DNA from: Verrucomicrobiales bacterium
Lineage (GTDB): Bacteria; Verrucomicrobiota; Verrucomicrobiia; Verrucomicrobiales; DEV007
Direction of reading: 5' to 3'
Length of the DNA stretch: 64,000 nt
Assembly: GCA_028047635.1 (NCBI GenBank)
Contig: JAOFXR010000012.1
Span: forward strand, 1 to 64,000
Shown here: positions 1-64,000 of the stretch, piece after piece
Layout of the letters: every line of letters starts with the position of its first letter
How positions within the stretch are numbered: the first letter of the stretch is position 1
The notes under the pieces: generated by a model
Told to the model about the DNA's origin: nothing
The model's database searches: none
What the model saw: only the letters and a program-made list of their open reading frames with translations
Program-made: the position numbers and the translations under genes

Positions 1-672
1 GCTGGAACTGACTGGGTTAGGACACAACTGGATGCTCCGGAGCGGGGCGGTGCCAAGGTCACCGGTTTTGACTTATCGAAGGCGGAGCAAGCCATTTCAC
101 TCAACCACGGAGAAGATACCATTTCGCCTCAACAAATCGGTAGCGATACGATTGATGTGGAATCGCTTTGGCGGAACTTAGAAGCCTTTCTGCGGGAGCT
201 AGTCCCTGTGGCCGAGCGAGCGGGGGTGACTCTGGCGATGCATCCCGACGATCCGCCACTGCCCATGTTCATGGGGAAGGCAAGAATCATGAGTTCGGTG
301 GAGGACTTCGAAAGGCTGGTCAGCCTTGTGCCCAGCCCTCGCAACGCGATCTGTTTTTGTCAGGGCTCTTTTGCAACGATGGGAGCCGATATTCCAGATG
401 CCATTCGCCGCCTCGGAAACCACATCGCCTATGTTCACTTCAGGGATGTTCGCGGCAATCAGGAATCTTTCGTCGAAACGTTTCACGACAATGGACCCAC
501 TGATATGGCGGAGGCGATTCGCGTGTATCGGGAAGTCGGTTTTGAGGGGCCAATTCGTCCTGATCATGTGCCGCAATTGGAAGGGGAAGATGGCGGGGAA
601 CCCGGCTACACCATCCTTGGTCGGCTCTTTGCCTTTGGATACATTCGGGGATTACTGGACGGCACCGCTTAA
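1..672 (+). CDS. uxuA: Mannonate dehydratase (UxuA-like), 5'-truncated by window edge
   Basis: Open in frame 1 from base 1 to the stop at 672. Contains MHPDDPP, ICFCQGS, HIAYVHFRDVRG and the C-terminal motif RPDHVPQLEGE, typical of UxuA. Confidence 0.8.
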   Translation, partial: AGTDWVRTQLDAPERGGAKVTGFDLSKAEQAISLNHGEDTISPQQIGSDTIDVESLWRNLEAFLRELVPVAERAGVTLAMHPDDPPLPMFMGKARIMSSVEDFERLVSLVPSPRNAICFCQGSFATMGADIPDAIRRLGNHIAYVHFRDVRGNQESFVETFHDNGPTDMAEAIRVYREVGFEGPIRPDHVPQLEGEDGGEPGYTILGRLFAFGYIRGLLDGTA

Positions 673-746
673 GACTGCTGCCATTCGAGGCTCCGGTGAG
701 ATGCCTTTGATTGCGCCGTTGTTTTCCAGGAAGCAACGCTTTACGA

Positions 747-2141
747 ATGAGGATGCACCGATTCCTGCCTATCCTTTTAGCCGTTGCCCTGACGGCGACT
801 TCTTCCCATGCCGAGACCGAGATAAAGAATGTGCTCTTCCTGATCGCTGATGATTTAAAAGCCAGTGTCTTAGGGGCTTACGGAGATGAAAAATGTGAAA
901 CGCCTCACATCGATGCGCTCGCTGAAAGGGGAATGGTATTTAACCGCGCCTATTGCCAGGGCACGTGGTGCCAGCCTTCCCGGCAGTCGTTCATGCACAG
1001 CCGATACCAGGGTGATGGGGGGCCAACTCTGGGGCAGCATCTCATCACAAACGGTTTTTACAGCGCACGGGTAGGAAAAATTTTCCATATGCGTGTGCCG
1101 GGTGATATCATTGATGGAACGGATGGGAATGATATTCCCGAGACCTGGACCGAACGATTCAATTGTCGCGGGCAGGAAGCTCATACACCGGGGCTCTATC
1201 GACTTCTTAATCACAATATCGAAACGAGGGCTCCGGAAAATCGCCAGTCGACGAAGATGCCATTTCGTATGTTCGCCAGTATCGAGTCTGATGGTGATGG
1301 TTCAGAGCAGCCCGATTGGAAGGCGGCGGAGAAGACGGCCGAGCTATTGAAGCAGCAGAAAGATTCTGATAAGCCATTTTTCATCGCAACCGGATTTGTT
1401 CGCCCGCATTATCCGAGCGTGGCTCCGGCTTCTTACTTTGAGAAATATCCGTATTCCGAAATTCCGATTCCGTCGGTTCCTGAGGGCGATCTTGAGGACA
1501 TTCCCGCCGCCGGAAAAAGTGGGACGACCTCTCAAAGTTCAGGCATCGCAGAGTATCCTGACAATATACGAAAAATGTGGGCGGACTACTACGCCACCGT
1601 CACGTTCATGGACGAGCAGTTGGGTAAAGTGATCGCGACGCTTGAGGAGGAAGGGCTTCGTGAATCTACTCTGATTATTTTCACGAGCGATCACGGCTAC
1701 CATCTCGGAGAGCATCACTTCTGGCAGAAGTCGAAATTTCATGAGGAGGTGACCCGTGTTCCTTTCATTGTCTCAGCTCCGGGCTTTGAAAGCGGACGAA
1801 CGATGTCATTGGCAGAACTGATGGACATCTACCCGACGGTTTGTGATCTGTTAGGCGTCTCAATTCCGAAGACGGTTCAGGGCGAGAGCCTCCGCCCTGT
1901 TCTTGCTGACTCGAAAGTAAAGGTTCGTGACGCCGCTTTCTCATTGGACCGAAAGAAAGGGCATGCGGTGCGCAGTTCCGATTGGGCTTTCTTCCAATAT
2001 ACCAAAGGCGGTGAGGAACTTTACGATATGAAGGCTGACCCAGGTCAGTTTAAGAACCTGGCTGAGGATCCTGGTTATGCCAAAGAGCGGGAGAAGATGC
2101 TTGGGGTATTAGAAAGGAAGAAAGCTTTTCTCAAAAAATAG
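747..2141 (+). CDS. Sulfatase (iduronate-2-sulfatase-like), secreted
   Basis: Signal peptide MRMHRFLPILLAVALTATSSHA; NVLFLIADDLKASVLGAYGD; active-site motif [17 protein letters not shown]. Internal ATG preferred to the ORF start at 711. Confidence 0.9.
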   Translation: MRMHRFLPILLAVALTATSSHAETEIKNVLFLIADDLKASVLGAYGDEKCETPHIDALAERGMVFNRAYCQGTWCQPSRQSFMHSRYQGDGGPTLGQHLITNGFYSARVGKIFHMRVPGDIIDGTDGNDIPETWTERFNCRGQEAHTPGLYRLLNHNIETRAPENRQSTKMPFRMFASIESDGDGSEQPDWKAAEKTAELLKQQKDSDKPFFIATGFVRPHYPSVAPASYFEKYPYSEIPIPSVPEGDLEDIPAAGKSGTTSQSSGIAEYPDNIRKMWADYYATVTFMDEQLGKVIATLEEEGLRESTLIIFTSDHGYHLGEHHFWQKSKFHEEVTRVPFIVSAPGFESGRTMSLAELMDIYPTVCDLLGVSIPKTVQGESLRPVLADSKVKVRDAAFSLDRKKGHAVRSSDWAFFQYTKGGEELYDMKADPGQFKNLAEDPGYAKEREKMLGVLERKKAFLKK

Positions 2142-2154
2142 CAGTGAGCCTTGG

Positions 2155-3183
2155 CTAGCCTTTAATCCGGCGTTTGAAGAATCGAATGAGTGGCTTTTCG
2201 ACTATCAGGTAGCAGGCGCTACCGGCAACCAGGGCGATGATAATTAGCATCACCCTGGTGACAAAGTTGGGAACGACGAAAAAGGAATCGTTCCATTTTG
2301 TAATCAATTTGGCTGCCACAGCTAAAATGGGAGCGTGAGTGAGGTAGATCGAATAGGAAGCGTCTCCGAGAAAATTAAGGGTCTTTCTGTGGGCGAAATA
2401 CGCTTCAATGCGAGGATTTTGCGCGGCCAGAATCAAACAGATGGCTCCCAGTCCAAAGAACCACGCGGACATTCGGTCGCGCTCCAGTAAATGGGAATGG
2501 AGTAATCCCGAGCCAACCGCAAAGATCAACGCGCCCGCAGCGAAGAGGAGGGCACCATTTTTGATAAGGGCGTTCGATTTCTTCCAGATTACCGAGATCA
2601 ACATGCCGGCAAGGAAGAGGATGTTATTTTCGTTAAAAATAAAGTCGGCCAACCAGTGGGATTGCGCGAAAAATATCTGGTAAAGGACGATGCTGAGGGC
2701 CCAGCCAATCGCGATCCACGAAAAGCGTTTCGTGAAAAAGAACGCCACGAAAAACAAGTAAAAGAGCATTTCATGAATCAAGGTCCAACCGACGTGCAGA
2801 TTGGGCAGTCGATCCGGATGAGGAATGAAAAACATCGAAGTCAACAGGGCTGAGACCGAGCTGTGGTAGGGCTCTGAGGTCAGAGAGAGCAGTCACATGG
2901 GAGCGAGAACCAAGTTAATGACCCAATACAACGGCACGATGCGAGAGAGTCGCCGTTTCAGATAGTTGGGAGCCAGTCGGGGCTGATGCGCCTCCCGCTG
3001 ATGGATGTGATAAATGATGAAGCCGCTCAGAACGAAAAAGAGCTGCACGCCGCCTTTTCCAAACCCCCAATAACTGATGTAAAGCGGGCTCGGGTCAAAT
3101 TACGGCTTCATCGTATCAATGACGCGGGAAAGCACGACAAGAATCGCTGCGATGGCACGCAATGATTGGAGTGAGTAAATCAT
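2155..3183 (-). pseudogene. Acyltransferase family 3 (OafA/OatA-like) membrane protein with two in-frame stop codons
   Basis: One continuous minus-strand reading frame from ATG at 3183 (MIYSLQSLRAIAAILVVL...GGVQLFFVLSGFIIYHIH...RLSRIVPLYWVINLVL...LHVGWTLIHEMLFYLFF) interrupted by TAA (3100-3102) and TGA (2893-2895). The ORF track lists only 2155..2844. Confidence 0.85.
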
Positions 3184-3343
3184 CTAGGCTAAGGAAAGGA
3201 GAGCGCAATATTGTTATATTTTCCATAACATTAGTAAAAGTAATTAGCACTAAAGGCGATAGAGCGAGGGCCGCTGGAACCTCCTTCGGAGTTAGCCGCT
3301 GGCGCGCTGACCGGTGTGCTAAAGGCGCTGTTGAGGTGACTCG

Positions 3344-5497
3344 CTACTCACTCGAATCATCCATCAGCCGGCGAGTCAGATAGATATATTCGAGCGCTGT
3401 TCGCTTGGCCCGTTCGGTCTGATTGGCCGCGGCGGAATGGCCTCCGTCAATATTCTCATAGTAGAAAAACGGCTTATCTGACTCCTCGAAAAGCTTTGCC
3501 ATTTTGCGGGCGTGACAGGGATGAACGCGATCATCCTTTGTTGAGGTCACGAAGAAGGGGGCGGGATATTCTTTCTCCTCTCTGAAGTTGTGATAGGGCG
3601 AGATCGTCTCAAGAAAAGCGCGTTCTTCGGGGACGTCGGGAGAGCCATATTCGTCTACCCATGAGGCGCCAGCGAGAAGAGTGTGATAGCGAAACATATC
3701 GAGCAGAGGAACTTGCACGACGACTGCATTCCAGAGGTCCGGGCGTTGGTTTAACATCACCCCCATGAGCAGGCCGCCGTTGGATCCGCCCATGATCCCG
3801 AGATGAGGTGGCGATGTCAGTCCGGATGCGATGACCGCTTCGCCTACCGCAATGAAGTCGTCGTAAATCCGCTGACGGTTCAGTTTCAGCCCAGCCTGGT
3901 GCCATGCCGGTCCGTATTCACCTCCTCCTCGAATGTTCGCGAGGACATAGGCGCCGCCGTTCTCCAACCAGAGTTTACCAATCGTGCCGCTGTAGCCGGG
4001 ACGCAGTGAGATTTGAAATCCGCCGTAGCTGTAAAGGAGCGTGGGGGTTGATTCGTCGAAAGCAATGTCTTCGCGATGAATCACAAAATAGGGGATTTTC
4101 GTTCCGTCCTTTGATTCGGTGAAATGTTGTTTCACTATCAGTCCCTCTGCGTCGAATTTAGGTGGAAGGCTTTTCAGCGTCTTCAACTCTTTGGTCTTGC
4201 TGTTATATTCAAGAAGCGAATCTGGCGTGAGGAAGTCTTCATAGTTGAGAAACACCGTCTCTTCCTCGTCGTCCGAGAAAGTGATTCCAGGTTGTCCTTT
4301 CCCGGGTAGCGCTACCGGCTCATAGTCCCATTCGTTTTCCCTGCGTTCGACCCGCAAAATCTTACCGATGACATCTTCGCTGATCGCCAGCATCACTGCT
4401 CCTTTCGTGATTGCAACCTGGTCGAGCGCTTGTCTTTGGTTGGGGTGAAAGACCAGTTCGACCTCCGGAAGAGATCTTGTTTCGATGAACTGTTTCAGGG
4501 GGAAAGAAACAAGATCTCCGGACTGAAAGGACGTTTTCTGTCCCTCCGGAGCCCAGTCCTCTTTCAGCGCGACGAACAATTGCCCTTGATAGATTCCCTC
4601 GATTTCTGACTTGGAAGGGATGGGATATTTTACCGGATCGGATTCGTTCTCCGGCAACCACCAGTAGGTTGAGGTGAAGAAAGTGTCAGCTTCTTCGGCG
4701 TGGGCGAGAATCGTTCCATCTTCCAACTCGATTGAAAAAGGAGAGACGGCAACATCGCTCTGGTCGACTTCAATCACGGTCTCTGCTTCTGAAAGCGGAG
4801 TGCCGCGCTTCCACTTTTTTAGAATGCGGGGGTAGCCGGATTCGGTGAGCGAACCTTTTCCCCAGTCGGTTCCGATTAGCAGAGTGTCAGGGCCAATCCA
4901 TTCGATGTTCTGTTTTGCCTCGGGGGTGACGAATCCTTCTGTGACGAACTGTTTTTGTTCGGTATCGAACTCGCGTTTAATGACGGCGTCTTTTCCACCG
5001 TCGGAAAGTGAAACGAGCGTGTGATACTTATCTGTCTTTTTGTCGTGAAAAGTAGATGAGCCTTTAAAGACCCAGTTCTTTCCTTCTTCTTCGGCGAGTG
5101 TGTCAAAGTCGACGAGGGTCTCCCACACAGGTTCTTCAGTCGAGTAGCTTTCTCGGGAAGCGCGACGCCAGAGGCCGCGAACGTTTTCCTGATCCTGCCA
5201 GAAATTGTAGACGTGGCCGCCACGAATTCGACCGTAGGGGATGCGCTCTTTCGAGGTCAGAATCGTTTTCGCTGCGTTTTCATAAGCGTTGTAGCGAGGA
5301 TCCGATTGTAAGTCAGCGAGGGTTCGTTCGTTTTGGGTGCGAACCCAGGTAAGCGCACGTTCGCCTTCGACTTCCTCCATCCATATAAGGTGATCATCGT
5401 TTCCGGAGCGGGGGGTGGTGTTTTCAGTTTGAGCCATCACGGTTGAAGCGAATGAATAGAGGAAAAGACCCGCGAGAGTCAACAGGGTTACGCGCAT
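3344..5497 (-). CDS. Prolyl oligopeptidase family serine peptidase (S9A)
   Basis: 717 aa; signal peptide; nucleophile GGSNGG, plus STKDDRVHPCHARK and DGGHSAAA; YSYGGFQISLRPGYS. Confidence 0.92.
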   Translation of the reverse strand: MRVTLLTLAGLFLYSFASTVMAQTENTTPRSGNDDHLIWMEEVEGERALTWVRTQNERTLADLQSDPRYNAYENAAKTILTSKERIPYGRIRGGHVYNFWQDQENVRGLWRRASRESYSTEEPVWETLVDFDTLAEEEGKNWVFKGSSTFHDKKTDKYHTLVSLSDGGKDAVIKREFDTEQKQFVTEGFVTPEAKQNIEWIGPDTLLIGTDWGKGSLTESGYPRILKKWKRGTPLSEAETVIEVDQSDVAVSPFSIELEDGTILAHAEEADTFFTSTYWWLPENESDPVKYPIPSKSEIEGIYQGQLFVALKEDWAPEGQKTSFQSGDLVSFPLKQFIETRSLPEVELVFHPNQRQALDQVAITKGAVMLAISEDVIGKILRVERRENEWDYEPVALPGKGQPGITFSDDEEETVFLNYEDFLTPDSLLEYNSKTKELKTLKSLPPKFDAEGLIVKQHFTESKDGTKIPYFVIHREDIAFDESTPTLLYSYGGFQISLRPGYSGTIGKLWLENGGAYVLANIRGGGEYGPAWHQAGLKLNRQRIYDDFIAVGEAVIASGLTSPPHLGIMGGSNGGLLMGVMLNQRPDLWNAVVVQVPLLDMFRYHTLLAGASWVDEYGSPDVPEERAFLETISPYHNFREEKEYPAPFFVTSTKDDRVHPCHARKMAKLFEESDKPFFYYENIDGGHSAAANQTERAKRTALEYIYLTRRLMDDSSE

Positions 5498-5631
5498 AAG
5501 GTAACAGGGGTAAGTCCTATCAGCAGGGATGTCGAGAGATGGGATCGCTGATTAAACGGTTCGCGGACTTGCTTCTAAAGAGTTCCGCTCGACGTATTCA
5601 TAGTTAGGTTCGCTCTTCCTCTCATTCTGTT

Positions 5632-6735
5632 ATGTCCTACATCCGTCACATTGAAACACTCGTGCCAGAAGTCAGTTACCCGCAGACTCTCGCCGGCGAG
5701 GTTTTGAGTGAGCGCTCGGCAAGCGATAAAACCAAGCGCTATATCAAGAAGGTGTATGCCGCTTCGGGAATTGAGAAACGGCACAGTATTGTAACCGACT
5801 TTTTACCCGGTTGTGAAACCGGTCTTTTCGTCGAGTCGGACGGAAGCGTGAAAGAGCCCACCACCGGTGAACGAAATGCCGCTTACGTAGCGGCCGCGAA
5901 GGAAATGGTTCCTGAAATTGCCCGCCGGACGATGGATCATTGCCCGGGCATTTCGTCGTGGGACATTACTCATGTAATTACGGTTTCCTGCACGGGATTC
6001 TTCAATCCGGGCCCGGATCTTTTGGTGATCGATGCGCTTGATCTCTCTCCTAAAGTGGAGCGGTATCATCTTGGGTTTATGGGCTGTTATGCCGCTTTTC
6101 CGGCCTTGAAAATGGCTTCTCAGTTCTGCGCGCTCGATGAATCGGCAACTGTTCTCATCGTCTGCCTTGAACTTTGCTCGATTCACTTGCAGAACAAAGA
6201 TGATCTCGATAGCATTGTCGCCAACTCGGTCTTTGCTGATGGAGCCGCCGCGGCGGTCGTTTCCTCCCGGCCACCTGAAGCAGGCGAGCGAGGGTTTTCG
6301 ATTGAGCATTTTGGGTGCAATCTTGCACGGGAGGGAATCGACGATATGGCCTGGGATATTGGAGATCACGGGTTCAACATTGTTCTTTCCAAATATGTCG
6401 CTCGAATTATCGGGGCAGGAATCAAAGGGTTAATGGACGAAGTGTTATCAGGTTCCGATCTGAGTCCTGATGATATCGTCCACTGGGCAGTTCACCCCGG
6501 CGGAAGGGCAATTGTTGATAAGGTAGAGTCCGGACTCGAACTGCAAGCTGACCAAGTGCGGGCCTCGCGCGAGACGCTTTCGTCCTTCGGCAATATGAGT
6601 AGCGCGACGATTCTTTTCGTTCTTTTAGCGATCATGAATGACGAGAAAACGAATGACGGGGATTCTGTCTGTGCGATGGCCTTCGGGCCTGGTTTGACGA
6701 TTGAGACCTCAATTTTGAATGCGGTGGTTAGTTAA
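5632..6735 (+). CDS. Type III polyketide synthase (chalcone/stilbene synthase-like)
   Basis: 367 aa; apparent catalytic Cys in LGFMGCYAAF, His in WAVHPGG, Asn in FGNMSSATILF; terminal FGPGLTIE (GFGPG-like loop). Confidence 0.9.
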   Translation: MSYIRHIETLVPEVSYPQTLAGEVLSERSASDKTKRYIKKVYAASGIEKRHSIVTDFLPGCETGLFVESDGSVKEPTTGERNAAYVAAAKEMVPEIARRTMDHCPGISSWDITHVITVSCTGFFNPGPDLLVIDALDLSPKVERYHLGFMGCYAAFPALKMASQFCALDESATVLIVCLELCSIHLQNKDDLDSIVANSVFADGAAAAVVSSRPPEAGERGFSIEHFGCNLAREGIDDMAWDIGDHGFNIVLSKYVARIIGAGIKGLMDEVLSGSDLSPDDIVHWAVHPGGRAIVDKVESGLELQADQVRASRETLSSFGNMSSATILFVLLAIMNDEKTNDGDSVCAMAFGPGLTIETSILNAVVS

Positions 6736-6817
6736 AGGCATTTGCAGCGCCGGAACCGACATATTATTACTCGTAAACGTGCCTTTCTTTGGGCTTCGAA
6801 CTCGCGTTGGCTTTCCC

Positions 6818-8548
6818 ATGAAGAATTATTTTCTCGTGGCCTGTTTGTGGTTCACCTCTTTGGCTGCTCAGGATGAATCCTACCCAGTTCATCCCGATAT
6901 GAAGAAGCAGGAAGGCGTCCCGGTCGGGGTTGTCACCAAGGGCGTTTTCAATCAGAGTGAAATCTATCCGGGAACGAGTCGTGATTATGCCGTCTATGTT
7001 CCCGCTCAGTATGATGGGAAGACTCCGGCAGCGCTGATGGTGTTTCAGGATGGGATGAGCTACCTGAAGACCGTTCCGATTGCTTTTGATAACCTGATCC
7101 AATCGGGCGAGATGCCGGTGACGATTGGCTTATTTATCAATCCCGGGGTCGTTCCGGCGTTGAATGAAAACTCGCTGCCGCGATACAACCGCTCATTTGA
7201 ATACGATGCCGCGGATGGCAGATACGCTCGTTTTCTGCTCGAAGAAATGATGACTCTCGCGCTGAAGGATCTCAAGGTATCAAATGATCCCAATCTTCGC
7301 GGACTTTGCGGGTCGAGCTCGGGAGGAATCGCCGCTTTTCAGGCCGCCTGGGAACGCCCTGATCAGTTTCGCCGCATCTACACCACCGTCGGGACTTATG
7401 TGGGATTGCGTGGGGGAAATGAGTTGCCGGTTCTGGTGAGAAAAATGGAGCCGAAGCCGTTGCGAATATTTTTGCAGGACGGAAGCAACGACAACAATAT
7501 TTATTGCGGCAGCTGGTGGGTCGCAAATCAGGACATGCTGGCTTCTTTTCAATGGGCTGGATACGAAGTGAATCACGAGTGGGGCGAAGGGAGTCACAAC
7601 CGTAAGCATGGCAACGCGATTTTTCCGGACGTGATGCGATGGCTCTGGGAGGGATGGAAAGACTCTCCGGAGATAACGACTCACCCGGACCAATCGAAAA
7701 GCAGGGCTAACGAATTCCTCGCGGAAGGGGAAGAGTGGGAGTTGGTTAGTGAAGGGCATGATTTCACAGAAGGCCCTGCGGTGAGCCCTGCCGGAGAGTT
7801 GTTTTTTTCCGATCTCGGAGGCAGCAAGATTTGGCGGGTGAGCAAGGGTGGAGAAGTGGCTTTGTTTAAGGATAATACTGGAGGCACCAATGGACTCGCG
7901 TTCGCTCCTGATGGGAAAACGCTATATGGATGTCAGCGGGAGCCTGGGCGTTTAGTTTCGTGGAATATTGACTCGGGCGAGATGACGGTTCATGCGGAAA
8001 AGGTGAAGCCGAACGACGTCGTCGTGGCTCATGATGGAACGGTTTATTTTTCTGAGCCTGGAAAGAAATCGATTTGGGTGATCGCTCCGGGCGGAGAGCC
8101 TGAGGTCGCCTCCAATGTTTTTTCGGGAGTGAATGGGGTAGTTCTTTCAACCGATCAATCGCTGGTCTATGCAGCGGATTATACGGGACGCTTTGTCTGG
8201 TCGGGGCAGCGAAAAGCCGATGGGACGCTCGCTTATGTTCAGCCGTATTATCATCTTCACCTTCCCCCGGCGTCCGTTGATGTAAGAAGTCATGCCGATG
8301 GGATGGCGGTAACGGAAGACGGATGGTTGCTCGTCGCGACTCAGTTGGGGATTCAAATCTGCGATCAACCCGGTCGAGTGAATTTGATCGTGCCGACTCC
8401 CCTCGGTGAGCGGCATCCTTCGAACGTTGCCTTTGACGGGAATACGCTCTATGCGACTTGCGGTTCAAAAGTCTTTAAGCGAATCATCAAGTTGAAGGGG
8501 GCTCAGCCATGGGCCGCTCCAATTCTTCCTGCGAAACCCCGTCTATAG
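6818..8548 (+). CDS. Esterase (enterochelin-esterase-like) fused to SMP-30/gluconolactonase domain
   Basis: Signal peptide MKNYFLVACLWFTSLAAQ; GSSSGG nucleophile elbow in the N-terminal half; SMP-30-like repeats (EGPAVSPAGELFFSDLGGSKIW, NGLAFAPDGKTLYGCQ, NGVVLSTDQSLVYAADY) in the C-terminal half. Confidence 0.85.
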   Translation: MKNYFLVACLWFTSLAAQDESYPVHPDMKKQEGVPVGVVTKGVFNQSEIYPGTSRDYAVYVPAQYDGKTPAALMVFQDGMSYLKTVPIAFDNLIQSGEMPVTIGLFINPGVVPALNENSLPRYNRSFEYDAADGRYARFLLEEMMTLALKDLKVSNDPNLRGLCGSSSGGIAAFQAAWERPDQFRRIYTTVGTYVGLRGGNELPVLVRKMEPKPLRIFLQDGSNDNNIYCGSWWVANQDMLASFQWAGYEVNHEWGEGSHNRKHGNAIFPDVMRWLWEGWKDSPEITTHPDQSKSRANEFLAEGEEWELVSEGHDFTEGPAVSPAGELFFSDLGGSKIWRVSKGGEVALFKDNTGGTNGLAFAPDGKTLYGCQREPGRLVSWNIDSGEMTVHAEKVKPNDVVVAHDGTVYFSEPGKKSIWVIAPGGEPEVASNVFSGVNGVVLSTDQSLVYAADYTGRFVWSGQRKADGTLAYVQPYYHLHLPPASVDVRSHADGMAVTEDGWLLVATQLGIQICDQPGRVNLIVPTPLGERHPSNVAFDGNTLYATCGSKVFKRIIKLKGAQPWAAPILPAKPRL

Positions 8549-8679
8549 AATATACTCCTGGAAGTGGCGGCGAGCACTAGCGAGTGGATTGCGCAAGGCT
8601 CCGGCGGCTAGGCTCTGTGGTCCACTCGCTGCCACCCTTAGCCCCCTTTTTAACTAAATTTTACCGAAGCAATTTTCTT

Positions 8680-11600
8680 ATGATAAAATACCTTTTCTCC
8701 CTCTTCCTCCTCGGGAGCACCTACAGCGTCAGTGCAGAGATCCCCTTGGCGACGGGGCCTTTCCGTGGCGTTGAAGTGAAGGTGGTCGCTGACGGTGTCA
8801 AAGAACTCACTATTAATGAGCCTTCTGCCCATTTCTGGTCTGGGCCTGTTCCATCGACTTACAAGCCGGGGACTGAAACGGTTCTCTCGTTTGAATACTT
8901 CTCGCCTTCGGGTTTGAAATCGCTCTCGCTCAAGTATCGTCAGCGTGACGGAAGTATGACCCAGTCGGATGCCAAAGAACTGCCGTTGGCAGAAAGCTGG
9001 CAGCCGTTTTCGTTAGATCTTACCCAGGGAAGCCCCGCGCCTCCCGAAGGAGATCCCAAGATGCGTTTTCACTTTGCGTTAAAGGGAAATATAGGTGATG
9101 CCCTGCAAATCCGGAATCTCAAATTGCGAGTGCCTACCGAAGAGGAGATCCGGTTGGCGGCGACAAGGGCAGAGCGCGAACGGGCCAAGGATGCGGACGC
9201 GGGGGCTTACCTTGAATATCTGCGAGACTGGTATCCTAACATAATCACTTCCGTCGTAGTGAGTGCTGATCGAATTCATATCGCAGGAGAGGCGACTGAA
9301 AGTGTTTCGCTCGTGGAATTGCAAACCCACGAAGCCTCGCATCTTCCCGTCTCGACAGCACCTCTCGCCTCAGAGTTAAAGGGGGCATTTCAACTCTCGT
9401 TGGCGCGGTTTTCGCGTGAGGGAAAAGTAGATCGTGCGCTCGCGCGCTGGCGGTTGGACCGTCCCAATGGAAAGCCGGCGTCGTTGTGCCGCTGGGCGGA
9501 TTCCCTCGAAGAAGGAATTGCCCGTGATCTTCCAAAACTGGAATCGACGCATCAGAAGGGGCTCGGTGGAATACCTGATATTCGTGATCCCAAACATGAG
9601 ATTTTTGAGCTTGGGATTCAACATGCAACGATCAATGTCGTCATCGATGCCTTGATTTCCGAGACGAAGCGCGCCGGGATGACTCCTTATCAGTTCGAGG
9701 GGAAGACTTATTTCATCAATCCCAAGTTTCTCGCTGGGAAAATTTCGACCTTGAAGCACTTCAGTGACAATGATGTCATCGTGACGTGTATTCTTCTCGT
9801 GGGGAATCGTGCTGGATCTCTTCTTACACATCCGGAAACCGAAACGCGAGGAACCTTTGCGATGCCTAATTTGGCAACTGAAGACGGTGGTCGACTCTAT
9901 CGCGCTGCGATCCATTTTCTGGCGGATAAATTTTCAAAACCAGACCATCGCGTCAGTAACTGGGTGATTCACAATGAAATCGACCAGGCGGGGACTTGGA
10001 CGAATATGGGCGATCAACCGCTTGCTCGCTATTTGGAAACCTATGTGAGATCGATGCGAACGGTCTACCATTCGACTCGTCTCTTCGATCCTAATGCGCG
10101 CACTTTTGTTTCGCTGACGCATCATTGGGCGAAGCCCAGTTTAGGCAAAGGTGCCTACACGGTGAAGGAAATGGTCGAACTCTTCACTGAAATGGCGAAA
10201 GCGGAGGGAGACTTTGAATGGGGGGTTGCATACCATCCTTATCCTCGCGGTCTTCGGGATCCAGACACTTGGGATGATGAAGATGTGACTTTTGATTTTG
10301 ATACGCCTTACATCACCCCGAAAAATATGGAAGTGCTTCCCGCTTTCCTTGCTCAGGATCGCTTTCTTTTTCAAGGTGACCATGAACGGGCGATTCTTTT
10401 TTCCGAACAGGGATTCAATTCTCCGACGCTCAGTGAAGAGGATCAAAAGCGGCAGGCGGCAGGTTTGATTTACGCTTTCCGTAAACTCCCAAAACTCAAA
10501 ACGATTGAGGCGTATCATCTCCATCGTTATCAGGATATGCCTACTAACGAAGGCGGGCTTCGTCTCGGGATTATTGATGAGAACGGGAATCGGAAGTTGG
10601 GCTGGGAAGTTTATAAAGCGATAGGAACTGATAAAGAGTCGAACTATGACGCGCTGGCAGAAACCTATTTCGGCAGTGACGCGACGGTAGTGAATGACAT
10701 GCCCGGTGCGGAACGGCCGAACATTGTTTACCTCGTCGCGGATGATTTGGGTTGGTCAGACACGACTCCCTATCTCGATCCAAGTGAGGATTTCTACGAG
10801 ACACCGAACATTGCTGAGCTAGCAAGGCGGGGGATGAAATTTACGAATGCTTATGCGGCGAGCCCACTATGTTCGCCTACCCGGGCAAGCATCCTGACAG
10901 GACAATATCCCGGGCGGATTCGTCTCACGACGCCTGCTTGTCATATTCCCGCTGTTGTTCTGAATCCCACTGTCGGAGCGAAGGCTAAAGCAACTCTTCC
11001 CGCGGTCGAGCCCGGGACGAGAACACGTTTTCCCAATTTTTACGAGACAATCCCCGAGCGACTCAAGCAAGTGGGTTACCGGTCTGCTTTCGTAGGGAAG
11101 TGGCACTTAGGTCGTGCTCCCTACTTTCCCGATCAGCAGGGTTTTGACCTCGTCATCGGCGGCCGGGAGCATCCAGGTCCTCCCGGCGGGTTTTTCGCCC
11201 CGTGGCCCATCGATACAATTCCCGATTCTCCAGAAGGTTCTCATATCGATGATGTCATCACGACGGAGTCAATTAAGTGGGTGAAGGAAAAAGCGAAGGC
11301 GGGTGAGCCGTTTTTCCTCAACCTTTGGTATTACTCAGTGCATGCCCCTTTCGAGGCGAAGCCGGAGTTGATTGAAAAATACGCGGAAAAAGCCAGGGGG
11401 CTCCCGGCGTTGGCACCGCGCAAGAATCCGGTCATGGCTGCGATGATTGAAACGCTTGACGATAACGTGGGTCGTATTATGAGGACGCTCGACGACTTGG
11501 GTCTGAGTAAGGACACCTTGGTTGTTTTCACTTCTGACAATGGGGGAAACGAATACAATTTTGCGGCTAACGAATTGGCGACCAATAATTACCCGCTCCG

Positions 11601-12507
11601 AAATGGGAAGGGTAATATTAACGAGGGTGGCCAGCGTGTTCCCTTCATTGCCGCATGGCCCGACAAGATCGAAGCGGCTAGTGTGAACCCTGGATTGATC
11701 AGTTCGATTGATCTTTTCCCGACTGCTCTTGCGGCAGCCGATGCACCGATTGCCCCCGCACAGGTCGTCGACGGAATCAATATTCTCCCCATTCTTTTCG
11801 GTGAGAAAGAAGTCGATGAGCAGCGTGCTTTGTTCTGTCACTTTCCTCATGGCCCGCCTGCAACAGGAACCGTGGCGGGGACTTCGGTGAGACGTGGCCC
11901 TTGGAAACTCACTCGATTTTTTGCGGGCGGAAAAGATCAGGCAGATCGTCTCAAGCTGGTCAATCTGGATGACGACCCGGGGGAGATGATTGATCTTTCG
12001 AAAGGGAAACCGAATCATGTAGTAGAATTGAATGAGAGGATTTCCGAGCATCTCAAAGTGACTGAATCACTGGTTCCGATCCCGAATCCTGTGTATGTGC
12101 CGACGGCATATGGTTGGGCAGGCAACAAGGATGCTCCTTTGGATTTGATCGATGATTTTCTTCTCGTTAATTCTACAGGAAATGATCCACACATTCGCAC
12201 GACTGATTTTTCGAATGCGACCGGTAAAATTACGATCGAAATCAGAATGAAGCAGGAAAACACATCCGACGTGGCGCTCTACTGGGGAACCAAAAAGGAA
12301 CCTGGATTCAGTTCGGAGCGGCTTATGGTCGTTCCCCGGACCGCCTTCGGAGTTTGGCGGGCTGATCTGGATATTGGGGAAGAGCGTCTTGCCCTGATCC
12401 GCATTGACCCAGCGCAGACGACCGGGCAGGTCAGGATTGATTCGATTCGCCTCATGCAGTGGACGAAGCCCGGCGAGGCCAAGACGGTTCGGCTTTGGGA
12501 CTTCTGA
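8680..12507 (+). CDS. DUF5722 (GH-A-like barrel)-sulfatase fusion protein, secreted
   Basis: Signal peptide [19 protein letters not shown]. The DUF5722-type region includes [62 protein letters not shown] and [10 protein letters not shown]. The sulfatase region includes [32 protein letters not shown] and FTSDNGG. A beta-sandwich-like tail follows. Confidence 0.85.
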   Translation: [1275 protein letters not shown]

Positions 12508-12621
12508 TGGGCAGAGAAAATCACTCGGAGCGTGATTGGTACGTTGGCGCGAACCGCGGGCCTTAGTGATTTTTGACCAAAAAAAGGAAAGGATTTCCCG
12601 GGCGAAACGTATCAGAGTGCG

Positions 12622-13734
12622 ATGATGAGTCCGATTTTGAAGTTTAAGCCTGTTGCCTTTTTAGTCGCCGTATTGCTGATACTGTCTCCCGGGGAAGGGA
12701 GGTCGCAAGAGGCCGTTTCCTACAATGACGTCGCGCGACTCTTTGCGGGGCTGCCTCTATCTCCCGGTAACCCGCTGGAAGGGTTGCTGGCATTGCCGTC
12801 CGTAAATCAGCACTACGCGGAGACGAGCGCTCTGACCAAGACATGGAGAGAGTCCCGTCTTCAGAAAATTGACGCCTGGTCGCGAGCGGAGATTCGGCCG
12901 CGAATCGGTCAGCCTGCAGTCATGAAATATATGTTCGGTGGTCCCGATTTCGTTCACGCAGCGACCATGTTCCCCGGAATTCCGGAATATATTCTGGTAG
13001 GAATGGAGCCTCTGGGGGTGGTGCCTGATTTTTCAACGATGAATGAAGCGCAGTTGGGGGACTATTTGAAGCATCTCAATTTTACCCTGCGGGATATTTC
13101 CCGACGAAGCTTCTTTATTACCAAAGACATGAGAACTGACTTTCAAGGAGAGGGTGTCAACGGGGTGTTTCCCATCCTGCTTTATTTCGCAGCACTTACG
13201 GGGCATGATGTGCTCGAAGCGGGCTATGTGACGCTGGATTCAGAGGGCGGTGTCGTGAAGGCTGCTGCTGAGGAGGGCACCGGTTTGTGGCTGAGGCTGC
13301 GTTCCACTGTGGGTGGTGTCGCTGCGCCCGAGCAAAATCTGTATTTTTTCAAAACAGATTTGTCGAATGCCAGATTCAAACCGGAGAGCGTATTTAAACG
13401 CTTTCTCGACTCTCGTCCCGGAGGCGTTGGCTATCTCAAAGCCGCGTCGTTTCTCATGCAAACCGAGGATTTTAGTAATATCAGAAACTTTCTCGTCGGA
13501 GATCTGGACTACATTCTTGAGGATGCCTCGGGCATTCCTGCCAATTTTCTCGAACTGTATTACAACGTCTCCTACTACGGGAACTACGCAGGACCGATCG
13601 ACATGTTTACGGAATACAATCAGCCGAGGCTGCATGAGATTTACCAGTCAGGCATTGCCAAACCGCTTCCGTTCGGGACTGGCTATCGATATAAGGACGA
13701 AGACTCAGTCCAATTATTCGGAATAAAGAAATAG
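12622..13734 (+). CDS. Secreted conserved hypothetical protein
   Basis: 370 aa; N-terminal signal-like sequence (FKPVAFLVAVLLILSPGEGRSQ); no family recognised with confidence. Confidence 0.7.
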   Translation: MMSPILKFKPVAFLVAVLLILSPGEGRSQEAVSYNDVARLFAGLPLSPGNPLEGLLALPSVNQHYAETSALTKTWRESRLQKIDAWSRAEIRPRIGQPAVMKYMFGGPDFVHAATMFPGIPEYILVGMEPLGVVPDFSTMNEAQLGDYLKHLNFTLRDISRRSFFITKDMRTDFQGEGVNGVFPILLYFAALTGHDVLEAGYVTLDSEGGVVKAAAEEGTGLWLRLRSTVGGVAAPEQNLYFFKTDLSNARFKPESVFKRFLDSRPGGVGYLKAASFLMQTEDFSNIRNFLVGDLDYILEDASGIPANFLELYYNVSYYGNYAGPIDMFTEYNQPRLHEIYQSGIAKPLPFGTGYRYKDEDSVQLFGIKK

Positions 13735-13773
13735 CTGTAAATTGTTTTCTCTTGTCCTAGTCTCACTCTGGTT

Positions 13774-15309
13774 ATGAAAATGCGATCTCTTCTACTTCTT
13801 TTCGTTCTCTCGTTTCTTGTTCACGCGCAGGCGGATACGGAGAAACCTAATGTCATTGTGATCATGGCGGATGATATGGGATACGGTGATCTTTCCTGTT
13901 ACGGAGCGAATCAGTTCGAAACGCCTCACATCGATCAGCTTGCGGCTGAGGGGCAGCGGTTCACGAGCGGTTATTGCTCGGCATCGACTTGCACGCCGAC
14001 TCGCTATTCGTTTCTCACGGGGACCTATGCGTTTCGTGAAAAAGGCACTGGCATCGCTCCGCCAAGCAGTCCGATGATTATCCCGGAAGAGACCCATACT
14101 ATCGCAGATATGTTTAAGTCGGTCGGCTACCAAACAGCAGTGGTCGGGAAATGGCATCTCGGCCTTGGCGGTGAAGACGGACCTCAGTGGAACGGGGAAC
14201 TGAAACCCGGGCCTAACGAGATTGGCTTTGATTATTCTTTTCTCCTCCCAACGACGAACGATCGTGTTCCTCAGGTCTACGTCGAAAATCATCGCGTTCT
14301 CAATCTTGATCCCGCGGACCCTCTTTGGGTGGGAATGAAAAAACCGAGCGAAGATCATCCCACGGGAATCACTCATCGTGACACCCTGAAGATGGATTGG
14401 ACTCATGGGCATAATTCAACGATTCACAATGGGATCAGCCGAATCGGATTTTATACCGGTGGTCATACTGCCAGATTTCGCGATGAAGATCTCGCCGACA
14501 AATGGGTTGAGCAGTCCAATGCCTGGATTGAGAAAAACAAGGACGAGCCGTTCTTTCTCTTTTTCGCCTCTCATGACCTTCACGTTCCGCGCATCCCGCA
14601 CGAGCGTTTTCAGGGTGCGACGCCACTTGGTTTTCGTGCGGATTCCATCGTTCAGCTCGACTGGTGTGTTGGTGAGTTGATGAAGACGTTGGATCGTCTC
14701 GAAATCGCTGACGATACGCTGATTGTTTTCTGTTCTGATAACGGCCCTGTGATGGATGATGGTTATGCCGATGAAGCGCTTGAGAAACTCAAGGATCATC
14801 GTGCCGGAGGCCAATACACGGGTGGAAAATACAGCATCTATGAAGGGGGAACGAGAACGCCATTCATCACTCGCTGGAAAGGCACGATTGAGCCGGGCAT
14901 TTCTGACGAGGTGATTTCCACGATTGATATTTATGGAAGCCTCGCTTCACTTGTCGGTGCTGAGATTCCGGATGATGCAGCGCTCGATACATTCAATGTT
15001 GCTGGCGCGATTCTGGGGCGTGAAGGTGAAAAAGGTCGGAGCGAATTCGTTCAACAGGATAATGGAGGCAGAGGTAACTACGGGTTTCGTTCCGGTGACT
15101 GGAAGCTGCAGCGGCACGATAAGAAAAAGGCCCGCAATGTCGTTGTCGAGCAGAAGCTAGATAATTTTGACGTTCCTCAGTTTCAGCTGTTTGACCTCAA
15201 GAGCGATCCTGCTGAGAAGACTAATGTGCTTGAGGCCAATCTTGACGTTGCCGGGAAAATGAAAGCCCGCCTCGCTGAAATTATCGAGGCAGGCCGGACT
15301 CGGGAGTAG
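13774..15309 (+). CDS. Sulfatase (arylsulfatase A-like), secreted
   Basis: Signal peptide; [45 protein letters not shown]. Confidence 0.93.
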   Translation: [511 protein letters not shown]

Positions 15310-15346
15310 CGGGGCTTCCCTGCCGGCACGAAGACCTTTTGCTGCA

Positions 15347-15381
15347 TTAACCCCGCCCGGTCTCTGACCGAACAGGGTTAA
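15347..15381. terminator. Putative bidirectional terminator between convergent genes
   Basis: TTAACCC...GGTC TCT GACC...GGGTTAA inverted repeat between the stops of 13774..15309 (+) and 15396..16634 (-). Confidence 0.45.
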
Positions 15382-15395
15382 GTTTCTCGTATCTA

Positions 15396-16634
15396 TCAGT
15401 TCGCCTGTTGGCTGCTCGAGCCATCAACCTGCGCAACTAGAACCGACTGCGCTTGATATCCTTGCTGCAGCTCCTGCTGATCCCAGTGGTCAACTACTTC
15501 CACTTCAATACCGCTGGCGGTATTGGCGAAGAGAATAGGGGCAACGCTATGCGGTAACCGGATGCACCCTGCTGAGGCTGCGTAACCTGGAAGGTCTCCG
15601 ACGTGAAGGCCGATGGCTGATTGATCGAGACGCTGCCAGTAAGGGAGTGCGCAACCGTAAATCGTCGAAGTCTTTCCGGTTTCAACACGCTGCGTAATCT
15701 TAAAGACACCGCGCGGAGTTTCCTTTCCGGAGCGAGCCGTCGATACTGCGGTGTCGATTGCGATCTGATTGTCGATGAGAAGTACGGCGCGTTGGCGACC
15801 GATATCGACGATCACTTTTTTCTCCCCGTTCTTTCCCGCTTCGAGAAGCTCGTGATTGTAATAGGCGTCATTGTGAGTGTCTTTCCAACCGGTCTGCTCT
15901 TGAACTTGTTGAACCGGCGCTTGTGCCTGTTGAATGTAATTTTGATACGCAATTTGCTGCATTTTCGCCTGTTGCTTCTTTTGCTTCAGTTTTTTGAACA
16001 GACCTGCCTCGGCATTAGTTGCGGAGCCGAGAGTCACAGCGATTAGAGCAAGAATAGTAACGGCTTCACGCGCCCCGTGCGCCTGAATTTCGGCGTCTTC
16101 GAAGATGAGGCCGACTTCATCCTTGCTGGTCTGACAGAAAGATTGGAATTGAGCTTCATCAGCGAGAAGTAATCCGAGAAGTTGAATTTGAGCAGACTCT
16201 TGATCTTCGCCGGCTTGCCAGCGAATCAACGGAACGGTTGCCCCTTTATGTTTGATGCCTGAATCATGCAGTGATGAGCCTAACACCTCCAGAAATCTTC
16301 TTACGTAGTCTTCAGGCTCAGAAGCATCTGATAAAGTTTTGAAAGCGGATGCGTCGGGGAAAAGGCCCTGTAGCTGAATTTCGAGAGCTGAGTCAGACCA
16401 GGCAAGCTCAGGTTTTGAATCTTCGTCTAGGTTGATTTGAAATCGTTGGAACACTTCGCTTTCCTGAGGATTGGACTGAACGACGACGCCTTCGCGGGAC
16501 ACGTCGAAAGCAATGCCGGAGTTGGAAAATATAGCGGCACACATCTCGACGGGTGAGCTTTGGTTTAGCTTGATGTCAGAGCCCTCAGCGGGCAGTTCGT
16601 TTACAGGTCCGAGGAATGTAGCGGTCGTAGTCAT
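15396..16634 (-). CDS. L,D-transpeptidase (YkuD) with a large N-terminal domain of unknown function and an internal TM segment
   Basis: C-terminal half: KKVIVDIGRQRAVLLIDNQ...SGKETPRGVFKIT...GLHVGDLPGYAASAGCIRLP (YkuD Cys in the ASAGCIRLP context). About 185 residues without a recognised family precede a hydrophobic segment AVTILALIAVTLGSATNAEA. Confidence 0.85.
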   Translation of the reverse strand: MTTTATFLGPVNELPAEGSDIKLNQSSPVEMCAAIFSNSGIAFDVSREGVVVQSNPQESEVFQRFQINLDEDSKPELAWSDSALEIQLQGLFPDASAFKTLSDASEPEDYVRRFLEVLGSSLHDSGIKHKGATVPLIRWQAGEDQESAQIQLLGLLLADEAQFQSFCQTSKDEVGLIFEDAEIQAHGAREAVTILALIAVTLGSATNAEAGLFKKLKQKKQQAKMQQIAYQNYIQQAQAPVQQVQEQTGWKDTHNDAYYNHELLEAGKNGEKKVIVDIGRQRAVLLIDNQIAIDTAVSTARSGKETPRGVFKITQRVETGKTSTIYGCALPYWQRLDQSAIGLHVGDLPGYAASAGCIRLPHSVAPILFANTASGIEVEVVDHWDQQELQQGYQAQSVLVAQVDGSSSQQAN

Positions 16635-16679
16635 AGTTCGAGTCGTGGTTCAGGTTAGTGTAATGTGTGGAGGTGAAAT

Positions 16680-17480
16680 TTACCAGTCTGCTTCGAGGTC
16701 GGCATGCCATGGCTCGGCGACTTCAGCAAGGAGATGGTGCATCATCGCCGGGGAAGTGTCGGGAAAGCGGGAGAGAATGCGTGCCATCATCCCGGTTACC
16801 CTAGGCGCGGCAAAACTGGTTCCGGTTTGGGTTTGGATGCCGCCGCCCTTCCAGGCAACTTCCACATTTTCTCCTCGTGCTGAGAAGCCCGTCGCCTGGT
16901 TTCTGCGGAAGTAGATGTCATTGTCCTGCGTGTCTGCGAGCTCTACTCCGATCACGGAGGTGAAATGGGATGGCCACTCAGCTTCACTGGCGTCAGCATT
17001 ACTGCAGGCGGCTACGACGTGGATACCGGATTGCCAGGCGAGGTCAGCCCATTCTTTATGCGGGAGGATGAATTTGGCAAGTCCACGGCAACCGAAGCTG
17101 CAATTGAGGATGTGGTAGCCGCGTTTAATCGCTTCCGCTACTCCTGCACAGATGAGATGGGTCCGTGATACGCTTCGACCGTCAATCACCCTGAAACTTC
17201 CCACCTCGGCCTCGGGCGCGACCTCGTGAATGATGCTCGCCACAGCAGTCCCGTGACCATATGCGTCGGTGTGGTCTTCCTCAGTCAGGACGATACGCCC
17301 TCCATCCTCGGAAAAAGAGACGGCATCAAGCGTCTTCATCCCTGAGAGGCGTGGATGATCTTTTTCCACACCAGAATCGATCACTGCGATTTTGACCCCG
17401 GCTCCAGTGCCCACCAGTAGTGCTTCCCGGGCTTGTCGGAAATTCGGCCAGTCCGTGATATCCTCCTCATTTGCGCTCAT
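16680..17480 (-). CDS. S8 subtilisin-like peptidase, no signal peptide
   Basis: Catalytic Asp in IAVIDSGVEKDHP, His in AYGHGTAVASI, Ser in TGTSFAAPRVTG; N-terminus MSANEEDITDWPNFRQ is hydrophilic. Confidence 0.9.
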   Translation of the reverse strand: MSANEEDITDWPNFRQAREALLVGTGAGVKIAVIDSGVEKDHPRLSGMKTLDAVSFSEDGGRIVLTEEDHTDAYGHGTAVASIIHEVAPEAEVGSFRVIDGRSVSRTHLICAGVAEAIKRGYHILNCSFGCRGLAKFILPHKEWADLAWQSGIHVVAACSNADASEAEWPSHFTSVIGVELADTQDNDIYFRRNQATGFSARGENVEVAWKGGGIQTQTGTSFAAPRVTGMMARILSRFPDTSPAMMHHLLAEVAEPWHADLEADW

Positions 17481-18049
17481 AACTCAATACCGATCAATTG
17501 GGTGAGAAGCTTGTAGTTAACGAGTCGCTCAATCACAGTGGAAAGTCTTCGAATTCGGCCGAGGTCACGTGCAGAGAATCCTTTAGGATCGGGCGCGTCC
17601 TCGCTCTCCTTGATTTGCACACAACTAACGACTCCTTGTAATGCTCCACCGAAATAAAACGGCGTCCCAATCATCGATGAGGTGATTTGCCCAACTGTAT
17701 CGTCGACATGTTTCGAGTGATTAGCGTTCTGATAAACGTTGTTCTCGCAAATGGATTGCTCTGAAGCATAGACAAGACTGGTAAGGCCTTCGCTAATTGG
17801 AATGCTCAGCCCGACTAATTCTTCGTTCGGAGTTGAATGAGTAACGATCAGATTGTTTTCAGCGATGTCTGCAAGCCAGATTGAAGTCGAGTCGCCTTTA
17901 ACGCTCTCCATCATTGCCCTGAGCATAGACTTCCCGGGGGCACCAAGCGTCGATTTAAAGGCTTCAGGAGTGATCGATTCGGCGGCTCGGGCGAGCTTCC
18001 TCTCAATTGTCGGGGCATATTCGGTTAGCTCTAGGTCAGTGGTAATCAA
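17477..18049 (-). CDS. GAF domain protein
   Basis: 190 aa. LIVTHSTPNEELVGLSIPISEGLTSLVYASEQSICENNVYQNANHSKHVDDTVGQITSSMIGTPFYFGGALQGVVSCVQI is GAF-like. Its stop overlaps the start of the S8 gene (ATGA). Confidence 0.75.
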   Translation of the reverse strand: MITTDLELTEYAPTIERKLARAAESITPEAFKSTLGAPGKSMLRAMMESVKGDSTSIWLADIAENNLIVTHSTPNEELVGLSIPISEGLTSLVYASEQSICENNVYQNANHSKHVDDTVGQITSSMIGTPFYFGGALQGVVSCVQIKESEDAPDPKGFSARDLGRIRRLSTVIERLVNYKLLTQLIGIEL

Positions 18050-18127
18050 AGCAAAAAAACGGTTGGAATCGAGGAGAGTCTAGCAAATAGACGTTTCCCG
18101 GGCAAAACCATTCAGAAAAACTCTTTA

Positions 18128-18172
18128 TCCACACAAAAAAAGCCGGTTCGTGGTGAGTTCGTTGAACCTCAC
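18128..18172 (-). terminator. Putative Rho-independent terminator downstream of the sulfatase fragment
   Basis: Minus strand reads GTGAGGTTCAACGAACTCACCACGAACCGGCTTTTTTTG: GGTTC/GAACC stem followed by a T-tract, with an alternative GTGAG/CTCAC stem. Confidence 0.45.
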
Positions 18173-18179
18173 GTGGAGC

Positions 18180-18731
18180 TTACTTCCGTTTGACATAAAC
18201 ATAATAGGCACCAAGAACCTGCTGCCTGTTTGAATCCTCGAACCAAGTGTAGAGTCGCGCCGGACCTTTGGGTAGGCGGGCGGTAAATGTCGCGTGTTTC
18301 GCCTCGGCAGGGATTTTTTTAGAGCGCTTGAAATCTCCGATCTGGATACGGGCGCTGAAGATGTCTAGCGCAACTCCTTCCACCAACTCTCCATCGGTCA
18401 CGGGGGTGGCATCGACTCCCTCACGCAACTTCAGCTCAGAATCACGAGGCCAGCGACGGAGTTCAAACTCGTATTCGCCTTCCTCGGCAACATCGAGTTC
18501 CCAGTAGCCGTTTTTCAAATCAGCCCGTCTGACTTGCCGTTGTTGATCAATGAAGACGTCAAGCCATTCGCAAGCAGTCAACATCATCGGGTTCTCGGCT
18601 TCGTGACCGATGATGGTGCGCTGTGGTTGGTTGGCGATGGGGCCCACATATGCCCACGCTCTCGACAACACGTTTGAAGAAAATGGTCTGGATGGGGTTG
18701 AAATCCGGGCCGTCTCGATTGCCTCCCTCAA
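18180..18731 (-). pseudogene. C-terminal fragment of an arylsulfatase (catalytic domain absent)
   Basis: Residues IIGHEAENPMMLTACEWLDVFIDQQRQVRRADLKNGYWELDVAEEGEYEFELRRWP...GPARLYTWFEDSNRQQVLGAYYVYV resemble the C-terminal domain of Planctomycetes-type arylsulfatases. No sulfatase catalytic domain lies upstream. Confidence 0.7.
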
Positions 18732-18999
18732 CGGTCGGCCATTTCAACTGATGATCGATCCCTCCGTTAACCTCGCAGAGGCGTCCTACGGGTTTTTTGA
18801 AGTCCCGGGATGGATTGTGCCACTAGAGCAGGACAAGCGCCCCGGGAAGTACCCCGGCTCAGTTGAGGAGCGGAGAGGGGCGATTAAGAAAGTATTCGAT
18901 TCGGAGGTAAGCCCAATTATCTCAAAGATTCCGAAAAAAGCGTTCAGCAAACCGATTGAAGAACTGTTACCAAAGGAAGAATCGTTGCCAAAGGAATAG
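18610..18999 (+). pseudogene. Possible C-terminal fragment of an HTTM / vitamin-K-dependent-carboxylase-like protein
   Basis: SLNGRPFQLMIDPSVNLAEASYGFFEVPGWIVPL resembles the segment following the HTTM membrane domain. No transmembrane region is present upstream. Overlaps the 5' part of the sulfatase-fragment ORF. Confidence 0.45.
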
Positions 19000-19076
19000 G
19001 TGCTTTTTGAAGTACATCGGCGTGATCTGCGGCGCTGGGAGGAGTTTCGAGCGAAGCTAGTATTCTCATCTGTATT

Positions 19077-19499
19077 TCAAGCACGCCCGCTGAACACCAG
19101 CTCGAGAAATTTTCGAAACGAAGCTGTGGCAAAATGGAGCGACGATCCTAATCGTTCTGCCCGGTAGATGCTGGGTGAATGGCCGAGTGAGACGTGATAG
19201 AGATACTCTTCGGTTTCACCAAATCGGATCATGGGTTCGGCGCAAGCGCAGGCATCGTCGATGAGGATCCATTGGGAGATCGGCAGGACGGGCCAGATCT
19301 CGCCCCGCTGTGCTTCGAGTCCATCGGATTGGCACAGATAGGAACGTATTTCATCGGGGATTTTGCGAGCATTCTCTTTTTCCCACCTTTGAATTCTACT
19401 TTCTTCAACAGGGGGGAAGAACGAAGCGTCGATCTTCCCTGCTTTGGCTGCCGGATGCTCGGTTAAGCTGATGATGTCTTTTTTCCAGGAGACGGACAT
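19077..19499 (-). CDS. SMI1/KNR4 (SUKH) family protein
   Basis: 140 aa; ESRIQRWEKENARKIPDEIRSYLCQSDGLEAQRGEIWPVLPISQW matches the SUKH pattern. Confidence 0.7.
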   Translation of the reverse strand: MSVSWKKDIISLTEHPAAKAGKIDASFFPPVEESRIQRWEKENARKIPDEIRSYLCQSDGLEAQRGEIWPVLPISQWILIDDACACAEPMIRFGETEEYLYHVSLGHSPSIYRAERLGSSLHFATASFRKFLELVFSGRA

Positions 19500-19511
19500 G
19501 AGGTATACATA

Positions 19512-19546
19512 CGAAAAAACCGGCAGTTTGCACTGCCGGTTTTTCG
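19512..19546. terminator. Rho-independent terminator, likely bidirectional, downstream of the DUF1501 gene
   Basis: cgaaaaaaccggcagtttgcactgccggtttttcg: long perfect stem (AAAACCGGCAGT/ACTGCCGGTTTT) flanked by A and T tracts. Confidence 0.85.
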
Positions 19547-19580
19547 AAATAAGTGAGGCCCTGGTTGGCTTCCTGTTGTT

Positions 19581-20876
19581 TTAGGAAAACAGATCGAGAA
19601 CAGGCTCTCCTTTGTGAGCGACGGTAAACGGACGCTTGCTCGGGCTGTAGAGGATTTGATCCAGTGGCAGGCCCATTGCGTAGGCGATCGTGGCATTGAA
19701 GTCGGGGATCTTCACGGCGTTTTCGATGACGTTTTCACCGCCTTCGTCAGTCTTTCCGTATTTGACTCCTCCTTTGAATCCACCTCCAACGAGGACTGAG
19801 CTGAACGCTTTCGGAAAGTGATCACGACCCGCGTTCTGGTTGATACGAGGGGTCCGTCCGAACTCAGTCGTCAAAACAACGACCGTATCTTCCAGTTTCC
19901 CACGACGCTCCAGATCGTCGAGCAATGCACCCATTCCCTGATCGAGAACGCCGCACTTTTCAGGGGCTTCGACAAAGACGTTGTTGTGCATATCCCAACC
20001 GCCGTAACTCACTTCCACTGCGCGAACGTCGTGTTCAATGAGTCGACGTGCAAGAAGACAGCCCTGTCCGAATGAATTGTCGCCGTAGCGCTCTCGAGTC
20101 ATTTCGTCTTCCTGCTTGAGGTCGAATGCCTGAAGGTCTTTGCTCTGCATAATGCGAACAGCGTCGTCATACATCTGAGTGTAGGCGCGAACTTGCTTCA
20201 CATCATAAGTCTCGTGAAATTCAGTATCGAATTTTCCGGCGAGCTCGAGTCGGTGATCGAACGTCTCCTGATTCACACCGCGGAGCTTGGAGTTTTTCAG
20301 TCCGGATTGGGGATCGTTGATCGCAAGGGGCTCGAACTCGGGCTCGAAGAATCCACCTCCGCCATTGATGCGGCTGTTGCCTCCCACAAAAACGGAACCG
20401 GGGAGGTTTGGATTCATGCGGCCTTTGTATTTTAATGCCCAGGCACCGATTCCGGGGTGACGGATCGTAGCTCGTTGATCGTAACTTGTGTGCATCAGGT
20501 AGTTGCCCTGATCGTGTGCACCGGCAGTGGATGTCAGTGAGTTAATGATCGTAAGTTTCTCGCCATGCTTCGCGAGAGCGGGGAGATACTCGGAGATCTT
20601 GAGATCATCGACGTTGGTATTAATCGTCTTGGTTTGTCCCTGATTCTCGTGACCTGGCTTGGTATCAAAGGTGTCGAGATGGGTCATGCCTCCTGCCATG
20701 TAGAGGTAAATGATATGTTTTGCAGCACCAGCACGCTCGGGAAGGCCGAGATCGGGACCGAGTGCTCCTTGGGACCGGTTTGTAAGGCCCAGTGCGCCCA
20801 CTCCGAGGAAAGATTTGGCGGTTCCTTCCATGAACCGGCGTCGGCTCCATTCGTCTGATTTGAATGCTGATTTCAT
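19581..20876 (-). CDS. DUF1501 domain-containing protein (TAT-exported)
   Basis: N-terminal SRRRFMEG twin-arginine motif; HIIYLYMAGGMTHLDTFDTKPG; TTEFGRTPRINQNAGRDHFPKAFSSVLVGGGFKGG. Confidence 0.93.
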   Translation of the reverse strand: MKSAFKSDEWSRRRFMEGTAKSFLGVGALGLTNRSQGALGPDLGLPERAGAAKHIIYLYMAGGMTHLDTFDTKPGHENQGQTKTINTNVDDLKISEYLPALAKHGEKLTIINSLTSTAGAHDQGNYLMHTSYDQRATIRHPGIGAWALKYKGRMNPNLPGSVFVGGNSRINGGGGFFEPEFEPLAINDPQSGLKNSKLRGVNQETFDHRLELAGKFDTEFHETYDVKQVRAYTQMYDDAVRIMQSKDLQAFDLKQEDEMTRERYGDNSFGQGCLLARRLIEHDVRAVEVSYGGWDMHNNVFVEAPEKCGVLDQGMGALLDDLERRGKLEDTVVVLTTEFGRTPRINQNAGRDHFPKAFSSVLVGGGFKGGVKYGKTDEGGENVIENAVKIPDFNATIAYAMGLPLDQILYSPSKRPFTVAHKGEPVLDLFS

Positions 20877-20918
20877 AATGATAGTAGCGGGGGCTGAGGT
20901 GAGGTGGGTAGAGAAAGT

Positions 20919-23336
20919 TTACTGTACAAAGATGAATTGGCGAGTGTTGAGGAGAGCCCATACGATTCCTTCGTAAGCACTGTCGCCGTTTGCTTCCAAC
21001 TCACTGAGTGCGATCGCCATTTCCTTTTCAGTTGGTTCGCGGGTGAGCATCGCCTGAAAGATCATATTGATCTTCTCTTTCGGATCACCCGCTTTGTGAA
21101 TGCGGTTTCCAAAGACGGCGAACTCGTTGGTGAGCGCTTCAACGATGGTTCCGTTGAGGAGGTTGAGTGCCTGGGGGACAGAAGCGTGATGAGCTGCGTT
21201 CTCGATTACTTCGCGGTCAGACTGGCCAAATTCGCGAAGGAAGTGACCGCGACGTGCTGGGGACTCGAGTTCGGATGCTCGCGCCATTTGTGAGACGAGG
21301 GAAGTGTAAACCTGGTAGTCTCTCTTTTTCTGACCGACCCAGGCTTTTTCGAGAGACGATTGCTTTCGATTCCAATCCTTCAGCTTGGCGCGGTCAAGTC
21401 CTTCGGGAGCGGTTTCTTTTTCATACTTGGGCATTTCAGGTTTGGGAAGCTTGGTAAGAACGGCATTTTCGACGTTCCCTCCCGACATCATTTCACCATC
21501 TTGCATTGTGAGGGCCATTTCGCTCATTCCCATGGCGAGGAGTAATTCACCTTCTTCGACTTTTTCACCTACGTTCTCGTAACCGATATCGGAGACGATG
21601 CGGCGGGTTTCTTTGCGGAGCTCTCCGAGTTCCTTGTTGAGGCTACGGTAGCGGTCCTCATCTTCAGCTTCGCGAGCGGCATACATCTTTTCCCGAATCT
21701 TTTCCTCCTTCGGCTTCACGCTCTCGTAAGCATGTGCGACGGCTTTTACCATTTTGATGTAGCTGTCTTCGTCGCGATCTTCGAGAGAGTGATAGATTCG
21801 CTTCACTTTCTCTACAGAAGAGAGTTGGCCTTTGAGTTTTGGTCGATAGTCATCTGCCTCGGGGAGCGCGAGAGCGACGATGGAATCCCAGATTTGCTCA
21901 GCGGTCATGCGGCGGAGTACCGGCCCCTGGAAGTAATAGGGCATTCCCATGACGAGTTCCTCCGAGTTGGCTCCACGCTGATAGGTTTGAGTATTGTAAA
22001 GAATCTCAAGATAGGCGCGCATGTCATAGTCGAGATTGCGCATTAACTCTTCGAGATAGGTAAGCAGCTCAGGATTGGTGACTGGCGTTTGATCGGTAAG
22101 GTCATCAACCGGCTCAAATATTCCGTGACCAAAGGCGCGCTTCCAGAGGCGGTTTGCGATGATTTTGGTGAAAGTGGGGTTCTCGGATGAGGTCATCCAC
22201 TCGGCGTAGGCGTCGATCGTAGAATCATCGATGTTTTCCATGTCGATTTCAGCTCCGAACATAGTGGCTGGCTTCACCGGATCGTTAGGCTTGGCGTCGT
22301 CGTATTGGTAATCGTGAGGAAGCTTCAGCGTCTTTTCCGTCTCCGAGGTCTGCACATACCGAAGTGGGTTGTAGAGATCGTTCACCGCATTCCGCATTTG
22401 GCGGGTGTCATGATTGTAGGATTCAAACGCCTCGACGGAACGCTTCGCTGCAGCACGAAACTGCTTGTCGTTCATTTTGTAGCGATCCAGATACTTCTGA
22501 TATTTCTTTGGATCCGAAGTGTATCTTTCGAGCGTCGCCATGTTGGTCACCATCGGGAATCCTTTGGTGTTTACCGCTTTTTGATGATAATCGGTGCGCT
22601 CATCTCTCTGGTATTTGGAAAGAAATTTTCGGTTCTCTGAGTCGTAACGACGGGCATCCATTCCATAAGAGAAGGCTGCCATGTGGAAATAGTCCATCTG
22701 GGTCCAGACATCGAAGGGATGGTTGTGGCACTGCGCGCATTCGAGGCGTGTTCCGAGAAATACACGGACGGTGTTCGACATGTTATCGAGAGGCATGCCG
22801 CGATCTCTGATGTAGTAACCGACGGCTCCGTTTTCCCAGAGCTTTCCGCGTGCCGCGACGAGGTCAAAAACGAACTCGTCGTACGGTTTGTTTTCCTTAA
22901 TCGCTTCTTTGATCCATAGCTGATAGGCAGCTTCCGCCTGAGCGGCTCCCGTTCCGAGAGCAGAATTGACTCTCAGGATGTCGGCCCAAAAGTTGTAGCC
23001 GTGACTTACGGCCCCATTGCTCTCGAGGAGATCCCGGATCAGTTGCTGACGCTTTCTCGCGTAGGTGGAGCCTTGAAAATTCTCGGCTTCTTCAATCGTG
23101 GGAATTCTTCCCGCAATATCGAGATAGGCCCGGCGAATGAAGGTTTCGTCGGTGATCGCCTCATTTGGCTTGATGCCGTTCTCCTTCAATTTCCCGGCAA
23201 CGAGATCATCGATCTTCGCGGACGCATCCTTGATCGAAACACCGTGAACCGATTGGTCGATGTTGTCCTTGGCCGAGAGCGGTAGGCCGGAGACGAAGAG
23301 AGAAAAGAGGACGGTGAAAAGAATGGGGAGCTTCAT
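20919..23336 (-). CDS. DUF1549/DUF1553 domain protein (PSCyt2/PSD1 type), secreted
   Basis: RRAYLDIAGRIPT; LGTRLECAQCHNHPFDVWTQMDYFHMAAF; RLWKRAFGHGIFEPVDDL; LNGTIVEALT. Start at MKLPILFTVLFSL (23336) preferred to the ORF start at 23618, which overlaps the neighbouring gene. Confidence 0.9.
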   Translation of the reverse strand: MKLPILFTVLFSLFVSGLPLSAKDNIDQSVHGVSIKDASAKIDDLVAGKLKENGIKPNEAITDETFIRRAYLDIAGRIPTIEEAENFQGSTYARKRQQLIRDLLESNGAVSHGYNFWADILRVNSALGTGAAQAEAAYQLWIKEAIKENKPYDEFVFDLVAARGKLWENGAVGYYIRDRGMPLDNMSNTVRVFLGTRLECAQCHNHPFDVWTQMDYFHMAAFSYGMDARRYDSENRKFLSKYQRDERTDYHQKAVNTKGFPMVTNMATLERYTSDPKKYQKYLDRYKMNDKQFRAAAKRSVEAFESYNHDTRQMRNAVNDLYNPLRYVQTSETEKTLKLPHDYQYDDAKPNDPVKPATMFGAEIDMENIDDSTIDAYAEWMTSSENPTFTKIIANRLWKRAFGHGIFEPVDDLTDQTPVTNPELLTYLEELMRNLDYDMRAYLEILYNTQTYQRGANSEELVMGMPYYFQGPVLRRMTAEQIWDSIVALALPEADDYRPKLKGQLSSVEKVKRIYHSLEDRDEDSYIKMVKAVAHAYESVKPKEEKIREKMYAAREAEDEDRYRSLNKELGELRKETRRIVSDIGYENVGEKVEEGELLLAMGMSEMALTMQDGEMMSGGNVENAVLTKLPKPEMPKYEKETAPEGLDRAKLKDWNRKQSSLEKAWVGQKKRDYQVYTSLVSQMARASELESPARRGHFLREFGQSDREVIENAAHHASVPQALNLLNGTIVEALTNEFAVFGNRIHKAGDPKEKINMIFQAMLTREPTEKEMAIALSELEANGDSAYEGIVWALLNTRQFIFVQ

Positions 23337-23491
23337 AAAACAGCGCGGGTTCACCGGATTATACCCTGATCGCTGCTTTTTGTTGCGTATATAACAGTCC
23401 TCAATTACGCCAACCTGCTTAGCCCAAGAGAGCCATATAAGTCCTTGGTTCTTGGACTCGACGCGGCCTGAGGGTGAGATTACGAGACCGT

Positions 23492-24586
23492 TTAAAACTC
23501 CAAACAGATAGGGGCGGGAACGTTGGCGATATTGCCGCTGAAGAGAAGCCCGCCTGTTTTCTGGTCGATCGAGAAAACCGAAAGCGTGTTTGAGTAGCGC
23601 CCCGCAGCGATGAGCCATTTCCCATCCGGGCTGATATTGAAATTTCTCGGCCAGCTGCCGCGAATCGATTCCCGCTCGATGAAGGATAGCTCACCACTCT
23701 TCGCATCGACGGCGAAAGCCGTGATGGAGTCGTGACCACGGTTGGACGCGTAGACAAATTTTCCCGAAGGGTGGACGCGAATCTCAGCGGCCTTGTTAGG
23801 GATTTCTTTTAGTTCCTCAGGCAGATTTTTGATGGTCTGCAAAGCGGTCATCGTTCCTGCCTTGGCGTCGTAATTGAAAACGGTGACCGAGAGGAGCATC
23901 TCATTGAGGAGATAGATTTTCGTGCCGTCCTTGCTGAACTTCATGTGGCGCGGGCCACCTCCTGGAACGGCGATGCCTGCACCGTGTGGGGCGATGGTTT
24001 TGGCGTCGTGGTCGATTTGGTAAATGAAGACCTTGTCCGCTCCGAGATCGGGAATGAAGAGAAAGCGATTATCCGGGCTGACGCCGCTCCAATGCGGATG
24101 TGGAGATTTCTGACGGGATTCATCAGGGCCACTTCCGGTGTGCTCAATGAGCGAGGTGCGCTCGCCGATGCTGCCGTCGTCTTCAATCGCATACGTAGAA
24201 ACGGAGCCGCCTCCGTATTGGGCGGAGAAAAGGATTTTCCCTTCGTGATCAACGGAAACATGGGCCGCTCCGCCATCACCAGTCGGAACCGTGTTGAGCA
24301 GGGTGAGTGATTCATCCTCATTGATGAGGAAAGAAGCGACGCTTCCTTTATCGACGCCACAGACCGCGTAGAGGTGCGTCCTTTTCGCATTGATCGCTAG
24401 AAAGCCGGGGCCTGCGATCTCGGCTGCGAGAACTGGATCGCTGAGTGTGCCGTTCTCCGTATTCAGCGAGGTTTTGTAGATTCCTTCAGCCCCTTTGCCA
24501 CCGGTTCCAATCCAAATGGTTTGGTCAGCAGCGGTGAGAGCGCTTGTAGAGGCGAGGAGGCATAGGGTGAGTAAAAGACGTGTCAT
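23492..24586 (-). CDS. Lactonase family protein (YbhE/6-phosphogluconolactonase-like beta-propeller), secreted
   Basis: Signal peptide; HPHWSGVSPDNRFLFIPDLGADKVFIY; GGGPRHMKFSKDGTKIYLLNEM; EIRVHPSGKFVYASNRGHDSITAFAV. Confidence 0.9.
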   Translation of the reverse strand: MTRLLLTLCLLASTSALTAADQTIWIGTGGKGAEGIYKTSLNTENGTLSDPVLAAEIAGPGFLAINAKRTHLYAVCGVDKGSVASFLINEDESLTLLNTVPTGDGGAAHVSVDHEGKILFSAQYGGGSVSTYAIEDDGSIGERTSLIEHTGSGPDESRQKSPHPHWSGVSPDNRFLFIPDLGADKVFIYQIDHDAKTIAPHGAGIAVPGGGPRHMKFSKDGTKIYLLNEMLLSVTVFNYDAKAGTMTALQTIKNLPEELKEIPNKAAEIRVHPSGKFVYASNRGHDSITAFAVDAKSGELSFIERESIRGSWPRNFNISPDGKWLIAAGRYSNTLSVFSIDQKTGGLLFSGNIANVPAPICLEF

Positions 24587-24705
24587 TGAGATATTGGGCG
24601 TTGGGTTTTGGTGGTAAGGAACCGCTGATGGGCGCTAATGGAGCGCTAATCAGGGCGTCTGTAATGGGAAAAAAATATTCTCTCTAAAAATATTCTCTCT
24701 ACTTC

Positions 24706-26208
24706 TCACTCGTAATCCCACTTCATGATCCACGGATCCTGCATCTCCTTCTGAAATTTCTTCATCTTCTCCTGATACTGGATGAGGACGTCGCGGTATT
24801 CAGGATCGGAGGCGAGGTTTTTGGCTTCGTAGGGATCGTCGCTGATTTTATAGAGCTCAAAAGCGGGGCGGTGAATATACTCGCCGACGGACTTCTGGCC
24901 GTAAGGGGCGTCGAGTGACTCCTGAAACTGCGCCTGAAAGCTACTCGCTGCCCAAAGGTCTGATGCGAACGGGTAAGGAAGCTGGTGAGCTATGTTCCAT
25001 ATGAGCTTGTAGTTTTTGTCGCGCACTACCCGCATGGGGTAATACATCTGAATTTCGTGAAAGGTATGTGAACCGAAGGCGGTCTCCCAGTGTTCGGCGT
25101 CAGGCTTCCCGAGAATAGGAACCCATGACTTGCCGTGATAGCTCGTGAGGTTGGGGCCGAGATTGTCTTTGCTCACTTCGGGGAAGTCTTTCCAGAATTT
25201 CTTGGCAGCGACCATTTTCTTCGGGGCGTTCTTATCAGCATCGAGACCGCCGGCAAAATCGAGCAGGCTTGGTGTGATGTCGATGTGGCTGATGAGTGCT
25301 TCGCTTTCAACGCCGCGAGTCTCTTCGTAGGGATTTCTGACAACGAAAGGTACTTTGAGGCCGCCTTCGTAGACGGTGGTTTTTCCTCCGGCGAATGCCA
25401 TGCCGTGGTCAGCGGTAAAGACGATGAGTGTTTTGTCGTAGAGGTCAGCCTCTTTCAGAATCTCAACCAATCTGGCGATGCCCTGGTCGACTCGTGAGAT
25501 GCTCTGGTAATACTGCACCAGCTCTTCGCGGGTGTCCGGAGTGTCGGGGAGGAAGTGGGGAATGGGGATATCAGCGGGATCGTAAAAGACTTCCTCAACA
25601 CCGGGGTAGGCTTCCTTATTGGGTAGATTGCCAAAGAGATTCGGTTTCAGCTCACGCTCGGATGTGCGATCAACGCCGCCGCCGCGGTGGGGATCCGAGG
25701 TGCCGAAGTAAAGGAAGAAGGGCTTCTCAGAATCGGCGGTGATGAATTCTTTCGTTTTATTCGCCATCTCAACCGCATTGCGTCCACTGTCTTTGTAGTA
25801 ATTTTCGTATCGAAAAACTTGCTCGGGAGCGACGTGGTATTTACCGACATGTCCGGTGCGATAGCCGGCGTTCGCCATGACGCGCGGAAGCGAAAGGCTC
25901 ACGACTGAGTGGTATGAACCAAATTTGTGATACGAGTGCTGGTGCCCGTATTGTCCGTTGCGATGATTGTGAAGTCCTGACATCACGACCGAGCGACTCG
26001 CTGAACAACTCGCGGTGGTTGCGAAGGCATTGTGAAAAAGGGTGCCATCTGCAGCGATCGCATCGATTGCCGGAGTCACCGCGGTGGGATCGCCATAACA
26101 GCCCAGGGTAGGGGATTCGTCATCTGCAATGATGAAAATGACATTCTTCTCTGCCGCAGTGGCAGAAAAGGTGAAAGCGGCGAAAAGAAGAGCGAGAAAT
26201 AATTTCAT
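24706..26208 (-). CDS. Sulfatase (heparan N-sulfatase/sulfamidase-like), secreted
   Basis: NVIFIIADDESPTLGCYGD; CSASRSVVMSG (C-X-A-X-R active-site variant); FTADHGMAF; FLYFGTSDPHRG. Confidence 0.92.
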   Translation of the reverse strand: MKLFLALLFAAFTFSATAAEKNVIFIIADDESPTLGCYGDPTAVTPAIDAIAADGTLFHNAFATTASCSASRSVVMSGLHNHRNGQYGHQHSYHKFGSYHSVVSLSLPRVMANAGYRTGHVGKYHVAPEQVFRYENYYKDSGRNAVEMANKTKEFITADSEKPFFLYFGTSDPHRGGGVDRTSERELKPNLFGNLPNKEAYPGVEEVFYDPADIPIPHFLPDTPDTREELVQYYQSISRVDQGIARLVEILKEADLYDKTLIVFTADHGMAFAGGKTTVYEGGLKVPFVVRNPYEETRGVESEALISHIDITPSLLDFAGGLDADKNAPKKMVAAKKFWKDFPEVSKDNLGPNLTSYHGKSWVPILGKPDAEHWETAFGSHTFHEIQMYYPMRVVRDKNYKLIWNIAHQLPYPFASDLWAASSFQAQFQESLDAPYGQKSVGEYIHRPAFELYKISDDPYEAKNLASDPEYRDVLIQYQEKMKKFQKEMQDPWIMKWDYE

Positions 26209-26277
26209 AGTCTGCGCCCAAGGTGCTGATATTCCCTCGACTGGTCAAGACTGGGAATACGTGAAATAGAGAGGCTC

Positions 26278-28221
26278 TCAAGTCCGTCGTCCGAACTTCC
26301 GATCCAGCTCTGCGTAGGTAATCTGGATGAGAGTTGGTCGTCCGTGCGGGCAGCAGTAGGGCATGTCACAGACGAGGGTGTCTTCGAGGAGCTTCTGCAA
26401 TTCACGATTGTGGAGCGGATCGTTCGCTTTGACCGCGTGGCGGCACACGGTTGTGGCAATCATGTCTTCGCCTAAGCGCAGTGCGGACATTTTGTCGCTT
26501 GCAGAGCGGATTTCACCGATGACATCATCAAGGAATGATTCGGGATCATCGCTTTTGAGAAAGTTCGGCAGCGAGTCGATTTTTAAGGTGCTGCCGCCAA
26601 ACGGCTCGGCGGAAAGCCCCAGCTTGTCGAGCGTATCGAGATTCTTGCTGATGAGGTCAAAATCACGTGGCGAGAGTTCGACCATGATGGGGGTGAGGAG
26701 TCGCTGGCTCGGAACACCCTCGGTTTCCATGCGGCGTTTCATTTCCTCAAACAGGACTCGCTCGTGCGCGGCGTGCTGGTCCATGAGGACGAGGCCTTCT
26801 TTGCTCTCGAGGAGGACATAGAGCTTTCCGATCACTCCGATCAGCTTGTAGTCCGACGCCTTCGGCTTTTCATTGGCGGCTGCTTCTGAAAAATCACGAT
26901 CGACAGGGCTTTGTCCGAGAGGGTCAGGTGCTTCGGTCAACCCTGTTGGGTCCGTGGCTTGCCCCTGTTGGGCGGTCGACTCAATAGGGTGGGATAGGTC
27001 CGGCGTGGGCCCTGCCTCTGATTCGAAGCGTTTGCGTTCGGTGCTGGTGAAAAGTTCTGGTCTTGCCTCTTCCGGGGCCGGGTCTGACGCGGTTCGGCCG
27101 AGATCGCCCCAGTCGGATCGCAGCGAACGTTGCTCGTTTTCAGGGATGAGGTTTTCCTGAACGACGATGGGATCAGTCGGCTTGAATTTATCAGTTCCGG
27201 TGAGTCCAACGCCAGAGACGGGGCGCGTCATGCGCTCACGCAAGGTGCCCTGGACTGCTCCGATGATCGCGTCTTGAACGCCGAATCCATCGTGAAAACG
27301 CACTTCCCTTTTCGCGGGGTGAACGTTGACATCGACGGCAGTGGGATCGGTTTCGATAAAGAGGAATGTGACGGGGAATTGCCCTTTCATGAGGGCGGTG
27401 TGGTAGCCTTCGCGAAGCGCTCGTGTAATGATCGCGGCTTCGACAGGACGTCCGTTGAGAAAGCTGAGTTGCTGCTTCCGGTCGCTGCGGCCCATTCCGG
27501 GAGGGCCGATAAAACCTTTCACCCGAACGCCTTTGTGGTCGTGAGGTTCGATTTCGAGGAGTCTCCCCGCGAGATCCATTCCAACAAGTCCTCCGATGCG
27601 CTCGCGGAGGCTCGTGGTTGCGGGCAGTTGGAAGGCGAGGCGGTCATTGCGGACGAGTGAAAAGCGGATGTTCTCGTGCGCGATCGCTTGCGTTTTGATG
27701 GTCTGCTCGAGATGAGAATACTCGGTGTTTTCGGTGCGCAGGAATTTGCGACGGGCCGGAAGATTGTAAAAAAGTGAGCGTGCTTCGATCTGAGTGCCGG
27801 GAGATTCCCCGCAGTCTTTCACGCTGATGATTTTGCCCCCATTAATGATAATTTCAGTTCCGGTGAGCGTATCAGGCTCGCGGGTCGTGAGGCGGAATTT
27901 GGATACGCTCGCGATGCTGGGAATCGCCTCTCCGCGAAAACCGAGGGTATGGATCGCAGCGAGGTCTTCTTTCGTGCGGATTTTGGAGGTCGCATTCCGT
28001 TCTAGACACATGAGCGCGTCGTCCCGATTCATTCCACAGCCATCGTCGGTGACGCGAATTAAGGCGATCCCTCCGCGCTGGACGCGAACCTCGATATTGG
28101 ACGCTCCAGCGTCGATACTGTTTTCCACGAGCTCTTTGACGACAGAGGAGGGGCGCTCGACCACTTCACCAGCGGCAACTTGGCTGGCGAGGGCTTCGGG
28201 GAGGAGTCTGATTTTTCCCAT
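26278..28221 (-). CDS. mutL: DNA mismatch repair endonuclease MutL
   Basis: MGKIRLLPEALASQVAAGEVVERPSSVVKELVENSIDAGA; DDGCGMNRDDA; TLGFRGEAIPSIASVS; C-terminal dimerisation domain with CPHGRPTLIQI. Confidence 0.97.
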   Translation of the reverse strand: MGKIRLLPEALASQVAAGEVVERPSSVVKELVENSIDAGASNIEVRVQRGGIALIRVTDDGCGMNRDDALMCLERNATSKIRTKEDLAAIHTLGFRGEAIPSIASVSKFRLTTREPDTLTGTEIIINGGKIISVKDCGESPGTQIEARSLFYNLPARRKFLRTENTEYSHLEQTIKTQAIAHENIRFSLVRNDRLAFQLPATTSLRERIGGLVGMDLAGRLLEIEPHDHKGVRVKGFIGPPGMGRSDRKQQLSFLNGRPVEAAIITRALREGYHTALMKGQFPVTFLFIETDPTAVDVNVHPAKREVRFHDGFGVQDAIIGAVQGTLRERMTRPVSGVGLTGTDKFKPTDPIVVQENLIPENEQRSLRSDWGDLGRTASDPAPEEARPELFTSTERKRFESEAGPTPDLSHPIESTAQQGQATDPTGLTEAPDPLGQSPVDRDFSEAAANEKPKASDYKLIGVIGKLYVLLESKEGLVLMDQHAAHERVLFEEMKRRMETEGVPSQRLLTPIMVELSPRDFDLISKNLDTLDKLGLSAEPFGGSTLKIDSLPNFLKSDDPESFLDDVIGEIRSASDKMSALRLGEDMIATTVCRHAVKANDPLHNRELQKLLEDTLVCDMPYCCPHGRPTLIQITYAELDRKFGRRT

Positions 28222-28330
28222 GACAATGCGGAAAGACAACTGAGAGCATCGGGACGTCAAAAGCAAATCGAAATCACTTGGGAATCTCGATCCCTGACCG
28301 TATATTGAAGCCACAAACGTAGAATTTATT

Positions 28331-28720
28331 ATGATTCAAGTGACAGACTCAGCCGCGACACATCTCCTATCGCTCCTTCAGGAAAAAGGTTTTTCTCCTG
28401 AGGAGGGCGGATTACGACTTTTTGTTGAAAAGGGGGGCTGCGCGGGAATGCAGTATGCGATGAAAGTCGGGCCAGGCGAGCCGGACGATGCGGTCGTCGA
28501 AAAAAACGGGGCGCGGGTATTCGTTGATCAGGAGAGCCGCGAGTATCTCGACCACTGCCAGCTCGATTACATCGACTCGCTCAACGATTCCGGTTTTAAA
28601 ATCGAAAACCCGAATGCGGCGAGAAGCTGCGGTTGCGGGACTTCTTTTGAGCCGTCGAAGGAAGGCGCTGCTCCGGAATACGACCCCGCAACGACGGACG
28701 GAGAAGTCTGCGGCAATTAG
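28331..28720 (+). CDS. Iron-sulfur cluster assembly/carrier protein (IscA/ErpA/HesB family)
   Basis: GGLRLFVEKGGCAGMQYAM; C-terminal SCGCGTSF motif. Confidence 0.92.
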   Translation: MIQVTDSAATHLLSLLQEKGFSPEEGGLRLFVEKGGCAGMQYAMKVGPGEPDDAVVEKNGARVFVDQESREYLDHCQLDYIDSLNDSGFKIENPNAARSCGCGTSFEPSKEGAAPEYDPATTDGEVCGN

Positions 28721-28735
28721 ACTGCTTTTTGATTT

Positions 28736-29593
28736 ATGGATACCGTTTCAGAAGGAACCCCGTTTTCGAGGGAGGCGCGTGAGGAGGATGACGGTCGCTA
28801 CGCGGGTGGCAACGTGATTCTCTGGATTGCGGCGATTGCCGTTCTGATCGGTTTGAATTTCGCGTCCTGGTCTTTTTGTATGTGGGTTTTCGGGCAGCCG
28901 GAACACCCCATGAATTATCGGCTCCTGACTAAGTTGGAAAAGCTGGATCCGATCGCCGGCGTATCTCCTGTTTCTGCGCCTCGTGGAAAATTTTACTCAG
29001 CGAAAGATCTCTACGCTCAGGTTTATCCATTTAATCCGATACAGCTCAAGGCTTACAACGGGATTTTGAAGCGCTACTACCTTAAGAATTACCTCGAGAG
29101 AAGTGATGTTACCTACCTCTCGGGTGAGTTCCGGGTGATCTCCGTTCAGGAAATGGGGCCGGACGATGTTTACTCCTCGGGTCTGGTGATTCGGGGGCAG
29201 TCGACTACCTTTCCTGATGCCATCCTCGATTTGGCGCTACCGACGCCGGATGTGCCGGAGAACTTTATGCTTTCGCCGGGGCAGATTATTCGGGTCGAAG
29301 AGCCGGCGATGTGTGCGGCGGTATTGAACGTCGATCGACTTCAGGATTCCACGATGATTTTCACGGCGGTGCCACTGATCTCAAAAACATCGGGAGCGAA
29401 CCCGGTCCCAAAAGAGCATCATTTCTCTGATTCCGCGGTGATCACCGTGAGTCCACCCGAGATTATCCAGATTGATCCCGAGAGATGGCCGATTAGCAGC
29501 GATAAAGAGGGTGTGGAGGTGAAGCCTGTTTCACTGTCCGAGACTCCTGCTGAGAATGGGGGAGCTGAAGACGAAGAAAAGCCGGCTGAGTAG
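28736..29593 (+). CDS. Membrane-anchored hypothetical protein
   Basis: 285 aa with one N-terminal TM segment (NVILWIAAIAVLIGLNFASWSFCMWVF); no recognised family. Confidence 0.6.
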   Translation: MDTVSEGTPFSREAREEDDGRYAGGNVILWIAAIAVLIGLNFASWSFCMWVFGQPEHPMNYRLLTKLEKLDPIAGVSPVSAPRGKFYSAKDLYAQVYPFNPIQLKAYNGILKRYYLKNYLERSDVTYLSGEFRVISVQEMGPDDVYSSGLVIRGQSTTFPDAILDLALPTPDVPENFMLSPGQIIRVEEPAMCAAVLNVDRLQDSTMIFTAVPLISKTSGANPVPKEHHFSDSAVITVSPPEIIQIDPERWPISSDKEGVEVKPVSLSETPAENGGAEDEEKPAE

Positions 29594-29663
29594 TTTTGAT
29601 TGGGAGAAATGATCGCAGCTATTTTGCTGCTCTTGCAGAACAGGGGAGGGCGTATCACTCTGT

Positions 29664-29743
29664 TAGGCTTTGAGTTAACTCTCGGAGAGTGTTGGGCACG
29701 TAGGCTTTCATCTCAGAGAGAAGCGGCAGAGACTCACGTCTTC
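29664..29743. repeat. 80-bp imperfect direct repeat, copy 1
   Basis: taggctttgagttaactctcggagagtgttgggcacgtaggctttcatctcagagagaagcggcagagactcacgtcttc; 71/80 identical to copy 2 by manual alignment. Confidence 0.85.
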
Positions 29744-29803
29744 TTTTTTTTGACTACTCCCCGTCGTCTCGATGCGCTGATTTCCTTTAGGGCAAGGTTC
29801 TGA

Positions 29804-29883
29804 TAGGCTTTGAATCAACACTCGGAGGGTGTTGGGCATGTAGGCTTCTATCTCAGAGAGAAGCAGCGGAGACTCACGTCTTC
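29804..29883. repeat. 80-bp imperfect direct repeat, copy 2
   Basis: taggctttgaatcaacactcggagggtgttgggcatgtaggcttctatctcagagagaagcagcggagactcacgtcttc; ungapped match to copy 1, period 140 bp. Confidence 0.85.
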
Positions 29884-29904
29884 GTTTCACTTAGCGTCGA
29901 ATTG

Positions 29905-32391
29905 CTAACACTCCGGATCGAGGCTGGCGGGGGCCTTGTAGTTCGGAAACTTGGTCGTGAGTTCCTGATTGAGTTGCTCTGCTTTCGCTTGATTTCCGAG
30001 TGAGCGGTAGGCGTTTACGGTTTTCAAAAGGGCCTTCGGAGTGACTTGGGGATCCATAAAAATCTGGCTGACGATAAGGTATTCCTTGAGTCCTTGTTCG
30101 AGATCACCCTCGGCTGCGGCAATATCACCGAGAAGCAGGCGTGCCTCGGCATTGGTTCTGCCTTCCTTTTGGGATCGAAGACTTTCCTGAGCACTCTGTC
30201 GTGAGGCTTTAAAATCGCGCAGACAATATTGAGCTTGGCCTCTCTCCAGATAAGCAGAGGCACGTTCGCTGGGTTTCTCTGTTTGGAGGAGATATTGATC
30301 AAAGGCGTTGATTGCTTCCCTGTGTTTCTTCAGCTCCATTCGAGCTTCGGCAAGGAGACGCCAGACGGAGGCAGACGTTTGTTTAGGCTTGTCTACGTCA
30401 GCAATCGCAGTGAGAAAATACTCGGCGTCTTTGAAGTTTTTACCAGCGGACAGTTTCCGACCGAGGTAGTCAATGATTTGAGGGGGAAGCGAGGCTCGCT
30501 TTTCACCCTCAGGTAGGGCTGGCTTGTCGAGGTAGCGTTTGGTTTCCGCTGAAAGCGCCTCGACGTCCTCGAGTTGGTAAAGCGCGATGACAGTGCGGAG
30601 GGTGGCTTTGTCGTCGTAGTCAGGATCGATATCGCGGGCTTTTTTCAGCTCAGGGACAGCGGCCTTGTAATCTTCAAGGTCAAACTTACCCACGCCGATC
30701 CAGTAGTGAGCTTCGCCAGCGCCATCGGTTTCGGGGAACTTCTCCAGAAGCGCCTCATAAGCGGCAATCATCTCGGGGATTTTCCGCTCATGGGCTAGAA
30801 TCAAAGCGACCTGCTGCATCGCAAACTCAGCTTCGGGAGCGTCGGGAAAACGCTTTGCGAGATCCTGATAGTCGCCGAGTGCAAACTGGTGATCGTCCTG
30901 TGCCTGATAGGCCATGGCCCGTTTCGCGAGCGCCGATGAGGTTAGCTTACTGTTGGAGTAGCGTTGAATGAAGCGGGATAGAGTGAGGATTCCATCCTGG
31001 CGATTGTCGGATTCAATTTCTGACCACCCTTGCTTATAAAGACGGGCTTCGAGGTATTTCTCGTCGATCTTGTCGGCGCGAACTTTCTTATAGGCGGTCG
31101 CTGCGTCATTGTAGTGTTTGATCGCAAACTCAGATCCGGGGCCGCTCGCTGAAGTATCGGCCTGATTGAAATGCCACTCCGCTTTCATGAGGTAAGCCAT
31201 GTCGATGAAAGAACTCTCGGGATCGACTTTGCGTTGTTTGTCCGCGAAGCGGCTCGCAAATTCGGGGAGGAGATTGTCGCCCGTCTGGTGCAAAATCTGA
31301 AGTTTGCGATAGCCGGCTTCGATGCCTTCTTTTTGATCGGAAAATTTCGCCTCAACGATGGAGTAGAGGCGGAGCGCGGATTCAAGGTCGCCGAGAATTC
31401 GGTAGGAGTGCCCTACAATAAGAATCAGTTTCGCCCTTGATTCATTGGGGGTGTTGTAGGCACCGGTGTTGTAGAGCCCGACCACTTTCTGGTAATCCTC
31501 TGCCGTGAAAGCATTGAAGATTGCGCCTACCTGGGCAAGTGATTTCCAAGGGCTGGTATCTGAAAATCGCAGTGCCAGATTGAGGAGCTTTTCGCTCTGC
31601 TCCACCTGTCCCACCTCGGAAGCAAGAAGCCCGCCCCGAACGATGGCTTCTTCTTTGATTTCTCTGTTCGAGGCCGTTTCGGAGAGGGCGATAAATTTTT
31701 CTAAAGCGGCTTCGGTTTCCCCAAGGTCGAATGAAAGCCGGGCCGTTTCGAGCAGGCACCGCTCATAGAAAGGATTTTTCTCAGGAGGAGCGCCTTCGAT
31801 GACAGCATTAAATTCGGCGAGGGCTTCCTTGCTCTTTTTCGTCAATTGAAGCGAACGGGCGTAATAGTAGCGTGCCTGGAGCTTGGCTTCTTCGGCGGTG
31901 AGTTCGTTTTTGGCAATCCTGAAATATTCGAGAGCGTTTGCGAAGTCACCCGCATTGTAACGGAGCACCGCGAGACGGTAGGCGCCAGAGCCTACAAAGG
32001 CGCCTTTTTGGTAGGTTTTAATCAGAAAGTCGAACGAGGTGATCGCGTCCGCTTCCTGGCCTGCCTTGAGGTAGCATTCACCGAGGCGGAACCAGGCGAT
32101 TTGCAAATTCGGGCTCTGAGGTTGCTCTTGAATGAAAATCTGATATTGCTGCGCGGCGAGAGCGAACTTGTCCCGGCCGTAGAGCATGTCGGCATAGGAG
32201 AGCACGTCTTCGACTTTTTTTTTCTGAGGCACCGGTTGAGCCACTTGCTGCGCTGGCAGGGGAGCCGCAAGACAGATAAAGAGGAGGGCAGCGATACCTC
32301 CGGTCACTTCTTTGGCGAAGTGCTGTAGTCCGACGGTTTTATTCAAAAGGGTCATAGATCCGAAAAGGAAAGGAGAAGGCGGGGACGACAA
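29905..32391 (-). CDS. Tetratricopeptide repeat protein (periplasmic)
   Basis: 828 aa with many TPR-like units (e.g. AWFRLGECYLKAGQEADAITSFDFLIKTYQ); N-terminal hydrophobic export signal. Confidence 0.88.
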   Translation of the reverse strand: MSSPPSPFLFGSMTLLNKTVGLQHFAKEVTGGIAALLFICLAAPLPAQQVAQPVPQKKKVEDVLSYADMLYGRDKFALAAQQYQIFIQEQPQSPNLQIAWFRLGECYLKAGQEADAITSFDFLIKTYQKGAFVGSGAYRLAVLRYNAGDFANALEYFRIAKNELTAEEAKLQARYYYARSLQLTKKSKEALAEFNAVIEGAPPEKNPFYERCLLETARLSFDLGETEAALEKFIALSETASNREIKEEAIVRGGLLASEVGQVEQSEKLLNLALRFSDTSPWKSLAQVGAIFNAFTAEDYQKVVGLYNTGAYNTPNESRAKLILIVGHSYRILGDLESALRLYSIVEAKFSDQKEGIEAGYRKLQILHQTGDNLLPEFASRFADKQRKVDPESSFIDMAYLMKAEWHFNQADTSASGPGSEFAIKHYNDAATAYKKVRADKIDEKYLEARLYKQGWSEIESDNRQDGILTLSRFIQRYSNSKLTSSALAKRAMAYQAQDDHQFALGDYQDLAKRFPDAPEAEFAMQQVALILAHERKIPEMIAAYEALLEKFPETDGAGEAHYWIGVGKFDLEDYKAAVPELKKARDIDPDYDDKATLRTVIALYQLEDVEALSAETKRYLDKPALPEGEKRASLPPQIIDYLGRKLSAGKNFKDAEYFLTAIADVDKPKQTSASVWRLLAEARMELKKHREAINAFDQYLLQTEKPSERASAYLERGQAQYCLRDFKASRQSAQESLRSQKEGRTNAEARLLLGDIAAAEGDLEQGLKEYLIVSQIFMDPQVTPKALLKTVNAYRSLGNQAKAEQLNQELTTKFPNYKAPASLDPEC

Positions 32392-32399
32392 GCCGAATC

Positions 32400-32813
32400 T
32401 CAGTCAGGTTTGGTCGTGGCAAAGGCCACATTCCAGATGCCTGCTTTTTTGATTTCGTCGAGAACGTGTATGATCGCCTGAAAATCAGCTTCTGAGGCGC
32501 CGCGCAAGATTACGGCCTGATCGGGATAGGCGTCTGAAATAGCCTTAAGTTTGGCAAGAAGCTCTTCTCGCGTGACATCCCGACCATTCAGGATGATGCC
32601 GCCATCGGCGCGGACGTTTACAATGATCTCACCTTGCTGACGGTCGGTATTTTCAGCTTCCTCTGCGGCAGGAACGGAAATGTCCATGTCACGCTCGAAG
32701 CGGGCAAACTGCCAGGTCACGATGAAAAAGATGAGAAGCTGAAACACAACGTCAATCATCGGAGCCAATTCCAGCTCGGCGCTTTGTTGAATGGAGGTAT
32801 CGCGAAATTTCAT
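32400..32813 (-). CDS. ExbD/TolR biopolymer transport protein
   Basis: ELAPMIDVVFQLLIFFIVTWQFARFERD; ILRGASEADFQAIIHVLDEIKKAG. Confidence 0.92.
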   Translation of the reverse strand: MKFRDTSIQQSAELELAPMIDVVFQLLIFFIVTWQFARFERDMDISVPAAEEAENTDRQQGEIIVNVRADGGIILNGRDVTREELLAKLKAISDAYPDQAVILRGASEADFQAIIHVLDEIKKAGIWNVAFATTKPD

Positions 32814-32840
32814 GGTCTCAGGAGTGGGCGGAATCTCCCG

Positions 32841-33656
32841 CTATTCGTTTTCGTTGTCGCGTCTCGCTGAGGCACGGTAGTTGGCGCGCTTATACTGGGC
32901 GGCGAGAAGGGCCATGATATGAGTCATTGCGGCTTCGAGCTCGGCGATCAGTTTCTGAACTTTTCCACGAAAAATCGAGTAAAAGATCAGAGCGGGGAGA
33001 CTGATGATGAGGCCAGCTGCAGTCGTCACGAGCGCTTGAGCCACTCCGGGAGCGAGTTCCATATGCTGTACTCCGGAAGATTTACCGATGCTTTCAAAGG
33101 CTCTGATCATTCCGAGGACCGTTCCGAGCAGTCCGACCATGGGAGCAATTCGTCCAATATCGTTCAGGTAGCTAATCCGGTTGTTGAGGATACTCGCCTG
33201 GCGGGTGCCTTCAGCCTCGGTTACTTCGCGGACTTCGTCGAAGCTTGCAGTCGGATTTTTCGTGGCGAAGTCGAGTGTCTTGTAAACGATTCGCGCAATA
33301 CATTCGTTTTCCCGGTTACAAACAGCAATGAGCCCGAGGTAATCTTGCTTCCGGATCAAGGCATCGGCAGCATTCATGAACTTGTCGCTCACAACGGTGC
33401 CCTGCCGAATCGTGAATATGTAGAAAATGATGAGAAGCACGGCGACGAACGAGAGCAGCGCCAGCGGAATCATGATGAAGGGACCTCCATCGACCAGGGA
33501 ATCCAGAATTGTCTGGGCTGTATTCGCTGCGGCTACGGCGGCTTCGGCGCTCAAATCTGTCGCAGCAGAAGGGGCGGGCGCGCTTTCCTGAGCGGTGAGA
33601 GAAACGACTACAGCCGAGACGCTGAGCAGTAAGATAAGGAATAAACGGGTCTTCAT
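32841..33656 (-). CDS. MotA/TolQ/ExbB proton channel family protein with signal peptide
   Basis: LNDIGRIAPMVGLLGTVLGMIRAFESI; VAQALVTTAAGLIISLPALIFYSIF. Confidence 0.93.
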   Translation of the reverse strand: MKTRLFLILLLSVSAVVVSLTAQESAPAPSAATDLSAEAAVAAANTAQTILDSLVDGGPFIMIPLALLSFVAVLLIIFYIFTIRQGTVVSDKFMNAADALIRKQDYLGLIAVCNRENECIARIVYKTLDFATKNPTASFDEVREVTEAEGTRQASILNNRISYLNDIGRIAPMVGLLGTVLGMIRAFESIGKSSGVQHMELAPGVAQALVTTAAGLIISLPALIFYSIFRGKVQKLIAELEAAMTHIMALLAAQYKRANYRASARRDNENE

Positions 33657-33946
33657 CCTGAGGGGAAACGAGTGGTGCGGGTATTGAATAATGAGAAAAC
33701 CTCCTGGTTAGAGGGCCTTCTCCCACCACGACTCGTGGCGTCGGAAGCTTACTCTCTCAGCGTCGCGTTGCAAATGCTCGGTCATTAATTCCTTTAACTA
33801 GGGTGGGTAAATTGCATGGTTATATTAAATATTAAAATTATTACAATTTAAGTATTTGCGTTGAAGAGGGGTGTTAATTCGGTTGAATTTATAATTAGTA
33901 TAAAAAAGTAATTAATTTACGGGCTTTTCGTCTCATATTCACACGA

Positions 33947-36086
33947 ATGAACCAATTTGGAGCAGGCTCCACGCAACCATCGTCCTCAGAGACGTTGTTT
34001 CCGGGATTCCCGACGCTGGATGTAAACCGTCTTTTCAAGGTGGTGAAGCAGCGGCTCTGGCTTGCTATATTGATTGCTTCCATCATTGTCGGGCCAGCGA
34101 TCTCCTATGTGATGCTGGCTCCCAAAATCTACCGCTATTCAGCGGTGATTTACGTGGATCCCAAGAAGGACGGCGCCGTTTTTGACGGGATTAAGGGAGC
34201 GAGTATGCCAAGTTTTGAGACCCTGGATGCGCTCAAGTCGATGGCGGGCGCCATCAGTAACGGAACGACCATCTTGCGAGTGGTCGATAAGCTTGAGCAT
34301 AGGAATGATCCCGATTTTTGAAGCCGAAGCCGGGTGGCTACACCGATTCGGAAGTGGTTAATTTTGTCGGGCCCAATGTATATGCTGATTTACAGAAGGG
34401 GACCCGGCTCATCGATGTGATGGTTAAAGATCGTTCTCCGGAGCGAGCCAAGTTGATGACTGAAGCGTTAATCAGCGAGTTTCAGGCCCTGATGCGGGAG
34501 CAAAATGTCGAGTCATCCTCAAAATCCCGGGGGGGCTCGAGAAAGAAATCGAAGATCAGCTAGTCAAAGTTCAACGGTATGAAAAGGAGCTCCAGGCATT
34601 TCGTCTTACCCATCCTGAAGTGTCCTTTTCCGAATCAAGCGATCATAGCTCGGCGACCTTGGGCGGTCTCGACAAATTACTAAGCGGGGCAAAAAATGAG
34701 GTCATCATGAGAAAGTCGGAGTATGAGCAGTTCGTTGCTCTCGACTCCGGTGACATTGAAGGGGTCCTGGGAATTGGGACCATTGGGACTGAGACTCACA
34801 TTCAGACGATTCTGGCAAAACGGAATGAGAAACGTGCGGAGTTTGCGAGTATTCAAACACAATTCGAGTCGGTGCACCCCAAATACCAACAATGTAAAAC
34901 CGAACTCGAGGGGTTGGAGCAGGAGGTTCGAACGGCCGCTGAAACGGTCGGCTAGGGCATCAAGAAGAGCTACGCGAGAGCAGTTGAAAGCGAGGAGCGT
35001 CTCGACGACACAGTGCGCGAACAGAAGCTGGAACTGATTAAAGTTGACGGTATCAAGCAGGAGTATCGCACATACCAGCGAAAGGTCGAAGCCGCCTATG
35101 CAACTTACGACAGTCTTCTTGATCGGATCAACGATATGGATGTTAGCGACGGCGTGGATGAAACCCTGATTCACGTTTTTTTCGAACCGATGGTTTCATC
35201 GAAGCCAATCTCTCTGAAGAAAAAACTCACCGTGATGATTGCCGGTGTCTTTGGTTCAATGTGCGGCATGGCGGTGGTTCTTGCGATTGGATTGCTGGCT
35301 CGAACCATGAACAGTCGTAAGCAGGTTGAGTCGACCTTGGGGCTATCCGTTCTTTCGGAACTACCTAAGGCCTTTGACAAGGACTGGGATCTGAAGGACT
35401 CACTTCTCGTTACCAGTCAGCCCAATTCACTCGTAAGTGAAAGTTTTCGGGCCTTACGGACTTCGCTCTCTTCATACACTCCTCGCAGCGTCATGGTGAC
35501 GAGTGCGTCCCCGGGCGAAGGGAAGAGTTTCTGCGCCGCTAATTTGGCGCTTCTTCAAGCGAATATGGGATACCGGACGTTGCTCGTGGATGCCGACTTC
35601 TGTAAGCCGCGTATGGCTGAGCTTTTCATTGATCCCATGAGAGGGGAGGCGGCGGAAGGGGCGCTAACCGCTCAGAATTTGTGCCAGGAAACGGTATGCC
35701 CCAACCTTTTCCTTCTTTCCTGTGGCCGCTTCACTTCGAATACCGGAGAGCCAATGAACGGCGAGATTTTCGCCCAGATGTTGCAGGACGCCTACACCGC
35801 GTTCGATTGCGTGATCATCGATACTTCGCCGGTCAACGTCGTGAGTGATACGCTGACCTATTCGCGCCATGCAGATGCCGTGGTTCTCGTCGTTCGATCA
35901 GGAAAAACGAAAACGGATGAAGCGCGTCATGCGATGCGGGAGTTGCAGCGCATGCGCGCGTCTCTCGCGGGATGCGTCCTCAACGGTTCTTCAAACTCGA
36001 ATAGGGACCAGGCAGCTTATGTGAAAGGCACTTCGCGGTCGAAGGCCACCGTTAAAGTGGGGCACAACCCGGCTCCTTCAGTCTAA
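33947..36086 (+). pseudogene. Wzz/Wzc-like polysaccharide copolymerase and BY-kinase, disrupted by two frameshifts and one in-frame TAG
   Basis: Pieces 33947..34321, 34318..34563, about 34530..34955 and 35013..36086 read as one protein. N-terminal Wzz TM (LWLAILIASIIVGPAISYVML), coiled coil, second TM, then Walker A SASPGEGKS, A' LLVDADFCKP and B CVIIDTSPV. TAG at 34953-34955 is in frame with the downstream piece. Confidence 0.8.
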
Positions 36087-36149
36087 TGCAAACCAAACTA
36101 AATACGGGATGGTTTCATCCTCTGCCTGATAATTTTAACAATTTCAGCA

Positions 36150-37127
36150 ATGAGTAGTTTTGGATTCGGAAAGCCCGGAACCAGTTCGATGCCGATGCGG
36201 CAGACAGCTGAGACTTCCCGTGCTCGCTATCACCGGCTGGTCGCGGGTGCTTTCGTGGCTGATCTCGTTGCGATTACGCTCGCTTTGACTATCGCTCTCT
36301 GGCTGAGATTTGAGACCAAGCTTTCAGAATTTGGTGTCACCTACTCGGGCGAGTTCTCCCCAGTTGATTACTTCCAGCACATTGCTGTCGGCGTTGTTCT
36401 GATGATGATTATTCTCGTCGATTTCAGGTTTTACACTCGCGCCAGTCTTCTCTCATATACAAATACGCTGCGCGTTATTTTCAAGGCGTCACTGATTTGG
36501 CTCCTTGCTTACCTCGCTCTAACACTCATCTTTAAATTCTACCCACCGGTGATTCTCCCTGATTCAGATCTGAAAAGTAAGCGGGATCCGCTGGGCTTTG
36601 TTTGTCTCGGTCGGGTCGTTCCCGAAAAAGAAATCGAGCGAATCATTCGTATCCTTTCGGCACTTCGCGAGAAAGGGTATCCAGTGACGTTGAAGTTGAT
36701 CGGCAATCTTGAAGACTCCGAATACAGTCGTCACCTCGCTAAAGTTCTGGAGCCCCATTCCGCGTGGGTGGAGCCGGTTGGTTTTTTGGACTTAGAAAAG
36801 AAGCAGGGAATTCTATCGAAGCAAACTTTCGCGATTCATGCCTGCCGGATCGAGGCCTTCGGGATTGCAGTGGCGGAGATGGCTTCAATGGGCTGCGTTC
36901 CTATGGTGCCTGCGACAGGAGGGGCGGTGGAAATCGTTCCTCAGCCTGAGTTTCAGTAAGAAACCGATGAAGAGGCCGTTTCCAAACTTATCGAGTTGAT
37001 TGAGAAGCCTGAAAAGGGAGACGCTTTTCGCAGCGAGCTGCTCGCACGTGTCGGGCAATTTGGTCCCGAAGTCTTTAAGAGAGAGTTGCGCGAACATGTG
37101 CTAAATTTCTCCTCTTCTCACCATTGA
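36150..37127 (+). pseudogene. Chimera of an undecaprenyl-phosphate sugar transferase N-terminal TM domain and a GT4 glycosyltransferase C-terminal half, with an in-frame TAA
   Basis: Residues 1 to ~130 (VAGAFVADLVAITLALTIALWLRFE...VDFRFYTRASLLSYTNTLRVIFKA...LALTLIFKFYPP) are PNPT-type TM segments. The rest (FVCLGRVVPEKEIERIIRILSALREKGYPVTLKLIGN...EAFGIAVAEMASMGCVPMVPATGGAVEIV) is GT-B GT4. TAA at 36957-36959; the frame continues (ETDEEAVSKLIELIEKPEKGDAF...) to TGA at 37125-37127. Confidence 0.8.
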
Positions 37128-37136
37128 TCTCATTTT

Positions 37137-37967
37137 ATGGGTTTTGCCACAAAAGTTGCACATCGTCTTCTCGACCCTGTGTTCTACCGTAAACATTTCC
37201 ATCAGTTAAAGCGGCCGTTTCGGCAGTTCGAAGATGCTCCTTTGTTGATCAGTCAGGATGATCTCAAGGCGGTTGAGAGCGCGCTCATTGTCGTGGCTCA
37301 TCCGGATGACGAGACCTTTTGCTCAGGGTTGATTTCCGCTCTGAAGTTGAATGGAGCAAGCGTGAGGTTGATTTGTGTCACCCGTGGCGAAGGCGGTCCT
37401 ACCGGTGGTGCCAAACGGGAAGATCTTGGCGGGATCCGTGAGAAAGAAATGGAGGCGGCTTGCCGCTCGTTGGAAGTGGATCAGGTCGTTTTTCTAGACC
37501 ATGTCGATCCTCTCGGCGGGGCCTATCGGGTTTACGCACCGGAGGTGAGTGTTTCTGATCTCGCTGAGGAAATGAGAAGTTATTCCGAAGCGGCTGATCT
37601 GATAGTATCTCACGGAAGTAACGGAGAGTATTGGCATGCGGCGCACCTGTTGGTTCACGCGGCGGTGGGAAGAGTGGTTGAAAGCGCGTCAGGTAAAGGG
37701 CCTGCCTGGCTTACCTTTCTTGCCCGGGATTCAGAGCACGTCATGCCTCACCTTCTCAACGAAGATGATGACGCCGATCTTCGATTGGACGCCTCTGATT
37801 TTCATGCGAAACGACTCGCCGCTTTGAACGCGCATCAGTCGCAGAGGGGGCTTTTTCGGCGATTTGCCGGCGGAACGACGGATGATTTTGTGGAGCGCAC
37901 TTCGGTGGAGTCCTATTGCGTGCAAGCAGGAAACATTGCAGGGCTCACAAGTCCCGGAAACGGTTGA
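37137..37967 (+). CDS. LmbE/PIG-L family deacetylase
   Basis: ALIVVAHPDDETFCSGLISAL; TRGEGGPTGG; SHGSNGEYWHAAHLLVHAAV. Confidence 0.92.
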   Translation: MGFATKVAHRLLDPVFYRKHFHQLKRPFRQFEDAPLLISQDDLKAVESALIVVAHPDDETFCSGLISALKLNGASVRLICVTRGEGGPTGGAKREDLGGIREKEMEAACRSLEVDQVVFLDHVDPLGGAYRVYAPEVSVSDLAEEMRSYSEAADLIVSHGSNGEYWHAAHLLVHAAVGRVVESASGKGPAWLTFLARDSEHVMPHLLNEDDDADLRLDASDFHAKRLAALNAHQSQRGLFRRFAGGTTDDFVERTSVESYCVQAGNIAGLTSPGNG

Positions 37968-39522
37968 TGAACGCGAAAGCGAGCGGGATCATCGCCGCGA
38001 CGCCGGTGGCAAAATCCCGGAAGGCGACACCCATGGGCTGACTTGCCGCCGAAGTCATCATTGAAAGGCAGGTTAGAAACGTGGATCCTAAAACGAAGAC
38101 ACCCAGAGGGGAAATGCGGCGGTGAATCCGGTCCGTGTGCATTGAGTCCTTGAGGCGATCAAAATACTGATACGCAATCGCTGCGACGAGAATAGTGGTG
38201 AGAGGTGCGTATTCCAGAAATGCATCAATTGAGATGACGGAATTGTAAATCCCGTGAGCGAAGACGACGCCGATAAAGGCGATCAGGAATTCTTCCATTC
38301 CATGGCCTTTACGTCGGACCATTCGTGCGAGATAAAAGCCCGCGACGCCCGTGAGAGAGAAGTGGAGCGGATTCGCGGTGAGGAGTCGAATCCAGCTGAT
38401 GAGTGAGTCACCCGGGCTACGTTGAAAATAGCCAATATTCTCGTTTACCGCAAAACCGAGCCCGACCATACCAGCAAGAATGAGCGCCTCGACCGGTTCA
38501 TTTCTTTTGAGAATCCATCCGAGTAGCGGAACAAAACAGAGAAGTTTGAGCGTCTCCTCTCTCAAGGCGACGCCGACGAGAAAGTAGAGAAACTGCGAAA
38601 TATCGGTATCCGTTGTCGACCAGACAAATCCCTGAATGCTTTCCTGAATCACAACTGCGAAAAGAGTCATGGTCGCGCTGAAAACGCCAAGCAGGAACGC
38701 AATCAGACTCATGGCAATTCTCGCGCGGGAAGAAACCCAGAAGCTGTTGAGAATCAGGCCCCAGACCAGAGCCGTGAAGAGTGCCGGAATTAGGTAAGGC
38801 GATAACCAGGAGTTGGCATCAGAGCGGAGAATGGCGAGCCCGAGACGGGGGTAGTCGCGAAGGTAGCTGTAATAATCAATGCGCGCTGCCGGACTGATCG
38901 AATTCTTGAATTTTGTATCGCCGAGCAGTTCTCTCAGGAGTGGACTGTCTTCGTTGTAGTGAGCCAGTGCGATCGCTGAGCGAAGCGAGTAATCGGAATG
39001 GTTCTCTTTGTCTGCCGCGGAAAGGTAGTATTCCAACCCTCGTTCATGTTCGCCTTTTTTGACGTAGAGATCACCGATAAACTCGTCCCTCCATCTGAGG
39101 TCGGCGGGCAGGCTTTCCAGCTTTTGGATAAATGAGTCAGGCTTCTCCGCGCTGAGCCCTTGCGTCCAAATTTCAATGGACTCTGTGTTGGCGTGGGGTT
39201 CGCCCGCACTCAGCTGTTTCGAGAACAGTTCAAGATGATCCCCTCGATCCCACTCTTGCCGTAAAAACAGGCAATTGAGGTCGTTGCGGCTCTCCAGAAA
39301 GGGGATTCCAAAGCGGATAAAGGAAATTAACTCCTCCTCACTGAGAGCTAGCTGACGTTCCGTAGCCTTCTCTTGAGGGCGTTCTGGCAGTGAATCGAAA
39401 AAATACGAAGTCAGAAAAGAGATCACCACCGCCACCGCTACAATCACGAGGGAACCGCGAATGAGAAAACTCTGATCGCGGGACCAGGTCGCCAGTTGAC
39501 GCTGAAAAGAATCTGAAATCAT
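37945..39522 (-). CDS. PrsW-family intramembrane metalloprotease with N-terminal extension
   Basis: Multiple TM segments; VALREETLKLLCF; GLGFAVNENIGYF; HFSLTGVAGFYLARM; FAHGIYNSV. Confidence 0.85.
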   Translation of the reverse strand: MISDSFQRQLATWSRDQSFLIRGSLVIVAVAVVISFLTSYFFDSLPERPQEKATERQLALSEEELISFIRFGIPFLESRNDLNCLFLRQEWDRGDHLELFSKQLSAGEPHANTESIEIWTQGLSAEKPDSFIQKLESLPADLRWRDEFIGDLYVKKGEHERGLEYYLSAADKENHSDYSLRSAIALAHYNEDSPLLRELLGDTKFKNSISPAARIDYYSYLRDYPRLGLAILRSDANSWLSPYLIPALFTALVWGLILNSFWVSSRARIAMSLIAFLLGVFSATMTLFAVVIQESIQGFVWSTTDTDISQFLYFLVGVALREETLKLLCFVPLLGWILKRNEPVEALILAGMVGLGFAVNENIGYFQRSPGDSLISWIRLLTANPLHFSLTGVAGFYLARMVRRKGHGMEEFLIAFIGVVFAHGIYNSVISIDAFLEYAPLTTILVAAIAYQYFDRLKDSMHTDRIHRRISPLGVFVLGSTFLTCLSMMTSAASQPMGVAFRDFATGVAAMIPLAFAFINRFRDL

Positions 39523-39627
39523 AGAAGGAGGCGAGTCATCGCCCGTTTTGTAGCCGCGGAATCGTATGGCATTTTCAGGACCTTCACAAGAGTTGCCTTG
39601 CGGCACGAAACTCTCTATCGTGCACCC

Positions 39628-40845
39628 ATGCAGAAGTTAATCGCTCATCTTTTACTTACCGCCGCGCTTGCGTGGATCGCTCTTCCGGCCATCGCAGAAG
39701 ATCCTCAGGTTTCCCTGACCCCCATCTACGAACACCTCGAGTTCGAGCGCCCGTTGTCCCTTCAAATACCTGACGATGGCACGAATCGCCGTTTTCTGGT
39801 TGAACAAACTGGCAAGATTAAGCTTCTCGCTGCGGATGAGAAAAAGGGCGAGGCGAGCGTGTTCTTTGATCTCGCCGATCGGATGGGCGTTGAGAAAGAT
39901 TTCGAGGAAGGCCTCCTTGGAATGGCTTTTCATCCCGATTTTAAAAACAACGGGCAGTTTTACCTCTCCTATTCGAAGCAGGGACCTAAACGACTGGTCC
40001 TTTCCGAGTTCAAAATCTCGAAAGGCGATTCGAATCAGGCGGATCCCAAGAGCGAGCGCGTTCTCCTCGAAGTGCAGCAGCCCGAGTGGAATCACAATTC
40101 CGGAAATGTCCTTTTCGGTCCAAAAGACGGAATGCTCTATTTTACGGTTGGAGACGGCGGGATGAAAAACGGCGTTTACATGCTTCCTCAGAAGCTCACT
40201 CGCTGGAACGGCAAGGTGCTTCGAATCGATGTGAATGGGCGCACCGGTTCCCTGCCTTATGGCATTCCGGCAGACAATCCTTTCATCGATGAGTCGAATG
40301 CCTGCCCTGAAATCTGGGCGCTGGGACTGCGAAATCCCTGGGGCAGCTCGATTGACCCCGAGACGGGACTCTTTTACCTCGCTGATGTTGGTCAGGATCT
40401 ATACGAGGAAATCAACCTCGTCGAAAAGGGCGGCAACTACGGTTGGGAATACCGTGAAGGTGACGCCGCTTTTCCTCTCCGTGCGGCGATGATGGCCCCA
40501 CTCGGTAAAAAGCCGGATGTCCCTAAGGATCTCGTCTTTCAAGAGCCAATCCACCAGTATGATCGCTCCAACGGCCTCAGTATTACGGGAGGCTTTGTTT
40601 ATCGTGGAAAAGCGATTCCCGATCTGGCTGGCCATTTTCTTTATGGAGATTGGCGCTTCGGCAACATCTGGGCTCTCCACTACAACACGGATTCGAAAAA
40701 AGTGGATGAGAACCACCAAATCGAGAAGCCGGCTGATTTGAAATCGCCCACGGTTCAGCCGAGCGGATTTTATCCTGATGAGAATGGCGAAGCCATCGTT
40801 GTCGGATGGAAGGGGAATCTCTTCCGTATCACACCGGCTAAGTAA
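39628..40845 (+). CDS. PQQ-dependent sugar dehydrogenase (glucose/sorbosone dehydrogenase-like), secreted
   Basis: LLGMAFHPDFKNNGQFYLSYS; HNSGNVLFGPKDGMLYFTVGDGG; EIWALGLRNPWGSSIDPETGLFYLADVGQDLYEEIN. Confidence 0.92.
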   Translation: MQKLIAHLLLTAALAWIALPAIAEDPQVSLTPIYEHLEFERPLSLQIPDDGTNRRFLVEQTGKIKLLAADEKKGEASVFFDLADRMGVEKDFEEGLLGMAFHPDFKNNGQFYLSYSKQGPKRLVLSEFKISKGDSNQADPKSERVLLEVQQPEWNHNSGNVLFGPKDGMLYFTVGDGGMKNGVYMLPQKLTRWNGKVLRIDVNGRTGSLPYGIPADNPFIDESNACPEIWALGLRNPWGSSIDPETGLFYLADVGQDLYEEINLVEKGGNYGWEYREGDAAFPLRAAMMAPLGKKPDVPKDLVFQEPIHQYDRSNGLSITGGFVYRGKAIPDLAGHFLYGDWRFGNIWALHYNTDSKKVDENHQIEKPADLKSPTVQPSGFYPDENGEAIVVGWKGNLFRITPAK

Positions 40846-41263
40846 CCGCCTTTTTGCCTCTTTGGCCGAGCCAAAGCGCTACGACGCCAAGCAGAGCGAT
40901 CACCGCTCCGAAGAATTCACGCGTCAGTTCGACGCGGGGATCTTCCGCTGACATGCTTTTCTGTGTCATCGTAAACTTGTCGTCGCCGAAAAGGTTTTGA
41001 ATCAAGCCTGGACCGGTCGTCGCCATTTCGACGAGGCAGGCGATCGCTGCGACGATAAGGATCCATTGCGGGATTTTCCGAAAAATGGACGCAATGAAAA
41101 GAATCGCGATCAAAGCGTAGAAAACGAGCCAAAGAGCCGCATCAAGGCTCGACGAATTGTGATAGATCTGGGGGTCGATGTCGTTGCGCTGAAACCAGGC
41201 AAAAATAGCAAAAAGAAGGGCTGCTATGCTGCTCGCGATAATGAAGGGAAGACTTCGTTTCAT
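40838..41263 (-). CDS. Small membrane protein, unknown function
   Basis: 141 aa with about four hydrophobic segments; convergent to the upstream dehydrogenase. Confidence 0.6.
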   Translation of the reverse strand: MKRSLPFIIASSIAALLFAIFAWFQRNDIDPQIYHNSSSLDAALWLVFYALIAILFIASIFRKIPQWILIVAAIACLVEMATTGPGLIQNLFGDDKFTMTQKSMSAEDPRVELTREFFGAVIALLGVVALWLGQRGKKAVT

Positions 41264-41404
41264 GGTAGGAAAGATTCACTCAAAGAAGCATGAAAGGGCA
41301 TGGTAAGGCAAACCGTTTCGAATCCTTGAATTTTCCCTTGTCAAAGCTCCGAATCTGCGCACATTAGCGTCCGCTTCAGCCATTCGGTTGAACAAGTGGG
41401 AAAC

Positions 41405-41481
41405 GCACCCGTAGCTCAACTGGATAGAGCGCTTGACTACGGATCAGGAGGTTTGGGGTTCGAATCCCTACGGGTGTGCCA
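41405..41481 (+). tRNA. tRNA-Arg (anticodon ACG)
   Basis: gcacccgtagctcaactggatagagcgcttgactacggatcaggaggtttggggttcgaatccctacgggtgtgcca: D-loop, anticodon loop CTACGGA, T-arm GGTTCGAATCC, encoded CCA. Confidence 0.95.
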
Positions 41482-41492
41482 CTACTTGCGAG
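41463..41492. repeat. tRNA-Arg 3'-end direct repeat, copy within and just after the tRNA
   Basis: aatccctacgggtgtgccactacttgcgag; matches 41610..41639 at all but three positions. Confidence 0.8.
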
Positions 41493-41609
41493 CGAAAGAG
41501 GAAGTGGCAGAGCCGAAGAGATGAGAACGCAGTTCGAGCGCTCTGCTCCGACATTAAGTCGGACCACATTAATACGAGCAGTAGCGAGTAGATCCCGTGC
41601 AGGCGGTAC

Positions 41610-41639
41610 AATCCCTACGGGTGTTTCACTACTAGCGAG
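41610..41639. repeat. tRNA-Arg 3'-end direct repeat, distal copy
   Basis: aatccctacgggtgtttcactactagcgag, 147 bp downstream of the tRNA copy. Confidence 0.8.
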
Positions 41640-41791
41640 TTAAGCGAGCGTATTATCGTTATCTCCAGCGGAATTATGCCAGTCAGCATTACCGGTCGTG
41701 CTGGCGCTCCTGCGCGACGAAAGCCCTGTTTGTGTCCAAGCGTCTACAAACAGCGACCTGCGTGACCGTTCTTCAGAAGTACTGGCGGGTT

Positions 41792-42166
41792 TCAAAACTG
41801 CCCGGTTTCAAGCAGCACAAGCGTGCAGGATTCTTCCGCCGCAATGTCAGCCGCTTCGAGCTTTTCTTTCAGCAGGGCAGACTCGGTGCCGGGATTGAAA
41901 ATCACCCGTCGCGGTTGGAGGGCGATGATCTCGTCAACGAGCGGCTCCGAAATCGTAGGATTCACATAAAGCGTCATCGTATCGACCTTTCCTTCCACCG
42001 AGGCGAGATTCGGGAACACGGGAACGCCCTCGATTTCACTGACGTCGGGATGAACGGGAATCGGCTCATGTCCGTATTTAAGCAAGGTCACAAAAGCCTT
42101 GTAGGCATAGCGTTCAGGCTTGTTGCTCGCTCCGAGAATGACGACGCTTTCTGATGTTTCGCTCAT
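41792..42166 (-). CDS. CoA-binding domain protein (YccU-like)
   Basis: SVVILGASNKPERYAYKAFVTLLKYGHEPIPVHP...LYVNPTISEPLVDEIIALQPRRVIFNPGTES. Confidence 0.88.
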   Translation of the reverse strand: MSETSESVVILGASNKPERYAYKAFVTLLKYGHEPIPVHPDVSEIEGVPVFPNLASVEGKVDTMTLYVNPTISEPLVDEIIALQPRRVIFNPGTESALLKEKLEAADIAAEESCTLVLLETGQF

Positions 42167-42209
42167 AGCGGAAAGATGGGAGGGCGTTTCTTTTACCCTG
42201 AGAAAATAA

Positions 42210-42758
42210 TCAATCAGCACGCGGTCCAATCAATTCGATGAAGTTGCCATCCGGATCTTGAACGGTCGTGAGATACATGTTCCCACTCAAATTCGAAGGC
42301 GTTTTTCCAAGTAGCTTAATCTTTGAATCCGCAAGACGCTTCAGCGCGACATCCATATCCGTGACCCGAAGCGTCAAATAGCTCACTCCGATGGTGGAGT
42401 GAATGAATTTTTGATCCGGCTTTGCTGGTTTGGATTCTGGAAAGGACATCAGCTTTAACTTCGTAGCGCCAGGGCCTTCGCCTAGCACGAAAACACGAAT
42501 GACCGCTTCGAGATTATCGGTGAGTCCAAAAGCAGACGCTTTTTCAGCCGAGGCCGTAAAACCTTTCACCTCTTTTGCTCCGAGCGCTTCGGTGTAGAAT
42601 TTCACCGAAGCATCCATGTCGCCGACGACGATTCCGAGATCAACGGTGGGCGAGGAAAAAACGGGTTTCTCCTCCTGGGCATTCGCGACCGAACTGACGA
42701 GGAATCCACAAACAGCCGAAAGAAGGAGGGTTTTTGAAATAAAATTCATTCTCATCAA
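42210..42758 (-). CDS. VOC family (glyoxalase-like) protein, secreted
   Basis: Signal peptide; TVDLGIVVGDMDASVKFYTEALGAKEV; TTVQDPDGNFIELIGP. Confidence 0.88.
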   Translation of the reverse strand: MMRMNFISKTLLLSAVCGFLVSSVANAQEEKPVFSSPTVDLGIVVGDMDASVKFYTEALGAKEVKGFTASAEKASAFGLTDNLEAVIRVFVLGEGPGATKLKLMSFPESKPAKPDQKFIHSTIGVSYLTLRVTDMDVALKRLADSKIKLLGKTPSNLSGNMYLTTVQDPDGNFIELIGPRAD

Positions 42759-42939
42759 GGCTTGTAATTCAGGGGCCTATTTTTCGCTACTAAAGAATTG
42801 CGTGGGGGAGAGGGCTGAATGGCAATCCGCAGAGAAATGAGACTTCGTTCCAGCCGCAAGGAGTGGCTGCCTCATGCTGCCAGCGGAGTTCCTGCGCAGA
42901 AGAGGCGAGGCGCTGTCCCTCGCAAAAATTCCTAATTGG

Positions 42940-43359
42940 TTAATCGTCCATTGCTGAGCCTATCGTTTTTCCGGTGAACAATGCCCATCCGTGATTTAGA
43001 GCGAAAAGTCCTGAAACCGAGGTTCCGGTCCAGAGTCCAATAATGAATCGGGAAAAGTGTCTACTCGTGCTTGTAAGCGGGTCTTCTTGGAACGCCCCAA
43101 GATATACGAGGATGGCACCGCAGACGATCGCACCAACAAGGCCGGCGATAAATTTGAGTAGACTGCGCTTTCGTATCAGTGCGGATCGCTCTTGCTTGGC
43201 TTGCAATAGAAAGGCATCGCACATTTCATCAGGCAATCCCTCTTTCTGCAAAAACTGATACACAAACTCATCGCGCTCCCCCCCAGATGATCTGTGAACA
43301 CGCCCGGTCCCGAAGCGTATCCCACTTTTTATTGCCGGTGGATTCCATTGCCATGCCAA
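42940..43359 (-). CDS. Hypothetical protein with two TM segments
   Basis: 139 aa; DEFVYQFLQKEGLPDEMCDAFLLQAKQERSALIRKRSLLKFIAGLVGAIVCGAILVYLG; start uncertain. Confidence 0.5.
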   Translation of the reverse strand: MAWQWNPPAIKSGIRFGTGRVHRSSGGERDEFVYQFLQKEGLPDEMCDAFLLQAKQERSALIRKRSLLKFIAGLVGAIVCGAILVYLGAFQEDPLTSTSRHFSRFIIGLWTGTSVSGLFALNHGWALFTGKTIGSAMDD

Positions 43360-43565
43360 AAAATACAGGGAAAGAGTGCCGCGGCAATTTTAAATTGGAT
43401 TCGGGCTTTTCTCTGATAAGGCATCAGCCCCATCCCCTGGAGAGTGGGCGATGAATCCCTGTTTGGAAGGTTACGCCTTCAATTTAAGCGCCGGCCGCAC
43501 AGGAGCGAAGTTACTTAATGACGTGATTCATTCTCGCTCCAGATTTGGTATAACCCTCTTCAGTA

Positions 43566-44972
43566 ATGGCCGCTTCTCACACATCCCGCCGGGACTTTCT
43601 TGTCGCTTCAACGACCGGGGTCGCGGGCTTTCGCTTTGGAACTTCGGCCCTTTCTGGCGCGGAATCGTTCGCAAAGCCTCCGAGTGCTGCTGCCAAGACG
43701 ACGATCCTTTTCTTTCTTTGTGGAGGCTCCTCCCACGTCGATATGTGGGACCTGAAACCCGACGCGCCTTCCGAGTATAGGAGCCTCTTTCGTCCCATCT
43801 CGACGGCGGCTCCTGAGATCCAACTTTCGGAACATCTCCCGATGACGGCGAAGGTTGCGGACAAGCTTGCGATCGTTCGTTCGGTTACCGATCACGGGCT
43901 CGCGACGGGGGACCACCATGCCGGGTACTACTACAACCTAACCGGTCACGCTCCCGATCAGACTTTTAAGACTCAGGGCAACAACCGTCGGCCTCATTCT
44001 GATGACTGGCCGTTCATGGGCAGTGTGATTGGATCGCGGCGTCCACCTCATCCTGAGTTGCCCCAGATCATTTCGCTTCCCCACAAACCGAGTCGTCCAC
44101 CTTTCACCAGGCCCGGGCAGTTCTCGGGGAAACTGGGGCCCTTGCACGAACCTCTTTACCTGATTGGTGACCACGCCGAGCCGATGAAGATCAATGCTCC
44201 TTCGCTTCGCCTGCAAACGAGCAAGGGGCGGCTCGATGATAGGCAAGCACTGCTCGGGGCGATGAACCGGGCCCGTGCTGATCTGGAGGCCAATGCTTCG
44301 ATTCAGGATTTTTCCGCTTACCAGGGACAGGCTTTCGATCTCCTCTCTTCGGGTTCGACCACTTCCGCTTTTGACCTTCAACAAGAATCGGAGCCCACCC
44401 GGGAACGCTACGGTAAAACGCTCAACGGAATGAGTCTTCTCATGGCGCGCCGACTCGCCGAATCGGGAGTCCCTTTCATCACCGTTTTCTGGCGGGAGAA
44501 TCAGGATATCAAAACGAAGTGCAAAAGCGCTGGCGGGTGGGATACCCACGGCAGCAATTTTAAATGCCTCTCCGATTATCTCTTGCCCGAATTTGACCGC
44601 GGCTATTCTGCGCTGATTGAGGATCTTTCGAATCGGGGGATGCTGGATGATACGCTCGTTCTTGTCTCCAGTGAAATGGGTCGCAAGCCGAAAATCGGAG
44701 ATCGTCGCTCAGGCGGTGTTGCCGGTGCTGGTCGTGATCACTGGACCGCCTGTCAGAGTGTTGTCATGGCTGGCGGAGGCATTCAGGGCGGACAAACCTA
44801 TGGGAAAACCGACAAGTATGGAGAGCTACCGATTGAGAATGTGGTCGGACCTGAAGACATCACAAAAACGGTTTATCACGCGATGGGCGTTTCCGATCTC
44901 AATGCCACCGACCGCGGTGGACGCCCGATCAATTTGCTCTCAGAAGGGCGGGCCATTACTAAACTATTTTGA
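43566..44972 (+). CDS. DUF1501 domain-containing protein (TAT-exported)
   Basis: TSRRDFLVASTTGVAGF twin-arginine signal; LFFLCGGSSHVDMWDLKPDAPSEYRS; SSEMGRKPKIG...GRDHWTACQSVVMAGGGIQGGQTYG. Confidence 0.93.
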   Translation: MAASHTSRRDFLVASTTGVAGFRFGTSALSGAESFAKPPSAAAKTTILFFLCGGSSHVDMWDLKPDAPSEYRSLFRPISTAAPEIQLSEHLPMTAKVADKLAIVRSVTDHGLATGDHHAGYYYNLTGHAPDQTFKTQGNNRRPHSDDWPFMGSVIGSRRPPHPELPQIISLPHKPSRPPFTRPGQFSGKLGPLHEPLYLIGDHAEPMKINAPSLRLQTSKGRLDDRQALLGAMNRARADLEANASIQDFSAYQGQAFDLLSSGSTTSAFDLQQESEPTRERYGKTLNGMSLLMARRLAESGVPFITVFWRENQDIKTKCKSAGGWDTHGSNFKCLSDYLLPEFDRGYSALIEDLSNRGMLDDTLVLVSSEMGRKPKIGDRRSGGVAGAGRDHWTACQSVVMAGGGIQGGQTYGKTDKYGELPIENVVGPEDITKTVYHAMGVSDLNATDRGGRPINLLSEGRAITKLF

Positions 44973-45002
44973 AATCATTCCGACTGATTTTCATAGAGTA
45001 AA

Positions 45003-46184
45003 TTGTTTTTCAAGAGACCCGGAATTAGTGCTTCTATGCAATTTATACGATCAAAGAGATCTCTCCTCGTAATGGTAATCGGCTACTTCATCCTATCGAG
45101 TGCTGGGGCGGGAGAGGTGGCGGTTGGGCCGACTGATGATTGGTTTGATGTTCTCAATGGGGCGGGACTCCGACCGGGGGACACTGTCATTTTAAAGGAG
45201 GGCGTCTACACAGATTCGAGGAAGTTAACGCTTCGTCATCGGGGTACTGAAGCGTCTCCTATTGTGATTCGGGCAGAGCAGGGAAAGCAGGTGACTTTCA
45301 AAAGGCCTGATGCGAAACAGAACACGCTCAATCTTGAGGGAGCGGAATTTCTCGAGCTTCGTGAGATTGAGATTACGGGAGGGAGTGCCGCGATACGGAT
45401 CAGCAATCCCGAAGGAAAGTGGGTCCAGAATATTACGTTAAATGAACTCCACATTTACGAGATTGGCGGAGTGGCAGTGACCTGCAATCATCCCGGAAAC
45501 CACTATGAGAAAATGCATTTTCATGGGAATCACATCCATCACACCAGTGGGCATGGTGAGGCATTCTATCTTGGCGGAAATAATGACAGTGAAGGAAAGA
45601 CGGTCACGGTCTTTCGAAATTCCATCGTTGAGACGAACTATATCCATCACCTAGATGGTCCTGATATTTCTCAGGGCGATGGAATCGAGGTGAAAGACGG
45701 GAGCTACGGGAATATGATTCGGAACAATGTGATTCACGACACCAAGTATCCCGGTGTCACGCTTTATGGAACAGATGGTAATGAACGTAATGTAGTCGAA
45801 GGGAATGTGATCTGGAACACGGGTGATAACGGTATTCAGGTCGCGGCCGATGCCCGGGTTCTCCGGAACATCATCATGGATGTAGGAGGAGACGGGATTC
45901 GCTCAAAACAACAGTCTGCGCGGGTGGGGAATCTCGACATTTTAGAGAACACGATTCTCAAAGAAAACGGAGTCGGTATCCGCGTTGATGTAGAAGCGAA
46001 TGTGAGTGGTCCAATCGCGATCCGTGGAAATATTATCACCGCTCCCGAGGCGTTTCGAATAGCGAAAAACGCACAAGTGTCTATTGAGGAGAATGAAGTG
46101 AAACCCGCCAGCTCCAACGTTGACCGGTTGCGTGTCAAAGAGCAGGCTCTTCGCCGTTTGGGACGGGAAACGGAATTGAAGTGA
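45003..46184 (+). CDS. Right-handed parallel beta-helix protein (polysaccharide lyase-like), secreted
   Basis: WFDVLNGAGLRPGDTVILKEGVYTD; repeated NxIxxxGxxGI coils (HHTSGHGEAFYLGGN, GNVIWNTGDNGIQVAADARVLRNIIMDVGGDGIRSK). Confidence 0.82.
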   Translation: MFFKRPGISASMQFIRSKRSLLVMVIGYFILSSAGAGEVAVGPTDDWFDVLNGAGLRPGDTVILKEGVYTDSRKLTLRHRGTEASPIVIRAEQGKQVTFKRPDAKQNTLNLEGAEFLELREIEITGGSAAIRISNPEGKWVQNITLNELHIYEIGGVAVTCNHPGNHYEKMHFHGNHIHHTSGHGEAFYLGGNNDSEGKTVTVFRNSIVETNYIHHLDGPDISQGDGIEVKDGSYGNMIRNNVIHDTKYPGVTLYGTDGNERNVVEGNVIWNTGDNGIQVAADARVLRNIIMDVGGDGIRSKQQSARVGNLDILENTILKENGVGIRVDVEANVSGPIAIRGNIITAPEAFRIAKNAQVSIEENEVKPASSNVDRLRVKEQALRRLGRETELK

Positions 46185-46246
46185 TAAACGTTGCGCGAGA
46201 TTATGGAAGTGTTAGGCGTTGGGGTAGCGACTTCCCCCGGTGAACG

Positions 46247-46597
46247 CTAGATCTTCTTCACGAATTCGGACTTCAGTTTCATCTGCCCGATCCCGTCCAC
46301 TTTGCAGTTAATGTTGTGACCGTCGTGGCTTTCGGTGAGGCGAATGTTTTTCACCTTCGTGCCCACTTTGAGCGTTGAAGACGTTCCTTTTACCTTGAGA
46401 TCTTTGGTGAGTTGAACGGTGTCACCACTTTCAAGGGGATTGCCGTGAGCGTCTTTAATCGCGTTTGCATCTTCAGTTTCTCCGGCTGCCTCTTCGCCAA
46501 GGACCCATTCGTGTCCGCAGTCAGGGCAGTTCATGAGGGTTCCGTCGTTGTAAGTAAATTCGGAATCACATTTCGGGCAGTTGGGGGTATCACTCAT
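46247..46597 (-). CDS. Zinc-ribbon PhnA/YjdM-family protein
   Basis: [64 protein letters not shown]. Confidence 0.92.
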
Positions 46598-46660
46598 AGT
46601 GGTGCCTAGTTATAGCCGGAAGAGAGGGATTGCACGGATTTTTGCATACTCCTATTTGGC

Positions 46661-47799
46661 TCACCTGATCATGGCACGTCCTGTTCCAGCGAGAACGGCA
46701 TAGGCTTGAGCTTGAATGACTGCGCCTTCGTCGAGGGCACTGCAGTTTCGCGACAACAAAATTTCCCCGTCGACGGTGATCGCCACTTCTTTAATCGCCT
46801 GTTCACCGGGTTGAAGTTGCGCATAGTGGGCGTGCAGAAACTCGTCGCACCAGAGACCGGTAAAAGAGCTGCCTCCGTCTTCGATGCTGGAGATTAGTTT
46901 CGGGTCGTAAACGTTGGTTTCCCCGATGAGATGCAGGGTCCGTCCAAGTTTTGTTTCGAGCACCCTGACATATTCACCTATTTCGCTGACGATGTGGCGA
47001 CCAGAGGTGTCTTTGATAAAGTGATTCGCGTCGACTCTCAGGCCGTCGAAGCCGAAGTCTTCAATCCAATAGCGCACGTTCTCGAGAATGAATGCGCGGA
47101 GGGGAGCGGCATTGAATCCATCGAAATGGGGAGCATCGCCCCACGGAGTGGTGTGCGTTGGTGAAAGGTAGTCACCAAAGGCAAAGAGGTAGTTTCCCTC
47201 GGGTCCAAAATGATTGTAAACGACGTCGAGAATCACGGCGAGGCCTCTCGAGTGCGCCGCGTCGATCAGGGCTATAAGGTCTTCGGGGCGGCCGTAGGCG
47301 TTGGCGGGAGCGAATAGATTCACTCCGTCGTATCCCCAGTTCCAGTTGCCTGCTGATTGTGCAACTGGCATGAGTTCCAGAGCGGTGATTCCGAGGCTGA
47401 CTAGATCATCGAGGCGTTCAATCGCGGAGAGGTAGGAGCCTTTGTCAGTGAACGCCCCAAGATGCAGTTCGTAGATAATGAGATTTTCGCGCTGGATATC
47501 TTTCCAGTTCTCGTCTTTTTTTCCAAACAGCTGAGATCGATCAGCTCTGATTTATGCACGCCATCGAGTTGGAAGCGGCTTGCGGGATGGGGGTAGTAAG
47601 GGCCATCGTTGACTTGGTAGCCATATTTCATTCCAGCGGAGGCTTCCGTTTTGAGAGTGAAAAAACCGTCGTCTTCGTCAGGGAGCATCGCGAAGCGCAT
47701 GTCCTCTAGTTGCAACGTAAGTCTTTTCGCCTTCGGCGCGAAAACGCGAAACTCGACAAGATTGGTATCAATAAAAGCGGGGCCGAATCGGTCGGTCAT
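46661..47799 (-). pseudogene. GH13 malto-oligosyltrehalose trehalohydrolase-like (TreZ) gene, frameshifted and apparently truncated
   Basis: 47799..47401 encodes the N-terminal domain (FRVFAPKAKRLTLQLEDMRFAMLP...PHPASRFQLDGVHKSELIDLS). After a frameshift near the A7 tract at ~47516-47523 the other frame reads ENWKDIQRENLIIYELHLGAFTDKGSYLSAIERLDDLVSLGITALELMPVAQSAGNWNWGYDGVNLFAP... into 47371..46661. It ends well before a full GH13 domain. Confidence 0.75.
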
Positions 47800-47834
47800 G
47801 GGGAAGTGTAGCGCGAAAACAGGATCCCACGAGA

Positions 47835-48587
47835 TTAGTTGCTCATCTGCTTTCGATACCGGGCCGGGGTGAATCCCATTCGGGTACGAAACTGAGAGGT
47901 AAAAGCGCTTTGATCGCAGTAGCCTAAATTCAGAGCAATATCAGAGATGCTTGCGTTGGTCTCCCGAAGCATTTTGCAGCCCACCTGGACTCTGCTTCTC
48001 CCCAGAAATTGTTTGGGTGTGAGACCAGTGTCCTCCTTGAATAGGCGATCAAAATGGCGATGAGAAAGGCCAAGGTCTTTGGCGAGGTGAGCGAGAGACT
48101 CGATTTCCCCGGGATTCTCCAACATCATCTCGACGGCTTTGGCGACAGCGCGGTCGGGAGAGCGCAGCGATCGCGCCTGATCGTATCGTTGAACGGTTCC
48201 CATAACCCCAACGGTTTTTCCATCAAGGCCCATCACAGGCATCTTATTGGTAATAAACCAGTCAGGAAGGCCCTGGCGACTGAGAAACAATTCGACCATT
48301 CGCGGCATGCTTTCACTGGTCTGAATGACTCGTTCGTCATCCTCTCTGAACTTGGTCGCGAGAGGTTTCGGGAAGAGTTCGAGATCGTCTTTTCCAATGA
48401 TCTCAGATTCCTTGGTGAAGCCAAGTCGTTCATAAAAGAAGCGGTTCGCAAAGACGATTTGGAAGTCTTTGTTCTTGAGGAAGAAGGCGATTTTGTCGAG
48501 ATTATCAAAGAGCGATGGGAATCCAGCGTGGCTTCCCATCGCTCGAATCATGTTGGTTTGAAGTATATGTGCTTCTCTCTGGTTCAT
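47835..48587 (-). CDS. AraC-family transcriptional regulator with N-terminal PAS domain
   Basis: PAS-like LDKIAFFLKNKDFQIVFANRFFYERLGFTKESEIIGKDDLELFP; C-terminal HTH FLGRSRVQVGCKMLRETNASISDIALNLGYCDQSAFTSQFRTRMGFTPARYRK. Confidence 0.92.
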   Translation of the reverse strand: MNQREAHILQTNMIRAMGSHAGFPSLFDNLDKIAFFLKNKDFQIVFANRFFYERLGFTKESEIIGKDDLELFPKPLATKFREDDERVIQTSESMPRMVELFLSRQGLPDWFITNKMPVMGLDGKTVGVMGTVQRYDQARSLRSPDRAVAKAVEMMLENPGEIESLAHLAKDLGLSHRHFDRLFKEDTGLTPKQFLGRSRVQVGCKMLRETNASISDIALNLGYCDQSAFTSQFRTRMGFTPARYRKQMSN

Positions 48588-48659
48588 TTTGGCCAGTTTT
48601 TAATAAATCAAGTCCAGTAAACTCAATATGCAATCCGTAAAATACGCCATTCTTTCTTC

Positions 48660-49799
48660 ATGAGTCATACTATCAAAAATCCCCGGGTCGCAATCGTCGG
48701 TCTCGGCTTTGGTGCAGAGTTCATTCCGATTTATCAGCGACACCCCAATGCGGAGATGGCTGCGATCTGTCAGCGGAACCCGGAGACGTTGAATGAGATT
48801 GGCGACAAGTTTGGAATTGAGAAGCGGTATACAAGTTACGAGGAGGTTTTGCAGGATCCCGATATTGATGCGGTGCATATCAATACGCCGATTCCCAATC
48901 ATGCGGAGCACACTCTCGCGGCGCTGCGGGCGGGTAAACACGTCGCCTGCACGGTGCCGATGGCGACCAGTGAAGCGGATTGCGAAGCGATCGTAGACTT
49001 GTGCGCGGAGACGGGGCTCAGCTACATGATGATGGAGACGGTCGTCTACGCGCGTGAGTTTCTCTTTATGAAGGAACTCTATGACAATGGTGAGCTCGGG
49101 AAGCTTCAGTTTCTTAAAGCAAGTCACCAGCAGGATATGGAAGGGTGGCCCGGGTATTGGCCGGGGCTGCCGCCGATGCACTATGCTACGCATTGTGTGG
49201 GGCCTGTCCTTGGATTGGCTCGCAGTGAAGCGGAATACGTGAGCTGTTTTCCAAGTGGAACGATCGACGAATCCATGCACGAATGTTATGGCTCGCCCTA
49301 TGCGGTCGAGACAACGCATATTAAGTTCGCGAACAGTGACCTCAGCGCTCAGGTCTATCGATCATTGTTTGATGTGGCTCGACAGTATCGGGAGAGTTTC
49401 GAAGTTTATGGGACGAAAAAAGGCGTTGAGTGGCCGTTGATCGAAGGTGAAGAACTGGTCGTGCATACCGCGAAGAAACCCGAGCCGGAGATCCCTGAGA
49501 AAATGGAATGCCCCGACTATGGCCATCTTTTGCCAGATGAGATTGCCCCGTTTACGACGGGTGGCGTCTATAGCGGCGAAGAGGGGGAAGACCATCTCAG
49601 TTTTACCCAAGGCGCAGGGCATGGTGGGTCGCATCCACATCTGGTGCATCAGTTTGTTGAATTGCTTCGTGGCAATGGGGAAGGCTATCCGAACGCCGTC
49701 CAGTCGGCGAATATCACACTGACAGGTATTCTTTCGCACGAAAGCGCTCAAAAGGGGGGCGAGATCGTGCGATTGCCAGAGTGGAGTCTGTCTTCTTAA
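48660..49799 (+). CDS. Gfo/Idh/MocA family oxidoreductase
   Basis: NPRVAIVGLGFGAEFIPIYQRHPNAEMAAICQRN; DIDAVHINTPIPNHAEHTLAALRAGKHVACTVPMATS. Confidence 0.93.
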   Translation: MSHTIKNPRVAIVGLGFGAEFIPIYQRHPNAEMAAICQRNPETLNEIGDKFGIEKRYTSYEEVLQDPDIDAVHINTPIPNHAEHTLAALRAGKHVACTVPMATSEADCEAIVDLCAETGLSYMMMETVVYAREFLFMKELYDNGELGKLQFLKASHQQDMEGWPGYWPGLPPMHYATHCVGPVLGLARSEAEYVSCFPSGTIDESMHECYGSPYAVETTHIKFANSDLSAQVYRSLFDVARQYRESFEVYGTKKGVEWPLIEGEELVVHTAKKPEPEIPEKMECPDYGHLLPDEIAPFTTGGVYSGEEGEDHLSFTQGAGHGGSHPHLVHQFVELLRGNGEGYPNAVQSANITLTGILSHESAQKGGEIVRLPEWSLSS

Positions 49800-49926
49800 A
49801 ATGGAGGGCAGGGCTAGTGAGGGGAATCTCGCACGAGGCCACAAAGGCACGAAGCCGGTCCGATGAATGTTTTCTTCTTCGAAAACTTTGTGCCTTAGTG
49901 CCTTTGTGCAAAACCCATTCCGAATC

Positions 49927-51345
49927 ATGAGATACCTCATCCTCTTCATCCTAACGCTATCAGCTCTTCCTGTTATTTCCGCAGAAAGACCAAACATCAT
50001 TCTCGTCTTCATCGACGATATGGGGTGGGGGGACTTTTCCTGTTTTGGGAATGCTGATGCGAAGACGCCGCACATTGATCAGCTTGCTACGGAGGGAATC
50101 CGATTTGAGCAATTCTATGTAAATTCTCCCATTTGTTCTCCTTCAAGGACGGCTGTCTCAACCGGTCAGTATCCGCAGCGTTGGAAGATCACTTCGTATC
50201 TCAATAATCGCCAGAATAACATTGAGAGAGGCATGGCTCAGTGGCTCGATCCCGAGGCGCCGATGTTAGCTCGCTCTTTGCAGCATGCGGGATATGCGAC
50301 GGGACATTTTGGGAAATGGCACATGGGTGGACAGCGGGATGTGAATGACGCTCCGCCGATCAGCGCCTACGGCTTTGATGAGTCGCTCACGAATTTCGAA
50401 GGAATGGGGCCAAAGTTGCTGCCTCTTACGATGAAGCCCGGGGACACTGAGCCGGGACGCATATGGGAAAAAGCGGAGTCGCTCGGAGAAGGGTTTCGCT
50501 GGATGCAACGGTCAGAAATTACGGGTGGATTCGTGGACGCGGCTCTTCCATTCATCGATCAGGCGGTTGCGGATAAGAGGCCGTTTTACGTAAATCTCTG
50601 GCCGGATGACGTTCATGGTCCCTGGTGGCCCTCGGTGGTGAACTGGGGTGATGGTTCGAAACGTCGTCTTTATTTGTCGGTCCTCGAAGAAATGGATCAG
50701 CAGCTGGGCAAGCTTTTCAAGCGTATCGATGAGACCGAGTCATTGCGCGATAACACACTCATTCTTGTCTGCTCCGACAACGGTCCTGAACCGGGAGCGG
50801 GGGAAGCGGGACCTTTTCGGGGTTATAAAACCCACCTTTATGAAGGAGGCGTTCGGTCTTCGCTCGTGGCCTGGGGGCCGGGTGTGCTGAAGAAAGAAAA
50901 TCATGTCGACAAGGAATCTGTTTTCTCTGCGATCGATCTGGTCCCCACTTTGCTCACCCTGACGAAGACACCATTTCCTGAAGGTAAGGTGTATGATGGA
51001 GAGAGTCTTGTCGGAACGTTGCTGGGCGAGGGGGGATCCAGAAAGGCGCCGATCTTTTTTCGTCGTCCTCCCGACCGTGATTCCTTCTATGACGATGATG
51101 ACCTTCCCGATCTCGCGGTGAGATCGGGGAAATGGAAATTTCTATGCGAATACGATGGTAGCGAGCCGGAGCTTTACGATATGGAGTCGGATCGTGGTGA
51201 AACGAACAGCGCGGTGGCGGGGCACCCCGAGGTGGTTGCTGAACTCACCGCGAAGCTTCTCGGCTGGAACAAGACCATGCCGACTGACAACGGGGCGACC
51301 TATGTCCACAAGCAGAAGAAAAAAGCCAAGGGAAAGAAAAAGTAG
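49927..51345 (+). CDS. Sulfatase, secreted
   Basis: MRYLILFILTLSALPVISAERPNIILVFIDDMGWGDFSCFGN; CSPSRTAVSTG; GKWHMGG; CSDNGPEPGAGEAGPFRGYKTHLYEGGVR. Confidence 0.93.
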   Translation: MRYLILFILTLSALPVISAERPNIILVFIDDMGWGDFSCFGNADAKTPHIDQLATEGIRFEQFYVNSPICSPSRTAVSTGQYPQRWKITSYLNNRQNNIERGMAQWLDPEAPMLARSLQHAGYATGHFGKWHMGGQRDVNDAPPISAYGFDESLTNFEGMGPKLLPLTMKPGDTEPGRIWEKAESLGEGFRWMQRSEITGGFVDAALPFIDQAVADKRPFYVNLWPDDVHGPWWPSVVNWGDGSKRRLYLSVLEEMDQQLGKLFKRIDETESLRDNTLILVCSDNGPEPGAGEAGPFRGYKTHLYEGGVRSSLVAWGPGVLKKENHVDKESVFSAIDLVPTLLTLTKTPFPEGKVYDGESLVGTLLGEGGSRKAPIFFRRPPDRDSFYDDDDLPDLAVRSGKWKFLCEYDGSEPELYDMESDRGETNSAVAGHPEVVAELTAKLLGWNKTMPTDNGATYVHKQKKKAKGKKK

Positions 51346-51374
51346 ATCTCCTCAAGCTATCTCGAACCCATTTA

Positions 51375-52715
51375 ATGAAAAAGTTGTTTTTCTCCCTCGT
51401 TGTTCTGTTTTGTCTTTTTACGTTCGTAGAATCGGCTGATAAAAAACCTAACATTGTTTTAATTTTCGTTGATGACCTCGGCTACGGCGACCTCGGTTGT
51501 TATGGTAACGAAGTCATCAAGACACCCCGCATCGACAAGTTGGCCTCGGAAGGACAGCGGTGGACAAATTTCTATGCCTCGGGCTCCAGTTGTGTGCCAA
51601 GTCGCAAAGGGCTCATGAGTGGGCGACATCCTCAGTTGCTTGACGATGAGCCTTTAAGGAATGATAGGGATGCATTGATGGCGGCGATGCTCAAGCGGCA
51701 GGGCTATGCGACGGCGATTCTCGGGAAGTGGCACCTTGCCGGTTACCCGGAAGATTTTGGTGAAGCGTTGATGCATCCTCAGAATTGTGGATTTGACTAT
51801 CATTTTGGAACTCCGGGTAGCAACGATGTCCCGCCGCCTCCGGGGAAGAAGCAGACTCGCGAGGTCTTTGATACAGCTGACAAATTTTCGTTTCCGGTGC
51901 CATTGATCCGCGGAAAGGAAGTCGTCGAGTTTCCGGTGAATCAGGAACTACTCACGAAACGATACACGGAAGAGGCCGTTAAATGGATCGCTGATCAAAA
52001 AGATAAGCCGTTCTTCCTCTACCTGGCTCACAACATGCCGCATGCGCCGATTTTTGCCTCGCCTGAGTTTCAAGGCCAAAGCAAAGGCGACCGATATGGC
52101 GACGTCATTGAGGAAATCGATTGGTCGGTCGGTGAAGTAATGAAAGCGATTCGGGAGTCGGGGATTGATGACAATACGCTCGTCATTTTCACGAGTGACA
52201 ATGGGCCGTGGACCGCCTTCGGGCCTCACGGGGGAACTGCGAAACCTCTGCGTGGTGAAAAGCTGACGACCTGGGATGGTGGATCGCGGGTTCCTGCTAT
52301 CTTTCACTGGCCTGGAAAAATTGCACCTGCGACGGTCGAAGGGATAGGAGCGAATCTTGATCTCTACGCGACTTTTTCAACGCTCACTGGAGGCTCGATT
52401 CCGTCGGGTAAACCGGGCTACATGTCTGTGGATCTCAGCCCGACTTTGCTCGCGGGCACGGAGAGTCCAAGAAAAGAGTGGTTCTACGGGCGTTCCGGCT
52501 TTCGCTCGGGTCCCTACAAAATGCTCAAAATGACGAAGGAGCCTACCGATGCGGTTGCACGTGCTAAGACACCGTCGACTCAGCACGATCCGCCATTGCT
52601 GTTTGATTTGAGTTCGGATATCGGTGAAAGCAAAAACATTGCTGCAGAACATCCTGAAATTGTCGCGCGCCTCCTCGCTGAACAGGCGCTTTTGATGAAG
52701 CCAGTGGCCGAGTAG
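51375..52715 (+). CDS. Sulfatase, secreted
   Basis: NIVLIFVDDLGYGDLGCYGN; CVPSRKGLMSG; GKWHLAG; FTSDNGPW. Confidence 0.93.
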   Translation: MKKLFFSLVVLFCLFTFVESADKKPNIVLIFVDDLGYGDLGCYGNEVIKTPRIDKLASEGQRWTNFYASGSSCVPSRKGLMSGRHPQLLDDEPLRNDRDALMAAMLKRQGYATAILGKWHLAGYPEDFGEALMHPQNCGFDYHFGTPGSNDVPPPPGKKQTREVFDTADKFSFPVPLIRGKEVVEFPVNQELLTKRYTEEAVKWIADQKDKPFFLYLAHNMPHAPIFASPEFQGQSKGDRYGDVIEEIDWSVGEVMKAIRESGIDDNTLVIFTSDNGPWTAFGPHGGTAKPLRGEKLTTWDGGSRVPAIFHWPGKIAPATVEGIGANLDLYATFSTLTGGSIPSGKPGYMSVDLSPTLLAGTESPRKEWFYGRSGFRSGPYKMLKMTKEPTDAVARAKTPSTQHDPPLLFDLSSDIGESKNIAAEHPEIVARLLAEQALLMKPVAE

Positions 52716-52737
52716 TCCGTTGGGGCAGGGCACAAAA

Positions 52738-52765
52738 AATCCGATCCCGTTTCCGGAATCGGATT
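52738..52765. terminator. Putative bidirectional terminator between convergent sulfatase and LsrF-like genes
   Basis: AATCCGATcccgtttccggaATCGGATT hairpin preceded by an A-tract, between stops at 52715 (+) and 52800 (-). Confidence 0.6.
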
Positions 52766-52799
52766 GATTTGTAAATTCAGTTTCCTGAAAAAGAGGGGA

Positions 52800-53675
52800 T
52801 TACCCTTTGCTCTCTTCCTCGAAAAGCTCGAATGCTTCCTGAGGCTTGAGGTTGTCATGAACCACGCCGGCAACGGCTTTGATCATTGCGAGAGGGAACT
52901 CGGACTGGAAAACGTTACGTCCCATGTCGACTCCGGCAGCTCCGCACTGAATCGCGTTGTAGGCGAGTTCGAGCGCTTCGAGCTCAGGAAGCTTCTTACC
53001 ACCGGCGATGACAACAGGAACAGGTGTGCAAGCGACAACGTTCTCGAATCCTTCCGTGTAATAAGTCTTAACGATGCTGGCACCGTTCTCAGCACAGACA
53101 CGTGAAGCGAGGCTGAAGTAGCGTGAGTCGCGAGCCATATCTTTACCAACTGCGGTAACTCCCATGACAGGAATGCTGTACTTGTTTCCGATGTCAACGA
53201 GACGGCTGAAGTTGGCGATTGTGGTCGCCTCAGTAGCGGCGTCTCCGACAGAAATCATTGCTGCCATCGCTGCAGGGTTGAGGCTGATCGCCTCTTCCTC
53301 GGCAAGAAGAACGTTGTGGTTCATCTCGGTGAGGATCGTTGTGCCGGTATCAGTACGAAGACAGATTGGCTTGGTGTTCTCGGGAGAGATGCTGGAACGA
53401 ATCGAACCGCGGCAACCCATGAGACAGTCAGCGTGCTCAGCAAGAGGATCAATATTGATGTCGATACGCTCAAGACCTGAGGTTGGCCCCATGAGGAAAC
53501 CGTGGTCAAAAGCAAGCATCACCGTACGACCGGACTTGCGGTTGAAAATGCGAGCCATGCGGTTCTTGATTCCCCAGTCGGTGTTGTTGAGACCCTTGAG
53601 GTAGAATTTGCTGGTATCAGCAGGTGTGTTGAGTCCGAAGTTGTCTCCGTCTCTGATGTCGTCTAAATCAGCCAT
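52800..53675 (-). CDS. lsrF: LsrF-like class I aldolase/thiolase (DeoC/FbaB family)
   Basis: MADLDDIRDGDNF; LKGLNNTDWGIKNRMARIFNRKSGRTVMLAFDHGFLMGPTSGLERIDINI; VGKDMARDSRYFSLASRV; IVKTYYTEGFENVVA; VVIAGGKKLPE; GAAGVDMGRNVFQSE. Closely similar to remembered E. coli LsrF along its length. Confidence 0.8.
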   Translation of the reverse strand: MADLDDIRDGDNFGLNTPADTSKFYLKGLNNTDWGIKNRMARIFNRKSGRTVMLAFDHGFLMGPTSGLERIDINIDPLAEHADCLMGCRGSIRSSISPENTKPICLRTDTGTTILTEMNHNVLLAEEEAISLNPAAMAAMISVGDAATEATTIANFSRLVDIGNKYSIPVMGVTAVGKDMARDSRYFSLASRVCAENGASIVKTYYTEGFENVVACTPVPVVIAGGKKLPELEALELAYNAIQCGAAGVDMGRNVFQSEFPLAMIKAVAGVVHDNLKPQEAFELFEEESKG

Positions 53676-53910
53676 TTTTTGTCTTAGTTAGGATTTTTAG
53701 GTGTTTTTGAAATCGTTCGGTCCCGGGTAAAACATGAAACCGCCCTCGGAATCATAGCCATAGAGCGGCTCACTGCACGAGGAAAACCCATCATTTTTAC
53801 GGTCTGTATCTGGTGTGGAAAGGAAAATATGCGAACTGGAGAGGAAAGACGCAAAAAATCAGGGGTTCGCACGAATCTGGGAATAGTTTTCTTTCGGGAC
53901 AGGCCTGAAT

Positions 53911-55356
53911 TTGTTTCTTTGGGATATGGTTTTACCCACATTTTTCCGAGTCAGCATGATGTTTGGCGTGATTTTCGCCTCGCTGAGTTTTCCCTTTCAG
54001 ATTCAGGCTGAGGAGAAGGCCATGCCGAATGTTCTCATGATCTGCATCGATGATCTGAACGATTGGATTGGTTGTATGGGGGGGCATCCTGATGCAAAGA
54101 CGCCGCACATCGATGCGCTTGCGAAGCGGGGACGTCTCTTCACCAATGCGCATTGCGCGGTGACGGTCTGTTCACCGTCCCGCGTCAGCGTGATGTCAGG
54201 CCTGTTTGCCTCCTCGCATGGTAGTTATGAACTGGGGGCGGCTTACGAAACGATTGAGCGACTTGATAAGGTGCCGACGATGCAGCGGTGGTTTAAGGAT
54301 CGTGGCTACACCACGATGGAGGGTGGGAAGGTTCTTCATCACGGGTTCGGTGGTCGTCTCGCTGACGATATTGATGTCACGTTTTCCAAGAAGAAGCGCA
54401 GCCCGCGACCGAAAGAGAATATGAGCTGGCCGGGACGCGCCTGGGACTGGGGAGCGTTTCCGCCGACCGATGATGAAATGTATGACTACCAACTCGCTGT
54501 CTCTGCGGCTGAAGTATTGCAAAGCGATCAGGAACACCCCTTTTTTATGTCGGTAGGCTTTTTTCGTCCGCACGTCCCGATGTTCGCGCCGGCAAAGTGG
54601 TTTGATTTGTATGATGAGAAATCCGTCACACTTCCCTACGCCGCTGGCGAAGATATGGCGGATGTTCCGAAAAACTTCCAATACAAGATGGGGGTGGCGC
54701 CGACGTTTGCTGAAGTAAAGGCCGGCGAGAAATGGCGGAGTATGGTCCAGGCCTACCTCGCGAATACCGCCTTTGTGGATCATTGTGTGGGTAAGGTGAT
54801 GGCAGGACTTGATGAGGGACCGCACGCGGATAATACGGTGGTTGTCTTGTGGAGCGATCACGGATTTCATCTGGGCGAAAAGCAACACATTGCGAAGCGG
54901 ACGCTCTGGGAAGAGTCGACACGTGTCCCCGTTATTTTTGCCGGTCCGGGGATCGTCGGGGGAGAGTCTTGTCCTGAGCCGGTGAGCCTCGTCGATATCT
55001 ATCCCACCTTGATCGATTGGTGTGACCTGGAAAAAAATGAGCAACTTGAAGGCGTCAGTTTGGTTCCTCAGTTGAAAGAGCCGTCAACGACACGGGAGGT
55101 GCCAGCGGTGACCTCGAGCTACTTTGGGAATCATACGATTCGATCTCGCGACTGGCGTTACATCCGTTATGCGGATGGAGCGGAGGAGTTGTATGATCAC
55201 CGTACCGATTCCGGGGAAAAGCAAAATCTCGCCGCTGATTCTTCTCACGCTGACGTGAAAGGAGAGCTCTCGCGCTGGCTGCCAAAAGAGGCGGTTCCGG
55301 AAGTGAAGCCGGTGGCTACCCGCGAGCAGGTACGTGCCGGAGTGGTGAAGCCGTAG
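53911..55356 (+). CDS. Sulfatase (iduronate-2-sulfatase-like), secreted
   Basis: NVLMICIDDLNDWIGCMGGHPDAKTPHIDALAKRG; CSPSRVSVMSG; WSDHGFHLGEKQHIAKRTLWEESTRVP. Start may be further downstream (VSMMFGVIFASL...). Confidence 0.92.
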   Translation: MFLWDMVLPTFFRVSMMFGVIFASLSFPFQIQAEEKAMPNVLMICIDDLNDWIGCMGGHPDAKTPHIDALAKRGRLFTNAHCAVTVCSPSRVSVMSGLFASSHGSYELGAAYETIERLDKVPTMQRWFKDRGYTTMEGGKVLHHGFGGRLADDIDVTFSKKKRSPRPKENMSWPGRAWDWGAFPPTDDEMYDYQLAVSAAEVLQSDQEHPFFMSVGFFRPHVPMFAPAKWFDLYDEKSVTLPYAAGEDMADVPKNFQYKMGVAPTFAEVKAGEKWRSMVQAYLANTAFVDHCVGKVMAGLDEGPHADNTVVVLWSDHGFHLGEKQHIAKRTLWEESTRVPVIFAGPGIVGGESCPEPVSLVDIYPTLIDWCDLEKNEQLEGVSLVPQLKEPSTTREVPAVTSSYFGNHTIRSRDWRYIRYADGAEELYDHRTDSGEKQNLAADSSHADVKGELSRWLPKEAVPEVKPVATREQVRAGVVKP

Positions 55357-55377
55357 TTTGGATTTTTGAAATCAATT

Positions 55378-56373
55378 ATGAGTTCCCTTCCTAAAGTATT
55401 GGTTACGGATTTCATCGATGAGCCTCTCGACTACGAGCGTCAGGTTCTCGATGGGCATGCTGAAGTTTCGGCTCTCAATGCGCTTTGTGAGGACGATCTG
55501 ATTGGCAAAGTGGAGGAGGTCGATGCGATCATGGTTTACCACTATTTTCAACTGACGCGCGAGACGATCATGCGGTTGAAGAACTGCAAGATCATCTGCC
55601 GGCCGGGCGTGGGATATGACGGGGTGGATATTGCGGCGGCGAGGGAACAGGGGATACCCGTTTGCAATGTGCCGGACTACGGAACGGAAGAAGTCGCCGA
55701 TTCGGCCTTGGCCATGGCGTTGTCTCTCGCACGGGGCTCGCATTTCCTGAACAGCCGCCTTAAGCGTGGAGTCGGTGATTGGAATGTCGATCAGGCAAAG
55801 CCGATTCATCGATTGCGGGGCAGGGTTTTCGGCATCATTGGCTGTGGTCGAATCGGAATGGCGGCGGCTCTTCGCGCGAAGACCTTTGGTTTCGATGTGG
55901 TCTTTTACGACCCCTACCTGCCCGATGGGGTTGAGAAAGCGCTTGGGGTTCGTCGTGCTCTTTCACTTAACGATCTATTGGGAGAGGCCTTCATTCTGAG
56001 TTTGCATTGCCCGCTGACTGCGGAAACACGCGGGATCATTGGTGCGGCAGAGATGGAGACTTTAGAAAAAGGGTCATTCGTAATCAACACGGCGCGAGGT
56101 GGCGTTTTAGATACGGTCGCCGCCGTTGACTCACTGGCGAGCGGGCAACTCGGTGGCGTCGGAGTCGATGTGCTGGAGCAGGAACCCCCGCCCGAGGATT
56201 CGCCTGTTATCAAGGCCTGGCGAGATCCTGAGCATCCCGCGCACGATCGCTTGCTTTTGAATCCGCACTCTGCGTTTTATTGCGAAAAAGGAGCTGAAGA
56301 ATTTCGAACGAAAGGCGCACAGGAAGTGCTGCGAGCATTGCGCGGAGAGCCACTTCGGAATCAAGTGAACTAG
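55378..56373 (+). CDS. D-isomer-specific 2-hydroxyacid dehydrogenase family (C-terminal-binding-protein-like)
   Basis: CRPGVGYDGVDIAAAREQGIPVCNVPDYGTEEVADSALAMALSLAR; GRVFGIIGCGRIGMAAALRAK; NPHSAFYCEKGAEEFR. Confidence 0.9.
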   Translation: MSSLPKVLVTDFIDEPLDYERQVLDGHAEVSALNALCEDDLIGKVEEVDAIMVYHYFQLTRETIMRLKNCKIICRPGVGYDGVDIAAAREQGIPVCNVPDYGTEEVADSALAMALSLARGSHFLNSRLKRGVGDWNVDQAKPIHRLRGRVFGIIGCGRIGMAAALRAKTFGFDVVFYDPYLPDGVEKALGVRRALSLNDLLGEAFILSLHCPLTAETRGIIGAAEMETLEKGSFVINTARGGVLDTVAAVDSLASGQLGGVGVDVLEQEPPPEDSPVIKAWRDPEHPAHDRLLLNPHSAFYCEKGAEEFRTKGAQEVLRALRGEPLRNQVN

Positions 56374-56379
56374 TGCCGG

Positions 56380-59300
56380 CTAGTTGATCAACGAGGGAAT
56401 CTTTTCCGTGTTCTCTATCTCACCTCGAAGAAGTTTTCCTCCGGCGCCAACGAGCCTCAAGTAATAGTCGGATGCCAGTCCTTCCATTCCGAGTAAGCTC
56501 ACCCCTTCACTCGCGGGCACATCATTCGTGCATTTGAAAATAGCAGTCCCTTCGTCCACTTCATCAAACATCGCGACGTAGATCATTTCGCACTTGGCCT
56601 TTTTTGCGGCTGAGAATTGTGACCATAGAAACTTTCCTTTCTCTCTCGGAATCGAAGCAAGATCATCGCCGTCGAGGTTGTGCCAACTGAACCCCGGGAA
56701 AGTTACCGGCAGAAAATCGATCTCATGTTCGTTGCACCATTTTAAATCAGCACGCCAGTTCTCTTCCGCTTCGCGATTGACCTGCTCAATGGCGCGATAC
56801 CGTCCGACATTCCAGGGGCTCAAGACATCGGCGAGTGCCATGACATCGAGTCGCTCTGGATCTTTGATTGAATCTCGGCCGCCTTCTCTCCACCAGTAGG
56901 GAATTCCTAACATAACCGCGCAACCTTCTGCTTTGAGGAACTCAATCAGCTCGCGGCATTCCTGAAGGGTGTAGTCGCGATCGTCATTGAATCCAACGCC
57001 CCAGACCGCCACCAGTGGTTTCCCTTCGTGGTGAAGGTATGTGGCATCTTCGGTGACGTTCAATGCTTTGAGGCTTTGCCAGTCCTCGTTCACCACAGCC
57101 GTCTCGCCCTTTTTAAGTCCCGAAAGATCATACATGAGAGCAAAGGCTCGGCCGGTCTCTTTTGCTCCGTTGCGAACGTGTGAGAGAACCGCGTCTTTGT
57201 GAGAGCGTGTCTTATCTCCATTCAGGCCGTTGGCAAAACGCTGCAGAAAAGCCCCGTCGATCCCATACTCCTGCATCCACTTGAAATGGCGCTTCACCGT
57301 CTTCTCATTATGTGAGCTGAAAATTTGAGCGGTTGAGCCATCGCTACGTTTGAAAGCGGTCGGAAAAAGTTCATCGGAGTGGTATTCAGAGACATCAGGC
57401 CAAAGATCGACCGTGACATTTCCGGGCCCCGGCATTTCCTTTCGGTTCTTTGCCCAATGCGTCCATCCGAGCTCGGCACCATCACCTTCACAATTGAACC
57501 ATCCCTGGTAGCCACACATGATTTTTCCCGTGAGGGTGGACGCATCAACGTGGTGGGTGCTTCCGGCTTTGTATGATTCTCTGTGGTCAGCCGCTTCTGA
57601 TCTCTTTTCCTCCAGTGCGGCTCGAAATTCCTCGAGCCGATCAGATTGATTCTCTTTATTGGCGAGATTGTTTTTCTCCTCAGGGTCTTGCGTGAGGTTA
57701 TAAAGCTCTTCTCCATCGGGCCAGAGCGCGTAGCGCCAGCGTTGATTGCGGAGTGCGTATCCCAGTTTCTGTCCGCGGCTGACCACACTGTAAGCATATT
57801 TTTTTTTGCCACTTCGTTCGGGATTGTTGAGAAGAGGAACAAGTGAAGTGCCCTGGAGATGGCCGGGTTTCTTGAGGCCGCTCAGATCAGCAAGTGAGGG
57901 ATAGATATCAATCAGCTCAACCATGGCTTCCGAAGTGGTGCCTGCCTTCGTGATACCCGGAGCGTTCACGATGAAGGGGACTTTGGCTCCGATGTCGAAG
58001 AGGGTCACTTTCCCCCAGAGGAAGTGATCCCCGAGATGATAGCCGTGGTCAGAGGTGAAAATTACAACGGTATCTTCTGCGAGACCCTCTTCTTTAAGCG
58101 TCTCGAGAACGACTCCGATTTGAGCATCGATAAAGGAAATGCAAGCATGATAGGCCTGCATGTATTCCCGTCGTAACGAGTCCTTTTCGACTCCCAGTTC
58201 AAAGCCGAATTCTTTGAAACGACCTGAGATCGCCATTTTGGGAAGGCTATCCCAAAGCGTTGGGCGATCGGGCGAATAGACAAGGCTCTCTCTCGGATAT
58301 TGATCAAAATACTTATCAGGAGCAAGAAAGGGGACGTGCGGTTTCTGAATCCCACAGGCAATGAAAAATGGTTTGTCGCCATTCGGTTTTTCGCGTAGCC
58401 AGGTGGCTACCTGATGGGCGTTTTTGCCGTCTTTGTGCTGCGCATCAGTAAGTCCGCTCGGCCCGTATCCGGGAGGTGTCTGCGCGTCGAGTTTGCTCTT
58501 AGCCTGTTTCTCGAGGGCCTTCCAGGCTTTGCGGTTTTTGCCTTCTTCGACCGATCCGCTTTCGGCTTCAAATTTCTTTCGGGCTTCGGTGACGACGGGG
58601 AGCTCATCATTTTCGAAACGATGAAACTCATCCCAGGCGACTTCTCCATGTTCGTGTCGGGGTGAGTGAAATACTTTTCCGACGCTGCCGGTCCAGTAGC
58701 CGCTTTCTTTAAAAAACTGAGGCATCGATACGGTTCCCGGACGGGTCGTGCGAATGTCCGCCTTGTTATCGATGACCCCGGATGATTCGGGATAGAGACC
58801 GTTGAGAAAGGAAGCGCGTGAAGGCCCGCAAACGGGATACTGGCAGAAGGCTCGATTGAAGGTCATCGATTCCTTTGCAAAGGCTGCGAGGTTAGGCGTG
58901 CTGATAGGGTCGTAACCCGAAGGGGAGACGTGGGTATTGAGGTCGTCACAGACGATGAAGAGGATATTCTTACCGCTGGCTGGGGAAGTAGATGCATGTT
59001 CTACTTCCTCCTTTTCGGATGTGTCGATCAGACTGACTTCGTCTACATAAAAACCACCACTGAAATCCTGACCGGGGAAGAATCGCAGGGTGACGTCCTC
59101 ATGCTCCCCGCTGTTAAATTGACGCGTGAACGATAGCCACTCGCCGGATTTTTTTGCATCCATGACTACTTGTGCGGTTTCGTCGAAACGGTCGAGAGTA
59201 TCGAATACGACATTTCCTTTGGATCCGGGTTGGAAGTAAATGTGATAAGAGACTTCGAACGGGTGGTTTGATGGAATAGCGATGTTCTGTCGGGCGGCGA

Positions 59301-61026
59301 CACCTCGCTCAATTCCTTTTCCTGATTGAAGAGAGTGCGCGCCGTCTGTTTTTTTTGCCGGGGAGATTTTGAAGGAGTCTTTCGCATATTTCCAGGGAGA
59401 CTTCATCTTTCCCGTGAATTCGAAGGAGCTGTCAACTACGAGATTTTTCGACGAGTTACCTCTGTAGGTTGCCTTTGGCTTTTCGGTGGTCGACTGAGGA
59501 ACATAGCCCGATTTGGGATTGGCATTTCCCGCTCCCTTTTCCCAGCGAAACGTGTTCTCCTCAATGACGAGGTCTTTGCGGGAATTTAACTTCTCTTCGT
59601 GGGGGGCGAAGGTAGCAGGAGCAAGTTGCTGCATCTTCTGCTTGAGATCAGAGTAGTCGGGGACTTCTGCCAGATTGGTCCATTCGTTAGGATCATTCTT
59701 AAGGTCGTAGAGCTCTTCTCCATCTTCGCCGTAGCGGATATAGCGCCAGTCGCGGTTAATGATCGCGTATTCGCCTGGCTCCATGTAGGGGAGGAAAATA
59801 TCACGATCGGCAGCGGAGGAAGGATCGTTGAGTGTTTTGGCGATAGAGGTCCCTTCGAGCTTCTGTGCTGGCGGTGGTAAGTCGCACATTTCCGCGAGTG
59901 TTGGATACATATCGATGAGGCTGACCGTCACATCGGTCTTCGCTCCTTCCGCTACTCCAGGGCCCGCCCAGATGAAGGGGATATTTGAGGTCCGCTCCCA
60001 AAGCGTGTGCTTACCCCAGTCTCCTTTTTCCCCGTGGTGATAACCGTGATCGCTCCAGAGAACGACGATGGTGTTGTCAAAGTAGGGGCTTGCTTCGAGT
60101 GCATCGAGGACGCGGCCCATCATCGCATCGGCATAGCTGATACAAGCGAGATAGCCGTGGATGGCATCGTCGACCGCATCGAGTTTTTCGAGGCCTCGAT
60201 GGTGCTGATTGCGCCGGGCAATTTTCTTTTTACGCATCTTCTCCGGCAAGTCATCGAGGTCGTCTTCGTTGTAAGGAGGGAGGGTAATCTTCTTTGGTTG
60301 GTAGAGATCAAAATATTTCTGAGGGCAGTAGTTCGGGAAGTGCGGTGCGTAGATTCCACAGGCAAGAAAGAAGGGCTTGTCGTGATCCTTCTTTAATTGG
60401 TCGACGGCCCAGTTAATTCGCATCGTGTCAGCCATCTCTTCTTCTTTCCCCTCGGGGATGGCGCCCCATTCGAGAAAGAGCCCGCCGGTAACTTTCTTGC
60501 CTTGGTTGTAAATACTGGCGGGGAACTCACTTGGGAATGGCGTCTCTTCGCTCCACGAGTCGAGCGGCCAGCCGTTTTCTCTCTGTCGTTTCGTGCGAAG
60601 GAAAAATTCCGTCCAATCGCGTTGATCGATGGCTCCGGTCGGATGGTGAAAAAGCTTTCCGGCTCCGAGGGTGGTGTAGCCTCCTTTGGAAAAGCTGGTT
60701 TGCAGTGCCTCAGTCCCGGGACGATTGACGAAGTAATGCGCCGAGGTGTAGCAACCGGTCGTTGAGGCAAACTGTCCCGAAAAGATGGCGGCGCGGGAAG
60801 GAGCACAGAAAACGCCTGCGGTATGTGCATTGGTGAAGTTCACACCACGGGCAGCGAGTTTATCGATGTTAGGAGTGATTGCGCGAGGTCGAACGAGAGG
60901 TGCCGTGTCCTCAAGACAACCAATCCAGTCGTTCATGTCGTCGACTGCGAGGAAGAGGACGTTGGGCTTTGTCTCTGCGTGTGCAATACCGATCGAGAGA
61001 AGGGCAAGGGTTAGAAAGAGTTTCAT
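56380..61026 (-). CDS. Multidomain secreted enzyme: sulfatase - beta-sandwich-like linker - sulfatase - GH71/99-like
   Basis: Signal peptide [17 protein letters not shown]. Sulfatase 1 has [11 protein letters not shown] and [21 protein letters not shown]. The linker runs [10 protein letters not shown]...VDEVSLID. Sulfatase 2 has [25 protein letters not shown] and [12 protein letters not shown]. The C-terminal domain has [24 protein letters not shown]...[11 protein letters not shown]...[12 protein letters not shown]...[16 protein letters not shown]...[14 protein letters not shown]. Confidence 0.88.
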
Positions 61027-61045
61027 AAAGTTAGGTGAATGGGAA

Positions 61046-62608
61046 CTATTGAGTAAATTCAGCAAAAGGGCGTTCTTTGAATTGCTTGAGCATTTCGGAA
61101 AGGTCTCCTTTGAGCTCCGTGGTTAGATCGTGAAACTCGCCGTAAAGATTTTCGTTTTCCCGCGGGTCGGTGCGCATGTCAAAAAGCTGGTCGGTGGCAA
61201 AGTAGTGGGGATTGACCTTCGCTGCGTAGTGCCCGAGGTGACCGTTCCTTGTCAGGTAGGGGCGTTCGAGGATTTCTCCCTGGAAGCCATTGAAGGTTTT
61301 CCCGGCGGCGATTTTCTTTTGGACCTCGGTAGGGTAGCGAACTGCGATATATTTCCACTCCTTTGTTTTGATGCAACGGGAGTGCCCGAGTTCACCAAAG
61401 ATGGCTTTGCGTATCGGTTCTTTACTGCCGAAAAGGACGGGCTTAAAACTGAGTCCGTCCATCGCGTAATCATCGGGAGGAGTGACGCCGCAGATGTCGA
61501 GCAGAGTGGGGGCGAGATCGATATTGGCTAGTAATCCGTCGTAGCGAGTGTGCCGCTTGATCGTGCCCTTCCATTGCATGAGCATGGGGATCCGCATCCC
61601 GTAGTCGTAGAGAGTGGCCTTGCCGTGGCGGAAGGATCCATGGTCTGGAACGAAGATGATGAGGGTTTCCTCATCGAGTCCAAGGGCGGCAACTTTGTCG
61701 AGAATCGCTCCGACGCCATCATCGAGCCAGAGCGCATAGGCTGCTTTGTCAGGAAGTCCCGCTTCGCGATTGCGGCGGAGGACGTCGGCGCGGGGAGGGA
61801 GGACATTGAAACCTTCTTCAACATATCCCTCGCCGGTCATGTTCGGATCGGCCTCGAGCGAAAATTTGTTCGCCCAGGGCGCGGGTCCGTGATGAAGCGT
61901 CGTTGAAAAGTAGAGAAAGAACGGATCACCCTGGCTCTCCTCGAGGAAGTTGATCGCTTTGTCGACCGTCCAGTCGAGATTGTGAACATTGAGCGCGTCG
62001 CATTTGAGTTCCTTCAAGTTGGCGCCATAGACGCCGTCAGCAAAGTCGAATCCGTAGCGCTTGATTTCATCACACCATTTCTGGTGGTTTCGTTGCATCT
62101 TGGCATTGACCTCCGGGTCCCGTGGGTCGGCATCCTGGGGATACGTTTCCATGGCGGCACTCTTCGTGGGGCCGTGCTCAGTAAGCCAGTCGTGACGAAT
62201 CACGTGGGACTTCCCGACGAAGCCGGTTTTGTATCCGTTCTTCTGCAGCACTTTGGGGAAGTTCCAGAGATCCGGTTCGAGTTCGCCGATGTTCTCGACC
62301 TGAGTCTGGTCACCCGGAGGATGTTCTTTCATGAACTTTTCACCCCGGCAGCGCCCGGCATAGCGTCCTGTCAGGAAACTGTAGCGCGATGGCGAGCAGA
62401 CGGTCGAAGTGACGTTGAAGTCAGTGAGAAAAAGTCCTTCTCTCGCCATCTGATCGATTCGTGGAGTGAGGACTTTCCCATCCATAAAGCGCAGCGAGTC
62501 CCAGCTTTGGTCATCTGTGATAATGAGGATGACGTTTGGCTTTTTCTTCGTCTCCGCGTTAACGAATGAAACAGCGAAAAGAAGGAATAACGGCAAAAGG
62601 GTTTTCAT
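61046..62608 (-). CDS. Sulfatase, secreted
   Basis: [81 protein letters not shown]. Confidence 0.93.
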
Positions 62609-62685
62609 AGAGATCGAACGAAACACTGCTATGGCGATAGGGAATAAGGCCTCGAAAGGGCACTGTGTGACTTTTGAAGAAGGGG

Positions 62686-63999
62686 TTATTTGGCAGATTT
62701 GTTTCTTTCCGCCTTTTTCTGCGCCTTCCTTTTTGCCCGCTCCGCTTCTTTATCCTTGTCTGATTTCTTGTTTTTTCTCGTCGGCATGGAGGCACTCCAG
62801 ACTTTTGGCTGGCCACTCAGGGGTTCTGCCATTTCTTCAATCCAATTATCGAATGCTGATTTGAGCTCAGCGACGATTTTGGGGTTTTCGGCTGCAAGGT
62901 CGGTCGTTTCCCCGACATCAGATTCGAGATCGTATAGCCAACTCTCTCCTTTCACTCCGGTAAGTTTCCATTGGTCTGACCGGACGGCCCAGGTTCCCTT
63001 CTGGCCTCCCGAGCTCCAAAAGAGATGATCATGCAGCTTCCCGGTTTCACCTGTTAGCGCTGGAAGCATGTTCTTTCCGTCGAGGGGGCGATCTGAGGGG
63101 GAAGGAATCTCGGCTGCAGCGAGAATGGTTGGTAAAATGTCAGTCGACCAAACGGGGACGTCGCAGGTAGTGCCGCCTTTCAACCGGGCGGGCCATGACA
63201 CAATAAACGGAACGCGGATGCCGCCTTCGAAGTCTTCCTGTTTGTAGCCACGCAAAGGCGCATTGTTGGCGCTCATTGCTTTGGAGCCTCCGTTGTCAGA
63301 AAGGTAAATTAGGAGCGTGTTCTCAAAAAGGCCTTCTTCCTTTAGTTTACCGACGACGTCTCGAACACCGAGATCGAGGTGTTTCAGCATACCTAGAAGC
63401 GTGTTGCGCGTGGGATCGTCGGTTGCAGGTTTGATGTCTTCCTCCGGAGCTTCCGCTGGTGAATGGACTGCGTTGTAAGCGAGGTAGAGAAAGAAAGGTT
63501 TCTCTTTCTGTCTATCGATAAAGTCGACGGCCTCTTCGGTGAGTCGGGTCGTGAGGTAGCCTTTTTCTTTAATCGGAGTAAGACCGCGCATAATGGGGTG
63601 TTCCGGATCGCTGTGATCAAAATAGGGGTGAGCACCGCGGCCCATGAATCCGTAGAACTCATCGAAGCCGCGATTGACGGCGTTGTACTCCGGCGTCAGT
63701 CCAAGGTGCCATTTGCCAATCGCTCCACTGACATATCCGGATTCTTTTAAAAAAGTAGGGATCCAGACCTCCTCAAGCGGCATTCCTGAGCCTCCTTCAC
63801 CGGCAGTGTAGACGCCGAAACGTTGTTGATAGCGTCCCGTCATGAGGCCTGCCCGAGTCGGGGAGCAAACGTGTCCGCTGGCATAACCATTCGTACAGAT
63901 AACACTCTCAGCAGCAAGCGAGTCGAGGTGCGGTGTCCTGACCTCCGACGGTGATTCCGAGTTGTAGCTTGTGTCAGCGTAGCCTTGATCGTCAGAGAC
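62686..63999 (-). CDS. Sulfatase, 5' end beyond window edge
   Basis: Frame stays open to the window edge (VSDDQGYADTSYNSESPSEVRTPHLDSLAAESVICTNGYASGHVCSPTRAGLMTGRYQQRFG...); GKWHLG; LSDNGGSKAMSANNAPLRGYKQEDFEGGIRVPFIVSWP. Confidence 0.9.
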   Translation of the reverse strand, partial: VSDDQGYADTSYNSESPSEVRTPHLDSLAAESVICTNGYASGHVCSPTRAGLMTGRYQQRFGVYTAGEGGSGMPLEEVWIPTFLKESGYVSGAIGKWHLGLTPEYNAVNRGFDEFYGFMGRGAHPYFDHSDPEHPIMRGLTPIKEKGYLTTRLTEEAVDFIDRQKEKPFFLYLAYNAVHSPAEAPEEDIKPATDDPTRNTLLGMLKHLDLGVRDVVGKLKEEGLFENTLLIYLSDNGGSKAMSANNAPLRGYKQEDFEGGIRVPFIVSWPARLKGGTTCDVPVWSTDILPTILAAAEIPSPSDRPLDGKNMLPALTGETGKLHDHLFWSSGGQKGTWAVRSDQWKLTGVKGESWLYDLESDVGETTDLAAENPKIVAELKSAFDNWIEEMAEPLSGQPKVWSASMPTRKNKKSDKDKEAERAKRKAQKKAERNKSAK

Positions 64000-64000
64000 G

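What the first reader, a model, noticed from the sequence alone, without database searches (positions are those of the whole stretch)
56380..61026. Trifunctional polyenzyme: two sulfatases and a GH71/99-like domain in one secreted polypeptide
A single uninterrupted ORF carries two complete sulfatase domains with different active-site motifs (CAPSR and CGPSR), a beta-sandwich-like segment between them, and a C-terminal GH71/99-like domain starting near [12 protein letters not shown]. Known sulfatases are normally single-domain. The fusion suggests stepwise desulfation and cleavage of one sulfated glycan, possibly as a processive unit.
Basis: partly seen in the sequence, partly recalled or inferred. 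Interest (0 to 1): 0.72.

Follow-up and report, generated by a model that had tools for sequence, protein, structure and literature searches.

The report
Two-sulfatase, sugar-binding, GH99-like fusion enzyme
A bacterium of a sulfated-glycan-degrading group (Verrucomicrobiales) carries one secreted protein that joins two sulfate-removing enzymes, a sugar-binding module and a chain-cutting enzyme; relatives make the same parts as neighbouring genes or in other fused combinations, so the parts very probably attack one and the same sulfated glycan.

Summary
One 1548-aa ORF (56380-61026, minus strand) encodes a signal peptide, sulfatase S1 (CAPSR), a CBM16/CBM4-like beta-sandwich, sulfatase S2 (CGPSR) and a C-terminal GH99-fold domain. 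Catalytic and metal residues are intact in both sulfatases, and both GH99 catalytic glutamates are present. Both sulfatases are nearest PDB 6HHM.

Multi-domain sulfatases are already known, and a sulfatase plus GH99-related tandem enzyme has been characterised (PbSulf1-GH195, PMC13063451). Nothing here shows processivity.

New here: S1-CBM-S2 is a conserved protein of the genus (about 70-73% identity) that ends in a stop and often lies beside a separate GH99-like gene. Only this genome, of 34 in the genus, 75 in the family and 289 sampled in the order, fuses them. The joint is clean: stop lost, 10-residue linker, GH signal peptide gone. A planctomycete has an independent 1403-aa sulfatase-GH99-like-S2 protein, and sulfatase-GH99-like fusions probably arose several times.

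Verdict: probably a real fusion, a new variant of a known kind, most likely desulfating and then cutting a sulfated alpha-glycan of unknown identity. Read-level proof against misassembly is lacking.

The parts
56380..61026 (-). whole ORF, 1548 aa, S1-CBM-S2-GH99-like polyenzyme
60976..61026 (-). signal-peptide-like N-terminus (aa 1-17, [17 protein letters not shown])
   Evidence: read from sequence; no signal-peptide predictor was available
59527..60972 (-). sulfatase S1 (aa 19-500)
   Evidence: PF00884 8.3e-42; nearest PDB 6HHM 6e-53
60793..60807 (-). formylglycine motif CAPSR (aa 74-78)
59023..59445 (-). carbohydrate-binding module, CBM16/CBM4-like beta-sandwich (aa 528-668)
   Evidence: CBM_4_9 in 6 of 7 homologues; fold match to CBM16 2zew 1.3e-07
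57577..58980 (-). sulfatase S2 (aa 683-1150)
   Evidence: PF00884 4.6e-46; nearest PDB 6HHM 1.2e-64
58816..58830 (-). formylglycine motif CGPSR (aa 733-737)
57550..57579 (-). fusion joint: linker [10 protein letters not shown] (aa 1150-1159) where relatives have a stop codon
56383..57549 (-). GH99-like catalytic domain (aa 1160-1548)
   Evidence: PF16317 34.7 bits; fold
56545..56565 (-). GH99 catalytic motif DEVDEGT (aa 1488-1494; E1489, E1492)
61046..62626 (-). sulfatase Y, same strand, directly upstream (probable operon)
   Evidence: 73-78% identical sulfatase next to S1-CBM-S2 in G068 and G090
62686..63999 (-). sulfatase X, same strand, runs off the window; its relatives are fused to S2, S1 or GH elsewhere

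Best explanation
This is a genuine secreted four-module polyenzyme, made by fusing a conserved two-sulfatase protein (S1-CBM-S2) to a GH99-like hydrolase, with all modules acting on one sulfated glycan. Inferred mechanism: the CBM holds the chain; S1 and S2, once their cysteines are matured to formylglycine, remove sulfate at two different positions; the exposed alpha-linked residues are then cut, probably internally, by the GH99-like domain through E1489/E1492; neighbouring sulfatases X and Y and other enzymes finish the products. Shown by sequence: module order, intact catalytic residues, conserved co-localisation, repeated fusion of the same parts. Inferred: enzyme activity, order of steps, endo mode, substrate. 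A sulfated alpha-mannan-like glycan is the best single guess, weakly held.
For: Intact active sites in all three catalytic domains. Non-synonymous change far below synonymous change in all modules (pN 0.13-0.34 against pS 0.73-0.84, synonymous sites near saturation). S1-CBM-S2 conserved in five other species of the genus. GH99-like gene adjacent to S1/S2 in many relatives; by my count 18 of 28 order genomes holding both have them within about 10 kb. Independent X-GH-S2 fusion in L109 and sulfatase-GH fusions in L101, L176, L178, L179; six label changes on the GH tree, four forced by supported branches. FGE-family genes present. Precedent: PbSulf1-GH195, where desulfation must precede cleavage (PMC13063451).
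Against: No activity data. The exact fusion occurs in one 63%-complete, 193-contig assembly only. No GH92 or GH29 found in the genome, although it is incomplete. GH identity to characterised GH99 is only about 15%.
Confidence: 0.68

Rival explanations
1. Assembly chimera: the contig joins the S1-CBM-S2 gene of one strain or locus to a GH99-like gene from another, so the single polypeptide does not exist.
For: Fusion seen in one MAG only. The GH part groups with G113 while the sulfatase part groups with G108, G090 and G068, and the GH beside S1-CBM-S2 in those relatives is of another subclade.
Against: The joint is in frame, loses exactly the stop and the GH signal peptide, and carries a new 10-residue linker; no homology is apparent between the two gene ends that would mislead an assembler. 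GC content does not jump at the joint. The same oxidoreductase type precedes the GH in G113 and the sulfatases in G090, which suggests one ancestral locus. Independent fusions of the same parts exist elsewhere, one in a named strain.
Confidence: 0.15
2. A real fusion, but incidental: adjacent genes joined by deletion, and the domains work as they did when separate, with no gain from linkage and perhaps on different parts of a degradation route.
For: The fusion is confined to one species. Fusion by joining of adjacent sulfatase genes is thought common in such genomes (PMC4807772). Parts function as separate genes in relatives.
Against: Repeated independent fusion of the same small set of parts in two phyla suggests some advantage or at least shared substrate.
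Confidence: 0.3
3. The substrate is not an alpha-mannan but another sulfated glycan, such as an ulvan-, glycosaminoglycan- or fucan-like one, and the GH99-like domain has a new specificity.
For: Both sulfatases are nearest 6HHM and then, for S2, iduronate-2-sulfatase. No GH92 in the genome. GH identity to GH99 is only about 15%.
Against: GH99 and the related GH195 are alpha-mannan or alpha-mannoside endo-enzymes where tested (PMC13063451). The CBM is nearest CBM16, which has a mannopentaose complex (3OEB). No GH29 found.
Confidence: 0.5

Closest known systems
PbSulf1-GH195 of Polaribacter sp. Hel1_33_78 (PMC13063451)
   Same: Secreted fusion of an S1-family sulfatase and a GH99-related endo-hydrolase; the same two functions are separate genes in a relative (Ochrovirga pacifica), as here.
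   Different: One sulfatase, of subfamily S1_51; T9SS secretion; Bacteroidota. Here two sulfatases of another type, a CBM, and a different GH99-like clade.
Two-sulfatase-domain proteins of Porphyra-associated planctomycetes (PMC4807772)
   Same: Two sulfatases in one chain, attributed to fusion of adjacent genes; the 3' half resembles iduronate-2-sulfatase/choline sulfatase.
   Different: 5' half is arylsulfatase-A-like; no GH99-like domain reported.
P36 of Formosa agariphila, GH78 plus S1_25 (PMC8511951)
   Same: Sulfatase and glycoside hydrolase in one chain acting in consecutive steps on one algal glycan.
   Different: Different GH and sulfatase families; one sulfatase.
Sulfatase-GH fusions of Kiritimatiellales strains F1 and F21: S1_7 with GH10 or GH32, S1_15 with GH29 (PMC6388578)
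   Same: Sulfatase fused to GH in related bacteria; S1_7 among the partners.
   Different: Other GH families, one sulfatase, no activity shown.
L109, 1403-aa protein of a Mariniblastus MAG (found here)
   Same: Three catalytic domains in one chain: sulfatase X, GH99-like (58%), S2 (70% to window S2).
   Different: Order X-GH-S2, different first sulfatase, no CBM seen; separate origin.

Membership tests
Type I (formylglycine) sulfatase, family S1 | C-x-P-S-R motif, metal ligands and Lys/His catalytic set | tested here: met
   S1: D29, D30, C74, R78, K124, H127, H229, D326, H327, K339. S2: D694, D695, C733, R737, K784, H787, H897, D993, H994, K1006 (alignments)
Sulfatase subfamily S1_7 | closest characterised relative in S1_7 | tested here: inconclusive
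   Best PDB match of both halves is 6HHM, then for S2 iduronate-2-sulfatase. That 6HHM is S1_7 is from memory; SulfAtlas profiles were not available
GH99 | GH99 fold | tested here: met
   First 36 PDB fold matches are GH99, best E 9.7e-16, TM 0.64-0.68 by query length
GH99 | catalytic Glu pair E-x-x-E | tested here: met
   DEVDEGT against NEWHEGT of B. thetaiotaomicron GH99; invariant in 22 homologues
GH99 | sequence within the family | tested here: inconclusive
   PF16317 34.7 bits, just over cut-off, only the C-terminal third matched; about 15% identity to GH99 structures
GH195 | sequence similarity to PbSulf1-GH195 or OpGH195 | not testable with these tools
   No GH195 sequence or profile was at hand
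CBM16/CBM4/22 (CBM_4_9) | beta-sandwich CBM fold and profile | tested here: met
   Fold match to CBM16 1.3e-07; CBM_4_9 in 6 of 7 homologues. Window copy alone has no Pfam hit; binding is untested
PbSulf1-GH195-type tandem enzyme | S1_51 sulfatase domain | tested here: not met
   9FVT (OpSulf1, S1_51) scores 8.4e-20 against 6.4e-63 for 6HHM in the same search; so it may work like that enzyme but is not that enzyme

The most novel reading that the evidence does not exclude
The GH99-like clade is a separate hydrolase family of PVC bacteria which, with sulfatases S1, S2 and X, forms a fixed enzyme set for one still unidentified sulfated alpha-glycan; the fused protein is a true one-chain assembly line that hands each desulfated stretch directly to the hydrolase.
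Probability: 0.18. Interest if true: 0.7.

Novelty: new variant of a known kind. Interest (0 to 1): 0.45.

Why it matters
Verrucomicrobiota and Planctomycetota carry up to hundreds of sulfatases whose substrates are mostly unknown. Repeated fusion and co-localisation of the same few parts (X, S1, S2, GH99-like), in different orders and phyla, says which of these enzymes belong together. It gives a small ready-made set to assay on candidate sulfated glycans, and a natural test of whether linking sulfatases to a chain-cutting enzyme speeds degradation.

Tried and rejected
GH71 assignment: the first 36 fold matches are GH99; the GH71 alpha-1,3-glucanase 8YFH is far weaker (4.3e-08). Identity with the S1_51 sulfatase of PbSulf1: rejected. 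Descent of the fused GH from the GH gene that adjoins S1-CBM-S2 in G108, G128 and G068: rejected, different subclade. Substrate from accessory enzymes: no GH92, no GH29, uninformative at 63% completeness. PDB sequence search with the CBM profile gave chance-level hits only, resolved by fold search. No SulfAtlas or CAZy profiles were available, and no GH195 sequence.

Full report
OBSERVATION. The minus-strand ORF 56380-61026 is open over 1548 codons with an ATG start and a signal-peptide-like N-terminus. Pfam places PF00884 twice (aa 21-380 and 686-1050), each followed by SGSH_C, and a C-terminal PF16317 GH99 match that is just above the cut-off when the domain is scanned alone (34.7 against 33 bits) and just below it in the whole protein (30.0). 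The middle segment has no Pfam hit in the window copy, but six of seven homologues match CBM_4_9. Its model (pLDDT 84) is a nine-strand sandwich matching CBM16 first, then CBM4/22.

CATALYTIC STATE. Both sulfatases keep the formylglycine motif, the metal ligands and the Lys/His set. S1: D29, D30, C74, R78, K124, H127, H229, D326, H327, K339. S2: D694, D695, C733, R737, K784, H787, H897, D993, H994, K1006 (alignments; residue roles from established sulfatase knowledge). Both match 6HHM best. I know 6HHM as an S1_7 ulvan sulfatase; that label is from memory, the PDB name here is 'Arylsulfatase'. In the GH domain, DEVDEGT aligns with NEWHEGT of the B. thetaiotaomicron GH99 enzyme; both catalytic Glu are kept and invariant in 22 homologues. 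The predicted structure (pLDDT 91, pTM 0.91) matches GH99 structures in the first 36 places. FGE-family domains are encoded in the genome (13 matches). Non-synonymous change is far below synonymous change in all four modules, with synonymous sites near saturation.

GENOME. The assembly is 3.18 Mb in 193 contigs, 63% complete, with 131 matches to the sulfatase family.

RELATIVES. Five species of the genus hold S1-CBM-S2 at about 70-73% identity; it ends with a stop where window aa 1149 lies. In G108 a GH99-like gene begins 11 nt after that stop, and in G128 one follows directly as well. The GH domain occurs in 133 of 289 sampled order genomes, nearly always as a stand-alone gene of about 410-570 codons. 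The window's fusion is absent from the other 33 genus genomes, the rest of 75 family genomes, and the other sampled order genomes.

THE JOINT. Relatives end '..AA..R stop'. The window reads on through [10 protein letters not shown] into [18 protein letters not shown], which is the start of the mature part of G113's separate GH protein, just after its signal peptide. The GH domain groups with G113 (72%, 100% support) and not with the neighbour GH of G108, G128 and G068 (about 50%). The GH side of the window is syntenic with G113 (aldolase 99%, sulfatase 73%, GH 72%), the other side with G090 and G068 (upstream sulfatase 78% and 73%). The same type of oxidoreductase gene lies just before the GH in G113 and before the sulfatases in G090. 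The simplest account is one ancestral locus with all parts, followed by loss or fusion in different species. A chimeric contig remains possible because reads cannot be seen here.

RECURRENCE. Other arrangements of the same parts: X-S2 (G119, G087, G076, L161), S1-S2 without the CBM (G230, L174), X-S1 (G489), and X-GH-S2 in one 1403-aa ORF of a Mariniblastus MAG (L109: X 54%, GH 58%, S2 70%). X is related to the window's own upstream sulfatase 62686-63999. Other sulfatases are fused to the GH in Bythopirellula polymerisocia Pla144 (874 aa), in G363 and G446 (on contigs of 7.5 and 8.4 Mb) and in G326. On a tree of 45 GH domains the six fused ones need six label changes, four of them forced by supported branches; losses cannot be told from gains with certainty. 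By my own count from the tables, 18 of 28 order genomes with both gene types have them within about 10 kb (G108, G128, G068, G230, G235, G119, G087, G076, G054, G275, G254, G135, G167, G248, G220, G110, G255, G175); for genomes of about 5 Mb chance would give less than one.

FUNCTION. Best reading: binding by the CBM, removal of two kinds of sulfate by S1 and S2, then cleavage by the GH99-like domain. Activity, order and endo mode are inferred. The strongest analogue is PbSulf1-GH195, in which the sulfatase must act before the GH99-related domain cuts sulfated alpha-1,3-mannan (PMC13063451). The substrate here is open: GH99 kinship and CBM16 likeness favour an alpha-mannan; the sulfatases resemble 6HHM and iduronate-2-sulfatase; no GH92 or GH29 was found. 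Processivity has no evidence for or against it.

NOVELTY. Two-sulfatase proteins (PMC4807772), sulfatase-GH fusions (PMC6388578, PMC8511951) and a sulfatase plus GH99-related tandem enzyme (PMC13063451) are published. The four-module S1-CBM-S2-GH99-like architecture, and the recurrent shuffling of one set of parts, were not met in the papers searched; the library lacks most subscription journals. Hence a new variant of a known kind, of moderate interest.

Noticed in passing
window 8584-12507 (+): Second multi-domain sulfatase in the window: 1307 aa with DUF5722 (PF18989, 364.6 bits) followed by a complete sulfatase domain.
   Followed up: partly
whole genome G000: 131 sulfatase-family matches in a 3.18-Mb, 63%-complete assembly, including other long multi-domain sulfatase frames (for example C161:66149-69091, two sulfatase domains in a 1125-aa frame).
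   Followed up: no
window 5632-6735 (+): Type III polyketide synthase (chalcone/stilbene synthase-like) gene among the sulfatase genes.
   Followed up: no
window 52800-53675 (-): DeoC/LacD-family aldolase 99.3% identical at protein level to that of another species (G113) whose flanking genes are only 72-81% identical: strong constraint or recent exchange.
   Followed up: no
L126 (5788-9606), L180 (2436-6143), L181 (2392-6414): In Rhodopirellula-type genomes the GH99-like domain is N-terminal to about 800 residues without similarity to the modules studied here.
   Followed up: no
L104 (7267-11259), L187 (2692-6669), L188 (2331-5519), L189 (6947-10231): A second, distant subgroup of the GH99-like domain (29-33% identity) sits inside 1000-1300-aa proteins, in L189 right next to X-S2 and S1 genes.
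   Followed up: no
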